Made by a program: the position numbers and the translations under genes. Source: Flavobacteriaceae bacterium (GTDB lineage: Bacteria; Bacteroidota; Bacteroidia; Flavobacteriales; Flavobacteriaceae). Taken from it: 53,569 nt of DNA. Positions within the stretch are counted from its first letter, which is position 1, and each line of letters begins with the position of its first letter. The DNA is taken from assembly GCA_017858055.1 (NCBI GenBank), contig JAFMCA010000015.1, positions 1 to 53,569 on the forward strand, in the 5' to 3' direction. Under the pieces are notes generated by a model, which saw only the letters and a program-made list of their open reading frames with translations, made no database searches and was not told the DNA's origin. This document shows positions 1 through 53,569 of this stretch, one piece after another.

Positions 1-269
1 ACTTGAATGCCGAAGTGTTTGTGGGTATCGGGGGGTGTCGCAATATAGACTGCGTCTATTTCTGGATCGTGAATCAGTTCCTCTGCGTGCGAAGTATACT
101 TGGGGACTTGGTGCCGTTGTGCGTAATCTTTAGCTTTTGCTTCTGTACGGCGCATCACAGCAACCAACTCGAATCCTTCCGTCAATTGATAGGCAGGACC
201 ACTTTTTACCTCAGTTACCTCACCGCAGCCTATGATGCCCCAGCGGATTGGTTGTTTTATTGCGTTCAT
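1..269 (-). CDS. Gfo/Idh/MocA family oxidoreductase, N-terminal fragment (runs off window)
   Basis: Reading the minus strand from an ATG at 267-269 gives 89 open codons to the window edge. The start is MNAIKQPIRWGIIGCGEVTE, a Rossmann dinucleotide-binding loop (GxxGCGE at about residues 11-17). Around residues 76-86 comes the segment DAVYIATPPDTH, the second strand/loop typical of Gfo/Idh/MocA dehydrogenases, which act on sugars, inositols and related polyols with NAD(P). The C-terminal substrate domain is outside the window, so the substrate cannot be guessed. The plus-strand open frame over the same bases is a shadow. Confidence 0.88.
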   Translation of the reverse strand, partial: MNAIKQPIRWGIIGCGEVTEVKSGPAYQLTEGFELVAVMRRTEAKAKDYAQRHQVPKYTSHAEELIHDPEIDAVYIATPPDTHKHFGIQ

Positions 270-498
270 AAATAAGCACAGTTAAAAAAATTAAAAGGCA
301 TTTGTTGTTTTGAAAAAGAACAAGTTGGAGAATATAGGCAATAGATCATCTGATATCGAGTTTAGGTCGGTTATTTAAGTGAATGAATCTACAATCAAGG
401 GAAACTAAGGTTCAGACTTATTTCAAAAATATATAAAAAAGTGACTCCGAGGGTCAGCTAGACAGATTATGTGTTGGATGAAGAGCTTTAGAGGGGGA

Positions 499-537
499 AT
501 AAAAAGTGAAAAGACCTTTTGGGGCAAAGGTCTTTTC
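499..537 (-). terminator. hairpin with 12 bp perfect stem, likely minus-strand terminator
   Basis: GAAAAGACCTTT (508-519) pairs perfectly with AAAGGTCTTTTC (526-537) around a 6-base loop. Read on the minus strand, the stem is followed by ACTTTTTATT, which fits a Rho-independent terminator. The gene it would end is the ZIP transporter, although it sits about 330 bases past that stop codon. A structured RNA 3' end is the alternative. Confidence 0.6.
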
Positions 538-814
538 GGCAAAAAAATAAACATAAATCAAAATAAAAACCAAGGTTAAGTTCGGTTTAGGATAAGCATA
601 AGTTAAGAGGCTGTTAGATGGTTTTTAGTGTTGAAGCACGGGTTGAAGTGGGGTGCAAAAGTTTGAGAAGTATCAACTGAAAGAAGGAACCTTCTTTGCC
701 TCTGGAGGGAGTAATAATTTGTTTTGAGATTTGAGCGGAGCATAAACAACATTTGGGTTTTGTTTCTGATGTAAAACTCTACTTTTTCTTTTATTTAACA
801 AAATGATTTGTAGC

Positions 815-863
815 AAACGGTACGAATAAGTTAATGAACGGTATAATTATGTAACAAACGGTA
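815..863. repeat. three direct TACCGTT copies at 20-21 bp spacing
   Basis: On the plus strand AACGGTA occurs at 816-822, 837-843 and 857-863, all in the same orientation, so start-to-start distances are 21 and 20 bp (two helical turns). On the minus strand each copy reads TACCGTT followed by a similar (T/C)(G/A)(T/C)TA. The array directly abuts the stop codon of the ZIP transporter gene. This looks like phased protein-binding half-sites or a degenerate tandem repeat. Confidence 0.55.
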
Positions 864-865
864 AA

Positions 866-1570
866 TTAAAGTAAATAAGAAATACCAAATCCCAAAAGGA
901 TGATTACTAGCTTACGAATATTGAAGGCGTGCCCTTGGTTACTTTCAAAGAGAATAGTAGTCGAAATATGGAGCAACATCCCAATGACAAATGCTGTAAT
1001 GGCTGTTTTTAAGCTATTGATAAAAGCGAATTGAGTGTACAATATACTTCCTAAAGGACTCATCAAAGCAAAAAAGAAGAGACTGCCTAATTTGATCCAT
1101 ACTGAGGAGCGCAATTCCCAGATCATTAAAAACAAAACCATAGCAATGGGTACTTTGTGAATAAAGATCCCCCAAACCAAAGCATTTTCACTACCCATTG
1201 GTAGTCCCTCGATAAAGGCATGAAGACATAAACTCAAAAACAAAACCCAGGGAAGACTCCCTTGAGGTTTACTATGGGTATGTCCGTGCTCAGCTCCTTG
1301 GGAAAGGTATTCCAGAACGATCTGAAAAACAAGTCCTGTAACAATCCAAATACCGGGTTTAAAATCAAGGACACCAAAAACACTTGGCAGCAGATGAAAA
1401 ATACTGATTCCCAACAAAAAAGCACCGCTAAAAGACAGGATCAGTTTTAATCCAGCAGGAGATTTTGGTTTTACCTTATAAGCAATTCCCATCCCCAATA
1501 GGGCTCCTAAAAAGGGCAGGAGGGAAGTAAAAGATAACATGGGTACCATAGAAGCGGTCAAGATAGACAA
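866..1570 (-). CDS. ZIP family metal transporter
   Basis: A 234-residue integral membrane protein of the ZIP family, which moves Zn2+, Fe2+ or other divalent metals into the cytoplasm. It shows the family hallmarks: a His-rich loop HGHTH at 95-99 before the fourth membrane segment, then HAFIEG (H117, E121) and HKVP (H138), the two helices that build the metal site. About seven or eight hydrophobic segments are visible, as expected. The start could also be Met8 or Met11, since the first residues are not hydrophobically distinctive. It is divergent from the methyltransferase at 1613, with only 42 bases between. Metal preference cannot be told from sequence. Confidence 0.9.
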   Translation of the reverse strand: MSILTASMVPMLSFTSLLPFLGALLGMGIAYKVKPKSPAGLKLILSFSGAFLLGISIFHLLPSVFGVLDFKPGIWIVTGLVFQIVLEYLSQGAEHGHTHSKPQGSLPWVLFLSLCLHAFIEGLPMGSENALVWGIFIHKVPIAMVLFLMIWELRSSVWIKLGSLFFFALMSPLGSILYTQFAFINSLKTAITAFVIGMLLHISTTILFESNQGHAFNIRKLVIILLGFGISYLL

Positions 1571-1588
1571 TAGTAGATAAAATTAAAG

Positions 1589-1596
1589 TATTTTTG
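1589..1596 (+). promoter_or_regulatory. Bacteroidota -7 box for the methyltransferase gene
   Basis: TATTTTTG matches TANNTTTG and lies 16 bases before the ATG at 1613, so the transcript leader would be very short. I see no clear TTG -33 element at the proper distance. Confidence 0.45.
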
Positions 1597-1612
1597 AAGG
1601 TTAGCACAAACT

Positions 1613-2776
1613 ATGGAAGACAATTTTAAGATGGTAGCCAAAACCTTTTACGGTTTTGAAGAGATATTAGCAAAGGAACTCCTTCAGCTTGGGGCACAGG
1701 ACATAAAGCCTGGGAATCGCATGGTTTCCTTTGTTGGTGATTTGGGATTTTTATACAAAGCCAATCTTTGTCTGCGTACAGCTTTAAAAATACTAAAGCC
1801 TATCCATAGCGCTCGAGTTCAAAATGATGAAGAACTGTACCAACTTTTTTACGATTTTCCTTGGGAAGATTATTTGGATATCGATTCCAAATTTATGATC
1901 GATAGTGTTGTCTCAGGAACAATATTTACCCACTCTCAATACGCTGCTCAAAAAGCCAAAGACGGGTTGGTAGATTTTTTTAGGGATCAGCACAACGAAC
2001 GACCCAGCGTGGATTTGAATAGACCCGATCTTCGGATCAATCTGCATATACAGGACGATTGGTGCACCATTTCTTTGGATAGTTCTGGCGCGTCCCTCCA
2101 TCATCGTGGGTATAGAACACAAACGAATATTGCTCCCCTAAACGAAGTTTTAGCAGCAGGGATTATTCAACTTTCAGGATGGAAAGGGAATATGGATTTT
2201 TTAGATCCAATGTGTGGGAGTGGAACCCTCTTGATTGAAGCGGCAATGTTCGCTTGTAACATTCCTGCTAACATTAACCGTAAATCTTTTGCTTTTGAAA
2301 AATGGACCGATTGGGATGCTGATTTATTTGAAAAAATTCAAGCAAGTCAACTAAAAAAAGTGAGTAATCCAGGAATACAAATTAAAGGTTCGGATAAGGC
2401 GCCTTCTGCCATAGAAAAAGCAGCCCTCAATATTGAAAATGCCAATCTCACCGAATTCATTACCCTTGAAAAAAAGGACTTTTTTCAAATTGAAAAAGAA
2501 ACCCAAGGACCACTGCATTTATTGACAAACCCTCCTTATGGAGAACGACTTGATGGCGACATGAATGCTCTTTACCAAGGTATTGGAGATTCGTTTAAAC
2601 AAAGTTTTCCGAATACGCATGCTTGGATTATTAGTTCCAACATGGAGGCAATAAAATGTGTTGGTTTACGCCCAAGTAGAAAAATCAAACTTTACAATGG
2701 AAAATTAGAAACGCGTTTGTTGTATTACCCAATATACGAAGGCACGAAACGCGTTCATAAACTTCAGAAGGATTAA
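1613..2776 (+). CDS. THUMP-domain class I SAM-dependent rRNA methyltransferase (RlmL-like)
   Basis: A 387-residue protein with an N-terminal ferredoxin-like/THUMP region (about 5-165) and a C-terminal Rossmann methyltransferase. The SAM motif is DPMCGSG at 198-204 and the catalytic motif is NPPYGE at 306-311, the N6-adenine/N2-guanine type. Family knowledge: the N-terminal half of E. coli RlmKL (YcbY) has this architecture and makes m2G2445 in 23S rRNA. The fused RlmK half is absent here, which is the usual state outside Gammaproteobacteria. ATG 1613 is preferred because a -7 box sits just upstream; Met7 is an alternative. The exact target guanine is inferred from homology only. Confidence 0.87.
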   Translation: MEDNFKMVAKTFYGFEEILAKELLQLGAQDIKPGNRMVSFVGDLGFLYKANLCLRTALKILKPIHSARVQNDEELYQLFYDFPWEDYLDIDSKFMIDSVVSGTIFTHSQYAAQKAKDGLVDFFRDQHNERPSVDLNRPDLRINLHIQDDWCTISLDSSGASLHHRGYRTQTNIAPLNEVLAAGIIQLSGWKGNMDFLDPMCGSGTLLIEAAMFACNIPANINRKSFAFEKWTDWDADLFEKIQASQLKKVSNPGIQIKGSDKAPSAIEKAALNIENANLTEFITLEKKDFFQIEKETQGPLHLLTNPPYGERLDGDMNALYQGIGDSFKQSFPNTHAWIISSNMEAIKCVGLRPSRKIKLYNGKLETRLLYYPIYEGTKRVHKLQKD

Positions 2777-3514
2777 TTATTTTTTAAAACGGAAGGGGAT
2801 ACGATAACTTAAAGTATAATTAAATCCAGCACCAAATTTATTGTCTTCAGTCTTACTATTGAATCCAGGGATATAGATATTATCAAAGTTTTTGGGAGGG
2901 GTATCGTTCAACAATCGGTTTAGCCGCAGACTCAATCCTGCATAAACATTTTTAACTAATTGAACTTTAAATCCAACGACAAACTCTAACCACATTGCAC
3001 TTAAATTGTCACTTTCACCAGTTGCAAAACCCGAAGCAATGATCGTTTCAGGATCTTGCCAAAAAGGATTGCGATCCAGGAGTTGATAAGAATTGAGTTT
3101 TTGTCGGTGAGCGCTAGATGCAAATCGCATACCCAATACGACGTGATTATCCATACCTTCCCAGTTATCATACATATTGAAATCAAATCCAAGTTTGTAA
3201 TAGCTTCCCGTAGTTGTAAAATTAACGCGTTCTGATTGTTGAGTAAAATCAATTGTTCCCAATTCCATAGCGATATATAAATTTTCACGAATTCGAAGAT
3301 CACCAACAATTTCATAAGAATTGTATTCGTCACTTGTTTGGGACCGAATCAGACGGTAAAGGTCGGCACCAAATCGCAGACTAAGGGGAGTTTTTTCTTT
3401 AGTGTCTAAACTATCGGACACTTCAATCTCAATCAGTTCTTGTTCCTGACCGTTTACAAACTGAACGCAGCTCAGTAGACTAATACAAAATACCCAAATG
3501 TGCACTTGCTTCAT
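2777..3514 (-). CDS. DUF6048-type predicted outer-membrane beta-barrel protein
   Basis: A 245-residue protein with a clear Sec signal peptide (hydrophobic residues 5-20, cleavage near VNGQ). It then shows alternating aromatic/hydrophobic strands ending in SYRIPFRFKK, a C-terminal aromatic pattern seen in barrels. I recognise it as the DUF6048 family that sits beside DUF6452 and rlmD in Flavobacteriaceae. Its start overlaps the end of the upstream DUF6452 gene by 35 bases, so the two are probably translationally coupled. Function is unknown; an envelope role is inference. Confidence 0.75.
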   Translation of the reverse strand: MKQVHIWVFCISLLSCVQFVNGQEQELIEIEVSDSLDTKEKTPLSLRFGADLYRLIRSQTSDEYNSYEIVGDLRIRENLYIAMELGTIDFTQQSERVNFTTTGSYYKLGFDFNMYDNWEGMDNHVVLGMRFASSAHRQKLNSYQLLDRNPFWQDPETIIASGFATGESDNLSAMWLEFVVGFKVQLVKNVYAGLSLRLNRLLNDTPPKNFDNIYIPGFNSKTEDNKFGAGFNYTLSYRIPFRFKK

Positions 3515-3971
3515 CCGAAATGGTGTCTTTTAAAATTAGAGCTCCTTTAATCCAATTGTTCCCAGAATTTAGAATTAGTATGGGAGATGGGTCCAATACA
3601 AAAGAGGCGCGGTAGCCACAACCTCTATTAATAAATTGATCTACCCTTTGGTAATTAAACTGCAGTGTGTCAATATTTTGATTTTCAGAGCCTTGGTTAA
3701 AAATAAATTCAAATTGAGTAACCGATTCCGTGATCTGTAAGGGTAGGGCGAGGGAGTCCCCGGAACTTTGAGGAAGTAGTTTTTCTGTACCGAGGGCACG
3801 AATAGAAAATCCTGAAGGTGCTTGCCGCTCCCCAGTTTTACTGTCTACCATCAAGATGACCATGTCGGGGGTGCCTTCTATAGTGCTAATGCAAATATCA
3901 TCACGTTCGCATTGAACAAAAAGTCCAAAAAAGAGTGCCAGTAAAATGATTTTTGTATTAGGCGATTTCAT
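3480..3971 (-). CDS. DUF6452-type predicted lipoprotein
   Basis: From the ATG at 3971 (MKSPNTKIILLALFFGLFVQCE) this is a 163-residue secreted protein with a short signal ending in a Cys, followed by ERDDIC. The preceding residue is Gln, which is unusual for a lipobox (normally Gly, Ala or Ser), so lipidation is likely but not certain. A longer reading adds nine residues that destroy the typical signal-peptide N-terminus. The start overlaps the rlmD stop by 14 bases and the end overlaps the DUF6048 gene. Family placement is from memory of this conserved trio; function is unknown. Confidence 0.72.
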   Translation of the reverse strand: MKSPNTKIILLALFFGLFVQCERDDICISTIEGTPDMVILMVDSKTGERQAPSGFSIRALGTEKLLPQSSGDSLALPLQITESVTQFEFIFNQGSENQNIDTLQFNYQRVDQFINRGCGYRASFVLDPSPILILNSGNNWIKGALILKDTISDEASAHLGILY

Positions 3972-5382
3972 TGTTGCTTTTAGATTGTAAAAGTACAATA
4001 TTTTCTACATGATGAGTTTGAGGAAACATATCCACTGCCTGACTTTTGATGATGTTATACTGGGCTTTCATAAGTTCTAAATCTCTTGCTTGAGTAGCAC
4101 TGTTGCAGCTAACATATACAATTTGTTCAGGGTTGAGTTTTAGAAGCTGCGCTACAACATCTTTGTGCATCCCGTCTCTTGGGGGATCGGTAATAACAAC
4201 ATCCGCTTTTCCATAGTGCTCTATAAAGGCATCGTTAAAACAAACTTTCATGTCGCCCACTTCAAAAAATGCATTATCAATTTTATTAAAACTTGCGTTT
4301 TCTTTAGCTGCTTCTATGGCCTCAGGCACCGATTCGATTCCAATTATTTTCTTGCATAACTTGGCTAAACTCAATGCAATAGTTCCCGTTCCCGTATAAA
4401 GGTCATAAACCGTTTGTTCAGGTTTTAACTGTGCAAATTCTTTAGCAATTCCATATAAAGAGGCTGCTTGTTTTGGATTGGTTTGATAAAATGATTTAGC
4501 TGTAATACGAAATTTCAGATCCTCCAATTCCTCTGTGATGTAATCTGATCCGTAAAAACAGAAAATCTCCTGGTCGTAAATACTGTCATTTCCTTTGGAG
4601 TTGATGCAATAAAGTAAGGAGGTAATTTTAGGGAAGCGATCTTTAATAAAGTTGAGGAGTTTATGGATGTTTTCGGTTTGATTTTCAAAAAACTGTACCA
4701 AAACCATTACCTCCCCCTTGAGGGTATTTCGAATCATCAGGGTTCTTAGAAACCCTTGTTGTGCTCTTGGATCAAAAAACTCAAGCCCTTCCTCTAAAGC
4801 AAATGCACGAATTGCATTTCGTATTTCGTTGGAGGGATCAGCTTGTAAATGACATTGGTTAATGTCCACAATTTTATCCCACATTCTCGGCTTGTGAAAC
4901 CCCAGTCCATTTCGTTCTATCGTTCCTTCTTCTGCAATTTCTTCGGAAGTTAACCAGCGGTTATTGGAAAACGAAAATTCCATTTTATTTCGGTAGAAAT
5001 AGGGGTTTTCGGATCCGAGTATGGGGAGTATTTCTTGCGGCTCACTTTTCCCAATATGTTTGAGATTGTGTAAGACGGCTTTTTCTTTAAACTTCAATTG
5101 GGCTTTGTATGCCAAGTGTTGCCATTTGCAACCTCCACACACTCCAAAATGTTCACAGGGCGGGGTAGTTCGATCTTCCGAGCTTGTAATCCACTTTGTG
5201 GGTTCTGCTTCAAAATACCCGCGTTGTTTTTTATAAACCCGAACGTCAACAACGTCTCCAGGCACTACGTTTTTTATAAAATAAACAGCTCCTTCTTCCG
5301 ATTTGGCAACACCCATCCCTTTGGCATTGATATCAATAACTTGAAGTCCGAGTTCGATTTTGTTGATGCTTTTTCTTGACAT
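3958..5382 (-). CDS. rlmD: 23S rRNA (uracil-C5) methyltransferase RlmD
   Basis: A 474-residue TrmA/RlmD-family enzyme that methylates C5 of a uracil in 23S rRNA (U1939 in E. coli numbering). An N-terminal TRAM domain spans about 12-62. The [4Fe-4S] ligands are C76, C82, C85 and C177. The SAM motif is DLYTGTGT at 327-334, DPPRDG lies at 399-404 and the nucleophile is C426 in YVSCNS. All catalytic parts are present and length is normal. It is the first gene of an operon with DUF6452 and DUF6048. Distinguishing RlmD from RlmCD or TrmA by sequence alone is not secure, but this is the standard Bacteroidota copy. Confidence 0.88.
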   Translation of the reverse strand: MSRKSINKIELGLQVIDINAKGMGVAKSEEGAVYFIKNVVPGDVVDVRVYKKQRGYFEAEPTKWITSSEDRTTPPCEHFGVCGGCKWQHLAYKAQLKFKEKAVLHNLKHIGKSEPQEILPILGSENPYFYRNKMEFSFSNNRWLTSEEIAEEGTIERNGLGFHKPRMWDKIVDINQCHLQADPSNEIRNAIRAFALEEGLEFFDPRAQQGFLRTLMIRNTLKGEVMVLVQFFENQTENIHKLLNFIKDRFPKITSLLYCINSKGNDSIYDQEIFCFYGSDYITEELEDLKFRITAKSFYQTNPKQAASLYGIAKEFAQLKPEQTVYDLYTGTGTIALSLAKLCKKIIGIESVPEAIEAAKENASFNKIDNAFFEVGDMKVCFNDAFIEHYGKADVVITDPPRDGMHKDVVAQLLKLNPEQIVYVSCNSATQARDLELMKAQYNIIKSQAVDMFPQTHHVENIVLLQSKSNNEIA

Positions 5383-5386
5383 GCTG

Positions 5387-5394
5387 CAAATGTA
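5387..5394 (-). promoter_or_regulatory. -7 box immediately upstream of rlmD
   Basis: On the minus strand TACATTTG matches TANNTTTG exactly and ends only four bases before the rlmD ATG, so the message would be leaderless or nearly so. No proper -33 TTG is visible. Confidence 0.35.
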
Positions 5395-5450
5395 GGTGGC
5401 TTGGCAAAATAAATCACTACTTCGGTTATGTTTTTGAGTGCTATATTTCT

Positions 5451-5458
5451 TACTTTTG
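5451..5458 (+). promoter_or_regulatory. -7 box upstream of ornithine aminotransferase
   Basis: TACTTTTG matches TANNTTTG, 46 bases before the ATG at 5505. A TTTG at 5433-5436 is only 14 bases upstream, shorter than the usual 17-20 gap, so the -33 part is doubtful. Confidence 0.4.
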
Positions 5459-5504
5459 AACGAGTAAAACCTATTTTTCCAAGCTTTAAATTCCCTTTTT
5501 CATT

Positions 5505-6785
5505 ATGGAGACTTTAATTCCAACATCTTATTTTATCGATCTAGAACATGAACACGGTGCACATGATTATCATCCGCTTCCCGTTGTTTTAGAACGTGGG
5601 GAAGGGGTGTATTTATGGGATGTAGAAGGAAAAAAATACTATGATTTTTTGTCAGCCTATTCCGCCGTCAATCAGGGACATTGTCATCCAAGAATTGTCC
5701 ATGCATTAAAAGAACAGGCCTCTAAACTTACCCTTACCTCCAGAGCTTTTCACAACAATAAGTTGGGACGTTATATGGAATACGTAACAAGCTATTTTGG
5801 TTTTGATCGTTTGTTACCCTCCAACACTGGAGCTGAAGCTGTAGAAGCTGCAATAAAAATTACCCGGAAATGGGGCTATGTGAAAAAGGGAATCCCTGAA
5901 AACAAAGCTGAAATTATCGTTTGTTCTCAAAACTTCCACGGACGAACCTCCACCATCATTTCTTTTTCAAGTGATCCGGGTTCAAAAAACCATTTCGGAC
6001 CACACGCACAGGGATTCATCACGATTCCCTACAATGATATTGAAGCCTTAGAATCTATTTTAGAAACCCACCCTCATATTGCCGGTTTTCTCGTAGAACC
6101 TATACAAGGCGAAGCAGGCGTGTACACTCCTGACGATGATTTTATTCGCAGAGCAAAAGCCTTGTGTGAAGAGTACAAAGTGCTGTTGATGGCGGATGAA
6201 ATTCAAACAGGGATAGGAAGAACAGGAGCCTTGTTGGCAGTTTGCGGAAACTGTAGTTGTGCAGGTCATTGCGAACAACAAAAAGAAACCTACACCCGTC
6301 CAGATGTATTAATTCTTGGAAAAGCAATAAGTGGAGGTACTTATCCTGTTTCAGCCGTTTTGTGTGATGCTGAGGTTATGGAAGTTTTACAGCCTGGTCA
6401 GCACGGAAGTACCTTTGGTGGAAATCCTATGGCTTGTACCGTAGCTATGGAAGCTTTAGAAGTAATTCGTGAGGAGCACTTAACACAAAATGCCCGTCGC
6501 CTTGGAAAAATTTTTAGAGCTAAAATGCAGGCGTATATCGATTCCAGTTCGGTGGTGCTTATGGTTAGGGGAAGAGGACTTTTAAACGCTATCGTAATCA
6601 ACGATACCGAGGAGAGTGATACTGCATGGAACATTTGTATGAAATTGAAGGAAAACGGTTTACTTGCGAAACCCACGCATGGAAATATCATTCGATTTGC
6701 ACCACCTTTGGTCATGACCGAATCCCAATTACTCGAATGCATTTCAATCATAACCTCAACGCTAAAAACATTTGAATCCAAATAG
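5505..6785 (+). CDS. rocD: ornithine aminotransferase
   Basis: A 426-residue class III PLP aminotransferase that converts ornithine plus 2-oxoglutarate into glutamate-5-semialdehyde and glutamate. DEIQTG at 231-236 holds the Asp that pairs with the PLP ring nitrogen, and K273 in LGKAISGG is the Schiff-base lysine. The N-terminal region (SAYSAVNQGHCHP) is typical of ornithine aminotransferases. An unusual Cys-rich insert sits between the PLP Asp and Lys: CGNCSCAGHC at 247-256. Together with the arginase at the far end of the window it would complete arginine breakdown. The cysteine desulfurase gene starts 16 bases downstream, so the two are probably co-transcribed. Confidence 0.93.
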   Translation: METLIPTSYFIDLEHEHGAHDYHPLPVVLERGEGVYLWDVEGKKYYDFLSAYSAVNQGHCHPRIVHALKEQASKLTLTSRAFHNNKLGRYMEYVTSYFGFDRLLPSNTGAEAVEAAIKITRKWGYVKKGIPENKAEIIVCSQNFHGRTSTIISFSSDPGSKNHFGPHAQGFITIPYNDIEALESILETHPHIAGFLVEPIQGEAGVYTPDDDFIRRAKALCEEYKVLLMADEIQTGIGRTGALLAVCGNCSCAGHCEQQKETYTRPDVLILGKAISGGTYPVSAVLCDAEVMEVLQPGQHGSTFGGNPMACTVAMEALEVIREEHLTQNARRLGKIFRAKMQAYIDSSSVVLMVRGRGLLNAIVINDTEESDTAWNICMKLKENGLLAKPTHGNIIRFAPPLVMTESQLLECISIITSTLKTFESK

Positions 6786-6801
6786 CAGCATCGTAGAAAG
6801 A

Positions 6802-7947
6802 ATGAGTATATACTTTGATAATGCTGCAACTACGCCACCTCGTAAAGAAGTGATTGCTTCTATAGCTCATGTAATGGAAGAGTGTTTCGGGAATCCCTCA
6901 TCGACTCATTCTTTTGGAAGAACAGCCAAAACACATATTGAGACTGCTCGAAAAACCATTGCCCAATTGATCAATGCAATGCCTCAAGAAATTATTTTTA
7001 CTTCTGGAGGGACGGAATCTGACAATATGATTCTTCATTGTGCGGTCAAAGATTTGGGGGTTCAACGCATCATTTCCTCGCGTATCGAGCATCATGCAGT
7101 TTTACACGCTTTGGAGGCCTTGCAACAGCTTTTTAAAATTAAAGTTGAATACGCAGATACAGATTCTGACGGAAGGGTAGATTTAGTCCATTTAGAATAT
7201 CTTTTAAAAGAAGATTCTACCAAAACCCTGGTGACCTTGATGCATGTCAATAATGAAATTGGGAATATGTTGGATTTAAATCTAGTGGGTACCCTTTGTC
7301 ATCAATACAAGGCTCTATTTCATTCGGATGCAGTTCAGGGAATAGGTCATTTCCCCTTTGATCTGAAAGAACTTCCTGTTGACTTTTTGTCTGCAGCAGC
7401 ACATAAATTTCACGGACCCAAGGGAGTAGGTTTTTCGTTTATTAGAAAAAACAGTGGGCTTCAACCGTTTATCCACGGTGGTTCTCAAGAGCGAGGACTT
7501 CGAGCTGGAACAGAATCGGTGCACAATATTGTTGGGATGAGTACGGCTTTGGAAATTGCCTACAAAAATCTAGAAACCGAACAGAAAAAAATATTGGAAG
7601 TAAAAACTTATTTTATTTCCCAAATCAAAAAACTATTTCCAGAAGTGAAATTTAATGGTCTTTGTAGTGATATGGAGAAAAGTACCTATACGGTGGTCAA
7701 TGTAGCATTACCCATTCCTAAAGAAAAAGCATTACTACTAGATTTTCATCTCGATTTAAATGGCATAGCCTGTTCTAAGGGAAGTGCATGTCAGTCGGGA
7801 AGTCAGGGAGGATCTCATGTGTTGAATGCGTTACAATCCGAAACACATAAAGAGTGGCCGTCTCTGCGGTTTTCATTCTCCGCATTAAACACAACCCAGG
7901 AGGTGGACCATTTGATTCAGGTATTTAAGGAATTTGTATCCGAATAA
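6802..7947 (+). CDS. cysteine desulfurase (NifS/IscS-like)
   Basis: Starting at ATG 6802 (MSIYFDNAATTP) this is a 381-residue class V PLP enzyme that takes sulfur from cysteine for Fe-S clusters or thiolation. The Schiff-base lysine is K202 in AAAHKFHGPKG and the persulfide cysteine is C330 in SKGSACQSGS, in the short IscS/NifS-type loop setting. The longer reading from 6772 overlaps rocD and adds ten unconserved residues, so I reject it; AGAAAG just before 6802 also supports this start. No Isc or Suf scaffold genes are nearby, so it is probably a stand-alone housekeeping copy. Confidence 0.9.
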   Translation: MSIYFDNAATTPPRKEVIASIAHVMEECFGNPSSTHSFGRTAKTHIETARKTIAQLINAMPQEIIFTSGGTESDNMILHCAVKDLGVQRIISSRIEHHAVLHALEALQQLFKIKVEYADTDSDGRVDLVHLEYLLKEDSTKTLVTLMHVNNEIGNMLDLNLVGTLCHQYKALFHSDAVQGIGHFPFDLKELPVDFLSAAAHKFHGPKGVGFSFIRKNSGLQPFIHGGSQERGLRAGTESVHNIVGMSTALEIAYKNLETEQKKILEVKTYFISQIKKLFPEVKFNGLCSDMEKSTYTVVNVALPIPKEKALLLDFHLDLNGIACSKGSACQSGSQGGSHVLNALQSETHKEWPSLRFSFSALNTTQEVDHLIQVFKEFVSE

Positions 7948-7964
7948 ACAATTATTTGTTTTTT
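7946..7964. terminator. weak AT-rich hairpin between convergent genes
   Basis: AAACAA and TTGTTT form a 6 bp stem around TTAT, followed on the plus strand by more T residues. It lies exactly between the convergent cysteine desulfurase and M23 peptidase genes. The stem is weak, so this is tentative. Confidence 0.3.
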
Positions 7965-9649
7965 GGTTTTCTATAAAAATCCATTATTAATTCGGAAGTG
8001 TTTCCTACTTGATCTTCAGCTGTAATTTTTAATTGATGTAAAGCTTCTTCAATTTCAAGATCATTGAAATCATAAATGAGGGTATTATCCTTTGGTTCAT
8101 GCTCTAGAAGGATCCACCTTCCATTGATTTCTCCACAATATTTCTGAATACCCGTGTAATCGTCAGAAAGTTTGAGTCTTAAGTAGCTGTAATCGGAAAG
8201 CCATTGTTTGTTTTTGAAATTTAATGGCTTTATTTCTGGAGGGACACTGTCTCTACTGAGGGTATAGGCAGCTAAAACATTTGATTTTCCTGTCCAATTT
8301 CCGTCCTTTTGTGCGGCACTAAAAAAGGAGGTTTGATTTTTAGAGTTTACAGTTGCAATAAAGGACTGTTTTTGGATTAGGCTATCTTCTTCTAAAACTT
8401 TAAACCGAACTTCATAGGCCTTTTGTAACGGATAGATATTTTCACCTACCGATAATATTTTGGATTCGTTGATCACAGAAATAGATACGGAATCAAAAAA
8501 GCTCCTCTTGGGGAAATAGACCGATTTATCTCCAAAATCATATAAGTAATCTTGGTCAGGGGAGATGTTGTAGCTTTTAACTGGGGGTTTTGAAGTTGAA
8601 TTTGTCCCCGTAAAATAGGCTTCTATATAACTGGTATTGTTATGATAATCACTGACTTCAATAAGAATTTGATAAGACTTTCCGCTTTCGATTTGCATTT
8701 GCCCGTCAGGCATAGCTTGTTCCAAAAAAGTCATTTTTTGCATGGGGTGTTTGATAAAGCGTTGAATTCTATTCTTGTTTTGTGCCCATTCTTTGTAATC
8801 TATTAGTAGGTTGATGTATTTGGAGTCGTTAAAGGAAATTTCATCCATTTCGATTTCGTATTGAAGAACGCCATTGAGTCGAATTTTAGCTTTATAGATC
8901 CCATTTTTATTGTACGATAAATCTTGTCGATCAAAAAGCCGTAATCCAACATTTACGGATCCCTCCGTTATCACTCCTGCGGTAGTATAGGTACTGTCAT
9001 TTTTCCTTACCAATACAAATTCTTTCTTATTACTGTCTGGATGAATTCCGTCATAGAGATACAGGTTTTGAATTTGAGGACGTTGGGTATCTACAATCTC
9101 TACAGGATATTGCATCGCGTTGATCGGGTTTTGTGTACTGGAATTCCGAACCTCAAAATGTAAATGTGGACCAAAAGACCCCCCTGTATTTCCTGAATAT
9201 CCAATCAACTCTCCCCTTTCGATAGATAATTCCTCGGATTTTGGAAACAATTGAATGCTGTAGGATTCTTTTTCATATTGTTTCTTTTTGACATAAGCTT
9301 CAATTTTTGGAGCAAATTTTTTGAGATGGGCGTAAACGGAAGTTGTCCCGTCATAGTGTTGAATGTACAGTGCTTTTCCGTATCCACCCGTACTTATTCG
9401 AATTCTATTGATCCAGCCGTTTTTCACACTTTGTACTGCAAGTCCTTGCCGTCCTTGCGTTTTGATGTCAAGACCGGCGTGAAAATGGTTGTTTCTAATC
9501 TCTCCAAAAGTACCTGACAGGAGTATAGGAATGTCTAAGGGAGGAGTCCAATCCGCGTTGGTTTGTGCAAAATGAACCGTGGGAATCAAACCTAAAACAA
9601 AAAGAAAAAGGAGATAAAAATTACGTAAGGGTTTGATCATGGGGTGCAA
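7952..9649 (-). CDS. M23 family metallopeptidase (LytM-type), secreted
   Basis: A 565-residue protein with a Sec signal peptide (hydrophobic 10-28, cleavage near HFAQ) and an N-terminal M23 domain. The zinc site is complete: H57 and D61 in HAGLD and H164 in HLHFE, with H108 (YAHLK) and H162 as the catalytic partners. Such enzymes cut peptide cross-links in peptidoglycan in the periplasm. The ~390 residues after the peptidase are beta-rich, have no recognisable catalytic motif and may be Ig-like domains; this layout is common in Bacteroidota. Met4 is an equally plausible start. It stands alone, convergent with the desulfurase gene. Confidence 0.87.
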   Translation of the reverse strand: MHPMIKPLRNFYLLFLFVLGLIPTVHFAQTNADWTPPLDIPILLSGTFGEIRNNHFHAGLDIKTQGRQGLAVQSVKNGWINRIRISTGGYGKALYIQHYDGTTSVYAHLKKFAPKIEAYVKKKQYEKESYSIQLFPKSEELSIERGELIGYSGNTGGSFGPHLHFEVRNSSTQNPINAMQYPVEIVDTQRPQIQNLYLYDGIHPDSNKKEFVLVRKNDSTYTTAGVITEGSVNVGLRLFDRQDLSYNKNGIYKAKIRLNGVLQYEIEMDEISFNDSKYINLLIDYKEWAQNKNRIQRFIKHPMQKMTFLEQAMPDGQMQIESGKSYQILIEVSDYHNNTSYIEAYFTGTNSTSKPPVKSYNISPDQDYLYDFGDKSVYFPKRSFFDSVSISVINESKILSVGENIYPLQKAYEVRFKVLEEDSLIQKQSFIATVNSKNQTSFFSAAQKDGNWTGKSNVLAAYTLSRDSVPPEIKPLNFKNKQWLSDYSYLRLKLSDDYTGIQKYCGEINGRWILLEHEPKDNTLIYDFNDLEIEEALHQLKITAEDQVGNTSELIMDFYRKPKNK

Positions 9650-9749
9650 GATAAAATGATTTTTTTAAAAACTAATTTTTTAAAAACATAGCTAATGTTA
9701 AAGTTATTAAAACACGGTCGAAGTCAGTACTCAATCTGAAAAGTTTCTA

Positions 9750-9757
9750 TAAATTTG
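9750..9757 (+). promoter_or_regulatory. -7 box for the coiled-coil/zapA operon
   Basis: TAAATTTG matches TANNTTTG and lies 31 bases before ATG 9789. The -33 element is not obvious. Confidence 0.45.
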
Positions 9758-9788
9758 TTAAGATAAATTATTCCGATAATTTTAAATT

Positions 9789-10094
9789 ATGGACAACGTG
9801 TCATCAGGTATTTCCCTTTTAGAGTCAAGGATCATCCAGCTGCTCAATAAATTAAAAGAAAACCACCTGAGTCTATCGACCCTTCAAGAACAAAACGATT
9901 TCTTGATAAACCAGAATAAGGAGTTGGGAGATCAGCTTCAATTTTTGAAGGAAGAAAACAAGTCCCTTAAAATTGCAAATAATTTATTAGGTAGTAATGA
10001 AGGAAAACCACAGGTTAAAGCCAAAATAAATAATTTAATCAAAGAAGTTGATTATTGTATTTCTCAGCTTTCAGAAATGAATGTAAATGAGTGA
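9789..10094 (+). CDS. small coiled-coil protein upstream of zapA
   Basis: A 101-residue hydrophilic protein whose residues 8-68 form a continuous heptad pattern (ESRIIQLLNKL... LQFLKEENKSLK). No signal peptide or membrane segment. Its last eight bases overlap the zapA start, which implies coupled translation and suggests a divisome role, perhaps like the ZapB coiled coil that partners ZapA in other bacteria. That partner assignment is inference from position and shape; there is no diagnostic motif. Confidence 0.75.
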   Translation: MDNVSSGISLLESRIIQLLNKLKENHLSLSTLQEQNDFLINQNKELGDQLQFLKEENKSLKIANNLLGSNEGKPQVKAKINNLIKEVDYCISQLSEMNVNE

Positions 10095-10383
10095 TCTATT
10101 AAAAATAAAGCTAACGATTGCAAACAGAGTCTATCCCTTATCTATTGCTCCTGAGCAAGAGGCCTCTTTGAGAGCATCGGCAAAAAAAATAGAGGCTACA
10201 ATTCAACAGCTTGAAAAAAATTATGCTGTGCGTGATAAGCAAGATGTTCTTGCCATGTGTTCCCTTCAATACGCAGCACAATTGGAAAAGCAAAAAAATC
10301 TAGAATCGAAGACTCCCGATGAGTCTGAAGATAAAATCAACGAATTGATTGATTTGATTGACGTCCATATGGCTGCATATTAA
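10087..10383 (+). CDS. zapA: cell division protein ZapA
   Basis: A 98-residue protein of the ZapA family, an FtsZ-bundling factor. The N-terminal pattern (KIKLTIANRVYPLSIAPEQE) is the family's beta-hairpin head, followed by a long helix (residues 27-95) that forms the coiled-coil stalk. Length matches the family. It overlaps the upstream coiled-coil gene by 8 bases. The 200-base gap to rny holds the RNA listed next; zapA followed by 6S RNA is also known in Proteobacteria. Confidence 0.85.
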   Translation: MSDLLKIKLTIANRVYPLSIAPEQEASLRASAKKIEATIQQLEKNYAVRDKQDVLAMCSLQYAAQLEKQKNLESKTPDESEDKINELIDLIDVHMAAY

Positions 10384-10407
10384 GTTCAATTGACAGCAAT
10401 ACAAACT

Positions 10408-10571
10408 ACCTGTATTAGTATTTTTTGATAAACTCAACGAGCTTTAAATTCAGAGGGGTGAGTTTCTTTTGTAAAAGCAAGCTGCCTTGAGCAGATCCTT
10501 GACCATAGGTGTAGCCTCAAACTTGATTTTTAGGAGTTTATACAAGAACCCACTAATGCAGGTTTTTTTTT
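10408..10571 (+). ncRNA. ssrS: candidate 6S RNA between zapA and rny
   Basis: The 5' segment ACCTGTATTAGT (10408-10419) pairs over its full 12 bases, with one U-G, with ACTAATGCAGGT (10552-10563), which is followed directly by nine T residues. Inside, ATAAACTC (10428-10435) pairs with GAGTTTAT (10534-10541). A terminal hairpin is built by CAAG/CTTG and CTGC/GCAG (10478-10501), and GAGG (10453-10456) can meet CCTC (10515-10518). A ~164-base rod with a closing stem, internal bubbles and a terminator tail, lying after zapA, is what a 6S RNA looks like. 6S RNA binds housekeeping RNA polymerase holoenzyme. I could not fold it or run a covariance model. Confidence 0.65.
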
Positions 10572-10585
10572 AAAAAAGAAAAAAA

Positions 10586-12151
10586 ATGGAATCGTATTTA
10601 ATTTATATAATTATCGGTCTGGGAGCCTTAGGGATTGGTTTCCTGATTGGAAGTAGTTCAAGAAAAGGGAAAAATAAATCCCTTTTAGAGGACATCAAGC
10701 GGGAAGGGAAGGAGTTGTTGCAAAAGGCAAGAATAGATGCTGAAACGATTAAAAAAGAAAAAATACTTGAAGCAAAAGAGCATTTTATTGAACTCAAATC
10801 CAAGCATGAGATTGAAATAACACAACGGGAGAAAAAGCTGATTGAAACTGAAAACAGAATCCGCCAAAAGGAGTCCCACCTTCAGAAACAAATCAACACC
10901 AACTCCGAGCTCAAGAGAACACTTCACCAAGAAGAAGAAATTATAGCAAAAAAACAAGAGGTGCTGAATTTCAAAGAAAAAAAGTTGGATCAAAATCTTC
11001 AAATCCAAATTAGCAAGTTGGAAGAAATTTCAAGACTCTCTGCAGATCAAGCAAAAACAGAGTTGATGCAAACCCTTCAAGAAAAAGCAAAAGCAGACGC
11101 TATGGCCTTTGTCCAGCATCAAATGGAAGAAGCCAAGTTGAGTGCCCAGCAAGAGGCAAAAAAGATTGTGATCAACACCATACAACGAATAGGTACAGAG
11201 GAAGCAATAGACAATTGCGTTTCTATTTTTAATCTTGAATCTGACGATGTTAAAGGTAGAATTATCGGAAGAGAAGGAAGGAACATTCGTGTTTTAGAAG
11301 CGGAAACGGGAGTAGAAATCATTGTAGATGATACCCCAGAAGCAATAATATTATCCTGTTTTGATCCTGTTCGTAGAGAAATTGCTCGATTGTCTTTACA
11401 CAGTTTAGTGAATGATGGAAGGATACACCCAGCTCGTATCGAAGAGGTTGTGAAAAAAACTACCAAGCAAATAGAAAACGAAATCATTGAAGTAGGAAAG
11501 CGAACGGTTATTGATTTGGGAATTCATGGACTGCATCCTGAACTTGTTCGGATTGTAGGCCGAATGAAGTATCGTTCCTCTTACGGTCAAAATTTATTGC
11601 AACACTCAAGAGAGGTCGCCAAGCTGTGTGGGGTTATGGCTTCCGAATTGGGTTTAAATCCTAAAGTAGCCAAACGCGCAGGTTTACTGCACGATATAGG
11701 CAAAGTGCCTGAGGAAGAGAATGAAACCCCTCATGCGCTTCTAGGGATGGAATGGGCTGAAAAATTCGGTGAAAAAAAGGATGTTTGTAACGCGATAGGT
11801 GCCCATCACGATGAAATTGAAATGACGACGCTTTATTCTCCTATTGTACAAGTCTGCGATGCAATCTCTGGTGCCCGTCCGGGTGCTCGACGTCAGGTAT
11901 TGGACAGTTATGTTCAGCGACTCAAAGATTTGGAAAAAATTGCCTATGATTTTGATGGGGTCAATAAAGCCTATGCAATTCAAGCCGGTCGAGAACTCCG
12001 AGTTTTTGTAGAAAGTGATAAAGTTTCGGACGATCACGCCTCGCGATTGTCTTTTGAGATCTCACAAAAAATTCAGACGGATATGACCTATCCCGGTCAG
12101 GTAAAAGTTACCGTGATCAGGGAAACTAGAGCGGTGAATGTGGCCAAATAG
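10586..12151 (+). CDS. rny: ribonuclease Y
   Basis: A 521-residue membrane-anchored endoribonuclease that starts decay of many mRNAs. Residues 4-22 form the N-terminal membrane helix, 30-200 a long charged coiled coil, then the KH RNA-binding domain with [12 protein letters not shown] at 224-235, then the HD domain with H340, HD at 369-370 and the HHDE cluster at 407-410 as metal ligands. Length and domain order are complete. It follows the candidate 6S RNA terminator by 15 bases, so its transcript probably comes from read-through or a promoter within the RNA region. Confidence 0.95.
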
Positions 12152-12162
12152 ATAGGTCTTCC

Positions 12163-12903
12163 TTATAAAAAACTATAAACTAGCCCAGCAAGACTTCCTC
12201 CGATAAAAGGACCTAAAATGGGTACCCAACTGTATCCCCAGTCGGCATCTTTATTTTTTCTAGGAAGCAATTGATAGACCAGTCGGGGTCCAAAATCTCG
12301 TGCTGGATTGATGGCATAACCTGTAGTACCTCCCAATGAGATACCGATTACCCATACCAAAATCCCAACAGGAAGCGCATCTAAAGCCCCTAATCCAAAA
12401 TTTTGCACTTCTGTTCCTACAATGCTAATGTTTGGACTCACAATGAATAATGCTCCAAAAACCAACATAAAGGTCCCAATGGCCTCACTAAAAAGGTTGT
12501 TTTTGATGTTTCTGATCGCAGGGCCGGTACAAAATGTACTCCGAACTGCACTTTCATCAGTTGTGGCTCGGTAATGATCAATATAGGTAAGATACGCAAG
12601 CCAACTTCCACACATGGCCCCCAAGAGCTGAGCAATAAAATAACCAGGCACTAAAGACCATGAAAATTTTCCTGCTGTTGCTAGACCAAGGGTGACTGCT
12701 GGATTTAGATGGGCTCCGCTAGAGGCTGCACTCACATAAACTCCCACAAATACCGCAAATCCCCATGCGCTTGTAATGAGAACCCATGGAGTTTGTCCAG
12801 ATGCAATCGTTTTTTTTAAATTGATGTTGGCCACAACACCTGCACCTAGTAAAAGCAGTATTGCTGTTCCAATAAACTCTGCTAAAAGGGGATTTAAAAT
12901 CAT
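12163..12903 (-). CDS. glpF: glycerol facilitator / aquaglyceroporin
   Basis: A 246-residue MIP-family channel with both pore motifs, NPA at 67-69 (AHLNPAV) and NPAR at 199-202 (AINPARDFGPR). D203 after the second motif is the residue that marks glycerol facilitators over water-only aquaporins. Six membrane segments and two half-helices are visible. Its ATG overlaps the glpD stop by four bases, so it is the last gene of the glycerol operon. It would let glycerol diffuse in, to be trapped by GlpK. Confidence 0.93.
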   Translation of the reverse strand: MILNPLLAEFIGTAILLLLGAGVVANINLKKTIASGQTPWVLITSAWGFAVFVGVYVSAASSGAHLNPAVTLGLATAGKFSWSLVPGYFIAQLLGAMCGSWLAYLTYIDHYRATTDESAVRSTFCTGPAIRNIKNNLFSEAIGTFMLVFGALFIVSPNISIVGTEVQNFGLGALDALPVGILVWVIGISLGGTTGYAINPARDFGPRLVYQLLPRKNKDADWGYSWVPILGPFIGGSLAGLVYSFL

Positions 12904-14450
12904 AATTGATAATTTTTAAGGAGTTGTTTAAATGTATTGAGTTCGTTTTCGATCCACTGATCGTCTTTTTTTAAAACGCCAGCCATAAGGGAGGCTACTT
13001 TTGGAGCAATTTTTTCGGTTTCATAAGCATCTAGAAAAAGGCAACGTGTTCTCCTAGCTAAAACATCTTCTAAGGTGAGTGCCATTTCTTCTTGAATCGC
13101 CCAAATAATTTGATTTTCAGAGATAAATAGTTTTTTTGAAAGTGAATTATCCGCTTTTTTTGGATTTATTGCTTTTACCTTAACCGCTTCCGTACCGTAA
13201 AAGGAATACGGATCGCTATAATCAGTATTGTAATCATTCCCGAAAATTGGTAAGGATTCCGTTGTACATTTACGATCGGAAAAACCACCCACCATTTGTA
13301 CCGTGTTTACTGCATCTTCTGCAATTTTCCTGTAGGTAGTCCACTTCCCACCTAAAACGCTGATTAATCCACTAGTACTCACGATTATTTTATGATGTCT
13401 CGAAACCTCTTTAGTGCTCTCTTTTTTATCGTTATTTGCTGCAAGCGGGCGCAATCCAGCAAAAACACTTTTTACATCATTCCGATTCGGTTTTTTGGTC
13501 ATGTATGCACTTGCGTTTTCCAAGATAAAGTCGATCTCCTTTTCAAGTGCAATAGGTTCCTCAAGGGTTTCGTCTATGGGTGTGTCTGTAGTTCCCAAAA
13601 CGACTTGGCCATTCCACGGAACTGCAAATAGGACCCTCCCGTCCGTAGTGTGGGGCACCATAATGGCATGATTCCCTAGTAAAAATGAGCTATCAATTAC
13701 CAAGTGTACCCCTTGGGAGGGGCGTATTTTTCTTTTTGCTTTCGGTTGATCCATCTGTATAATATCATCAGAAAAAACACCCGTAGCATTGATGATTACT
13801 TTTGCTTTGATGGAACCTTCAGATCCGCTTATCCGATCTTTTACTCGGATTCCGGTCAGTATTTCGTTTTCTTTTTCAACATTGATTACTTCCATGTAGT
13901 TTAACAAAACCGCGCTTTCCTGATCAGCAGTTAATGCCAAACTGATTGCCATTCGGGCATCGTCAAATTGCCCGTCATGATAAATAACTCCACCCCGAAG
14001 TCCTTCTTGATTTACATTAGGTAGGTATTCAAGGGTTTCTTCTCTACTTAAAATGGTTGAAGGTCCTAAGCCTAGTTTTCCAGCCATCATATCGTAAACT
14101 TTAAGACCAATACCATAAAAAGGACTACTCCACCAATCGTAGGAAGGAATCACAAAGCTTAGATCACGAACTAAATGGGGCGCATTTTTTCGCATGATAC
14201 CGCGCTCCCTTAAGGCTTCCAACACGAGTGAAATATCACCATTCTGAAGGTATCGTACTCCACCGTGAACTAATTTTGTACTTCGAGAGGATGTGCCTTT
14301 AGCAAAATCATTTTTTTCTAGAAGAAGGGTTTTAAATCCTCGATTCGCTGCATCAACAGCAATCCCTAATCCAGAAGCACCCCCTCCAATAATTGCAACA
14401 TCCCATTCTGATGTTTCTTTGAGTTGAGCAAGGTTATGGGTTCTATTCAT
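12900..14450 (-). CDS. glpD: glycerol-3-phosphate dehydrogenase (quinone-linked, FAD)
   Basis: A 516-residue FAD enzyme oxidising glycerol 3-phosphate to dihydroxyacetone phosphate and passing electrons to quinone at the inner membrane. The Rossmann FAD loop is GGGASG at 22-27, followed by KGTSSRSTKLVHGGVRYL, the family's FAD/substrate signature. The C-terminal helical domain is present and length is normal. It overlaps glpK by 8 bases and glpF by 4, so all three are one translational block. Confidence 0.94.
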   Translation of the reverse strand: MNRTHNLAQLKETSEWDVAIIGGGASGLGIAVDAANRGFKTLLLEKNDFAKGTSSRSTKLVHGGVRYLQNGDISLVLEALRERGIMRKNAPHLVRDLSFVIPSYDWWSSPFYGIGLKVYDMMAGKLGLGPSTILSREETLEYLPNVNQEGLRGGVIYHDGQFDDARMAISLALTADQESAVLLNYMEVINVEKENEILTGIRVKDRISGSEGSIKAKVIINATGVFSDDIIQMDQPKAKRKIRPSQGVHLVIDSSFLLGNHAIMVPHTTDGRVLFAVPWNGQVVLGTTDTPIDETLEEPIALEKEIDFILENASAYMTKKPNRNDVKSVFAGLRPLAANNDKKESTKEVSRHHKIIVSTSGLISVLGGKWTTYRKIAEDAVNTVQMVGGFSDRKCTTESLPIFGNDYNTDYSDPYSFYGTEAVKVKAINPKKADNSLSKKLFISENQIIWAIQEEMALTLEDVLARRTRCLFLDAYETEKIAPKVASLMAGVLKKDDQWIENELNTFKQLLKNYQL

Positions 14451-15939
14451 TCGAGGCGTTGTGATTACTTAATTTTCCTATGCGTTTTTTCCAAAGGGCT
14501 ATGGTTTTTTCTGTATTTGCATCAGGCTTTGGAGAAAATTGTCGATCTACAGCCCAAATGTTTGCCAAACTTTCAACGGAATCCCAAAAGCCTGTGGCTA
14601 AGCCTGCAAAAAAGGCAGCACCTAATGCTGTGGTCTCTGTAGTTTGCGGACGAATTACTTCTGCCTCTAAAAGATCTGCTTGGATTTGCATTAGTAAATT
14701 GTTGTTGCTTGCACCCCCGTCAACTTTAAGAGACTTAAATGTTGTCTGGGCGTCTTTTTGCATTTCAATGACAATTTCACGAACTCTTAAAGCAATCGCT
14801 TCTAGGGCAGCTCTGGCAATATGTCCTTTGTTTGTCCCTCTGGTAATGCCCAAAATGGATCCCGTAGCATCCGAATCCCAGTAGGGTGCACCCAATCCTG
14901 CTAAGGCAGGAATAAAAGTGATTCCTCCATTATTTTCTACAGTTTCAGCTAAAGCTTCTATTTCACTGGCCTCAGTGATTATGCCGAGTTGATCACGAAG
15001 CCACTGAACTACAGCACCTGCAATGAATACACTACCCTCGAGGGCATAACTTACTTCACCATTGATTTGGTACCCGATAGTGGTCAACATTTTATTTTTG
15101 GAAATAACCGGTTTTGATCCGGTGTTCATAATACAAAAACAACCTGTACCATAAGTGTTTTTCACATCCCCTGGTTCGATACACATCTGACCAAAAAGTG
15201 CCGCTTGTTGATCTCCTGCGATTCCAGCAATGGGGATAGGCAAACCGAACCAACTCGTATGTACATCTCCTACTTTTTCAGAAGAGGAGACTACCTTAGG
15301 GAGTAAAGCTTTGGGAACTTCAAGAGTTGCTAAAAGCTCGTCGTCCCACTCCAGGGTGTGGATATTAAATAGCAGGGTTCTACTGGCATTCGTTACATCA
15401 GTGACATGAACATTTCCCTTAGTCAGATTCCAAATTAACCAACTATCAACAGTTCCAAAGGCTAATTCACCTCTTTCAGCAGCTGCCCTTAATTTTGGAT
15501 CTTGATCTAAAATCCATTTTATTTTGGTTCCTGAGAAATAAGCATCCAATAGCAGTCCCGTTTTATCATAAAACTGCTTTTCCTTTCCATCATTTTTTAA
15601 TAAATCACAAATACCTGAGGTCCTTCGGTCTTGCCAAACAATTGCCTTGTGGACGGGTTTCCCTGTTTTTCGATCCCAAATTAGAGTAGTTTCACGTTGA
15701 TTGGTAATTCCCATGGCATGAATTTGCTCGGGTTGAATTTGAGCACTTTCGATGACCTCATAAATGGCTTTTAATTGGGTTTCCCATATTTCGATCCCAT
15801 CGTGTTCTACCCAACTTTCTTTTGGGAAATATTGAGTGAATTCATGTTGAGCGATACTTTTTGTAGCCCCTTTATGATCAAAAAGAATGGCACGAGAACT
15901 TGTCGTTCCAGCATCAATTGCAAGGATGTATTTTTCCAT
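14443..15939 (-). CDS. glpK: glycerol kinase
   Basis: A 498-residue FGGY-family kinase making glycerol 3-phosphate from glycerol and ATP. The ATP-binding phosphate-1 loop is DAGTTSSR at 9-16, and the glycerol-kinase signature region (GDQQAALFGQ, then EGSVFIAGAVVQWLRD) is intact. It lies 24 bases after the gluconate-dehydrogenase-type subunit gene on the same strand, and overlaps glpD. Confidence 0.95.
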   Translation of the reverse strand: MEKYILAIDAGTTSSRAILFDHKGATKSIAQHEFTQYFPKESWVEHDGIEIWETQLKAIYEVIESAQIQPEQIHAMGITNQRETTLIWDRKTGKPVHKAIVWQDRRTSGICDLLKNDGKEKQFYDKTGLLLDAYFSGTKIKWILDQDPKLRAAAERGELAFGTVDSWLIWNLTKGNVHVTDVTNASRTLLFNIHTLEWDDELLATLEVPKALLPKVVSSSEKVGDVHTSWFGLPIPIAGIAGDQQAALFGQMCIEPGDVKNTYGTGCFCIMNTGSKPVISKNKMLTTIGYQINGEVSYALEGSVFIAGAVVQWLRDQLGIITEASEIEALAETVENNGGITFIPALAGLGAPYWDSDATGSILGITRGTNKGHIARAALEAIALRVREIVIEMQKDAQTTFKSLKVDGGASNNNLLMQIQADLLEAEVIRPQTTETTALGAAFFAGLATGFWDSVESLANIWAVDRQFSPKPDANTEKTIALWKKRIGKLSNHNASNE

Positions 15940-15963
15940 GGTTACTAGAATCTAAACGATGAA

Positions 15964-16662
15964 TTAGGAAATTAAATTTCCGTCATTATCCCATTGGGCT
16001 AAATCATTACGTTTGGACTGATCTACAAATTTAGGCATCCACGATTCGTCATAAGACATGCCGTGGGCTTTGAGAACATCCTCCGGAACACCATCCCAAA
16101 CATTGGGTTGATTTCCTACATATCCAATTTCTTTAATTCCCGCTTCAGAGGTAAAATACCCTGTCATTACCAAATTTCGTAAAAGGGAAAAAAATTGTAC
16201 TTCTTGTTTTTGTTCAGTAGTATTCGGGTCATTAAAGGCGATTTGATCCAAAATTTCATGCTGTTGATCTTCCTTACAATTCAGAAAATCCGCACCGTAT
16301 TTTTTGTTAGAATGACTGTCAATCCACATCAATCCCCCTCGCATTTTGGTTTGAATACTCGGAAAGTCTTTAGCCATAAACTCAATGAATTCCGGCACTT
16401 TTGCTTCCTCAATATTCCCTTCTTCATTTGGAGGAAGAATTAAATTGGCTAAACGTCTTATTTTATTAATCTCGTTATTTTCAAAAAATTGTTGCCCCAA
16501 GAGTTTTTCGTCATAGGCTTGCTCTTCAGGAGTTCTTCCGTATTGATATTCCCATAATTTTTGTTCGATTGCCGCTTCGGGTTCCGATACGCAACCCTCT
16601 AAGGCAAGACCTCCTGCCATACTTCCTAAAAATAATGATCGAATGCTATCTCTTCTGTTCAT
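15964..16662 (-). CDS. gluconate 2-dehydrogenase subunit 3 family protein, Tat-exported
   Basis: From the ATG at 16662 (MNRRDSIRSLFLGSMAGG) this is a 232-residue protein with a twin-arginine signal and a following LEGC, a possible lipobox. A longer reading adds 25 residues and overlaps the GMC gene, so it is rejected. The body matches the small subunit of membrane-bound gluconate/sugar dehydrogenases, which carries its cofactor-bound large partner through the Tat pathway. The partner is the adjacent GMC oxidoreductase, two bases upstream. Substrate is unknown; placement ahead of glpK suggests a polyol or glycerol-derived compound, which is inference. Confidence 0.8.
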   Translation of the reverse strand: MNRRDSIRSLFLGSMAGGLALEGCVSEPEAAIEQKLWEYQYGRTPEEQAYDEKLLGQQFFENNEINKIRRLANLILPPNEEGNIEEAKVPEFIEFMAKDFPSIQTKMRGGLMWIDSHSNKKYGADFLNCKEDQQHEILDQIAFNDPNTTEQKQEVQFFSLLRNLVMTGYFTSEAGIKEIGYVGNQPNVWDGVPEDVLKAHGMSYDESWMPKFVDQSKRNDLAQWDNDGNLIS

Positions 16663-16664
16663 AA

Positions 16665-18383
16665 TTAAATGTTTTGTTTTTTTAACTCTTGAATAATGAA
16701 TTCTGATGTTCTCCATGATAATGCCAAAATTGTCCAAGTTGGATTTTTATCCGCCTGAGAAACAAACGGTCCAGCATCCACAATAAATACGTTTTTGGCA
16801 TCGTGAAGTTGTTCAAATTCATTTACCACTGATTTTTTAGGATCACTTCCCATTCTGGTGGTACCCACTTCATGGATAATTCTCCCTGGGTTTAATAGCC
16901 CATAATCTCGATCTGCTCCTGGTTTTTCCCCCAAAACTATACCTCCCATATTTTCAATAATTTCCTCAAAAGTATTGTGCATATGTCGCGCTTGCTTGCG
17001 TTCGAAATCGGACCAGGAATAATTGAAACGCAATACAGGAATACCAAATTCATCTACAGTAGTAGGATCAATTTCACAATAGTTTTCCTCTCTTGCGATG
17101 GATTCTCCTCTTCCAGACATTCCCATAACAGAACCATAGAACTTTTTCACATCCTCTCGAAGTTGGTTTCCATAACCACCTACTTTCAGACCTAGATATT
17201 TGTTGAGGTCGTTGGGATTAAACCCTGAACCATAACTGGGCATTCCTAATCCTCCCCAAACTTCGATATGATATCCTCTTGGGAAGTCAAGTTTTTTGTT
17301 GTCCAACCACCAAGGAGAATACAAATGCATTCCTCCTACACCGTCTTCGTTATAGCGCTTACGGTTCATCAATTCAGGTACAAAAGCCATACGATCAGAC
17401 CCAGTCGAGTCATGAAGGTATTTACCCACCATATTACTGCTGTTCCCCAAACCGTTTGGATGTTGTGGACTTTTAGAGTTTAATAAGATGCGTGCGGTAC
17501 TACATGCAGATGCCGCAAGGACAACAACCTTTCCGGAAATTCTGTATTCTTTTCGGTCTTCTTTATTAATAAAAAGGACTCCTTTGGCTTTTCCTTCCCC
17601 ATCGACTTCAACTTCTCGTACCATACTGTTGACGTATAGATCCACTTGTCCTCCCGATTTTTGAGCGGGAAATATCAAACAAGAGCCTGCAGAGAAGTCT
17701 CCATAAACTGAACAAGATCGGCTACACTGACTACAATAAAAGCAAATTCCTCTTTCGTTGTTAATTCGTTTTGTTAGAATGGATAACCTTGAAGGAATTA
17801 CTTTAACCCCTGATTTTTCTGCTCCTTTTTTATAATACAATTCGTGGAGTCTGGGTTTGGGAGCGGGTAAAAAGTACCCGTCGGGTTCGTTGTATATATT
17901 TTCCTTACTACCAAATACGCCGATGAGCTGATCTACCTTATCGTAGTAGGGTTTGATATCTTCATAGCTGATTGGCCAATTGTCCCCTAATCCGTCCCGA
18001 TCTTTCCCTTTAAAATCCCGAGGCCCAAAACGCAGGGAAATTCTTCCCCAGTGGTTGGTTCTTCCTCCAAGCATTCTTGAGCGAAACCAATCGAATTTTG
18101 AATTTCCCACTTGAGTATAGGGTTCTCCTTCAATTTCCCATCCTCCATAAGCCATATCAAATTCTCCAAAAGCACGTGTTGTACCAGCACCTCTTCGAGG
18201 GGATTCATAAGGCCATTTGAGTTGTGTCTGTTGGGCTGGATTTGCTGGATCAAAAAAGGGTCCGGCTTCAACAACCGCGACCTTTAGTCCAGCATCAGCA
18301 AGAATTTTTGTAGCCATACCTCCTCCAGCACCGGAACCGACAATGACAACATCATATTTTTTTTCATTTTCAATTATCTGCAT
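16665..18383 (-). CDS. GMC oxidoreductase, large subunit of a periplasmic sugar/polyol dehydrogenase
   Basis: A 572-residue FAD enzyme of the glucose-methanol-choline family. The FAD loop is GSGAGG at 16-21, RMLGGRTNHWGR lies at 103-114, and the catalytic pair is H504 (HEVGTTRMG) with N547 (KNPTW). It carries a compact cysteine cluster C214, C217, C220, C224 and C235, resembling the iron-sulfur region of FAD-dependent bacterial glucose dehydrogenase large subunits. It has no signal peptide of its own, so it probably travels with the Tat-tagged subunit encoded two bases downstream. Electrons would pass to a cytochrome or quinone; no dedicated cytochrome gene is present here. Confidence 0.85.
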   Translation of the reverse strand: MQIIENEKKYDVVIVGSGAGGGMATKILADAGLKVAVVEAGPFFDPANPAQQTQLKWPYESPRRGAGTTRAFGEFDMAYGGWEIEGEPYTQVGNSKFDWFRSRMLGGRTNHWGRISLRFGPRDFKGKDRDGLGDNWPISYEDIKPYYDKVDQLIGVFGSKENIYNEPDGYFLPAPKPRLHELYYKKGAEKSGVKVIPSRLSILTKRINNERGICFYCSQCSRSCSVYGDFSAGSCLIFPAQKSGGQVDLYVNSMVREVEVDGEGKAKGVLFINKEDRKEYRISGKVVVLAASACSTARILLNSKSPQHPNGLGNSSNMVGKYLHDSTGSDRMAFVPELMNRKRYNEDGVGGMHLYSPWWLDNKKLDFPRGYHIEVWGGLGMPSYGSGFNPNDLNKYLGLKVGGYGNQLREDVKKFYGSVMGMSGRGESIAREENYCEIDPTTVDEFGIPVLRFNYSWSDFERKQARHMHNTFEEIIENMGGIVLGEKPGADRDYGLLNPGRIIHEVGTTRMGSDPKKSVVNEFEQLHDAKNVFIVDAGPFVSQADKNPTWTILALSWRTSEFIIQELKKQNI

Positions 18384-18394
18384 AACTCATTATT

Positions 18395-19369
18395 TTAAAA
18401 GATGGATTTCACGTTAATATTTTGACATTTGTTGTTTTTGTATATCGTATAGGTGAAGCCTGAGTGAATGCTGTATGCACCTAAGACTCCATTTTTATTT
18501 GTGGCTAGGTAAGCAACTTGAAAATCAGGTTTTGTTTTTTGTTTTTCAAGAATGCGTTGAATTGCTTCTTCACAGGCTTCCTGAGGACTTTTTCCCTGTC
18601 TCATCAATTCAACGATAAGGAAACTTCCAACTGTTTTGATCACTTCTTCACCCAGTCCCGTAGCTACTGCAGCCCCTACAGAATTATCTACAAAAAGTCC
18701 TGAACCGATGATGGGGGAATCTCCCACACGTCCTTTCATTTTGTAAGCCAATCCACTGGTTGTGCACGCCCCTGATAAAGCACCCTCTTTATCAACACAC
18801 AGCATGCCGATGGTATCGTGATTTTCAACATTAATTTCAGGTTGATAATGTCCCTCTTCAAGCCACTTTTGCCATGCCTTTTTGCTTTCCTCAGTTAAAA
18901 GATCTTCGGCCTGATAACCTTGACTTATGGCGAATTTTCGTGCTCCCTCACCAGCAAGTATAACATGTGGGGTTTTTTCCATAACCTCCTTGGCTAAAGC
19001 GGCAACATGGGTAATATTTTCAACGGCTAAAACTGCTCCACAATTCCCATTGGAATCCATAACACAGGCGTCTAATGAAACATTTCCATCTCGATCTGGC
19101 GCACCCCCTTTTCCTACTGTAGAATTGAGGAGATTTGCTTCCTCTACAGCGACTCCTTGGACGGCGGCATCCAAAGCATTCATGCCTTGATCCAATGCTT
19201 GGCCAGCCGTTGTTGTGGCTTTTTGGACATTCCAAGTTGCAATTGCAAAAGGAGTAGCGTTCGGATACGGTTTTTGAAGAATCGCCTTCTTTTTCGCGAA
19301 TAGGGAGGGAGAGACTAGAAGGCTAGAAATTCCTATTGTAGTCCGCTCAATAAATACCTTGCGATTCAT
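18395..19369 (-). CDS. glycosylasparaginase (N4-(beta-N-acetylglucosaminyl)-L-asparaginase), exported
   Basis: From ATG 19369 (MNRKVFIERTTIGISS) this is a 324-residue Ntn-hydrolase that splits GlcNAc-asparagine into aspartate and aminated GlcNAc. The autocleavage nucleophile is T186 in ENHDTIGM, the same HDT context as the Flavobacterium (Elizabethkingia) meningosepticum enzyme. The N-terminus is a signal, probably Tat or Sec, placing the enzyme in the periplasm. It begins the operon: its stop lies 11 bases before the GMC gene. A general isoaspartyl peptidase is the alternative, but signal peptide and motif favour glycosylasparaginase. Confidence 0.85.
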   Translation of the reverse strand: MNRKVFIERTTIGISSLLVSPSLFAKKKAILQKPYPNATPFAIATWNVQKATTTAGQALDQGMNALDAAVQGVAVEEANLLNSTVGKGGAPDRDGNVSLDACVMDSNGNCGAVLAVENITHVAALAKEVMEKTPHVILAGEGARKFAISQGYQAEDLLTEESKKAWQKWLEEGHYQPEINVENHDTIGMLCVDKEGALSGACTTSGLAYKMKGRVGDSPIIGSGLFVDNSVGAAVATGLGEEVIKTVGSFLIVELMRQGKSPQEACEEAIQRILEKQKTKPDFQVAYLATNKNGVLGAYSIHSGFTYTIYKNNKCQNINVKSIF

Positions 19370-19390
19370 AAGCCTACAATTTAGCAACAA

Positions 19391-19407
19391 TTTTCATTTA
19401 ATGAAAA
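19391..19407. promoter_or_regulatory. 17 bp palindrome in the divergent glycosylasparaginase/cutC promoter region
   Basis: TTTTCATT-T-AATGAAAA is a perfect inverted repeat with one central base. It lies 22 bases upstream of the glycosylasparaginase ATG and between two divergent genes, the usual position of an operator. No matching regulator gene is in the window. Confidence 0.45.
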
Positions 19408-19434
19408 ATTATCCATCAAATGTGATTCTTTTTT

Positions 19435-19442
19435 TAGTTTTG
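19435..19442 (+). promoter_or_regulatory. -7 box for cutC
   Basis: TAGTTTTG matches TANNTTTG and lies 21 bases before the cutC ATG at 19464. No clear -33 TTG. Confidence 0.4.
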
Positions 19443-19463
19443 TTTAATGACATTTGGAAATAG

Positions 19464-20186
19464 ATGATAGTAGAAGTTTGTAGCAGCTCCCTAGAGGGCA
19501 TCAAAAACGCTTCAAAAGCAGGGGCAGATCGGATTGAATTGTGCTCAGCTTTAGAGTTGGGAGGGGTTACACCCTCAAGAGGTTTTATTGAAGCCGCCGT
19601 AGGGTTAACTACCCTCGATATCCACTGTTTAATTCGTCCGCGTGCGGGACATTTCACCTACTCAGAGGATGAAAGTAAGATAATTGAAAAGGATATTATA
19701 GCTGCAGCAGAAATCGGGTGTAAAGGAGTGGTACTAGGAGCCTTAACAACAGAGTTTACATTGGATACCAAGCGATTGAAACACTGGAAAAAACTAGCGG
19801 ACACGATGTACCTCACGTTTCACAGAGCAATGGATGTTGTTGTTGATCCGAAAACGGTGATTAAACAATTAATCGATCTAGGATTTAACTGCATTCTTTC
19901 CTCAGGACAAGAGGAAAAGGCAATGGATGGACTTCACAATTTAAACGAATGGCGAGAGGACTTTGGAAAGGATATCCTAATCATGCCAGGGAGTGGAATT
20001 AACAAGACAAATTGTGAAGTTTTTAAAGCATCGGGCTTTTCAGCTTTGCATCTCTCGGGATCAAAACCTCAAACCCTAATCCCAATTCCTACAGGTGTAA
20101 ACAACACCATTTCTTTTTTGCACCAACCCTTAAGTGTAAGTGATCGCCAAACGATACACGAAGTTGTGTTAAAAGTAAAATCTTAG
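19464..20186 (+). CDS. cutC: CutC family protein
   Basis: A 240-residue TIM-barrel protein of the CutC family, historically linked to copper homeostasis, though the biochemical role remains uncertain. Conserved stretches are visible in order: ADRIELCSALELGGVTPSRG (21-40), LIRPRAGHFTYSE (56-68), FHRAMD, and MPGSGIN near the C-terminus. Length is normal. Its last four bases overlap the convergent TauE/SafE gene. It may act on a metal or on a sugar-like ligand; nothing here decides. Confidence 0.9.
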   Translation: MIVEVCSSSLEGIKNASKAGADRIELCSALELGGVTPSRGFIEAAVGLTTLDIHCLIRPRAGHFTYSEDESKIIEKDIIAAAEIGCKGVVLGALTTEFTLDTKRLKHWKKLADTMYLTFHRAMDVVVDPKTVIKQLIDLGFNCILSSGQEEKAMDGLHNLNEWREDFGKDILIMPGSGINKTNCEVFKASGFSALHLSGSKPQTLIPIPTGVNNTISFLHQPLSVSDRQTIHEVVLKVKS

Positions 20187-20923
20187 TTAAACAATATCGC
20201 CACACCACCTATGGCGGTAAACAAAAGAATTAGTTTTCTATAGCTGTCATTTTCAATCTTTTTAACAAGAAAAACTCCGGCAACTAAACCTATTATCACA
20301 AAAGGGACTAATTGTAGGCTGATTTGTAGGGAAGTTGAATTCATCGTTTCCCAAGTCCAAATATGAAAAGGAACCTTAAACGCGTTGATGATAAAAAACA
20401 ACCAGGCAGCAGTGCCAATAAAATTATTTTTTGGCAGGCGCATGGCTAAAAAGTAAATATTTGAAAAAGCACCGGCAAGGTTACCGATCATGGTAGTGAA
20501 TCCTGCAAGAAGACCCATGGAGCTCGCAAAAGTCCAATGAGAGGGGATGGTTTTATCTTTTTTATTTTCCCAATAGTACATCAGTCCTACACTAAACAAA
20601 ATGATAATTGCCATGCCGTATTTAAACAAACTTTCGGTGATGTATTGTCCCCCAACAACACCAATCAAAACTCCAATGACCATCCAGGGCAACATTTTAA
20701 TAATGTATTCTTTTTGAACGTGGCGTTTGTAATACGTAATCGCAAAAACATCCCCTACAAGTAAAAGGGGCATTAAAATCCCAGTTGAATTTTTGGCGCC
20801 ATATACCAAAGCCAAACCTGTGACGATTAAGGATGCAATTCCTTTAATTCCTGATTTAGAAACCCCAAGTAAAAAAGCACAGAAGGCAGCTAAGGAAAAA
20901 TTTAAAATACCAACTTCAAGCAA
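20183..20923 (-). CDS. TauE/SafE family membrane permease
   Basis: A 246-residue protein with about eight hydrophobic segments and the GVSKSGIKG motif after the first segment, the family signature in Bacteroidota. The family exports sulfite, sulfoacetate or other small organic anions. Substrate cannot be inferred; no sulfur-oxidation genes are adjacent. It is divergent from the EamA gene at 21023 and convergent with cutC. Confidence 0.85.
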   Translation of the reverse strand: MLEVGILNFSLAAFCAFLLGVSKSGIKGIASLIVTGLALVYGAKNSTGILMPLLLVGDVFAITYYKRHVQKEYIIKMLPWMVIGVLIGVVGGQYITESLFKYGMAIIILFSVGLMYYWENKKDKTIPSHWTFASSMGLLAGFTTMIGNLAGAFSNIYFLAMRLPKNNFIGTAAWLFFIINAFKVPFHIWTWETMNSTSLQISLQLVPFVIIGLVAGVFLVKKIENDSYRKLILLFTAIGGVAILFN

Positions 20924-20976
20924 TGGGTGAATTTTAAAAGTGAAGCACGAATATAGTATTAATTTCTAGCTCAGCC

Positions 20977-21005
20977 TTTGATATGATTCCAAAGCTGTAC
21001 TTTTG
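20977..21005 (+). promoter_or_regulatory. promoter of the EamA transporter gene
   Basis: TTTG at 20977-20980 and TACTTTTG at 20998-21005 are separated by 17 bases, a Bacteroidota -33/-7 pair. Transcription would start near 21011, which is compatible with the TTG start codon at 21023. Confidence 0.55.
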
Positions 21006-21022
21006 AATATAAAATTATTTTT

Positions 21023-21892
21023 TTGAATACCACTTTTTATAAGGCCGTTCGATACATGTTGTTAAGCACACTCTCATTTGCTTTCATGAACGCTATGGTC
21101 AAATATTTAACCGACTATCCAACCTTAGAGATTGTCTTTTTTAGAGCCATTGGCTCATTGGTTATTAGTTTTAGTTACCTTAAATGGATGGGCATCCCTC
21201 AATGGGGAAATCAAAAGAAGTTAATGATCTTTAGGAGCCTCGTTGGGGTTACTTCCATGATTTTATTTTTTTGGGGAATCCATTACATAACCGTGGGTAG
21301 TGCGGTGACTTTACGTTATGTTTCCCCAATTTTTGCAGGAGTTTTAGCAGTATTCTATTTAAAAGAAACCATCAAGCCTTTACAATGGCTGTTCTTTATC
21401 ATGGCTTTTTTAGGTGTGTATCTGATCAAAAACTTTGATGCCTCCAATTCTAATTTTGGTGTGTTTTTAGTCCTTTTAGCTGCATTTTTTTCTGCAATTG
21501 TTTACATACTGATTAGTAAAATTGGCAAAGGAGATCACCCGGTCGTAGTCGTACATTATTTTATGCTAATTGCTACTGTAGTTGGGGGCATTGGATGTTT
21601 CTTTTTTTGGAAAACCCCCAGTTTAAATGATTTGTTTCTGTTATTAAGTTTGGGTGTATTTGGTTTTTATGGGCAATTGTTTATGACTAAAGCATTTCAA
21701 AATGCGGAGGCACATATGGTCGCCCCTTTTAAGTATGTGGAAGTTATTTTTACTCTATTTTTTGGGGTTTTCGTTCTCTATGAAACCTATGATTTTTATC
21801 ATTTGATAGGAACGTTTTTAGTGGTGTTCTCACTAATTCTGAACGTGTTGTACAAATCCCGCCTCAACAACAAAATAAAAAAAGCCACCTAA
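21023..21892 (+). CDS. EamA/DMT superfamily transporter
   Basis: A 289-residue protein with ten hydrophobic segments in two EamA repeats (about 5-140 and 150-283), typical of drug/metabolite transporters that export amino acids, nucleosides or similar solutes. The start is probably TTG at 21023; ATG 21056 (MLLSTLSFAF) is the alternative and would remove 11 hydrophilic residues. The stop codon lies in the loop of the downstream hairpin. Substrate unknown. Confidence 0.85.
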   Translation: MNTTFYKAVRYMLLSTLSFAFMNAMVKYLTDYPTLEIVFFRAIGSLVISFSYLKWMGIPQWGNQKKLMIFRSLVGVTSMILFFWGIHYITVGSAVTLRYVSPIFAGVLAVFYLKETIKPLQWLFFIMAFLGVYLIKNFDASNSNFGVFLVLLAAFFSAIVYILISKIGKGDHPVVVVHYFMLIATVVGGIGCFFFWKTPSLNDLFLLLSLGVFGFYGQLFMTKAFQNAEAHMVAPFKYVEVIFTLFFGVFVLYETYDFYHLIGTFLVVFSLILNVLYKSRLNNKIKKAT

Positions 21893-21902
21893 GTGGTGGC
21901 TT
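21876..21902 (-). terminator. terminator of the DUF2911 gene, embedded in the EamA 3' end
   Basis: AAGCCACC (21882-21889) pairs with GGTGGCTT (21895-21902) around a five-base loop that contains the EamA stop codon. On the minus strand the stem is followed by a run of seven T, so it ends the DUF2911 transcript. On the plus strand the T tail is short, so termination of EamA mRNA is less sure. Confidence 0.7.
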
Positions 21903-21925
21903 GTAAATGATTTCACTAAGTTGGT

Positions 21926-22762
21926 TTATTTAGACCATTCTTCAATCGCTTTTTCATTCAATCGCACATAGTCTTGATTTCCAGCCTCAATCGCTAGTTT
22001 TAATGAAGTTTGTGAAGCAGCAATTGCAGCTTCATTTTCATTTAGAGCATGAAGGATGAGAGCTTGTTGGCGATACATCCAGTATTTTCCGCTATCCATC
22101 TCGATGGCTTTTGAAATCCAATCTTTTGCTTTTTTCAAATCACGTCCTGTTTCTCTGTAATAAATTGCTGCACTGTAATAATCCTGTGCTTTGGGTTCTC
22201 CTTGCATCGTTTTTTCAATCGAAGCCATGGTTTTAGAATCTGTTGGGACTTCCAATTTTAAAGAGGTTTGCGTTTTCTCCCATCTAAAGTTGAGCTGAGC
22301 ACCGTTTTGATCTAAATCGTCTATCGAAATGGTAAAACTTTCAACAGGGTTCTCAAGTGTAGTTGTTGGTATTTCGGCAACTGCAGCAACTGCTTTAGGA
22401 TCCCATTCTCCAGGAAGACCACCGTTATCGGTTTTGGTGTAAAAGAATACTTCCCACATGGAAACGCCTGGTCTGATAAAAATAGCATATTTTCCTGCTT
22501 CTAACTTTTGTCCACCGAGCACAACAGCATCACTAAATTCGATGGTGGTATTGGCATTTGCTCCTGCTCTCCACATTTCGCCGTAGGGAACCAATTCACC
22601 CATAATTACTCTGTTGCGTAGGGCAGGTCGGGAATAGTTGATGGTCACATCAGTCAGTCCAACGACTTGTTCAATTTTTGAAAAAGGACTCGGTTGAGGT
22701 GTCTGAATTTGTCCAAAACTAAATCCGCAGATTAGAATTGTAAATAAATAAATTTTTTTCAT
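21926..22762 (-). CDS. DUF2911 domain protein, secreted
   Basis: From ATG 22762 (MKKIYLFTILICGFSFGQ) this is a 278-residue protein with a Sec signal. The DUF2911 beta-sandwich (about residues 22-165) contains YGEMWRAGANANTTIEF and GKYAIFIRP, and the C-terminal ~110 residues are helical and TPR-like (AIYYRETGRDLKKAKDWISKAIEMD). A longer reading to 22795 is rejected because a -7 promoter box lies in that extension. The function of DUF2911 is unknown; a periplasmic role is inferred from the signal. Confidence 0.85.
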   Translation of the reverse strand: MKKIYLFTILICGFSFGQIQTPQPSPFSKIEQVVGLTDVTINYSRPALRNRVIMGELVPYGEMWRAGANANTTIEFSDAVVLGGQKLEAGKYAIFIRPGVSMWEVFFYTKTDNGGLPGEWDPKAVAAVAEIPTTTLENPVESFTISIDDLDQNGAQLNFRWEKTQTSLKLEVPTDSKTMASIEKTMQGEPKAQDYYSAAIYYRETGRDLKKAKDWISKAIEMDSGKYWMYRQQALILHALNENEAAIAASQTSLKLAIEAGNQDYVRLNEKAIEEWSK

Positions 22763-22773
22763 TGTTTTTTTTT

Positions 22774-22781
22774 CAAATATA
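22774..22781 (-). promoter_or_regulatory. -7 box deciding the DUF2911 start
   Basis: On the minus strand TATATTTG matches TANNTTTG and ends 11 bases before the ATG at 22762. Because transcription would start downstream of the alternative ATG at 22795, it supports the shorter protein. Confidence 0.5.
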
Positions 22782-22828
22782 TTCTTTTTGTTCATTAATC
22801 CCCCTAAAACAAAAGGCTTCCCAAACTA

Positions 22829-22844
22829 TTTTAACATGTTAAAA
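22829..22844. promoter_or_regulatory. 16 bp perfect palindrome upstream of the photolyase operon
   Basis: TTTTAACATGTTAAAA is fully self-complementary. It lies 61 bases before the first gene of the operon (GTG 22906), in the 143-base divergent region shared with DUF2911. A second inverted repeat, TGTTTAAT (22850-22857) with ATTAAACA (22872-22879), lies between it and the likely promoter. Both resemble operators for dimeric regulators. The regulator is not in the window. Confidence 0.5.
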
Positions 22845-22886
22845 AGTTTTGTTTAATTAATTTCAAATATTATTAAACATATTTTG

Positions 22887-22894
22887 TATTTTTG
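22887..22894 (+). promoter_or_regulatory. -7 box of the photolyase operon
   Basis: TATTTTTG matches TANNTTTG, 11 bases before the GTG start at 22906. There is no TTG at the standard distance upstream, as expected for a promoter that needs an activator, though this is only one explanation. Confidence 0.45.
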
Positions 22895-22905
22895 AAAAAA
22901 AAGTC

Positions 22906-23373
22906 GTGAAATTATATCGTTTAGAAACTGTTCAAAACCTCCCCATTTCTTCAGAACAAGCCTGGGATTTTCTTTCAGATCCAAAAAACTTAAAAACGAT
23001 CACTCCCGATTATATGGGATTTAAAATTCTGAGCGGCGAGGCATCAAAGATGTATGCTGGACAAATTATTCAATATATCGTAACCCCTTTGTTAAACATT
23101 CCGGTGAAATGGGTAACTGAAATTACGCATGTGGAAGAAGGAAAATATTTTGTGGACGAACAGCGATTTGGACCCTATGCATTATGGCATCATAAACATT
23201 TTATAAAACCCATTAAAAATGGAGTTGAAATGATCGATATCGTCGATTACAAAATCCCATTCGGTATAATAGGTCAATGGGTACACCCAATACTCGTGGC
23301 GCCTAAACTAAAAGAAATTTTTGAATACCGAAAAACAGCATTAATCAATCTTTTTGGAAACTACGAATCATGA
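22906..23373 (+). CDS. SRPBCC family protein, first gene of the photolyase operon
   Basis: A 155-residue protein of the START/Bet v 1-like SRPBCC fold, which forms a hydrophobic ligand cavity. The N-terminal strand and helix (YRLETVQNLPISSEQAWDFLSDPKNLKTITPDYMGFKI) are typical of the cyclase/dehydrase-like subgroup. It starts with GTG at 22906; no ATG is near and the -7 box fits. The next gene overlaps its stop by four bases (ATGA). Ligand unknown; presence in an operon of flavin photoreceptors might mean binding of a chromophore or membrane lipid, which is speculation. Confidence 0.82.
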   Translation: MKLYRLETVQNLPISSEQAWDFLSDPKNLKTITPDYMGFKILSGEASKMYAGQIIQYIVTPLLNIPVKWVTEITHVEEGKYFVDEQRFGPYALWHHKHFIKPIKNGVEMIDIVDYKIPFGIIGQWVHPILVAPKLKEIFEYRKTALINLFGNYES

Positions 23374-24071
23374 TAGAAAATAAATCCATACTAATCGTTG
23401 GTGGTAGTTCAGGAATAGGGCTGGCTTTAGCGACTCAGTTAGCATCAAAAAACAAGGTCTTTGTCGCGAGTCGCTCTAGCGAGGCTATACAACATTTGGA
23501 TGTTGAGCATATCGTTTATGATGCTACTCAAGACGAATTGGATACCAGTAAACTTCCTGAAGTACTTCACGGTTTTGTTTACTGTCCTGGGAGTATCAAT
23601 TTAAGACCGTTTAAAGGGATGAAACTAGAAGCTTTTCAATCTGATTTTGAAATTAACGTAATTGGAGCTGTACGATCTCTGAAAGCAGTATTGGGGCATT
23701 TGAACGCAAGTGGGAATGCTGCAGTGGTATTATACAGTACCGTTGCTGTCCAAACGGGAATGCCCTTTCATAGTTCAGTTGCTGCGTCTAAAGGAGCTAT
23801 CGAGGGTTTGACACGATCTCTTGCAGCAGAATTTGCTCCGCACATTCGTGTAAATGCAATAGCCCCCTCATTAGTAGATACTCCTTTGGCATCCAAATTT
23901 TTGAATAATGAGGTCAAAATGGAAAAAGCTAACGAGCGTCATCCTTTGGGTAGAGTTGGAAATGCAAATGAGATTGCTCAAGCTACAGCTTTTCTTCTTG
24001 GTGAAGAAAGCAGTTGGATGACGGGTAGAATATTACAATTGGACGGAGGAATAGGAAACTTGAAAACATAA
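23370..24071 (+). CDS. SDR family protein lacking the catalytic tyrosine
   Basis: A 233-residue short-chain dehydrogenase/reductase. The NAD(P) loop is GGSSGIG at 11-17 and the C-terminal RILQLDGG segment is normal. The active-site YxxxK is changed: K141 is present in VAASKGA but position 137 is Val (codon GTT) rather than Tyr, so standard proton transfer is not possible. My recollection is that SDRs next to photolyases in Bacteroidota share an aliphatic residue here, so this is likely a family trait, not decay. It overlaps the SRPBCC gene by four bases and lies one base before the photolyase gene. Confidence 0.85.
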   Translation: MIENKSILIVGGSSGIGLALATQLASKNKVFVASRSSEAIQHLDVEHIVYDATQDELDTSKLPEVLHGFVYCPGSINLRPFKGMKLEAFQSDFEINVIGAVRSLKAVLGHLNASGNAAVVLYSTVAVQTGMPFHSSVAASKGAIEGLTRSLAAEFAPHIRVNAIAPSLVDTPLASKFLNNEVKMEKANERHPLGRVGNANEIAQATAFLLGEESSWMTGRILQLDGGIGNLKT

Positions 24072-24072
24072 A

Positions 24073-25371
24073 ATGGAGAAGTATACCATTTTTTGGTTTC
24101 GAAGAGATTTAAGAGTTGAGGATAATCACGGATTTTTTAGAGCCTTGTCCGGTAAAAATAAAGTGATTCCAATTTTTATTTTCGATGAGAGGATATTAAA
24201 AAAACTACCAAAAAGTGACGCTCGATTAGAGTATATAACAGTAGCCTTGGGTACCATAGATAGTGCTATGAAGAGGAACAGATGCGGACTTGGAATGTAT
24301 CACGGTACCCCAGAGGCTATTTTTAAAAAAATCATTGAAACGTGGCCTATTGAAAAGGTTGTATGTAATGAAGATTACGAACCTTATGCTCGAGAACGAG
24401 ACACAGCGATTGCTACGCTACTTCAAACATACAACATCCCTTTTGAAACCTATAAGGACCAAGTTATTTTTGCTAAGGATGAAATTGTTAAGGACGATGG
24501 AACACCCTACCGTGTGTACACCCCTTATTCTAAAAGATGGTTGCATAATTTTTTTGAGAATACAGTTTCTGCATACCCCTCAGAGGAGCATTTAGATCGG
24601 TTGGCTTCCATAGAACAGCCACAACTGAATTTGGGTGATTTGGGATTTAAACCTTCCAAAGTACCTTCTCCTAAACCTATTTTTAACGACGAAATTATTC
24701 GTTCTTATGAAGATACTCGTAATTTCCCAGCAATAGACCAGACCAGTAAAACCGGAACTGCACTGCGTTTTGGCACGCTAAGTGTACGAGCCATGGTTCT
24801 AAAATCTGCAGCAGTTGAAAATCCTACCTTTTTAAAAGAATTGATTTGGAGAGAATTTTTTATGCAAATTCTATGGCATTTTCCCCATACTAAAAACGAT
24901 AGTTTCAAACCTCAATACGACCGAATCGAATGGAGGAATGACCCAGAGGAATATGAAAAATGGTGTCAAGGCAATACGGGCTATCCTCTGGTAGATGCGG
25001 GTATGCGACAGCTCAATCAAACTGGATTTATGCATAATCGAGTCCGCATGTTGGTTGGAAGTTTTTTATGTAAACATTTGTTGATCGATTGGCGATTGGG
25101 AGAAGCCTACTTTGCAGAAAAGTTATTGGACTATGAAATGTCGAGTAATGTCGGGAATTGGCAATGGGTTGCAGGTTGTGGAGTAGATGCGGCTCCTTAT
25201 TTTAGGATCTTTAATCCTACAGAGCAGATTAAGAAATTTGATAAAGACCATAGCTATATCCAAAAGTGGGTGCCCGAATACCAGGAGCTTACCTATCCTC
25301 AGCCTATTGTAGATCATAAATTTGCTAGGGAACGTTGTTTAAATACCTACAAAGCAGCATTAAATGCCTAA
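24073..25371 (+). CDS. phr: cryptochrome/photolyase family protein, probable CPD photolyase
   Basis: A 432-residue flavoprotein of normal length. The N-terminal antenna domain (1-130) starts [13 protein letters not shown]; the C-terminal FAD domain has [13 protein letters not shown] and [12 protein letters not shown]. The electron-transfer Trp triad is complete: W363, W340 and W287, in the same spacing as E. coli W382/W359/W306. The flavin-facing Asn is N359 and the signature [13 protein letters not shown] is exact. The Met in HNRVRM fits CPD-cleaving enzymes. It would repair cyclobutane pyrimidine dimers with blue/UV-A light. The next small gene overlaps its end by 8 bases. Confidence 0.92.
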
Positions 25372-25510
25372 GCGCATAGAAAAAAAGAATCTACCTCAAA
25401 AGGTATGTCCTACCTGTGATCGCCCTTTTAGTTGGAGGAAAAAATGGGAAAAGGTTTGGGATGAAGTCAAATATTGTAGTCAACGTTGTAAAAATGACAA
25501 ATCAAAATAA
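25364..25510 (+). CDS. DUF2256-type four-cysteine microprotein
   Basis: A 48-residue protein too short for usual ORF lists, between two photolyase genes: starts [18 protein letters not shown] and ends [11 protein letters not shown]. It overlaps the upstream gene by 8 bases and the downstream one by 17, which leaves little doubt it is translated. C15, C18, C38 and C42 form CxxC-x19-CxxxC, a probable zinc ribbon, with an aromatic and basic middle ([11 protein letters not shown]). I recognise it as DUF2256, a family often found beside cryptochromes. Function is unknown; nucleic-acid or protein binding is inference from the fold-like spacing. Confidence 0.85.
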
Positions 25511-26825
25511 AGAACAGATTAAAAATCCTAGTGTATTGGTTTGGTTGAGGAATGATCTTAGGGTAACCGACCAACACTCTTTTATCTCAGCGACAACCTC
25601 CGGAGCAAACGTTTTCGCCTATTACAGTTTTGATCCGAAACATTACGGTAATACGAAATGGGGATTTCCAAAAACAGAGGCTTTTAGAGCACAGTTTTTA
25701 ATCGAAACAATTACCGAACTTCAACAAAGTCTAGAAGCTTTAAACATCACGTTAATCGTGGAACAAGGTAACCCTGCAGAAGGCCTCCCCAAATGGATTG
25801 AACAATTGAATATCAAAACGATTTATTTTCAAAAAGAATGGACGAAAGAAGAACGTGAGGTAGAAGCCCAACTTAGAGAGGCGATCCCTGCTGAGGTCAA
25901 ATTTCAATCTCATTACGATCAATTTTTGTTTCATCCTGATGACCTTCCTTTTAAGATTTCTGCACTTCCAGAAGTATTTACTCAATTCAGGAAAGTATGT
26001 GAAAAACATAGTCACGTTCGAATTCAACAACAAAATTGTACTCCTTTACCTAAAGAAAATGTACTCCAGCAAAAATTTAAAATTCCTACGCTAAAGGATT
26101 TGGGCATAGACAAAAAAATTGCGCATCCCAATTCTGCTTTTCCTTTTAAAGGTGGAAATCTTGAGGCTAAGCAGCGACTCAATCACTATTTTTGGGACTC
26201 CAAAAAACTATCATTTTACAAACAAACCAGAAACGGTTTGATTGGAAAGGATTACAGTTCTAAATTCTCTGCATGGTTAGCAAATGGCTCCTTATCTCCT
26301 CGACAGATTTATTGGGAAATTATTGCCTATGAAAAACAAATTATAAAGAACCAATCCACCTACTGGCTAATTTTTGAATTGCTTTGGCGAGACTACTTCA
26401 AGTATATTTCGCTCAAACATCAAGACCGTATTTTTTATCTAGAGGGAATTTTACAAAAGAAGTACCATTGGGAGAACGATATCGAAAAAGTGAATGCTTG
26501 GATAGATGGAAAAACTCAAGAACCATTCGTGAATGCAAACATGATAGAATTAAAAAAAACAGGATGGATGAGTAATCGGGGTAGACAAAATGTGGCATCT
26601 TATTTTGCGAAAGAATTACTACTTGATTGGCGTATAGGAGCAGCCTATTTTGAGTCCATGTTAGTGGATTATGACGTCCATAGCAATTATGGGAATTGGA
26701 TGTATGTAGCTGGTGTAGGAAATGATCCTCGAGACCGAAAATTTAACGTTCGTTTGCAGGCAGAACGATATGATGAAGCGGGAAAATTTCAGAGAATGTG
26801 GAATCAAAAAACTCTTTTTGAATGA
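25494..26825 (+). CDS. DASH-family cryptochrome
   Basis: From ATG 25494 ([24 protein letters not shown]) the protein is 443 residues. An upstream ATG at 25416 would lie inside the DUF2256 gene and add 26 unconserved residues. The Trp triad is intact (W402, W379, W326), the flavin Asn is N398, and the C-terminal pattern [24 protein letters not shown] with KFQRMW is diagnostic of CRY-DASH. Family members bind FAD and MTHF, repair CPDs mainly in single-stranded DNA and may signal light. Its stop overlaps the next gene by four bases. Confidence 0.92.
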
Positions 26826-28354
26826 CCTTAAAACTCATTTTAGGGGATCAACTTAATCTTCAGCACCCTTGGTTTGAACAAGTCGATGAGAAGGTTGTAT
26901 TTGTATTGATGGAAATGCGTCAGGAAACGGACTATGTTCCCCACCACATACAAAAAGTTGTGGCTTTTTTTGGAGCGATGCGCAATTTTAATGAAGCCTT
27001 GCTCTCCAGAGGCCATCGAACCCATTATTTGACTTTAAATGATAAGGAGAATACACAACGTCTTGAGGGTAATTTAAGCCTTCTTTTAGCGCACTATTCG
27101 GCAGATAAATTTTCTTACCAAGAACCAGATGAATACCGACTAGATTTGCAGCTAAAAGATTTTTGTAATACACTTTCCATTCCGTTCTCCATGGAGGACA
27201 GTTGTCATTTCATGACTTCTCGAACGGAGTTAGCAACATTTTTTGAAGGTAAAAAACAATTTATACTTGAGTTTTTCTATCGCTACATGCGCAGAAAATA
27301 TAATCTTTTGATGAGGTTTGACCAACCCGAAGGAGGGCAGTGGAATTTTGATAAAAACAATCGGAATAAATGGAAAGGTACTCCACCTATTCCGCCCGCC
27401 TATCTTCCCGATGGAAAAAATTTAATGGCTTTAAAAGAAGCAATAGAAAAAGCAGGAGTAAAAACCATAGGATCCCTTAATGAAGAGGAGTTTCGCTATC
27501 CCCTTTCTAGGGAAGAGGCTTTGAAGCAATTGGATTATTTTTGTACCCATTTGCTAGTTCATTTTGGCGACTATCAAGATGCCTTACATACAGATGAGGT
27601 CAATCTTTTTCACTCTAGAATTTCCTTTGCATTAAATGTAAAAATGATTCACCCATTGGAGGTTGTCGAAACAGTAATCGCCTACTATCGAAAAAATCAA
27701 AAGGAGATAGCCCTCTCACAGGTAGAGGGCTTTGTTAGACAAATACTTGGTTGGAGGGAGTATATGCGCGGAATTTATTGGAAAGAAATGCCCGAATACG
27801 CCAAAACAAATGTGCTTGAGAACACCAACCCCCTTCCCAGCTTTTATTGGACAGGAAAGACAAAAATGAATTGTTTGCACCAAAGCATTACGAACTCCTT
27901 GGAACATGCCTACGCACATCACATTCAGCGGTTAATGATCACAGGAAATTTTGCATTGCTTGCTCAAATTCACCCCGATGCAGTCGATGAATGGTATTTA
28001 GGAATTTATGCTGATGCAATTCAATGGGTACAGATCACGAATACAAGAGGAATGAGCCAGTGGGCTGACGGAGGTATTGTAGCTACAAAACCCTATGTTT
28101 CGGCTGCAGCCTATATTCATAAAATGAGTAATTATTGTGACCGCTGTACTTATGATAAGAAAAAGCGAGTAGGGGAGGATGCTTGCCCATTTAACAGTCT
28201 TTACTGGAATTTTCTGGATGACAAAAAGCAGTATTTTGCCAAGAACAATCGTATGGCAATGATGCTTCGACTTTTAGAAAAAATCCAGGTGGACGATTTG
28301 GTTCAGATTAAGGAACGAGCCTCGCAAATTTTAAAGAATCCTGATGCCTACTGA
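26822..28354 (+). CDS. iron-sulfur bacterial (6-4) photolyase (FeS-BCP/CryB/PhrB type)
   Basis: A 510-residue protein of the FeS-BCP branch. The four cluster cysteines are C351, C439, C442 and C455, each exactly one higher than the published ligands of Agrobacterium PhrB (350, 438, 441, 454). The lesion-site His pair is H366-H367 in AYAHHIQR. The start [10 protein letters not shown] is the family's N-terminus. Such enzymes carry FAD, a 6,7-dimethyl-8-ribityllumazine antenna and a [4Fe-4S] cluster and reverse (6-4) photoproducts. It is coupled to neighbours by 4- and 11-base overlaps. Confidence 0.93.
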
Positions 28355-29828
28355 TCACATTCCAATAGGGTTAGTTTGGTTAAAGCGTGATTTAAGATTA
28401 CACGATCATGCAGCACTTTATCTTGCCTCCCAGCAGCATAAAAACATTTTGATGCTTTATGTAGTGGAGGATTCACTTCAGCAGGAATCGCATTTTAGCG
28501 AGCGTCATTTGGATTTTATCAAGCAATCAATTGCTGACATGAATCGGCAATTGAAAAACTTAAACACCAAAGTTTTTGTCGTTCAAGGTGAGGTTTTAGA
28601 CATTTTTGAACAATTGCAAAACACCTTTCGCATTGAAGCCTTGTATTCCCATCTAGAAACAGGAATTGGGTTGACATTTACTCGAGATAAAGCTGTAAAA
28701 AAGTGGTGTATAGAACGAAGGATTTCATGGAACGAATACAGGCAACAAGGAGTTTTTCGTGGGTTAAAAAGTCGTAAGAAATGGTTGCAATATTGGACCG
28801 ACCATATGAATGCGTCTCTTTATCCCTTTCCAAAAGAAAAAAAATGGATCAACGCAAATCTATTGGATAAACTTTACAGAGAATTCAAGGAAGTGTCTTT
28901 GGAAACAACCCCATCAAACCGCATTCAACCGGGTGGCGAAACCAACGCCCATCGGTACTTAAATTCCTTTTTTAATGGACGCTACATAAATTATCAAAAG
29001 CATATTTCCAAACCCGATCTAGCTCGTAAAAGTTGTAGCCGTTTATCTCCCTATTTGGCTTTTGGAAATCTTTCTATGCGTCAGGTTCTTCAAAGAACAG
29101 AAGAGGAGAAAGAATCAGGAAAAAAAGGTTTTGGAATTCGTGCTTTTGAATCCAGACTTCGATGGCAGTCGCATTTTATTCAAAAATTTGAGATGGAGTG
29201 TCAAATGGAATTCGAAAGCGTAAATAAAGGCTATCACCGTTTGATAAAACCTCTAAATAATGAAGTTGTATTAGCATGGGAAAAAGGTCAAACTGGAATT
29301 CCTATGGTAGATGCAGCGATGCGATGTTTGGTCTCCACGGGCTATTTAAATTTTAGAATGAGGGCACTTGTCGTTTCCTTTTTTGTTCATCAACTTTGGC
29401 AACCCTGGCAGGCATGTTCTGGATTTTTAGCAAGACAGTTTCTTGATTTTGAGCCAGGAATACACTTTCCTCAGCTACAGATGCAAGCGGGTGAAACGGG
29501 GATAAACACCTTGCGGATTTATAATCCTGTAAAAAATGGTCTGGAACACGACCCTATGGGACTTTTCACCAAACAGTGGCTTCCTGAACTTCGCGATCTT
29601 CCCATTGAATTAATTCATACACCCTGGGAAATCACTCCTTTCGAGGAAGGGCTTTACAATTTTAATTTAAAAAGAGATTATTTCGTTCCCATTGTAGATC
29701 TAGATCAAAGTCGTAAAAAAGCATCTTCAATTTTATGGGAGATGCAAAAAGATCCCTTAGTGAGGCAAGAAAGTAAACGTATCTTGGGAAAACATACTGT
29801 TCCTAGAAGAAAAAAAGAAATAGTTTAA
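28344..29828 (+). CDS. divergent photolyase/cryptochrome-like flavoprotein
   Basis: A 494-residue fourth paralogue with an antenna-like domain ([13 protein letters not shown] at 10-22) and a FAD domain ([17 protein letters not shown] near 232-248, [15 protein letters not shown]). The segment that normally reads SNxGNWQW is replaced by IHFPQLQM (373-380): by alignment the flavin Asn becomes H374, the first triad Trp becomes L378, and the third triad position is K302, with only W355 kept. The Asp at 368 is conserved. FAD binding is expected but photoreduction must use another route. It could be a sensor or an unusual repair enzyme. Confidence 0.85.
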
Positions 29829-30112
29829 TGAAAAATATAAAAACCTTATCTGAAATAGAAATTGATCGAATTATTGAGATGGCTTGGGAAGATCGTACCC
29901 CCTTTGATGCCATTTTAGTTCAATTTAATTTAAAAGAGCAAGAAGTTATTTCTTTGATGCGGCGTGAAATGAAACCGACAAGTTTTAAAATGTGGAGAGC
30001 ACGGGTTCAAGGTAGGGCGACAAAGCATCAAAAAAAGCGAGCTGAAGACACCCAAACCTTTCGATGTTCAAGACAAAAAGGAATCAGTAACAATAAAATA
30101 TCGAAGCGTTAA
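29828..30112 (+). CDS. DUF2805/TIGR03643 family small protein, last gene of the photolyase operon
   Basis: A 94-residue basic protein whose first ~75 residues match the DUF2805/TIGR03643 family: LSEIEIDRIIEMAWEDRTPFDAI, then LKEQEVISLMRREMKPTSFKMWRARVQGR. The predicted helix-turn-helix-like helices and Arg/Lys-rich tail suggest nucleic-acid binding, but this is inference. Its ATG shares one base with the preceding stop (TAATG). The C-terminal ~20 residues are poorly conserved and lysine-rich. Function unknown; repeated association with photolyases suggests a shared process. Confidence 0.85.
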   Translation: MKNIKTLSEIEIDRIIEMAWEDRTPFDAILVQFNLKEQEVISLMRREMKPTSFKMWRARVQGRATKHQKKRAEDTQTFRCSRQKGISNNKISKR

Positions 30113-30113
30113 A

Positions 30114-30941
30114 TCAATAACTAATTTCCACATTCATCCCCACATTAGCGGAGCCAATCTTAGACCAACTGCCCTGACTCACCTCACGTGCAATCAGTGG
30201 AGAGCCGAAAAATCCACCTGAAAAGAAGAGTTTGCCTGGGCCCAAATCTTCAATCCATTCAATCGAAACAAAAAAATCTTCATCAATAACGAGATCATAG
30301 GGAGTTAAATCTTTGGTGACAATTCCAGAGCTCACCTCGGTTTCAATGATGATATTTTCCTTCAATAATGTTGTGGTAGGCATTCCATCTTCAACAGAAT
30401 AAAAATTGAGACGAAAACGGATTTTACCGTAATCATTTTCCACAATAGAAATAGCAAACTTTTTAAGAATCATGGGTCGTTTTCTTTTTGAAACAACAAA
30501 GCCCATTTCATTGCCGAGTCTATTTGTGCTAAAAGCGGCGTAAAGTAATTTAGACGTAGTCTTATTCCCCAAAATTTTTGTTTGAAATTCGGTTCTCTTA
30601 GTAGTGAGCACGATTTCATCTAGAGCAGTAGTTTCCTCTTCCAAAGGAACGGTAAAGAGGTGTTCGTTTAAGAAATTTTCAACCACATAGGTTTTGGTTT
30701 TGAAACCAATCATAGAAAAGCGTAGAAGTGCTTGTTGGTGTAATGATGGATCAATTTCAAATTCAAAAAAACCCTCTTCATCCGATACGGTACCTTGGTT
30801 CTGATTGACTAATCCAATATTGACATAAGGAAGAGGTTCTTGAGTGGCGGCATCAACTACTTGTCCAACAATATTGGTTTGACCTAGATTGGGAAGCGTA
30901 TAGAAGAATACAAGGAGTAGGTATAAAAGAGGTTTGGGCAT
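30114..30941 (-). CDS. secreted protein with carboxypeptidase-regulatory-like domain
   Basis: A 275-residue protein with a Sec signal (residues 3-20) and one CarboxypepD_reg-like beta-sandwich (about 24-105: GQVVDAATQEPLPYVNIGL, then GTVSDEEGFFEFEI). This domain usually starts TonB-dependent receptors, but no plug or barrel follows; the remaining 165 residues form a beta-rich region. It lies 11 bases after murA and ends one base from the photolyase operon, facing it. Function unknown; likely cell-envelope. Confidence 0.78.
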   Translation of the reverse strand: MPKPLLYLLLVFFYTLPNLGQTNIVGQVVDAATQEPLPYVNIGLVNQNQGTVSDEEGFFEFEIDPSLHQQALLRFSMIGFKTKTYVVENFLNEHLFTVPLEEETTALDEIVLTTKRTEFQTKILGNKTTSKLLYAAFSTNRLGNEMGFVVSKRKRPMILKKFAISIVENDYGKIRFRLNFYSVEDGMPTTTLLKENIIIETEVSSGIVTKDLTPYDLVIDEDFFVSIEWIEDLGPGKLFFSGGFFGSPLIAREVSQGSWSKIGSANVGMNVEISY

Positions 30942-30952
30942 TAGTTTAAGTT

Positions 30953-32266
30953 CTACATTTTTCTACGTTCAATTTGCGCTCCGAGTTTTTGAAGTCTCGG
31001 AACGATGTTTTCATAACCTCGATCAATTTGTTCAATATTATGGATAATACTGGTTCCTTGTGCCGATAAGGCAGCAATTAGTAAGGAAACCCCCGCTCGG
31101 ATGTCAGGAGAGGTCAGTATGGCTGAATTTAATTGAGATTCAAAGTTTTGGCCGATCACGGTAGCTCGATGTGGGTCACACAAAATAATTTTGGCTCCCA
31201 TATCGATTAGTTTATCTACAAAAAACAAGCGACTTTCAAACATTTTTTGATGTATTAAGACACTCCCACGTGCTTGGGTAGCAATCACCAAAACGATACT
31301 CAACAGATCAGGGGTAAAACCTGGCCACGGAGCGTCTGAAATAGTGAGTATGGAACCATCAATATAATTCTGAATTTCATACCCATGTGTATGTGCTGGG
31401 ATATAGATGTCGTCTCCCTTCTTTTCAATGGTTATTCCTAATTTTCTAAACACATTTGGCATTTGGCCCAAAAATTCCCAACGAACATTTTTAATCGTAA
31501 TTTCACTTTTGGTCATGGCAGCCAAACCAATCCAGCTTCCAATTTCGATCATATCAGGAAGTAGGGTATGGGTTGTTCCTTGAAGTGATTTTACCCCTTG
31601 AATGGTTAAAAGGTTCGACCCGATGCCTTTAATATCAGCTCCCATCCGATTGAGCATTGAACAAAGTTGTTGTAGGTAAGGCTCGCAGGCTGCATTGTAA
31701 AGGGTGGTTTTTCCTTTAGCTAAAACGGCAGCCATAAGGATATTTGCGGTTCCAGTTACCGATGCTTCATCGAGTAAGAGATCGGCCCCGATCAACTCTT
31801 TTGCTTCAACACTGTAAAAATAATCTTCTTTGTTGTAGTTGAATGTAGCCCCGAGTTTAATTAATCCCTCAAAATGGGTATCCAATCGTCTTCTTCCGAT
31901 TTTATCTCCACCCGGACGGGGAATACTGCCTTTTCCAAATCGAGCAAGCATGGGACCAACAAGCATGATCGACCCTCTTAAACCTTTACCATCGATTTTG
32001 AATTGATTGGAATTGAGGTAATCGAGATTGATGTTATCCGATTGGAATTCATAGCTTCCTTGTCCTTTTTGGGATACACGTACCCCTAAGTTTTTTAATA
32101 AAAGAATCAGTTTGTTGACATCAACAATGTCTGGGATGTTGTGGATTGTAATGGGCTCAGAGGTGAGGAGTACTGCACATAAAATTTGTAAGGCCTCATT
32201 TTTTGCTCCTTGAGGAGTGATGGATCCTTTAAGTTGTTTGCCTCCTTCAATAACAAATGATTCCAT
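30953..32266 (-). CDS. murA: UDP-N-acetylglucosamine 1-carboxyvinyltransferase, Asp-type (fosfomycin-insensitive form)
   Basis: A 437-residue EPSP-synthase-fold enzyme making the first committed peptidoglycan precursor from UDP-GlcNAc and PEP. The substrate region GSITPQGAKNEAL (14-26) and the RxxxGxK-type loops are normal. The catalytic-loop cysteine (C115 in E. coli, in PGGCxIG) is D121 here, in PGGDKIGRRRLD. Asp at this place is active and is not alkylated by fosfomycin in other bacteria, so intrinsic resistance is expected. It follows the DUF4290 gene by five bases. Confidence 0.93.
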   Translation of the reverse strand: MESFVIEGGKQLKGSITPQGAKNEALQILCAVLLTSEPITIHNIPDIVDVNKLILLLKNLGVRVSQKGQGSYEFQSDNINLDYLNSNQFKIDGKGLRGSIMLVGPMLARFGKGSIPRPGGDKIGRRRLDTHFEGLIKLGATFNYNKEDYFYSVEAKELIGADLLLDEASVTGTANILMAAVLAKGKTTLYNAACEPYLQQLCSMLNRMGADIKGIGSNLLTIQGVKSLQGTTHTLLPDMIEIGSWIGLAAMTKSEITIKNVRWEFLGQMPNVFRKLGITIEKKGDDIYIPAHTHGYEIQNYIDGSILTISDAPWPGFTPDLLSIVLVIATQARGSVLIHQKMFESRLFFVDKLIDMGAKIILCDPHRATVIGQNFESQLNSAILTSPDIRAGVSLLIAALSAQGTSIIHNIEQIDRGYENIVPRLQKLGAQIERRKM

Positions 32267-32271
32267 AAAGG

Positions 32272-32913
32272 CTAATAGCGTTTGCGTTTGTGATTTCGAC
32301 TTTTTGTAGGGATGTTACTTTTCGGTCCATTTCCATTTTTGGATTTAAATTTAAGCAATTCTGAAGATTCACTCAAGGGGAGTTGGGCTGCAGATACTTT
32401 GAGTTTGCCATTAGAAAGCTCATCCAAATGATCTAAAATCACAGCATCATCAACGGTGTCTTTATTCCAGTTTAAAAAACTTTTTTTCATGTGGTTAGCA
32501 ATTGTAAAAACAAGTACTTCCTTGAGTTCATTTTCCTCCCAATTTATGGCAACATCAATCATTCGTTTGATATTATTGCCATAAAAACGATATTTTGGAT
32601 GGTTTTGGGGATACGCCAACTTATCTGGTTTTGCTTCTAAAATTTCCTTTTCAGGTTTTTCATAGGGGGACTCTACATCAATATCAAAGTTTGCCATGAT
32701 AAAAAATTGATCCCAAAGTTTGTGTTGAAAATCAGGAACATCGCGTAAGTGAGGGTTGAGGTTTCCCATGACGCCTATAATTGCGTTTGCTTTTTTATTG
32801 CGTTCTTCGATGTTGGTTTCCGCTTTTGCTTGCTCAATCATCAAGTGAATGTGCCTTCCGTATTCTGGAATAATAAGTTGCTTGCGCTTGGTGTTATACT
32901 GCAAGGTTTCCAT
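32272..32913 (-). CDS. DUF4290 family protein
   Basis: A 213-residue cytoplasmic, mostly helical protein ending in a strongly basic tail (SRNHKRKRY). I recognise DUF4290, a Bacteroidota-specific family that regularly precedes murA; the order DUF493, DUF4290, murA is the usual one. No catalytic motif is visible. Function unknown; co-transcription with murA makes a cell-wall or RNA-related role possible but unproven. Confidence 0.82.
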   Translation of the reverse strand: METLQYNTKRKQLIIPEYGRHIHLMIEQAKAETNIEERNKKANAIIGVMGNLNPHLRDVPDFQHKLWDQFFIMANFDIDVESPYEKPEKEILEAKPDKLAYPQNHPKYRFYGNNIKRMIDVAINWEENELKEVLVFTIANHMKKSFLNWNKDTVDDAVILDHLDELSNGKLKVSAAQLPLSESSELLKFKSKNGNGPKSNIPTKSRNHKRKRY

Positions 32914-32997
32914 AAAAAATAGTTGCTATAGTTGTGGTGAGGTAAATAATGTTTGCAAATTAATAAATTCTTATCAATTCTCAGGGTTTTTGTGGAA

Positions 32998-33291
32998 TTA
33001 GAGTGTAATGATCCCTTCCAGGGTACTGGCCTTTTTATAGATATGAATCACCTTATCGGGAGACTCCATCTTGACAGTGACACTCAGACTGGTAAAGGTG
33101 TTTTTAGAAGATTTTTTTTCAGAAAATTGGGCTTCCCAATTGTCAAAGAGTACTTTGAGGGCCCCAAGGTTATCCGATTCCGACTTAATAATAAACTTAA
33201 ATAGATAGATTCCAGGCCAGTCCTGTGACTCGAGTAGTTGGTCATAAAATCGTGAATAAAAATCGTCAGACTTCGGTTGGGATTGAGCCAA
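32998..33291 (-). CDS. DUF493 (YbeD-like) family protein
   Basis: A 97-residue single-domain alpha/beta protein. The central stretch YLFKFIIKSESDNLGALKVLF followed by NTFTSLSVTVKMESPDKVIHIYKKAS is the DUF493 pattern, an ACT-like ferredoxin fold that is usually a small regulatory domain. It probably heads the DUF4290-murA operon, 84 bases upstream. The plus-strand open frame over this region is a shadow. Function unknown. Confidence 0.82.
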   Translation of the reverse strand: MAQSQPKSDDFYSRFYDQLLESQDWPGIYLFKFIIKSESDNLGALKVLFDNWEAQFSEKKSSKNTFTSLSVTVKMESPDKVIHIYKKASTLEGIITL

Positions 33292-33301
33292 GGCGTATAC
33301 T

Positions 33302-33332
33302 TTTGTATAAAGATAAGGGTTTTATATTTTTG
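33302..33332 (+). promoter_or_regulatory. strong promoter for the ATPase-recQ-fmt operon
   Basis: TTTG (33302-33305), 19 bases, then TATTTTTG (33325-33332): a near-ideal Bacteroidota housekeeping promoter. The ATG follows at 33343, so the leader is only a few bases long. A TATAC-TTTT-GTATA inverted repeat (33296-33309) overlaps the -33 element. Confidence 0.75.
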
Positions 33333-33342
33333 AGGGTACTTT

Positions 33343-33897
33343 ATGAAAAAAAAAAGAATCGTAATCACTGGGGGACCAGGCGCTGGTAAAACATCATTAA
33401 TTGATGAATTATGCACCAAGGGTTATCGAACCCATGCTGAGTATTCTAGGTCTTTGATCCAAAAAGCTCAAAGTGAAGGAACCTTGAATTATTTTTTGTC
33501 TCATCCTCAAGAGTTTAGCGAAGCCCTTTTTGAGGGAAGAAAGCACCAATACCATAATATCCCTACAAATCTTGAAGTTCACGATTCACCCTATGTATTT
33601 TTTGACCGTGGGATACACGATATCTATGCCTATCTCAAGGCCATCAATCAGCATTCAGAAACTTGGTATCAGCGAATGATTGAATTTCAATACGATCTCG
33701 TTTTTTTACTTGAACCTTGGCAAGACATTTATACTCAGGATGAACACCGTAAGGAGAGCTTTCAGGAAGCGGAGCGTTATTTTTCAGAAATCCATCACGT
33801 CTACAGAGAACAGCATCAGGTAATACTTGTGCCCAAAGAGAGCATCGCATTAAGGACAGCGTTTATAGAAAATTATCTCAGGGATTATGAACGCTAA
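33343..33897 (+). CDS. AAA_28-type P-loop ATPase
   Basis: A 184-residue P-loop protein. Walker A is GGPGAGKTS at 10-18, followed by ...AEYSRSLIQKAQ and HDSPYVFFDRGIHDI, the pattern of the AAA_28 group of NTPases/kinases. No other domain. It overlaps recQ by 11 bases, so the two are translated together. Substrate unknown; members resemble nucleotide or small-molecule kinases. Confidence 0.8.
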   Translation: MKKKRIVITGGPGAGKTSLIDELCTKGYRTHAEYSRSLIQKAQSEGTLNYFLSHPQEFSEALFEGRKHQYHNIPTNLEVHDSPYVFFDRGIHDIYAYLKAINQHSETWYQRMIEFQYDLVFLLEPWQDIYTQDEHRKESFQEAERYFSEIHHVYREQHQVILVPKESIALRTAFIENYLRDYER

Positions 33898-35785
33898 CGA
33901 ACTTTTAAAATTTTATTGGGGGCACGATTCCTTTCGACCGCTACAGAAGGAAATTATCAAGGCTGTACTTGACCAAAAAGATACTCTGGCGCTTCTCCCT
34001 ACTGGAGGAGGAAAGTCTTATTGTTATCAAATTCCTGCATTAATGCAAGAAGGTTTTGCCTTGATAATTTCTCCTCTAATTGCTCTTATGGAAGATCAAG
34101 TAAACAACCTAAAAGAAAAGGGAATTAGAGCCTTATATTTTGAGTCCGATCCTCAAGGACTTAAGCTTTCACAACAAATAGAAAATGCGATCAACGGTCG
34201 TTTTAAAGTAGTTTATGTTTCTCCAGAACGTTTATTGAATCCTGCTTTTATCAATCAAATAAAACATGCTAAAATCTCATTAATTGCTGTCGATGAAGCC
34301 CATTGTATTTCTGAATGGGGTCACGATTTTAGACCTGCTTACCGAAAAATCAATGTATTGCGCACTTTTTTTCCACATACTCCTCTTTTGGCCCTAACAG
34401 CCTCCGCAACGCCAGAAGTGAAAAAGGATATCGTAACACATCTTCAACTCCGTTCTCCAGAGATTTTCCAGCATTCCTTTAAACGCGAAAACATCAGTTA
34501 TCAACTTTGGGAAAATGAAGATAAGTTTCAAACGACTCTTCAATTGTTAAATCACTTTAAGGGGAGTAGTATAATTTATTGTAATTCAAGAAAACAAACG
34601 GAGTATTTGGCAGATTTTCTCCAAAAAAACAATCACAAAGCAACCTTTTTTCATGGTGGGATGCTTCCTTCGGAGAAAAAAGAAAAGCTGGAAGCATGGC
34701 AGCAAGGGAAGCAGTTACATATGGTTGCTACTACTGCCTTTGGAATGGGAATTGATAAAGCCGATGTGCGAACGGTGATCCATACCAATCTTCCGGAAAG
34801 TATTGAGAATTATTATCAAGAAACAGGGCGTGCTGGAAGAGATGGGAAAAAGTCACAAACTTTTTTACTTTATCAACCAGGGGACTGTAGTGAATTAGAA
34901 AGGAGAACCCTTGATCAATTACCTGAAAGAGATGAGATTAAGGAAATTTATAAGGAGCTCTGCAATACTTTTCAAATTGCCTATGGAGAAGGTCAGGAGA
35001 CTACCCATGTCTTGAATTTAAATCAATTTTGTCAGCGTTATCAAAGGTCAGAGAAAAAGGTAAAACAAGTTCTGGTTCAACTGGATAAGGCAGGTGTTTT
35101 AATGTGGCATGAAGCTAAGTCGAAACAATTGACTATACGAGCAACCTGTAGCACAGAAGTAGCCCGTTCTTTTGTAAATTCAAATCATACTGAAGCAAAA
35201 GTAATAGAGTATTTAATGCGTCAGCATCCCTATGTTTTTTCAGAGGAGATTCGTATTTCGATGCAAAATATTTGTTCCCATTTAAAAATCTCTTCCGAGC
35301 GGCTTGAAGATTCCCTAATCCAACTCAAACAAAGAGAAATGATTACTTACTCAGGGAGTTCAAATACGCTTTACCTAACGTTTTTACTTCCTCGAGAAGA
35401 TCAGTACACGCTAGCTCCAGTATTGAAAATGCTGAAGCAATTAAAGGATCAAAAAAATAAAAAAATTGCCGCTTTGATCGATTTTGTTACGGATACAGTG
35501 CATTGCAAGCGAAATGCTATCTTAAACTATTTTGGGGAAGACCTCCAAGGAAATTGTGGTCAGTGTTCAGCAAATTCCTGTAAGGCTGGTATAGAGGAAT
35601 CTCCCAATTTGGAAGCAGATTTGAAAAGGCTTTTACAAACCCAACCCTATTCCATCACCGAACTAAAGCAAAAGTTGTACTTTGAGCCCAGTACATTACA
35701 AAACCTTTTCGCAACTTGGTTGGATCAGCATTTCATTGGGATTAATGATCAGTTTAAATATTATTGGATAAATGAAACAAAATAA
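33887..35785 (+). CDS. recQ: RecQ family ATP-dependent DNA helicase
   Basis: A 632-residue 3'-5' superfamily 2 helicase for recombination repair. Walker A is TGGGKS at 39-44, DEAH at 136-139, and motifs III-VI (ALTASATP, IIYCNSRKQTEYLADFL, QETGRAGRDG) are intact. The RQC zinc-binding region has the cysteines of CKRNAILNYFGEDLQGNCGQC. The C-terminal ~50 residues are short and do not form a clear HRDC domain, as in many Bacteroidota second-type RecQ proteins. It overlaps fmt by 14 bases. Confidence 0.92.
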   Translation: MNANELLKFYWGHDSFRPLQKEIIKAVLDQKDTLALLPTGGGKSYCYQIPALMQEGFALIISPLIALMEDQVNNLKEKGIRALYFESDPQGLKLSQQIENAINGRFKVVYVSPERLLNPAFINQIKHAKISLIAVDEAHCISEWGHDFRPAYRKINVLRTFFPHTPLLALTASATPEVKKDIVTHLQLRSPEIFQHSFKRENISYQLWENEDKFQTTLQLLNHFKGSSIIYCNSRKQTEYLADFLQKNNHKATFFHGGMLPSEKKEKLEAWQQGKQLHMVATTAFGMGIDKADVRTVIHTNLPESIENYYQETGRAGRDGKKSQTFLLYQPGDCSELERRTLDQLPERDEIKEIYKELCNTFQIAYGEGQETTHVLNLNQFCQRYQRSEKKVKQVLVQLDKAGVLMWHEAKSKQLTIRATCSTEVARSFVNSNHTEAKVIEYLMRQHPYVFSEEIRISMQNICSHLKISSERLEDSLIQLKQREMITYSGSSNTLYLTFLLPREDQYTLAPVLKMLKQLKDQKNKKIAALIDFVTDTVHCKRNAILNYFGEDLQGNCGQCSANSCKAGIEESPNLEADLKRLLQTQPYSITELKQKLYFEPSTLQNLFATWLDQHFIGINDQFKYYWINETK

Positions 35786-36731
35786 TTCCCTTCCTAGGGT
35801 AGTATTCTTTGGTACACCTGAATTTGCGAGATTTTGTCTAGCGTCTATAGTGAACTATGGTTTTCCAGTAGTTGGAGTCGTTACCGCTCCAGATCGGAAG
35901 GCAGGTAGAGGAAAAAAATTAACTAGTTCTGCAGTTAAAGAGTTTGCCCTTCGTAAAAATTTAAGGTTACTTCAACCGACAAACTTAAAAGATCCTGATT
36001 TTATGGATCAGTTGCGTCAATTGAATGCAGACCTGTTTGCGGTAGTAGCCTTTAGGATGTTGCCCACAGGGGTATGGAGTATTCCGCCCCTGGGCTGTAT
36101 CAACCTTCATGCTTCTTTATTGCCAGATTACCGAGGGGCTGCACCCATTAACTGGGTATTGATAAATGGCGAGCAGAAAACAGGAGTCACTACTTTTTTA
36201 ATAGATGAAGCTATAGATTCTGGTGCGCTTTTAATGCAAAAAACCCAAACGATTGAAACCGAGGATACCTTCGAAACGTTACATGATAAATTATTGAAAC
36301 TCGGAGCGCCTCTACTCTGTGAAACTCTAAAAAAACTTTCTGAGCATAGTGTAGAAGGGGTACAGCAAGTAGAACTTCAAAATCCAAAAATGGCACCTAA
36401 GCTCACCACAGAAAATACGCAGTTGGATTGGGACAGTTCTACAGTCGCACTGGTTAACAAAATTCGAGGTTTAAATCCTTACCCTGGCGCTTGGACATTT
36501 TTATACAACAACGGGATACAAAGTAGGGTTAAGTTATTTATCGCAATGGCTTTAAAGGAAAATCACGATTTACCTCCTGGTAAAATACTTATTAGGAATT
36601 CAGAAATGTTGATAGCAACCGTAGATGGATTTTTAAATTGTTTAGAAATTCAATTACCCAATAAAAAGCGAATGGCAGTGCGAGCCTTGCTTAATGGATA
36701 CAGCTTCGATACCGAGGCGAAAATGCTTTAG
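35772..36731 (+). CDS. fmt: methionyl-tRNA formyltransferase
   Basis: A 319-residue enzyme that formylates initiator Met-tRNA using 10-formyl-THF. The catalytic residues are N111 and H113 in CINLHASLLPDYRGAAPI and D149 in DEAIDSG. N-terminal formyltransferase domain about 8-195; C-terminal tRNA-binding OB-like domain about 210-315. Complete length. Its start overlaps the recQ stop by 14 bases, making it the last gene of the operon. Confidence 0.94.
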   Translation: MKQNNSLPRVVFFGTPEFARFCLASIVNYGFPVVGVVTAPDRKAGRGKKLTSSAVKEFALRKNLRLLQPTNLKDPDFMDQLRQLNADLFAVVAFRMLPTGVWSIPPLGCINLHASLLPDYRGAAPINWVLINGEQKTGVTTFLIDEAIDSGALLMQKTQTIETEDTFETLHDKLLKLGAPLLCETLKKLSEHSVEGVQQVELQNPKMAPKLTTENTQLDWDSSTVALVNKIRGLNPYPGAWTFLYNNGIQSRVKLFIAMALKENHDLPPGKILIRNSEMLIATVDGFLNCLEIQLPNKKRMAVRALLNGYSFDTEAKML

Positions 36732-36797
36732 AGCCTTACCATTATTAACAAAAGCCCCTATTTATCAACAAAAAGCAGTATTTGAGCGGTTTTTCCA

Positions 36798-36826
36798 TTG
36801 GTCTTTTGAAAATCCATATAAATTTG
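36798..36826 (+). promoter_or_regulatory. promoter of the HU gene
   Basis: TTG at 36798-36800, 18 bases, then TAAATTTG at 36819-36826, matching TANNTTTG. Transcription would start about 6 bases later, leaving a ~20-base leader before ATG 36852. Confidence 0.7.
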
Positions 36827-36851
36827 TCGAATAACCTTTAAAATTATAATT

Positions 36852-37124
36852 ATGAACAAAACAGAATTGATAGATGCAATGGCAGCTGATGCTGGCATCT
36901 CAAAAGCAGCGGCTAAAAAAGCATTAGAGTCTTTCTTAGGAAGTGTTGGTGGATCACTTAAAAAAGGAGGTCGTGTATCTCTAGTTGGATTTGGATCTTG
37001 GTCTGTATCTAAAAGAGCAGCTCGTGACGGTAGAAATCCTCAAACAGGAGCTACAATCAAAATTGCAGCAAAAAATGTAGTGAAGTTTAAAGCAGGTGCT
37101 GAATTATCTTCTTCTGTAAACTAA
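36852..37124 (+). CDS. HU family DNA-binding protein
   Basis: A 90-residue histone-like protein that bends and compacts DNA as a dimer. The start MNKTELIDAMAADAGISKAAAKKALESF and the DNA-gripping arm (VSLVGFGSWSVSKRAARDGRNPQTGATIKIAAKNVVKFKAG) are canonical. It has its own promoter and terminator and is a monocistronic unit. HU cannot be told from IHF-like relatives with full certainty, but a single small gene of this type is HU. Confidence 0.93.
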   Translation: MNKTELIDAMAADAGISKAAAKKALESFLGSVGGSLKKGGRVSLVGFGSWSVSKRAARDGRNPQTGATIKIAAKNVVKFKAGAELSSSVN

Positions 37125-37144
37125 ATCAACCCTACAGTATTAAT

Positions 37145-37171
37145 AAAAGCTCCCATGTGGAGCTTTTTTTT
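37145..37171 (+). terminator. Rho-independent terminator of the HU gene
   Basis: AAAAGCTCC (37145-37153) pairs with GGAGCTTTT (37159-37167) around CATGT, followed by a T run to 37171. The yqgE gene starts only 17 bases later, so that gene must be transcribed by read-through or a promoter within the HU gene. Confidence 0.85.
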
Positions 37172-37187
37172 ATATCTTAGAATACCT

Positions 37188-37733
37188 ATGGAAGCAGGCA
37201 ACTTTCTTATTGCATCTCCTACGATTATTGGAGATTATAACTTTCAACGATCTGGAGTTATACTTGTAGACCACAAGTCTACAGGATCTATTGGTTTTAT
37301 CGTAAATAAGCCCTTAGAATACACTTTAGATGAGCTTGTGGAAAATGTGAATCGTTCTTTTCCCCTCTATTACGGTGGCCCTGTGGAACAAGACAATTTA
37401 TTTTTTATCCATCAACTTGGTGCTCTTATTGCAGATAGTATTCAAATCAATGAAAATCTGTTTTGGAGTGGTGATTTTGATCAAGTTATGGAATTGGTAA
37501 ATGCGGGTAGAATCAGTTTTGATCAAATTCGCTTCTTTTTAGGATATAGCGGGTGGGGAGAAGGTCAGCTTGAGGCAGAACTGAAGGAAGAAGCATGGAT
37601 TTTAAAAGACACTATTGATCCTGAGGAATGGATGCGGACTTCAAATGAGGAATTTTGGAAAAATCAAATGGTTGCTTTGGGAGGAAAATACCTAATTTGG
37701 TCTAATGCTCCTGAAAATCCAATGTCCAATTAA
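37188..37733 (+). CDS. YqgE/AlgH (UPF0301) family protein
   Basis: From ATG 37188 (MEAGNFLIASPTIIGDYNF) this is a 181-residue single-domain protein of the YqgE/AlgH family. An upstream ATG at 37155 lies inside the terminator hairpin and is rejected. Recognisable parts are RSGVILVDHKSTGSIGFIVNKPLEY and GYSGWGEGQLEAEL, the family hallmark. Molecular function is unknown. It is convergent with the aminotransferase-like gene, their ends overlapping by four bases. Confidence 0.9.
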   Translation: MEAGNFLIASPTIIGDYNFQRSGVILVDHKSTGSIGFIVNKPLEYTLDELVENVNRSFPLYYGGPVEQDNLFFIHQLGALIADSIQINENLFWSGDFDQVMELVNAGRISFDQIRFFLGYSGWGEGQLEAELKEEAWILKDTIDPEEWMRTSNEEFWKNQMVALGGKYLIWSNAPENPMSN

Positions 37734-38551
37734 CCCATGTAAGAAAGAAAGCTTTCAAATAAAACTTGTGATCTAATGGATTGGAAGTTTGTTTTTCGAT
37801 AACTGGTAACGGCTTGTCCTCCACGAGTAATAGAGAGCACCATTACTTCTTCGGATTTTTGCAATTCAAAAGGATTGAGGTTTTGTTCTAACAATTGGTA
37901 TTCAGCACTTTTATACTTTTTCGTCCAATCATTAAAAGCCGTTCTAATAGCAAAATCTTGACATCCGGAAGCTAAACTTGGGGTTAGAATTTTATCTCCC
38001 TGAAAACAATACAAACTCCCTTCTAGGGTTTCTACTAGATTTTTATCGTTGTTCAAAAGCACGCAATCGTCTAAGCCATTTTCTTTCGCATAACTTCTTG
38101 CGATGGTAAACAGGGTTTGATTTGTGCTTGAAAGATTGGAAAGTGAATGGGCTGCGATACCAACTTCTTTAAATAAATCCAACGTATAGGGCTTTTGAAC
38201 CGAATGGAAATGCATTCGATCTTGAGCATTTAAGGAAATAATAAATGCAATTGAGTCGTCTAATGGGAAAAATTGAAAACGAATGACGACACTTTCAGGA
38301 GCTTGTAAGGACGCTTTAACCAAGGTAGTGATTTGCGTTGCCAAAAAGTCCATGGTGTATTCCATGGGTATTGCAAACCGATGTCTTCTAAGAGAGGAGA
38401 TGATTCGGAAATAATGTTGTTCCCAAAAGAGAATGGAATTATCCTGAAATCGAAGTAGTTCTGAAATTGAAAAGCGGGTATGAAGCTGTTCAGTAAAAGA
38501 AGGTGGGATTTCGGAGTAGTGTTCAACGAGTGAACCGTTACAATTAATCAT
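37730..38551 (-). CDS. degenerate class IV aminotransferase homologue (PLP lysine absent)
   Basis: A 273-residue protein with the fold-type IV pattern, clearest at FWEQHYFRIISSLRRHRF (42-59) and DDCVLLNNDKNLVETLEGSLY (161-181), where the E of VxE is kept. The Schiff-base lysine expected in the KxxN segment is missing: the line reads NLSSTNQTL, with S141 (TCA) at that position. The N-terminal YGDG(V/L)FE motif is also lost. Relatives such as IlvE or aminodeoxychorismate lyase need that Lys, so this is likely a non-enzymatic or repurposed member. The frame is open and codons look normal, so it is not simple decay. Confidence 0.78.
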   Translation of the reverse strand: MINCNGSLVEHYSEIPPSFTEQLHTRFSISELLRFQDNSILFWEQHYFRIISSLRRHRFAIPMEYTMDFLATQITTLVKASLQAPESVVIRFQFFPLDDSIAFIISLNAQDRMHFHSVQKPYTLDLFKEVGIAAHSLSNLSSTNQTLFTIARSYAKENGLDDCVLLNNDKNLVETLEGSLYCFQGDKILTPSLASGCQDFAIRTAFNDWTKKYKSAEYQLLEQNLNPFELQKSEEVMVLSITRGGQAVTSYRKTNFQSIRSQVLFESFLSYMG

Positions 38552-38559
38552 GAGGAAGT

Positions 38560-38952
38560 TTAGCTAGCACCTAAAACCTGTTTTAAATCTAAAACAAGGT
38601 TGTCCCAAAGCATTTTGGATTCTTCAAGTTCGTCTTCTTCTGCAAAATCGGTGATGATAAGAGAGACGTCTTTGGTGATTTCATCTACCATAATTTTAAA
38701 CTCAAAAAAATAGTCGTCGGAATCATTTTCATCATCTACCCACTGGAATCGAACCTTTTCATTGTTTTTTTTCTGAAGCAGTAATGCTTCTTCTTCTGAG
38801 TCATCCCAAATAAAAGTAAACAATTCTCCCCTAGAGTTTACATTATCTGCAAACCACTCGGAGAGCCCGGAAGGGGTAGAGAGATACTGAAAAAGTAGTT
38901 GGGGTGAGGCGTGAAAATCGTATTCTATTGTAAAACTTTTTTTAATACTCAT
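38560..38952 (-). CDS. START-like domain protein
   Basis: From ATG 38952 (MSIKKSFTIEYDFHASPQLLFQYL) this is a 130-residue protein of the AHSA1/START-like fold known in Bacteroidetes. The segment TPSGLSEWFADNV and the later FEFKIMVDEITKDVSLIITDFA fit this family. The first seven residues of a longer reading from 38973 are unlikely. It is followed after 8 bases by the aminotransferase-like gene, so they form an operon. A hydrophobic ligand is expected but unidentified. Confidence 0.8.
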   Translation of the reverse strand: MSIKKSFTIEYDFHASPQLLFQYLSTPSGLSEWFADNVNSRGELFTFIWDDSEEEALLLQKKNNEKVRFQWVDDENDSDDYFFEFKIMVDEITKDVSLIITDFAEEDELEESKMLWDNLVLDLKQVLGAS

Positions 38953-39025
38953 GGTTATTTTATAAGTACCCAATATATTGAAAAAACCCTAAGGACCACA
39001 TTTATTTTAAATTATTTTCAAAAGG

Positions 39026-39056
39026 TTGTTCGTAGCCGATTATGTTTTTATATTTG
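39026..39056 (+). promoter_or_regulatory. promoter of tRNA-Met
   Basis: TTG (39026-39028), 20 bases, TATATTTG (39049-39056): a close match to the Bacteroidota consensus. It ends 11 bases before the tRNA. Confidence 0.75.
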
Positions 39057-39067
39057 CGCACTGAAAT

Positions 39068-39141
39068 GGCGAGGTAGCTCAGCCGGTTAGAGCGTCGGAT
39101 TCATAACCCGGAGGTCGGGAGTTCGAGTCTCCCCCTCGCTA
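39068..39141 (+). tRNA. tRNA-Met (CAT anticodon)
   Basis: A 74-base cloverleaf. The acceptor GGCGAGG pairs with CCTCGCT (first pair G-U), the D stem is GCTC/GAGC, the anticodon loop is TTCATAA, and the T arm contains GTTCGAG. Discriminator A at 39141 is followed by C; the full CCA is not encoded. G1-U72 instead of a C1-A72 mismatch argues against initiator, so an elongator Met tRNA is likely, though a lysidine-modified Ile-CAT cannot be excluded by eye. Confidence 0.93.
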
Positions 39142-39146
39142 CAAGA

Positions 39147-39173
39147 AAGGTCTTCATCTGAAGGCCTTTTTTT
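39147..39173 (+). terminator. terminator downstream of tRNA-Met
   Basis: AAGGTCTTC pairs with GAAGGCCTT over nine bases (one G-U) around ATCT, followed by a T run. Confidence 0.85.
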
Positions 39174-39476
39174 ATTGGGCTTAGCCGCTAATACATAAGG
39201 TGAAAAGACTATACCATCTGACTATTAATAATCACTAAATATATAGAAACTGACACTAAATTGACAGTAAAATGACCAAAATCTGTCAGTAAATACTGTC
39301 AGTTTTCCCCAAAAAATTCCAACCAAAAACTTTCAAATTAGACCCCCGTCCCTAAAATTAAATCCACTTTTATTTTAGAGCCGCTAGTGTGATATGATAG
39401 TATAACCTGACACCTCTAAACCTATAGCCTTTGAAAGTGGCCTCAAGAAAAGTAAGCTTATATTTTCCTTACGAAT
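39174..39476. other. gene-free tRNA-flanking stretch with TGACAG-type repeats
   Basis: No coding region is supported here. Between 39247 and 39305 there are four to five TGACA/TGTCA half-sites in both directions, among them CTGTCAGT twice. AAACTGACA (39247-39255) and TGTCAGTTT (39297-39305) form a spaced inverted repeat. A direct repeat AGCCGCTA (39183-39190 and 39379-39386) flanks this cluster. The location just past a tRNA is where integrative elements insert, but no integrase is present. Confidence 0.5.
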
Positions 39477-40700
39477 TTATAAATTGCCCAATTGCCCCGC
39501 GATATAGCCCGTACTCCATGCCGCTTGAAAATTATAGCCTCCTGTCACTCCATCTATATCCAGTACCTCTCCAGCAAAATAAAGTCCTTGAGCCTCTTTA
39601 CTTTCAAGTGTCTTTAGATGTATAGATTCTAAAGATACCCCACCACAGGTCACAAATTCTTCTTTAAAAGTTGTTTTCCCTGAGACCTTGTAGGTGTCAT
39701 GGGTGAGCAATTCAATTAGTCGTCGAGCATTTTTATATCCCAATTCATTCCATCGTTTCTCAATAGAAAGATTTGATTTCTCTAACAAAAATTGCCAAAG
39801 TCTCTGAGGTAAGGGAAACCCTTTTTGATTAACAATCGTTTTTAAAGGGTGTTGAAGTATAATTTTTTGTAATTGTTGAAATAAATCTTGTGTATTCCGT
39901 TCATTGAGCCAATTCACTTCTATTTCAAAGTGATAATTGGTTTCAGCCAACTGTCGTGCTCCATGTGAAGAAGCCACAAGAACTGCAGGTCCACTAAAAC
40001 CCCAATGCGTAATGAGTAAGGGACCTGTGGATTCAATCCCTTGTCCCTTTATTTTTACAACGGCATGCTCTACTACCAAACCCGTCAATTCAGTAATCGG
40101 TTCTTTGGGAAGATTGAATGTAAACAAGGAAGGAACCGGTGTTTTTATTTCATGGCCTAAATCTTTCAGCCACTTAAATCCTTGTTCCTTTGGGCTTCCT
40201 CCGCTCGCTACGATGACAGCTTCAAAAGCAATTGGGGATTCTGTATGCTTAAAATACAACAACCACTGATCTCTATTTTTTTCAAGATGTGCTACAGCAG
40301 TTTGGTAATGTATGCTGATCCCTAATTTCTCTGCTTCGCTGAGCAGACAATCGATGATGCTTTGAGAATTATTAGACACAGGAAATACCCTGCCATCGGC
40401 CTCAGTTTTTAATGCAACCCCCCGATTTTCAAACCACTCATAAGTGTCTTGCGTAGTAAATCGATAGAATATATTTTTTAATTTTTTCCCTCCTCTTGGG
40501 TAGGCTTTGATTAAACTGTTGAGATCCTTTGTGCTGTTCGTCACATTGCATCGACCTCCTCCTGAAATTTTCACTTTAGCAAGCACTTTGTCTGTTTTTT
40601 CAAAAAGACTTACTCGATACTGAGGATGATGTTTTTTTACAGAAAGTGCTGCAAAAAAGCCAGCAGCTCCACCACCTATTACAGCGATATGTTTTTTCAT
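39477..40700 (-). CDS. BaiN/HI0933-type NAD(P)/FAD-dependent oxidoreductase
   Basis: A 407-residue flavoprotein. The FAD loop is GGGAAGFFAA near residues 8-17, with GGGRCNVTN around 47-55, and the C-terminal GLYFAGEVLDIDGVTGGYNFQAAWSTGYIAG is the family hallmark. The family is widespread and poorly characterised; BaiN in gut bacteria reduces bile-acid intermediates, which need not apply here. It ends the long operon, 15 bases after the symporter gene. Substrate unknown. Confidence 0.88.
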   Translation of the reverse strand: MKKHIAVIGGGAAGFFAALSVKKHHPQYRVSLFEKTDKVLAKVKISGGGRCNVTNSTKDLNSLIKAYPRGGKKLKNIFYRFTTQDTYEWFENRGVALKTEADGRVFPVSNNSQSIIDCLLSEAEKLGISIHYQTAVAHLEKNRDQWLLYFKHTESPIAFEAVIVASGGSPKEQGFKWLKDLGHEIKTPVPSLFTFNLPKEPITELTGLVVEHAVVKIKGQGIESTGPLLITHWGFSGPAVLVASSHGARQLAETNYHFEIEVNWLNERNTQDLFQQLQKIILQHPLKTIVNQKGFPLPQRLWQFLLEKSNLSIEKRWNELGYKNARRLIELLTHDTYKVSGKTTFKEEFVTCGGVSLESIHLKTLESKEAQGLYFAGEVLDIDGVTGGYNFQAAWSTGYIAGQLGNL

Positions 40701-40715
40701 ATTTAGCTACTAAAA

Positions 40716-42380
40716 TTAGTATTCCTCTGCGGAGGGGATCTTTTGGTTCTCTTTAAAAATAAATTGAAATAAAAATCCGAGAAAAACGGTGAAAATTGCT
40801 CCAATTACATTTAGCCATAAGAAACTAACAATCTCTAGGGTAAACAAAACAAGGATAAAAAGTTCTGAAACAATAGCTGCCCAAAAAGCGGCTTTCCCTT
40901 TAATTTTTTTGATAAAAATGGCGATTAGAAATACCCCTAAAATGGTTCCGTAAAAAACCGATCCGACAATATTAACCAATTGAATGAGGTTTTCAAAAAG
41001 ACTCCCTACACTGGCAAATAGAATAGCAACTATTCCCCAAAGCAAAGTAAACGCCTTAGAGGCACTCACATAGTGCATGGGGGATTGGCCCCCGTAATTT
41101 CTTTGATACAGGTCCACAGTGGTAGTCGCTGCCAATGCATTAAGTTCGGATGCGGTAGAGCTCATAGCAGCTGAAAAGATAACGGCTAATAACAATCCAA
41201 TAAGTCCAGAGGGGAGGTATTTTAAAATAAAACTAATAAAGACGTAATCTTTATCGTTCACCTCTTGGTCGGGGGCTGCTTTGGCAATCAAAGTTTTCGC
41301 TTGATTCCGTTGAAGCAGATTCTGCTCAGTGAGGGAATGGAGATCCCAATTTTGCTGAATGAGTGCATTTTTGATTTGACCTTGTATCCTTAAATTCTCT
41401 TCCTCTAGAGCAATAAAATTAGCTCCTTCCGAGGATGCTTTTACGGCGGCTACTGCCTTGGGATTGAAATGGAGTGGGGCGGGTTCAAATTGATAAAAAA
41501 CAAAAACCATTACTCCGACCAAAAGTATAAAAAACTGCATGGGAACTTTTAAAATGCCGTTCATGATTAATCCCTTCTGACTCTCCTTAACTGATTTACC
41601 CGAAAGATATCGTTGAACTTGTGATTGATCAGTTCCGAAATAGGAGAGGGCTAAAAATAACCCACCCGTAAGACCACTCCAAAAGGTATATCGATTATTT
41701 AAATCGATACTAAAATCGATAACATTGAGTTTTCCGGCATGACCAGCAATTTTAAGAGCTTCGGTGAATCCTATTCCCTCTGGAAATCGCTTAATTATAA
41801 ATCCAAATGCTAAAAACATACCAAGAAATATGATAAACATTTGTTGTTTTTGAGTAACATTTACCGCTTTGGTTCCTCCAATCATAGTGTAGGAAATAAC
41901 TAATAATCCTACAAGAACAACAAGAATCTTCAAATCCCATCCCAACACAACACTCAGAATAATTGAGGGAGCGTAAATGGTAATTCCTGCCGCCAAACCT
42001 CTTTGAACTAAAAAAAGGATCGCAGTAAGGGTACGCACTTTTAAATTAAAACGCTTTTCTAAAAATTCGTAGGCAGTGTAAACTTTTAGTCGGTGATAAA
42101 CCGGTATAAAAAAGAGGCAGATCAAAAGCATAGCAAAGGGTAGCCCAAAGTAAAATTGGACAAAACCCATGCCGTCATGATAAGCTTGTCCTGGGGTAGA
42201 TAAAAAGGTTATGGCACTGGCTTGTGTGGCCATTACGGAGAGTCCCACAGTCCACCAGCGGGCTTCATTTCCTCCTTTTAGGTATTCATTAATATTTTTG
42301 TGGCTGTTATTTTTCCAAACTCCATAAAGGACAATAAAGGTTAATGTGGCAATCAATATGATCCAATCGAGTAGCTCCAT
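40716..42380 (-). CDS. sodium:solute symporter (SSS family)
   Basis: A 554-residue membrane protein with about 13 hydrophobic segments. The sodium-site region AAMSSTASELNALA (about residue 405) and the N-terminal EYLKGGNEARWWTVGLSVMATQASAITFLSTPGQAY are typical. A long non-membrane loop (about 305-380, with many Gln and Glu) is inserted between segments, as in several Bacteroidota members. The ATG overlaps the stop of a 28-residue membrane gene (TAATG), and the PIG-L gene lies just before it. Solute unknown; a deacetylated sugar derivative is a guess from context. Confidence 0.9.
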   Translation of the reverse strand: MELLDWIILIATLTFIVLYGVWKNNSHKNINEYLKGGNEARWWTVGLSVMATQASAITFLSTPGQAYHDGMGFVQFYFGLPFAMLLICLFFIPVYHRLKVYTAYEFLEKRFNLKVRTLTAILFLVQRGLAAGITIYAPSIILSVVLGWDLKILVVLVGLLVISYTMIGGTKAVNVTQKQQMFIIFLGMFLAFGFIIKRFPEGIGFTEALKIAGHAGKLNVIDFSIDLNNRYTFWSGLTGGLFLALSYFGTDQSQVQRYLSGKSVKESQKGLIMNGILKVPMQFFILLVGVMVFVFYQFEPAPLHFNPKAVAAVKASSEGANFIALEEENLRIQGQIKNALIQQNWDLHSLTEQNLLQRNQAKTLIAKAAPDQEVNDKDYVFISFILKYLPSGLIGLLLAVIFSAAMSSTASELNALAATTTVDLYQRNYGGQSPMHYVSASKAFTLLWGIVAILFASVGSLFENLIQLVNIVGSVFYGTILGVFLIAIFIKKIKGKAAFWAAIVSELFILVLFTLEIVSFLWLNVIGAIFTVFLGFLFQFIFKENQKIPSAEEY

Positions 42381-42466
42381 TAACTATAAAATTGCATGAA
42401 TAAATAAAACAAAATCCAATAGGCGATATTGGAACCGATCAGAACAATATAGGTGCTCTTTTTCAT
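42380..42466 (-). CDS. 28-residue single-span membrane microprotein coupled to the symporter
   Basis: A complete reading frame of 28 codons, start MKKSTYIVLIGSNIAYWI, then a hydrophobic stretch to MQFYS. Its ATG overlaps the PIG-L stop (ATGA) and its stop overlaps the symporter ATG (TAATG), so it fills the gap exactly in the translational chain. Residues 5-26 make one membrane helix with positive residues at the N-terminus. Small accessory membrane proteins encoded before SSS symporters are known (YhdT with PanF, YjcH with ActP). I do not recognise the family. Confidence rests on the coupling. Confidence 0.7.
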   Translation of the reverse strand: MKKSTYIVLIGSNIAYWILFYLFMQFYS

Positions 42467-44925
42467 TTTCCGTAGGAAATTAAATTGGCAAAAAGCCGAT
42501 ATGCCCCAGAAACTCCAGCAGGGAGTTCTCTAAAAAAGCTCAAACCTGTAAAAATAAATTTACCTTTCCCGTAATCGGCGACTAATAAACTTCCATTTTT
42601 AGGACTTTCTCCTTGATCGTTCATGGAGAGTAATGGAGTGAATTGGGAATCCCAGCGATCTGAAAAATACAATCCTCTTTCCTGAATCCAGCCCTCAAAA
42701 TCTGATTTGGTTATTCTGTTCGGTTTATTTAAAATGGGATGTTGTGGATATAGAAACTGAACTTCTGAGGTTTCATCCGTTACACGGTCTTGTGAAAACC
42801 TCAAGGGATAAGGAGCGACCCTCGAGGCGTCCAGTCCTCTGCTGGTGTTGTATTGAACGATTACTGTTCCCCCTTGTTCAACATACTCCCACAAGATTTT
42901 GTTTTTAAATGCCAAGTCCTTTTCAACGTTAAATGCTCGAATTCCAACTACTAAGCTTGGAAAAGGGGTAATTTTTTCTAAACGCAATTCTTCGACACTA
43001 AATTCGGTAACCTCCATGCCTATGCTGCGTAGGCTTTGTGCAACTTTATCACCAGCTCCTTTTAAATAGGCAACTTTATTAACTTTTGTTTCAAATTCAA
43101 TCTTAACTCCTTTGGATTCGTTTGGAGTTAATAGGTACTGTTTTGAAATATGTGGATACTCTATTTCTGTCAATTTCATTTGATAGCGCACTTCATTTTC
43201 TGTTACCGAAGCAAAAAAGTTAGCATTAGCTGTTCCTTGAGGTGGGCTTACTTCAAAAATATAATCTGCAGAAGCACCTTTTGCTAAATCGGATACCGCT
43301 TGATTTTCTGGAGAGACCTTCCAACCTCCGGGAACGTGAAGTTGAACAATTGCATTATTTAATTTGGCATGAGCTTGAACTTGAACCCGAATTTTTTTTG
43401 GTGCATCACTTTCAAATAAATAGAGATCGTTACTCAATTGTGTAGTGACTTTGGGAAGTAATTGAAAATTTTCGACAACCTCACCGTCAACCCGATCCGT
43501 CATTCTGAAGGTAAAGGGAACGGGTAGGGTGATTTTTACTCCTTGGATGTCAAAATGAAAATCGGACTTTATAGGATTAGGAGTTTCGGGGAGTCCTTTA
43601 AGATCGGGATTCGAAACGGAAAAATTCCCTAAAGTTCCTTTTTCAAGCAACCAATAGGGTGTTGTTTTTTCTTCAGGCAAAACAAACACTTGATTTTGCT
43701 CCCAACTACTGTTTGATGCTAAAGGTTGGTTGACCTCCATCTGGATGGCTCCTGAAATTTTTTCTAATTTAATTGGGATTGGACTGGGATTGATTGCCTT
43801 CAGAGTAGCGGTCAATTGATTTCCAGAAACTCCTAGGGGTTCACGACTGTTGAATTGCATTCTCAACCCAAGACAGTTCTTTATAATGGATGTTAATTCC
43901 TCGAGTTTAATTTTTTTCCAATAAGGATCTTTTAATTTGAGGAGTTCTTGATAAATCTCAGTTAATGCTTTGACATTGTTGTAAGGTTCTTGAAAGTCAA
44001 ATTGCAATATAAGTTGAGCAGTCATTCTTTCTAACAAAGCTCCATCAGGCAATCGATTCCAACTCGTATCTAGACCTGAAAAAGGATCGTTATTTTGGGG
44101 TTTGTCTCCATTTATCAATTCTAAATATTCAATTTGACTTCCCAATTCAGGAGCACTACCAAACCCTTGAGATTTGTGTTGACTTCTACTAAGAGCTGCA
44201 ACTTCTGCATTGGAACGCCCTAACAAAAAATCGGTTGGATTACTCTCTATGGCAATCATATTTGATTTATCCGCTGCATCAAAACGTTCTTGACTCCCAT
44301 AGGCCCACCAGGACGTATTATAAAATTGTCTTTTGGGTTGCCAAAGCGAAACATAATTCAGTTGTTCTGGGAAAGCCTTGGGATCATTGGCGAGATGAAA
44401 GGCTTCTTCACTGAGTAAAGCCGAGCTGGTATGGTGTCCATGCGTACTGCCTGGTGTTCGGTGATCAAACCGATGGATGATGATATCCGGTTTCAGTTGT
44501 CGAATCCGAAATACAATTTGTGAGAGAACCTCGTTTTTGTCCCAAATGTTCAGAGTTTCCTCTGGATTTTTTGAGTAACCAAAATCAATTGCAGTAGTAA
44601 AAAATTGTTGTCCCCCGTCGATTTTCCTTGCTTCTAAAAGTTCTTGTGTTCGTATTAAGCCAAGATTTTCTTTTAATTCGGTTCCAATTAAATTTTGCCC
44701 CCCATCTCCACGAGTCATTGAGAGGTAGGCGGTTCGGGCATTGTAATGGTTAGAGAATAAAGAGATTAGTCGAGTATTTTCATCATCAGGATGAGCGGCA
44801 ACATACAATACTGAGCTGAGTGTATTGAACTTTTTGAGTTGCTTGTATATTTCTACACTAGATTGAGACTGTCCAAACTGTATCCAAAATAGGAAAAGAT
44901 AGAGAACTGTTTTTTGCATCGTCAT
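42463..44925 (-). CDS. large secreted PIG-L (LmbE-like) deacetylase
   Basis: An 820-residue protein with a Sec signal (hydrophobic 6-18). Zinc-dependent PIG-L/LmbE domain at about 35-300: HPDDE at 45-49 gives the metal and base residues and PGSTHGHHTSS supplies the later His. These enzymes remove acetyl groups from N-acetyl sugars. The following ~500 residues are beta-rich with an Ig-like NEW3-type region and end in a GATase/ThuA-like segment. The start at 44925 overlaps the preceding stop (TAATG). The symporter behind it may import the product, which is inference. Confidence 0.87.
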   Translation of the reverse strand: MTMQKTVLYLFLFWIQFGQSQSSVEIYKQLKKFNTLSSVLYVAAHPDDENTRLISLFSNHYNARTAYLSMTRGDGGQNLIGTELKENLGLIRTQELLEARKIDGGQQFFTTAIDFGYSKNPEETLNIWDKNEVLSQIVFRIRQLKPDIIIHRFDHRTPGSTHGHHTSSALLSEEAFHLANDPKAFPEQLNYVSLWQPKRQFYNTSWWAYGSQERFDAADKSNMIAIESNPTDFLLGRSNAEVAALSRSQHKSQGFGSAPELGSQIEYLELINGDKPQNNDPFSGLDTSWNRLPDGALLERMTAQLILQFDFQEPYNNVKALTEIYQELLKLKDPYWKKIKLEELTSIIKNCLGLRMQFNSREPLGVSGNQLTATLKAINPSPIPIKLEKISGAIQMEVNQPLASNSSWEQNQVFVLPEEKTTPYWLLEKGTLGNFSVSNPDLKGLPETPNPIKSDFHFDIQGVKITLPVPFTFRMTDRVDGEVVENFQLLPKVTTQLSNDLYLFESDAPKKIRVQVQAHAKLNNAIVQLHVPGGWKVSPENQAVSDLAKGASADYIFEVSPPQGTANANFFASVTENEVRYQMKLTEIEYPHISKQYLLTPNESKGVKIEFETKVNKVAYLKGAGDKVAQSLRSIGMEVTEFSVEELRLEKITPFPSLVVGIRAFNVEKDLAFKNKILWEYVEQGGTVIVQYNTSRGLDASRVAPYPLRFSQDRVTDETSEVQFLYPQHPILNKPNRITKSDFEGWIQERGLYFSDRWDSQFTPLLSMNDQGESPKNGSLLVADYGKGKFIFTGLSFFRELPAGVSGAYRLFANLISYGK

Positions 44926-45800
44926 TATTTTAATCCAAGCGAATCTCTGTAGTTTTCCTCACCCAAATGATTCAATTTCCAATAGGGTAATTTCATTTTC
45001 CGAATTCGTATTGCTGTTGTGGTTTTGGTAGAGTCGGTAGTGTCAAATTCTTGCCAACCGATAATCTCGTAGGGAAAGTTTTTTTCAAACTTGATGTCCA
45101 ATTTCCGATTCAATTCTGGATAATTCAATTCATACCGGTTAAATTGATCCGATACGTTTAAAATTGCACTTGCTTCATAAAGTTTCAAGGGTTTGTGAGC
45201 TAGTCGGATGTATTCAAAAGCAGGGAGCAGTAATAAAGACCCTTGAGGGAGGGTAGAGGGAGAAGTTCTGATCCAGTGCCAAAGTTCGCCCTCTGTTAAT
45301 GCATTCTGTAGGTTTACTTTTTGATCTGCTTCTCCTTCGAAATATGAATGACTGCTGATGCTTAGGTTGTTTTTTTTGTTCAGTTGCATAAAAGCTTGTC
45401 CACACCATTCTTGCACAGAAGTTGTAATTTTAGCAAGCGGATCTTTTTCTCCCAAATAGCTAAATGAGCTGTTCATGATGGAATAGGGATAAATCCCAGT
45501 AACGAAATTTTTTGTTCGATTGAGTTTTAAAACAGTTTTTGATATTTCAGATTTTTGATTTGCTTTGACTTGCTCGTTGACAAGAAAATCTTCTGTTACA
45601 TAAATTAAAACGGCCTCCCCTTCACGAGGATCACCATAGCGAGACTGAATAAGTTTATAACTGCTGATTTCGGCTGTTCCATCAAACCAATAGGCCTTAA
45701 AGTCTGAACTTAGTTCTTCAGCTTCATCATTATAATACTCTGAGGTAGAAGGTTGACATCCTGCAACTACGAATAAGAAAAAACAGAAAAAATATTTCAT
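44925..45800 (-). CDS. uncharacterised lipoprotein (often mislabelled septum formation inhibitor Maf)
   Basis: From ATG 45800 (MKYFFCFFLFVVAGCQ) this is a 291-residue lipoprotein with lipobox VAGC. The longer reading to 45869 adds 23 residues without signal character. The body begins YWFDGTAEISSYKLIQSRYGDPREGEAVLIYVTEDF and later shows SSVQEWCGQAFMQLN. I recognise this as a conserved Flavobacteriia protein that databases have labelled after its neighbour Maf. It has no Maf motif. Function unknown; it is coupled to PIG-L by TAATG. Confidence 0.8.
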   Translation of the reverse strand: MKYFFCFFLFVVAGCQPSTSEYYNDEAEELSSDFKAYWFDGTAEISSYKLIQSRYGDPREGEAVLIYVTEDFLVNEQVKANQKSEISKTVLKLNRTKNFVTGIYPYSIMNSSFSYLGEKDPLAKITTSVQEWCGQAFMQLNKKNNLSISSHSYFEGEADQKVNLQNALTEGELWHWIRTSPSTLPQGSLLLLPAFEYIRLAHKPLKLYEASAILNVSDQFNRYELNYPELNRKLDIKFEKNFPYEIIGWQEFDTTDSTKTTTAIRIRKMKLPYWKLNHLGEENYRDSLGLK

Positions 45801-45858
45801 GAGATAAGAATTTCCATTTGAGGATATATTAAGCATGAAGGTATTGGATTTTTTATAA

Positions 45859-46446
45859 TCATTTTCCATTCTTCATAATTTCTTCGATTTTTTTAAAGAC
45901 TTGAGCAACAGGCAGACCGATGATGTTGGTATAGCTTCCTTTAATGTGGTTGATGTACCTCATGCCAAAAGCATCTTGGATTCCATAGGCTCCTGCTTTA
46001 TCCATCGGAGAGCCAGTTGCAACATAGTCTGCAATTGCTTCTGGATTTATGGCAGTAAAACTGACCTCTGAAACACAATGAATGCATTCCCATTTATTTT
46101 TTTGCAAAAATCCTACAGCCGTAATTACCTGATGGATGCTGTTTGAAAGGTTTGAAAGCATGCGCTCCGCATCTTTTCTATTTTTGGGCTTACCTAAACA
46201 TTGGTTCTTATGCCATACGATGGTATCAGCGGTGATAACCAACTGATTTTCTCGAATAATTTTTTCAAAAGGGCTGGCTTTAAGTTTTACTAAATATTCA
46301 GCAATGGATTCGCGTTTCAGGTCTTCGGGGAAAACCTCTTCAACAGGGATTACTCTTTGAGTAAAGGATAACCCCATTTGTTCAAAGAAGGCAATTCTTC
46401 GAGGTGAACCCGTTGCTAATATGATTTCCAAGCTTTGGTTAGTCAT
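45859..46446 (-). CDS. maf: Maf/YhdE nucleoside triphosphate pyrophosphatase
   Basis: From ATG 46446 (MTNQSLEIILATGSPRR) it is 195 residues, the normal length. ATGSPRR (11-17), the ITADTIVW segment and the D-K-A-G-A-Y-G-I motif near the C-terminus are diagnostic. Maf proteins hydrolyse dTTP/UTP and modified NTPs and can affect septation. The longer frame to 46485 overlaps the phosphatase gene and adds unconserved residues. It lies five bases after the KdsC-like gene. Confidence 0.92.
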   Translation of the reverse strand: MTNQSLEIILATGSPRRIAFFEQMGLSFTQRVIPVEEVFPEDLKRESIAEYLVKLKASPFEKIIRENQLVITADTIVWHKNQCLGKPKNRKDAERMLSNLSNSIHQVITAVGFLQKNKWECIHCVSEVSFTAINPEAIADYVATGSPMDKAGAYGIQDAFGMRYINHIKGSYTNIIGLPVAQVFKKIEEIMKNGK

Positions 46447-46451
46447 TTTTT

Positions 46452-46982
46452 TTAGTCTTTTGCAGCACCAATATCTAGGGTCCATTTCCCCTGAACCCGA
46501 AGAACTTGTTCAATAATTTCTCTGACGCATCCTTCTCCCCCTTTTTTATGTGAAATATAATCCGCGATAGCTTTTACGTCCGGGACCGCATCCGCAGGAC
46601 AACAGCCGACCCCCACTTTTTCCATAACGGCAATGTCGGGAATATCATCTCCAATGTATAAAATTTCATCAGGATGAAGCGCGTAATTATCAAGAAGGTC
46701 TTGATAAGCCTCAATTTTGTGATGAGCCCCTAAATAAATATCAAAAACACCAAGTTCTTTAAATCGCTGACGTACTCCTTCATTTGTTCCCCCCGAAATA
46801 ATAGCAATTTTATAGCCTTTTATTAATGCACATTTCATCGCATAGCCGTCTTTCGTGTCAAAGGACCGTAAAAGCTCACCCTCTGTGGTGATCATAAATT
46901 TCCCGTCTGTTAACACACCATCAACATCAAAAATAAAGGTTTTGATTTTTGGCAATAAGCTTTTATAGTTTTTCATTTCCAT
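46452..46982 (-). CDS. KdsC-like HAD phosphatase (3-deoxy-D-manno-octulosonate 8-phosphate phosphatase)
   Basis: A 176-residue capless HAD hydrolase. The nucleophile motif is D19-V-D21-GVLTDG, motif II is S63-GG, and the acidic pair D112/D113 is in GDDIPD. This length and motif set match KdsC, which dephosphorylates KDO-8-phosphate for lipopolysaccharide. No kdsA, kdsB or kdsD gene is in the window, so another sugar phosphate cannot be ruled out. It overlaps the DUF2520 gene by 20 bases. Confidence 0.88.
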   Translation of the reverse strand: MEMKNYKSLLPKIKTFIFDVDGVLTDGKFMITTEGELLRSFDTKDGYAMKCALIKGYKIAIISGGTNEGVRQRFKELGVFDIYLGAHHKIEAYQDLLDNYALHPDEILYIGDDIPDIAVMEKVGVGCCPADAVPDVKAIADYISHKKGGEGCVREIIEQVLRVQGKWTLDIGAAKD

Positions 46983-47721
46983 AGTGCTTTTGTATTGATA
47001 AAGTAAAGTCTTGATAAAGTTTTTTTAATTCTGAATTGTCAATGATTTCTAAATGTTCAGTTATCGTTTTATGATCCCTTCGAATTGCGGGTCCGGTTTG
47101 TGCCTTTTCAGGTGAAAGGCTATTAAGTTTATCTACTGTTTCTGACAGTAAAGGTCTCAGTATGTCAAAAGAAAGCTGGTTCGCTTCACAGATTTGTGCT
47201 GCGTGAGTAAAAAGGTGATTGGTAAAATTATTTACCAAAACTGCGGCGAGGTGGAGGGTCTTTCGTTGGGTTGAATCAAGGGGGAGGGCTCTTGCTTTGA
47301 GCAAGGAAGCGAATTGATTTAAAAATTTTAAATCCTCTGGATTTGATGCCTCTATACCAATGGGAAGATTTAAAAAATCCACAACTCTATCTGAGCTAAA
47401 AGTCTGTAAAGGATAAAAAACGCCTCTTCTCTTCTGAGCACTTAAAGCGGTTAAACTTGTTCCGCCAGAGGTATGGACCACAAAAGCATCGGCAGAAAGT
47501 AATTTGGAAACGTTAGGGATAGACTCATCGTTGATTGCTAAGAGGTAGAGGTCTGCCTTTTTGAGTGAATTTGTCGATGTAATAATCTCTATGCCTTCTG
47601 AAGTTAGTTCTTTATTAGCTGAACGATCCAACCACTGAACGAGTTCTATCGTAGGACATTTTATAAATTCATTATAAAGTTGAGTTCCGAGCTTACCGGC
47701 GCCGATTAAAGTAAGTTTCAT
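46963..47721 (-). CDS. Rossmann-like/DUF2520 domain NAD(P)-binding protein
   Basis: From ATG 47721 (MKLTLIGAGKLGTQLYNEF) this is 252 residues. GAGKLG at 7-12 is the dinucleotide loop of a Rossmann fold (to about 115), followed by the DUF2520 helical C-terminal domain with LHLAAVLVNNFTNHLFTHA. It resembles ketopantoate-reductase or F420-dependent reductase-like enzymes, but the substrate is unknown. It is the first gene of the nine-gene operon. The extension to 47760 is rejected. Confidence 0.87.
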   Translation of the reverse strand: MKLTLIGAGKLGTQLYNEFIKCPTIELVQWLDRSANKELTSEGIEIITSTNSLKKADLYLLAINDESIPNVSKLLSADAFVVHTSGGTSLTALSAQKRRGVFYPLQTFSSDRVVDFLNLPIGIEASNPEDLKFLNQFASLLKARALPLDSTQRKTLHLAAVLVNNFTNHLFTHAAQICEANQLSFDILRPLLSETVDKLNSLSPEKAQTGPAIRRDHKTITEHLEIIDNSELKKLYQDFTLSIQKHYGNEKL

Positions 47722-47880
47722 ATGCAGCGTAAAAATAAGAAAACCTTGGGGAGAAGGCATGATAAATCCAAAAATTGAAATGAAAAATAGGAGGAGGTTA
47801 AATGGATTCGATTGAAAAAATTAAATCCCAAGGCAAATTGATTGAAAATTATTTAAATTTAACATACCAAATCTTACCCT

Positions 47881-48165
47881 ATGAAACTTTACAAAGCAAT
47901 AGAACGATTCTATTTAGGAAAATTCTACTTAGTAGTCCCAGCCTCCATCATTATTTTAAGCTGTATTGGCTCCTTGGCAGTTTACTATATTACTAAGAAA
48001 GGAATGTCTGTTGTGAATTTCACACAAATGTTACTTTGCGTACTTGGTTCGATGGCTTATCTAACGACAGTTTTAGGTCAGTCCCCCAGAAAAACCACCT
48101 TTCAATTCTTCGTTTTTGGACTTGTTCTTGAAGTGGTTATGTTAGTGTTAAATTTACTTTTTTAA
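47881..48165 (+). CDS. small membrane protein, three predicted helices
   Basis: A 94-residue protein with three hydrophobic segments (about 14-36, 46-63 and 71-93). Basic residues lie between them. I do not recognise a characterised family. It precedes the ccsBA gene by 66 bases on the same strand, so it may share that transcript. The 64-residue frame at 47802 overlaps it in another frame and is not credited. Confidence 0.68.
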   Translation: MKLYKAIERFYLGKFYLVVPASIIILSCIGSLAVYYITKKGMSVVNFTQMLLCVLGSMAYLTTVLGQSPRKTTFQFFVFGLVLEVVMLVLNLLF

Positions 48166-48231
48166 ACTCCCAATAGCTTTTTTTATTCCTCTGACAAACT
48201 GTATCTTTACCGCTTGATAGATGCTGTATCG

Positions 48232-51200
48232 ATGAAAGAACGATTAAAAAATGCTTTATTTTCCACCCGTTTAACTGCTGTCTTATTTTTATTGTATCCA
48301 ACGGCTATGGCTTTTGGAACATTTATTGAAAGCTGGTACAGTACCGATACTGCGAAAATCTGGATCTACAATGCTTGGTGGTTCGAATTGCTGATGGTTT
48401 TAATGGCCGTTAATTTTTTTGGAAACATTTTTAAATACCGTTTGCTTCGAAAAGAAAAATGGGCCGTTTTAGCCTTACACCTTTCTTTTCTTCTCATTTT
48501 ATTTGGCGCTTTTGTTACACGGTATTTTGGTTTTGAGGGAGTCATGCCTATTCGTGAGGGAGTGACTGAAAATCAATTTTTATCTGAAAAAACGTATTTG
48601 ACTGTATTTGTTGACGGAGATATGAATGGTGAACCAAGAAGAAAAAAACTTCAAGGAGATTTATTACTATCTGAGCATGTAAACAATACGTTTAATTGGA
48701 AAAATGATTTTAACGGACAAGAATTTTCGATCCGTTATGTTGATTTTTTAGAAAATGCAACGGAAGGTTTGGTCCTAGATGAAACGGGAGAACGTTATCT
48801 CAAAATCGTTGAGGCTGGTGATGGAAACCGACATGATCATTATTTAAAAGAAGGGGAACTGGTAAACATACACAACATCCTTTTTTCCTTAAACAAAGAA
48901 CAAGAAGGAGCGATCAACATCAAATTAGAAGATGGACTGTATACCATAGATTCTCCATTTTCAGGTCAGTTTATGAGAATGGCAGATCAGTTTCAGGGGA
49001 GTTTAGAGGCCAATACAGAATCCCCGCTTCAGTTACGATCGTTATATACACTTCCCAATTTTCAATTTGTGATCCCAGAACCTGCTTTGAGGGGTTCTTT
49101 TGATATCGTAAAAGCGGATACTCAAGGAGAAGGTGTTCAAAATGCATTGAGAATTGAAGTGTCTTCAAAAGGAGAAGAAGAAGTCATTACCCTTTTGGGG
49201 GGAAAAGGCGTTACGAATGAGCCTAAAAAAGTTAATGTTGGAGGTTTGGAATTTTATTTACAGTTTGGATCATTACCGATTGAACTCCCCTTTGCTATCC
49301 GATTGAATGACTTTATTGCAGAAAAATATCCAGGAACTGAAAAAAGTTACGCCTCGTTTATGAGCAGAATCACTGTGGAAGATGATGAGGCTTTTGATTA
49401 TGATATTTACATGAACCATGTATTGGATTATAAAGGATATCGATTTTTTCAAGCCTCTTTTAATCCAGATGAAAAAGGAACCATACTTTCTGTAAATCAC
49501 GATTGGTGGGGTACTTGGCTGACCTATGCTGGATATATGTTATTGTACTTAAGTATGATTGGTATTTTCTTTATCGGAAAAACCAGATTTAAAGACTTGT
49601 CAACAAGTCTAGATAAAATCAATTTGAAAAAAAAGACTTTAACAATTTTACTGCTGTTGTTGTCATTCGCTCCGTTTCCAAGTGCTGCACAAGAACACAC
49701 CCATGCACAAAAGACCTCCCTAGATTTTGATTCGATTATTCAAGCAGATGCTTTTTCATTAGCGCATGCTGAAAAATTTGGTTCCCTAATTATTCAAGAT
49801 GCTGGTGGTCGGATGAAGCCTGCAAATACTTTTTCCTCTGAGATTCTCCGTAAGGTGAGTAAATCGGATACTTACAAAGGGCTTAATTCCGATCAGGTAT
49901 TGCTCTCCATAATGAATAATCCCGCAGTGTGGTATAACGTCCCCATGGTTTATTTAAAGCGAGGGAATGACAGCTTGAGAAAACTATTGAGTAGGGGAGC
50001 AAAAGATAAGTTTGCTCCTTTACTATCTTTTTTTGATACCGAAGGGAATTACAAAATAGCTCCGCAATTGGAGGCTGCCTATCGTGCTGCAGTCCCGAAT
50101 CAGTTTCAGAAAGACTTTATCGAGATCGATAAACGAGTAAATTTATTGTATTCTGCTTTGGAGGGAAAAATCATGCGGATATTTCCAATTCCAAACGATC
50201 CCAATAATAAATGGATTTCATATCCTGAATTGATTGAGGCTAACTTTACTGGAAAAGATTCGTTGTATGTGAAAAACATATTGCCATTGTATTTCCAATC
50301 ACTTCGTTTAGCTCAGCAAGATAAAGATTACGAACAAGCGGATAATTTATTGGAAAGTATTCACGGTTTTCAGAAAAAGTTTGGCAGTGAAGTATTGCCA
50401 TCAGAAGACAAAATCAAAGCTGAAATACAATACAATAAGTATGACATTTTTAAGAAATTATACAGTTGGTATATCTATGCAGGGACTTTATTTTTTATAG
50501 TATTAATTGTTCAAATATTTAATTCTAACAGATTGATATCAATCCTTGTAAGTGGATTTAAAATCTTGATGCTCCTTCTCTTTATTATGCATACAACAGG
50601 TTTAGTAGCCCGTTGGTATATTTCGGGACATGCGCCTTGGAGTGATGCTTACGAATCGATGATTTATGTGGCTTGGGCAACTCAATTCTTTGGTTTGGTA
50701 TTTGGCAGAAAATCTACTCTTACCATGGCTTCTACGGCTTTTGTAGCAGGGATGATTTTGATGATCGCGCATTGGAATTGGATGGATCCAGCTATTGCCA
50801 ATTTGCAGCCAGTACTCGATAGTTATTGGTTGATGATTCACGTAGCGGTAATTGTAGGAAGTTATGGTCCGTTTGCATTGGGGATGATTATTGGGGTCGT
50901 ATCGCTGTTATTAATGATAATCGCATCTACAAAAAACCAGAAGAAAATAAAACTACAAATAAAGGAGTTAACCATCATCAATGAACTCGCGCTTACTGTT
51001 GGTTTAATCATGCTTACCATTGGGAATTTTCTCGGGGGCATGTGGGCGAATGAAAGTTGGGGACGTTATTGGGGTTGGGATCCAAAAGAGACTTGGGCAC
51101 TTATAAGTATCATGGTTTATGCTTTTGTAATACATATGCGATTGATTCCTGGACTCCGAGGGCTTTGGATTTTTAATCTAATGAGTGTTATCGCTTTTGC

Positions 51201-51366
51201 CAGTATTTTGATGACTTATTTTGGAGTTAATTTTTATCTTGTTGGATTGCATTCTTATGCTAGTGGGGATAAAATTATCACACCGAATTTTGTTTACTAT
51301 GCCGTAGTAATTATTTTTCTACTTGGTCTGGCTTCCTACTTTAGATCAAAAAAATATGAATTGTAA
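48232..51366 (+). CDS. ccsBA: CcsBA/ResBC fusion, system II cytochrome c maturation
   Basis: From ATG 48232 (MKERLKNALFSTRLTAVLF) it is 1044 residues; a TTG 18 bases upstream is less likely. The N-terminal half is ResB-like: four membrane segments in two groups around a large periplasmic part. The C-terminal half is CcsA-like with the tryptophan-rich WWD motif near 943-956 (WGRYWGWDPKETWALI). Fused CcsBA exports heme and attaches it to apocytochrome c. It is the standard Bacteroidota layout. No cytochrome gene is adjacent. Confidence 0.93.
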   Translation: MKERLKNALFSTRLTAVLFLLYPTAMAFGTFIESWYSTDTAKIWIYNAWWFELLMVLMAVNFFGNIFKYRLLRKEKWAVLALHLSFLLILFGAFVTRYFGFEGVMPIREGVTENQFLSEKTYLTVFVDGDMNGEPRRKKLQGDLLLSEHVNNTFNWKNDFNGQEFSIRYVDFLENATEGLVLDETGERYLKIVEAGDGNRHDHYLKEGELVNIHNILFSLNKEQEGAINIKLEDGLYTIDSPFSGQFMRMADQFQGSLEANTESPLQLRSLYTLPNFQFVIPEPALRGSFDIVKADTQGEGVQNALRIEVSSKGEEEVITLLGGKGVTNEPKKVNVGGLEFYLQFGSLPIELPFAIRLNDFIAEKYPGTEKSYASFMSRITVEDDEAFDYDIYMNHVLDYKGYRFFQASFNPDEKGTILSVNHDWWGTWLTYAGYMLLYLSMIGIFFIGKTRFKDLSTSLDKINLKKKTLTILLLLLSFAPFPSAAQEHTHAQKTSLDFDSIIQADAFSLAHAEKFGSLIIQDAGGRMKPANTFSSEILRKVSKSDTYKGLNSDQVLLSIMNNPAVWYNVPMVYLKRGNDSLRKLLSRGAKDKFAPLLSFFDTEGNYKIAPQLEAAYRAAVPNQFQKDFIEIDKRVNLLYSALEGKIMRIFPIPNDPNNKWISYPELIEANFTGKDSLYVKNILPLYFQSLRLAQQDKDYEQADNLLESIHGFQKKFGSEVLPSEDKIKAEIQYNKYDIFKKLYSWYIYAGTLFFIVLIVQIFNSNRLISILVSGFKILMLLLFIMHTTGLVARWYISGHAPWSDAYESMIYVAWATQFFGLVFGRKSTLTMASTAFVAGMILMIAHWNWMDPAIANLQPVLDSYWLMIHVAVIVGSYGPFALGMIIGVVSLLLMIIASTKNQKKIKLQIKELTIINELALTVGLIMLTIGNFLGGMWANESWGRYWGWDPKETWALISIMVYAFVIHMRLIPGLRGLWIFNLMSVIAFASILMTYFGVNFYLVGLHSYASGDKIITPNFVYYAVVIIFLLGLASYFRSKKYEL

Positions 51367-51411
51367 GTTCTGGTATAGTATATGTGATTGACTTCTAAAA
51401 AAACAAACCCT

Positions 51412-51846
51412 ATGAAACTAAAATATCTTATCGGCTTATTCGCACTCTCTTTTGTAATAGTTTCTTGTGGAAAAGAAGCAAAAGTGGAAACTCCTGAAGA
51501 GAAAGAAGTCTGGAGTGATTATGATTTTAATGACTATGATTATACTTTTCAAATAGATTGCTTTTGTACCGAAGAGTATAGAGAACCAAAGCGCATTGAA
51601 GTACGTGACAATAAAGTTTTTACTGTTGCTGGAACTCCGATAGGGGAAGTGGAAAACTCTACGGTATTCAGAACCATTGACGGATTGTTTGAATTTATTG
51701 AAGAGCAGCGCAAATTAAATCCTGCTGTTGAAGAGATTGAATACGATCCAACGTATGGATTCCCTACCTCAATATTTTTTGATATCAGTGAATTGATTGC
51801 TGATGAAGAAATTAGATACTCAATATCGGATTTTAAAGCATATTGA
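51412..51846 (+). CDS. DUF6174 lipoprotein
   Basis: From ATG 51412 (MKLKYLIGLFALSFVIVSC) it is 144 residues with lipobox VSC and Cys19-Gly. The rest includes DYTFQIDCFCTEEYREP and YDPTYGFPTSIFFD, the DUF6174 signature. A TTG start at 51388 would add eight residues before the signal and is rejected. It lies 46 bases after ccsBA. Cellular role unknown; envelope location is inferred from the lipobox. Confidence 0.85.
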   Translation: MKLKYLIGLFALSFVIVSCGKEAKVETPEEKEVWSDYDFNDYDYTFQIDCFCTEEYREPKRIEVRDNKVFTVAGTPIGEVENSTVFRTIDGLFEFIEEQRKLNPAVEEIEYDPTYGFPTSIFFDISELIADEEIRYSISDFKAY

Positions 51847-51862
51847 CACAATATTATAATTT

Positions 51863-52096
51863 ATGAATCAACAAATTCAGTCTAAAAAAAAAATAAAAAA
51901 CCACTGGTTGATCTATTCAATCAGTGGTATGTTACTTTTGGGTCTAGGCCTATCTTTGCTTGGGGAAGCCATTATTTTTAAGTCTCAAAATGACTTCAAT
52001 TGGTTTTATTGGGGCACGGGTGCTTTGGCAACCTTTAATGCAGGCATCGGCCTCATTGGAGAAGCCATTGTTTTGAAAGTGAAATTAGAAGCTTAG
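51863..52096 (+). CDS. small two-span membrane protein
   Basis: A 77-residue protein with two hydrophobic segments (about 14-35 and 46-70) and a basic N-terminus (QSKKKIKNH). It follows the DUF6174 gene by 16 bases, suggesting co-transcription. I do not recognise a family. The two helices share the LLGLGLSLLGEAIIFK and GIGLIGEAIVLK pattern, an internal duplication. Confidence 0.65.
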   Translation: MNQQIQSKKKIKNHWLIYSISGMLLLGLGLSLLGEAIIFKSQNDFNWFYWGTGALATFNAGIGLIGEAIVLKVKLEA

Positions 52097-52107
52097 GGAT
52101 TCCTTTT

Positions 52108-52527
52108 TTATTTAAATGAAGTAACGAAATCCTCTTCGCTACTTCCTTTTTGGATTTCGATAAAAGATTTTTCGATAATTTCATTAACATCTTCGGTAGG
52201 AAATCCGAGACCAATCACAAGGCGCTTTAGTAAATTTCTCTCTGCATCATCAGCAATATGATCTGCAAAAACCATTCGAGAAAGATCGAATAGCCTTTCC
52301 AATCTTCTTTCTCGGGTAGCAGGGGGATTGATGGGATAAGCATCCAGATTGGCTTTTATTTTGGCGACTTCGCTTTCTTCAATATCTAAATTAATGGCAG
52401 TTCGGTTAATAAAAGCTTCTTCTTCTTCTGAAATGATTCCATCAGAAAGCGCAATGCGAACTATAGCTGCAAAATGATCTCTATTTCTTTCTCTGAAGGC
52501 GGGAGAATACAATTGTGAAAAGGACAT
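52108..52527 (-). CDS. TerB-like domain protein
   Basis: A 139-residue all-helical protein of the TerB (tellurite-resistance B-like) fold. The stretch ALSDGIISEEEEAFINRTAINLDI has the D-G-x-I-x-x-x-E metal-type loop seen in this fold. TerB-like proteins are linked to metal sensing and stress; no other Ter gene is present, so tellurite resistance is not implied. It is divergent from the arginase gene. Confidence 0.8.
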   Translation of the reverse strand: MSFSQLYSPAFRERNRDHFAAIVRIALSDGIISEEEEAFINRTAINLDIEESEVAKIKANLDAYPINPPATRERRLERLFDLSRMVFADHIADDAERNLLKRLVIGLGFPTEDVNEIIEKSFIEIQKGSSEEDFVTSFK

Positions 52528-52543
52528 AATCTTTAAATTTAGC

Positions 52544-52551
52544 CAAAGATA
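52544..52551 (-). promoter_or_regulatory. -7 box of the TerB-like gene
   Basis: On the minus strand TATCTTTG matches TANNTTTG, 16 bases before ATG 52527. No clear -33 element. Confidence 0.4.
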
Positions 52552-52575
52552 AAAAATGGAATTGGCAAAGGGTTT

Positions 52576-52583
52576 TATTTTTG
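52576..52583 (+). promoter_or_regulatory. -7 box of the arginase gene
   Basis: TATTTTTG matches TANNTTTG, 30 bases before ATG 52614. It overlaps the alternative TTG start at 52581, which supports the later ATG. Confidence 0.45.
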
Positions 52584-52613
52584 AGTGTAATTTTGGTTAA
52601 AATCTGCAAAAGG

Positions 52614-53558
52614 ATGAAGTCGATTAAAGTTTTAAAAAATCGTTCTGATATTGGAGCTGGCACACGGGGTTCAGACATGGGTATAGACGCTCTAGAAATA
52701 GCCGCAATAAATTTGGGGAGTGATTTTTTTAACCGTTATCCCTTTGAAGACCTCCCCACTCATAATGAGACTGTTTATAATAAAGATCAAAACAGTACCG
52801 CCAAACGTATCAATTTCGTAGCGAAACAATGTGAACGTGTTAAAAATGCTACAGTAAAAGTGTTGCAAGAAGGGTTTCTCCCATTAATACTATCAGGGGA
52901 TCACTCCTCAGCTCTTGGTTCACTTGCCGGGATTCAATGTGCTTTTCCTGAGCAAACGATTGGAGCGGTTTGGATAGATGCACATGCCGATTTGCATTCT
53001 CCTTTTAGTACTCCTTCAGGAAATGTACATGGGATGCCTTTGGCGGCAGCATTGGCTATTGATAATATTGAATATAAAAGAAATGACGTAAGTGATCTAG
53101 CCCGATCGGATTGGGAGCGACTCAAAAACATGGGAACCGTTTGTCCAATTCTAAAATCACAACATTTGATTTATTTTGGTGTGCGTGATATCGAAGAAGA
53201 GGAAAAAGAGATCATGAGCTTAAATCAAATTAAAAATTATCCCGTACACGAAATTAGATATCGCAGTTTAACTGCATGTGTAAACGAGGCCCTAGTTCAG
53301 CTAAAGGACGTAGATTTAATCTATATTTCTTTTGATGTCGATGCATTGGATTGTGATTTAATCTCTCGTGGAACTGGGACTCCAGTGCCTAAAGGATTCG
53401 ATCCTGTGGAGGTTATCGATTTAATTAAAGGAATTCAAGCCTCTGGGAAAGTAGTCGCATTGGAAGTGTGTGAAATCAATCCCCTTTTGGACGAGAAAGG
53501 CAACCGTATGGCTGAAACGGCTTTTGAAATTATTCAAACCCTTTTGGATTCTTATTAA
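52614..53558 (+). CDS. arginase family protein (arginase or formimidoylglutamase)
   Basis: From ATG 52614 (MKSIKVLKNRSDIGAGTRG) it is 314 residues. The binuclear manganese ligands are all seen: H97 (GDHS), D122, H124 and D126 (DAHAD), D241 and D243 (FDVDALD). In most ureohydrolases the last motif reads DxDxxDP; here it is DVDALDC. The N-terminal GAGTRGSDMGIDALEIA fits the Bacteroidota arginase clade. If it is arginase, it makes ornithine for the RocD enzyme encoded at 5505. A role in histidine degradation is possible but no hut genes are present. Confidence 0.87.
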   Translation: MKSIKVLKNRSDIGAGTRGSDMGIDALEIAAINLGSDFFNRYPFEDLPTHNETVYNKDQNSTAKRINFVAKQCERVKNATVKVLQEGFLPLILSGDHSSALGSLAGIQCAFPEQTIGAVWIDAHADLHSPFSTPSGNVHGMPLAAALAIDNIEYKRNDVSDLARSDWERLKNMGTVCPILKSQHLIYFGVRDIEEEEKEIMSLNQIKNYPVHEIRYRSLTACVNEALVQLKDVDLIYISFDVDALDCDLISRGTGTPVPKGFDPVEVIDLIKGIQASGKVVALEVCEINPLLDEKGNRMAETAFEIIQTLLDSY

Positions 53559-53569
53559 AGACCAAATAG

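Follow-up and report, generated by a model that had tools for sequence, protein, structure and literature searches.

In Pseudomonas mendocina, phrB and an SDR gene form a light-induced polycistron in the region of a LitR homologue, and the available portion of that report assigns folE and cryB to the broader light regulon, with a LitR-class MerR protein as the regulator (PMC9758184). In marine Synechococcus, eight photolyase-family members have been catalogued across 81 genomes, and the available portion of that source describes neither a four-gene operon nor a class resembling the protein that we call PHX below (PMC9426592). The locus reported here resembles the former in pairing a photolyase with an SDR gene and the latter in that a single marine genome contains more than one member of the photolyase family. 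Compared to the Pseudomonas LitR/PplR regions, as far as the available text describes them, it unites in one operon four photolyase-family genes, PHX included, and the genes for DUF2256 and DUF2805; no LOV protein was seen, and an inverted repeat, TGTTTAA-N16-TTAAACA, is shared with crt genes and, in one relative, rhodopsin genes, while induction by light, observed in Pseudomonas, would be expected here from the regulator proposed below. The four-photolyase operon is a variant of known light-repair gene groupings, and its new part is PHX, apparently an uncharacterised photolyase subfamily.

The locus lies in a window of 53,569 nt, the whole stretch of DNA analysed, and comprises the following features:

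22850-22879, + strand: putative operator, inverted repeat TGTTTAA-N16-TTAAACA, exact and conserved in relatives
22887-22894, + strand: TATTTTTG, Bacteroidota-type -7 element, fitting TAnnTTTG
22906-23373, + strand: SRPBCC/START-like small protein, GTG start, weak Polyketide_cyc match
23370-24071, + strand: SDR-fold protein (PF13561) in which Val replaces the catalytic Tyr
24073-25371, + strand: CPD-type photolyase with the canonical catalytic residues present, assigned by domain and structure matches and by the tree
25364-25510, + strand: DUF2256 protein of 48 aa with four Cys, zinc-finger-like (PF10013, E=1.6e-21)
25494-26825, + strand: cryptochrome-DASH (CRY-DASH; TIGR02765), grouping with 1np7 and 6kii
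26822-28354, + strand: FeS-type (6-4) photolyase (DPRP; PF04244), best PDB match 7ykn
28344-29828, + strand: PHX, a distinct photolyase-like subfamily, assigned by domains, tree, residues and an AlphaFold2 model
29828-30112, + strand: DUF2805/TIGR03643, probable helix-turn-helix protein (PF10985, E=5.5e-35)

The ORF calls place all eight genes in one co-directional string (22906-30112), with junctions, 5' to 3', of a 4-base overlap, a 1-base gap and overlaps of 8, 17, 4, 11 and 1 bases; these junctions are the ones given in the initial annotation. The Pfam families represented are PF03441 with PF00875 (three genes), PF04244, PF10013, PF10985/TIGR03643 and adh_short_C2, and the four operon genes are all the photolyases detected in this 2.0-Mb genome (95.87% complete). 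Tight junctions by themselves mean little here, because other co-directional neighbours in the window overlap too (12900/12903, 14443/14450, 33887/33897, 44925 and 45859/45869). Between 22700 and 30400, a sigma-70 scan gave 23 matches against 21.4 in shuffles and a terminator scan gave 5 against 6.4, counts that speak neither for nor against internal signals, and the 3' end folded no better than shuffles (z 0.41).

We compared the arrangement with 80 related loci, chosen as the best-scoring relatives of PHX and thus not a random sample. The full eight-gene order is kept in 11 of them, 26 carry the same genes rearranged, and in 10 the locus itself contains only SRPBCC-SDR-CPD-PHX; in some other genomes the same genes are split over two or three units. 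As 11 of 80 relatives keep the exact order, sequence comparison indicates that the arrangement is inherited and more than chance. The earlier proposal of a single operon is supported by the conserved site ahead of the first gene and by an order conserved across related loci, and co-regulation of the eight genes is supported at the level of sequence. The further suggestion that the proteins are needed together as one complex is not supported, given the split units, the loci with four genes only and the ordinary nature of overlaps in this window. The small genome and the overlapping genes elsewhere could also be taken to mean that the cluster arose merely as a side effect of genome streamlining and that shared UV damage is all that links its genes functionally. 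We regard this as very improbable, since these genes also stand together in larger genomes, e.g., those of Winogradskyella and Polaribacter, the operator is conserved, and DUF2256 adjoins photolyases across the phylum and PHX in Proteobacteria.

The putative operator lies just upstream of the promoter element, whose sequence fits TAnnTTTG, which we take to be the Bacteroidota -7 consensus. Judged from the window alone the operator is not significant, because a single match at ≤2 mismatches compares with a mean of 1.37 in shuffles. Among the 80 related loci, there are 86 exact copies at a spacing of 16, against 3 for the remaining spacings between 4 and 30 combined; in 80 family genomes, 212 sites were found, distributed over 60 genomes, whereas the reversed control gave 8. 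The element TAnnTTT[GA] occurs within 28 bp on either side of 99 of 110 operator sites, compared to 7.8% of random positions. The first gene at these 110 sites encodes a TetR-like protein in 40 cases, a 143-aa protein in 32, SRPBCC in 21, CrtI in 4 and other proteins in 8, with no gene at the remaining 5. All four genomes whose sites were inspected in full (G151, G136, G195 and G189) have the arrangement MerR-B12, site, crtI, and G151 alone also has rhodopsin (proteorhodopsin), site, blh; at several of the 23 inspected sites, the gene that follows is fasciclin-like or uncharacterised, or there is none. In the genome under study, the second exact copy lies ahead of a Rieske gene rather than a known light gene. 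One-mismatch sites there number 12 against 14 in the control (both strands, the two exact sites counted), so a site near crtA-crtD-cruF can be called suggestive at most. Altogether, the operon's control site appears, from these sequences, to be shared with the carotenoid and light-pump genes of relatives.

Such a site would place the operon under the regulator of crtI-crtB-crtZ, and the same regulator would serve proteorhodopsin/blh in at least one relative. The likeliest candidate is a B12-type MerR protein (CarH/LitR-like) encoded on a different contig of the same genome. It carries a B12-binding_2 domain together with Wx9EH and ExHxxG, which we take to be motifs of B12-type (CarH/LitR) regulators, and is 54% identical to the crtI-adjacent MerR; it gave no match to the PF02310 model at E≤0.001. 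The arrangements MerR-B12, site, crtI and rhodopsin, site, blh lent this assignment support. In the Flavobacterium loci taken alone, the link between MerR-B12 and the site is weak (one mismatch, four related loci). The TetR-like protein (TetR_C_23), often first in the extended cluster, stays a candidate because its gene stands first at the sites more often than any other, and a homologue lies beside an AarF-like gene in the genome under study; were it the operator-binding protein, the signal for the operon would be oxidative or membrane stress instead of light. We consider this improbable, and TetR as the sole regulator less likely than MerR-B12: 14 of the 60 genomes with exact sites have no homologue, 11 of these having at least two sites, while 6 genomes have a homologue and no exact sites; the L108 protein shows no TetR_N domain match; and the crtI and rhodopsin sites adjoin MerR-B12 or no TetR. 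Returning to MerR-B12, we interpret the operon as that part of a CarH/LitR-like light regulon which is devoted to DNA repair; light would free the operator of its regulator, leading to production of the CPD, DASH and FeS (6-4) photolyases and PHX. On balance, it is probable that the eight genes form one operon, the compact version of a photoprotection regulon of Flavobacteriaceae, with the operator, MerR-B12 control, release by light and accessory roles proposed here.

The accessory roles concern the four partner proteins. The SRPBCC assignment is weak (Polyketide_cyc E=0.0016, below the Pfam cut-off), and a homologue is present in 64 of the 80 related loci. Classical catalytic SDRs carry the motif S-x13-Y-x3-K; the SDR-fold protein departs from it, with Val where Tyr is expected, and Val or Ile occupies this position in all 63 readable motifs from 72 SDR ORFs, 9 of which the pattern did not read. 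Of 34 DUF2256 copies, 25 have a photolyase no more than 1 kb away, and across 117 genomes DUF2256 occurs together with the FeS-type gene in 31, alone in 3 and absent beside an FeS-type gene in 2 (kinship ignored in the Fisher tests). For DUF2805, 12 of 36 copies have a photolyase no more than 5 kb away. The survey, which omitted the weak PF03441 matches of the FeS-type proteins themselves and two C-terminal fragments of G011, thus bore out the expectation that the small genes track photolyases. The AlphaFold2 model of DUF2805 has a four-helix core; a Foldseek comparison with PDB structures returned 97 matches, none at E≤0.001 (best E 1.8), and helix-turn-helix proteins are among the top, non-significant ones. 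A PHROGs search with three small proteins yielded nothing useful. In the open-access literature, we found no link between DUF2256 and photolyases, no mention of TIGR03643 and, in the available portions of texts on DUF2805, no mention of photolyases. DUF2805 and the Cys4 protein DUF2256 would probably be nucleic-acid-binding accessories, and the SDR without its catalytic Tyr and SRPBCC would probably serve as redox or ligand-binding partners.

The three recognised photolyase types named in the initial annotation, i.e., CPD, DASH and FeS (6-4), are all present, as shown by homology in domains, structure matches and the tree. The CRY-DASH protein scored 504.3 bits with TIGR02765 (cut-off 317.05) and groups with 1np7 and 6kii at 100/100; DASH photolyases act on CPDs in single-stranded or loop DNA. 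The FeS-type protein matches 7ykn, labelled a (6-4) photolyase FeS-BCP, at 500.9 bits and carries PF04244. It aligns over its full length with the FeS-BCP (6-4) photolyases 7ykn, 4dja and 9hnk, with the four cluster-binding Cys conserved, and no clear difference from them was found at the sequence level.

The fourth protein, earlier taken to be a divergent photolyase paralogue, does belong to the photolyase/cryptochrome superfamily, but is more than a paralogue: it falls in a separate clade (100/100) without the canonical catalytic residues. Like the class I/III CPD photolyases and DASH proteins (1owl, 4u63, 2e0i, 1np7 and 6kii), PHX has the DNA_photolyase and FAD_binding_7 domains and a complete fold (AlphaFold2 pLDDT 94.2; Foldseek TM 0.82 to 6kii at 24% identity). 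Unlike them, it has His in place of the flavin-N5 Asn and lacks the FAD-proximal Trp, each in 30 of 32 aligned rows, the two haloarchaeal rows retaining Asn and Trp. The lesion pocket also departs from that of CPD photolyases, with Arg (32/32), Phe (31/32), Ala (32/32) and Met (30/32), against a canonical Glu, Asn, Met and second Trp, which we take to be E274, N341, M345 and W384 of E. coli (alignment columns anchored on 2e0i and on the CPD and DASH proteins of the window). Aligned to 2wb2, PHX has Phe337 and Ala341 at the positions of the catalytic His pair of animal/insect (6-4) photolyases, presumably H365/H369 of Drosophila. The photolyase fold is retained with the flavin and lesion pocket rebuilt, and for lack of the FAD-proximal Trp the usual chain may be unable to photoreduce PHX. 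No PHX-like photolyase class was found in the open-access literature.

In Deinococcus, PHX is fused to uracil-DNA glycosylase (UDG) in 6 of 6 scanned homologues, with a seventh open frame in addition, and the fusion points to a role with DNA lesions. Most likely, PHX acts on such lesions: it could be a photolyase whose substrate is a different or deaminated product, or a helper that binds lesions. The fusion, together with loss of the FAD-proximal Trp and N5 Asn, would also suit a light-independent photolyase derivative that binds lesions and passes them to excision repair, an unlikely reading given that the distal Trp positions are kept (W312 32/32, W355 30/32) and that the modelled fold is complete with high confidence. 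Slightly more doubtful is a cryptochrome-like light sensor, not a repair protein, with DUF2805 as its DNA-binding output: replacement of the CPD-repair residues and a helix-turn-helix-looking DUF2805 translationally coupled to PHX in this operon would fit it, whereas the Deinococcus fusion partner is a repair enzyme, PHX of the window has no long C-terminal extension, and DUF2805 is often away from PHX, lying within 10 kb of it in 4 of 36 copies. In the boldest form of the lesion-acting reading, which we put forward as speculative and rather unlikely, PHX would represent a new enzyme class that repairs DNA in the light by means of a His-gated flavin, lacks the canonical Trp wire and targets a lesion outside the range of CPD and (6-4) photolyases (e.g., deaminated uracil-containing dimers). 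DUF2256 and DUF2805 would then help it to handle DNA, and a B12 photoreceptor would switch the entire set along with carotenoid and proteorhodopsin genes.

If these readings are right, PHX would stand for a photolyase-like clade that is widespread, has a non-canonical active site and is UDG-fused in Deinococcus, and its substrate would be open to direct biochemical study. Likewise, marine Flavobacteriaceae would have a light regulon with a readable operator, in which DNA photorepair is joined to carotenoid and rhodopsin genes, and the unnamed families DUF2256 and DUF2805 would become testable photorepair partners.

Eight genes running in a single direction on the + strand, with the close-packed junctions that the initial annotation had described, were borne out, and its gene names agreed with Pfam and NCBIfam matches, the SRPBCC call being only weakly matched. 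The features are as follows.

22850-22879, copy of the operator TGTTTAA-N16-TTAAACA in the window
22887-22894, TATTTTTG
22906, GTG
22906-30112, + strand, SRPBCC, SDR, CPD-type photolyase, DUF2256, CRY-DASH, FeS-type (6-4) photolyase, PHX and DUF2805, in that order
23370-24071, + strand, SDR
28344-29828, + strand, PHX, the fourth, divergent photolyase

Every photolyase detected in this genome lies in the operon, since the four genes matched in a whole-genome profile search, three by PF00875/PF03441 and one by PF04244, are all located there; the 2.0-Mb assembly is 95.87% complete, and the missing 4% could hide another. Among the best 80 named relatives of PHX, drawn from at least 557 candidates, with some loci limited by contig ends, the full eight-gene order was kept in 11, one of them (L097) with an extra gene, while 26 loci had the order DUF2256-DASH-FeS-PHX-DUF2805-SDR-SRPBCC-CPD, 10 had only SRPBCC-SDR-CPD-PHX within the locus, and 2 had PHX by itself. 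L097 is the operon of the closest relative, and its extra gene, outer-membrane-like, lies between DUF2256 and DASH (L097:5679-7037). Because clusters in Winogradskyella and Polaribacter also include TetR-like, ABC1-kinase, flavin reductase, DUF2867, FolE, glutathione-peroxidase-like and TspO genes, the window operon represents a compact version of a photoprotection cluster that is larger elsewhere.

The small genes had been tied to photolyases, and the tie survived the co-occurrence survey that the initial annotation had itself named as its challenge, given the following counts from 118 phylum genomes, uncorrected for relatedness. Of 34 DUF2256 copies, 25 had a photolyase no more than 1 kb away and 28 had one no more than 10 kb away; of 36 DUF2805 copies, 12 lay 5 kb or less from a photolyase and 24 stood apart from any. 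In the 117 genomes other than the window's own, DUF2256 and the FeS-type gene occurred together in 31, DUF2256 alone in 3, the FeS-type gene alone in 2, and neither in 81. Of 14 control genomes, two had DUF2256, both among the three with an FeS-type gene, and DUF2805 was found in none. DUF2256 or DUF2805 was also near PHX in 5 of 9 proteobacterial plasmid loci, taken from 19 plasmid loci fetched out of 40 listed matches. DUF2256 has four Cys residues, and DUF2805 is predicted to be helical with an HTH-like core, for which no significant structural match was obtained. The SDR keeps its fold and is probably not an ordinary dehydrogenase, because the catalytic Tyr position holds Val in the window and Val or Ile in 63/63 readable motifs among 72 SDR ORFs.

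Orthologues of PHX (39-52% identity; next matches ≤33%) were found in 12 other genomes of the 118, all 12 of which carry DUF2256, DUF2805 and the FeS-type gene. In a tree of 49 FAD domains, a single branch (support 100/100) split off 32 PHX sequences from the reference domains (CPD class I and III, DASH, Drosophila (6-4) and plant CRY2), a few of the reference rows being long and partial. The AlphaFold2 model has a complete photolyase fold (pLDDT 94.2), with 24% identity to the best solved structural match. At positions following the E. coli numbering, the flavin-N5 Asn is His in 30/32 sequences, the same 30 in which the FAD-proximal Trp is lost; the middle Trp position is kept in 30/32 and the outer in 32/32. 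The lesion pocket is altered by Glu to Arg (32/32), Asn to Phe (31/32), Met to Ala (32/32) and Trp to Met (30/32). The two haloarchaeal sequences, on plasmids L169 and L193, retain Asn and Trp at the flavin, as an intermediate would; a stop splits the Halorubrum gene, which carries two gene annotations.

In all seven Deinococcus plasmid records found, PHX shares a single open frame with an annotated uracil-DNA glycosylase (UDG), and DNA_photolyase, FAD_binding_7 and UDG domains were present in 6/6 proteins scanned. These frames span approximately 770-875 codons (L165, L182, L183, L184, L185, L186 and L187), and the fused gene of strain QL22 has as neighbors dinB and a gene of the spore-photoproduct-lyase family. 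Joining a photolyase to a uracil glycosylase is plausible, since cytosines in dimers deaminate readily. The fusion favors a role of PHX on DNA lesions, via photorepair or lesion binding, two modes that sequence cannot separate. As far as limited searches show, the four-way set including PHX and the PHX-UDG fusion are new.

The operator emerged from comparison of regions upstream of complete clusters. Across 1.55 Mb from the 80 loci, exact half-sites were counted at spacings from 4 to 30, giving 86 pairs at spacing 16, two at 10, one at 4 and none at any other. Allowing up to one mismatch gave 110 sites in 71 of the 80 loci, and TAnnTTT[GA] lay within 28 bp on one side of 99 of them, versus 7.8% of random positions. 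Exact operators numbered 212, in 60 of 80 family genomes, whereas the reversed control gave 8. The window's genome has two, the second (G000:C45:19904-19933, L175) just before a Rieske-domain gene, and its one-mismatch sites are at control level; one such site (G000:C23:5473-5502, L178) precedes a crtA-crtD-cruF-like carotenoid operon at a distance of 143 bp. We count the operator as new as far as limited searches show, these being centered on photolyases and the small genes.

Twenty-three sites in five genomes were read one by one, with all sites covered in four of those genomes. A site stands between a B12-type MerR-like gene and crtI in four genomes (G151, G136, G195 and G189), and in G151 another separates rhodopsin (PF01036) from blh (TIGR03753). 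At L234:7742-9480, in a Flavobacteriaceae genome, the rhodopsin and blh genes flanking the operator are divergent. Further genes 3' of sites were SRPBCC-CPD, TetR-like, a 143-aa gene before DUF2805-FolE, DUF2867, desaturase-like and GHMP-kinase-like. Several of the 23 sites precede fasciclin-like genes, one precedes an uncharacterized gene, one has a chaperone-like gene 127 bp away, and for some no gene lies in range, all of which count against a purely light-related regulon. Exact sites precede fasciclin-like sequence in L227, L231, L234, L238, L243 and L246, with Pfam confirmation in L231 only.

Two candidate regulators were weighed. TetR-like genes are the commonest first gene at sites (40/110), and 14 of the 60 site-bearing genomes have no TetR-like homologue. 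The window's genome encodes a MerR protein that combines a B12-binding_2 domain with the Wx9EH and ExHxxG motifs, whose meaning we take from CarH; across 263 residues it shares 54% identity with the crtI-adjacent MerR of Flavobacterium xueshanense, and no PF02310 match was reported in it at E ≤ 0.001. We favor the B12-type MerR over the TetR-like protein as the candidate operator regulator.

Altogether, the proposed unit is real and conserved. The initial interpretation stands in part: comparison supports co-regulation of its genes, and a physical complex is unsupported. We infer functions for SDR, DUF2805 and DUF2256 as operon partners. The known counterpart is found in Pseudomonas, where LitR controls a light-induced photolyase region (PMC9758184). 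The most fitting description of the operon is that of a DNA-repair arm within a photoprotection regulon of flavobacteria.
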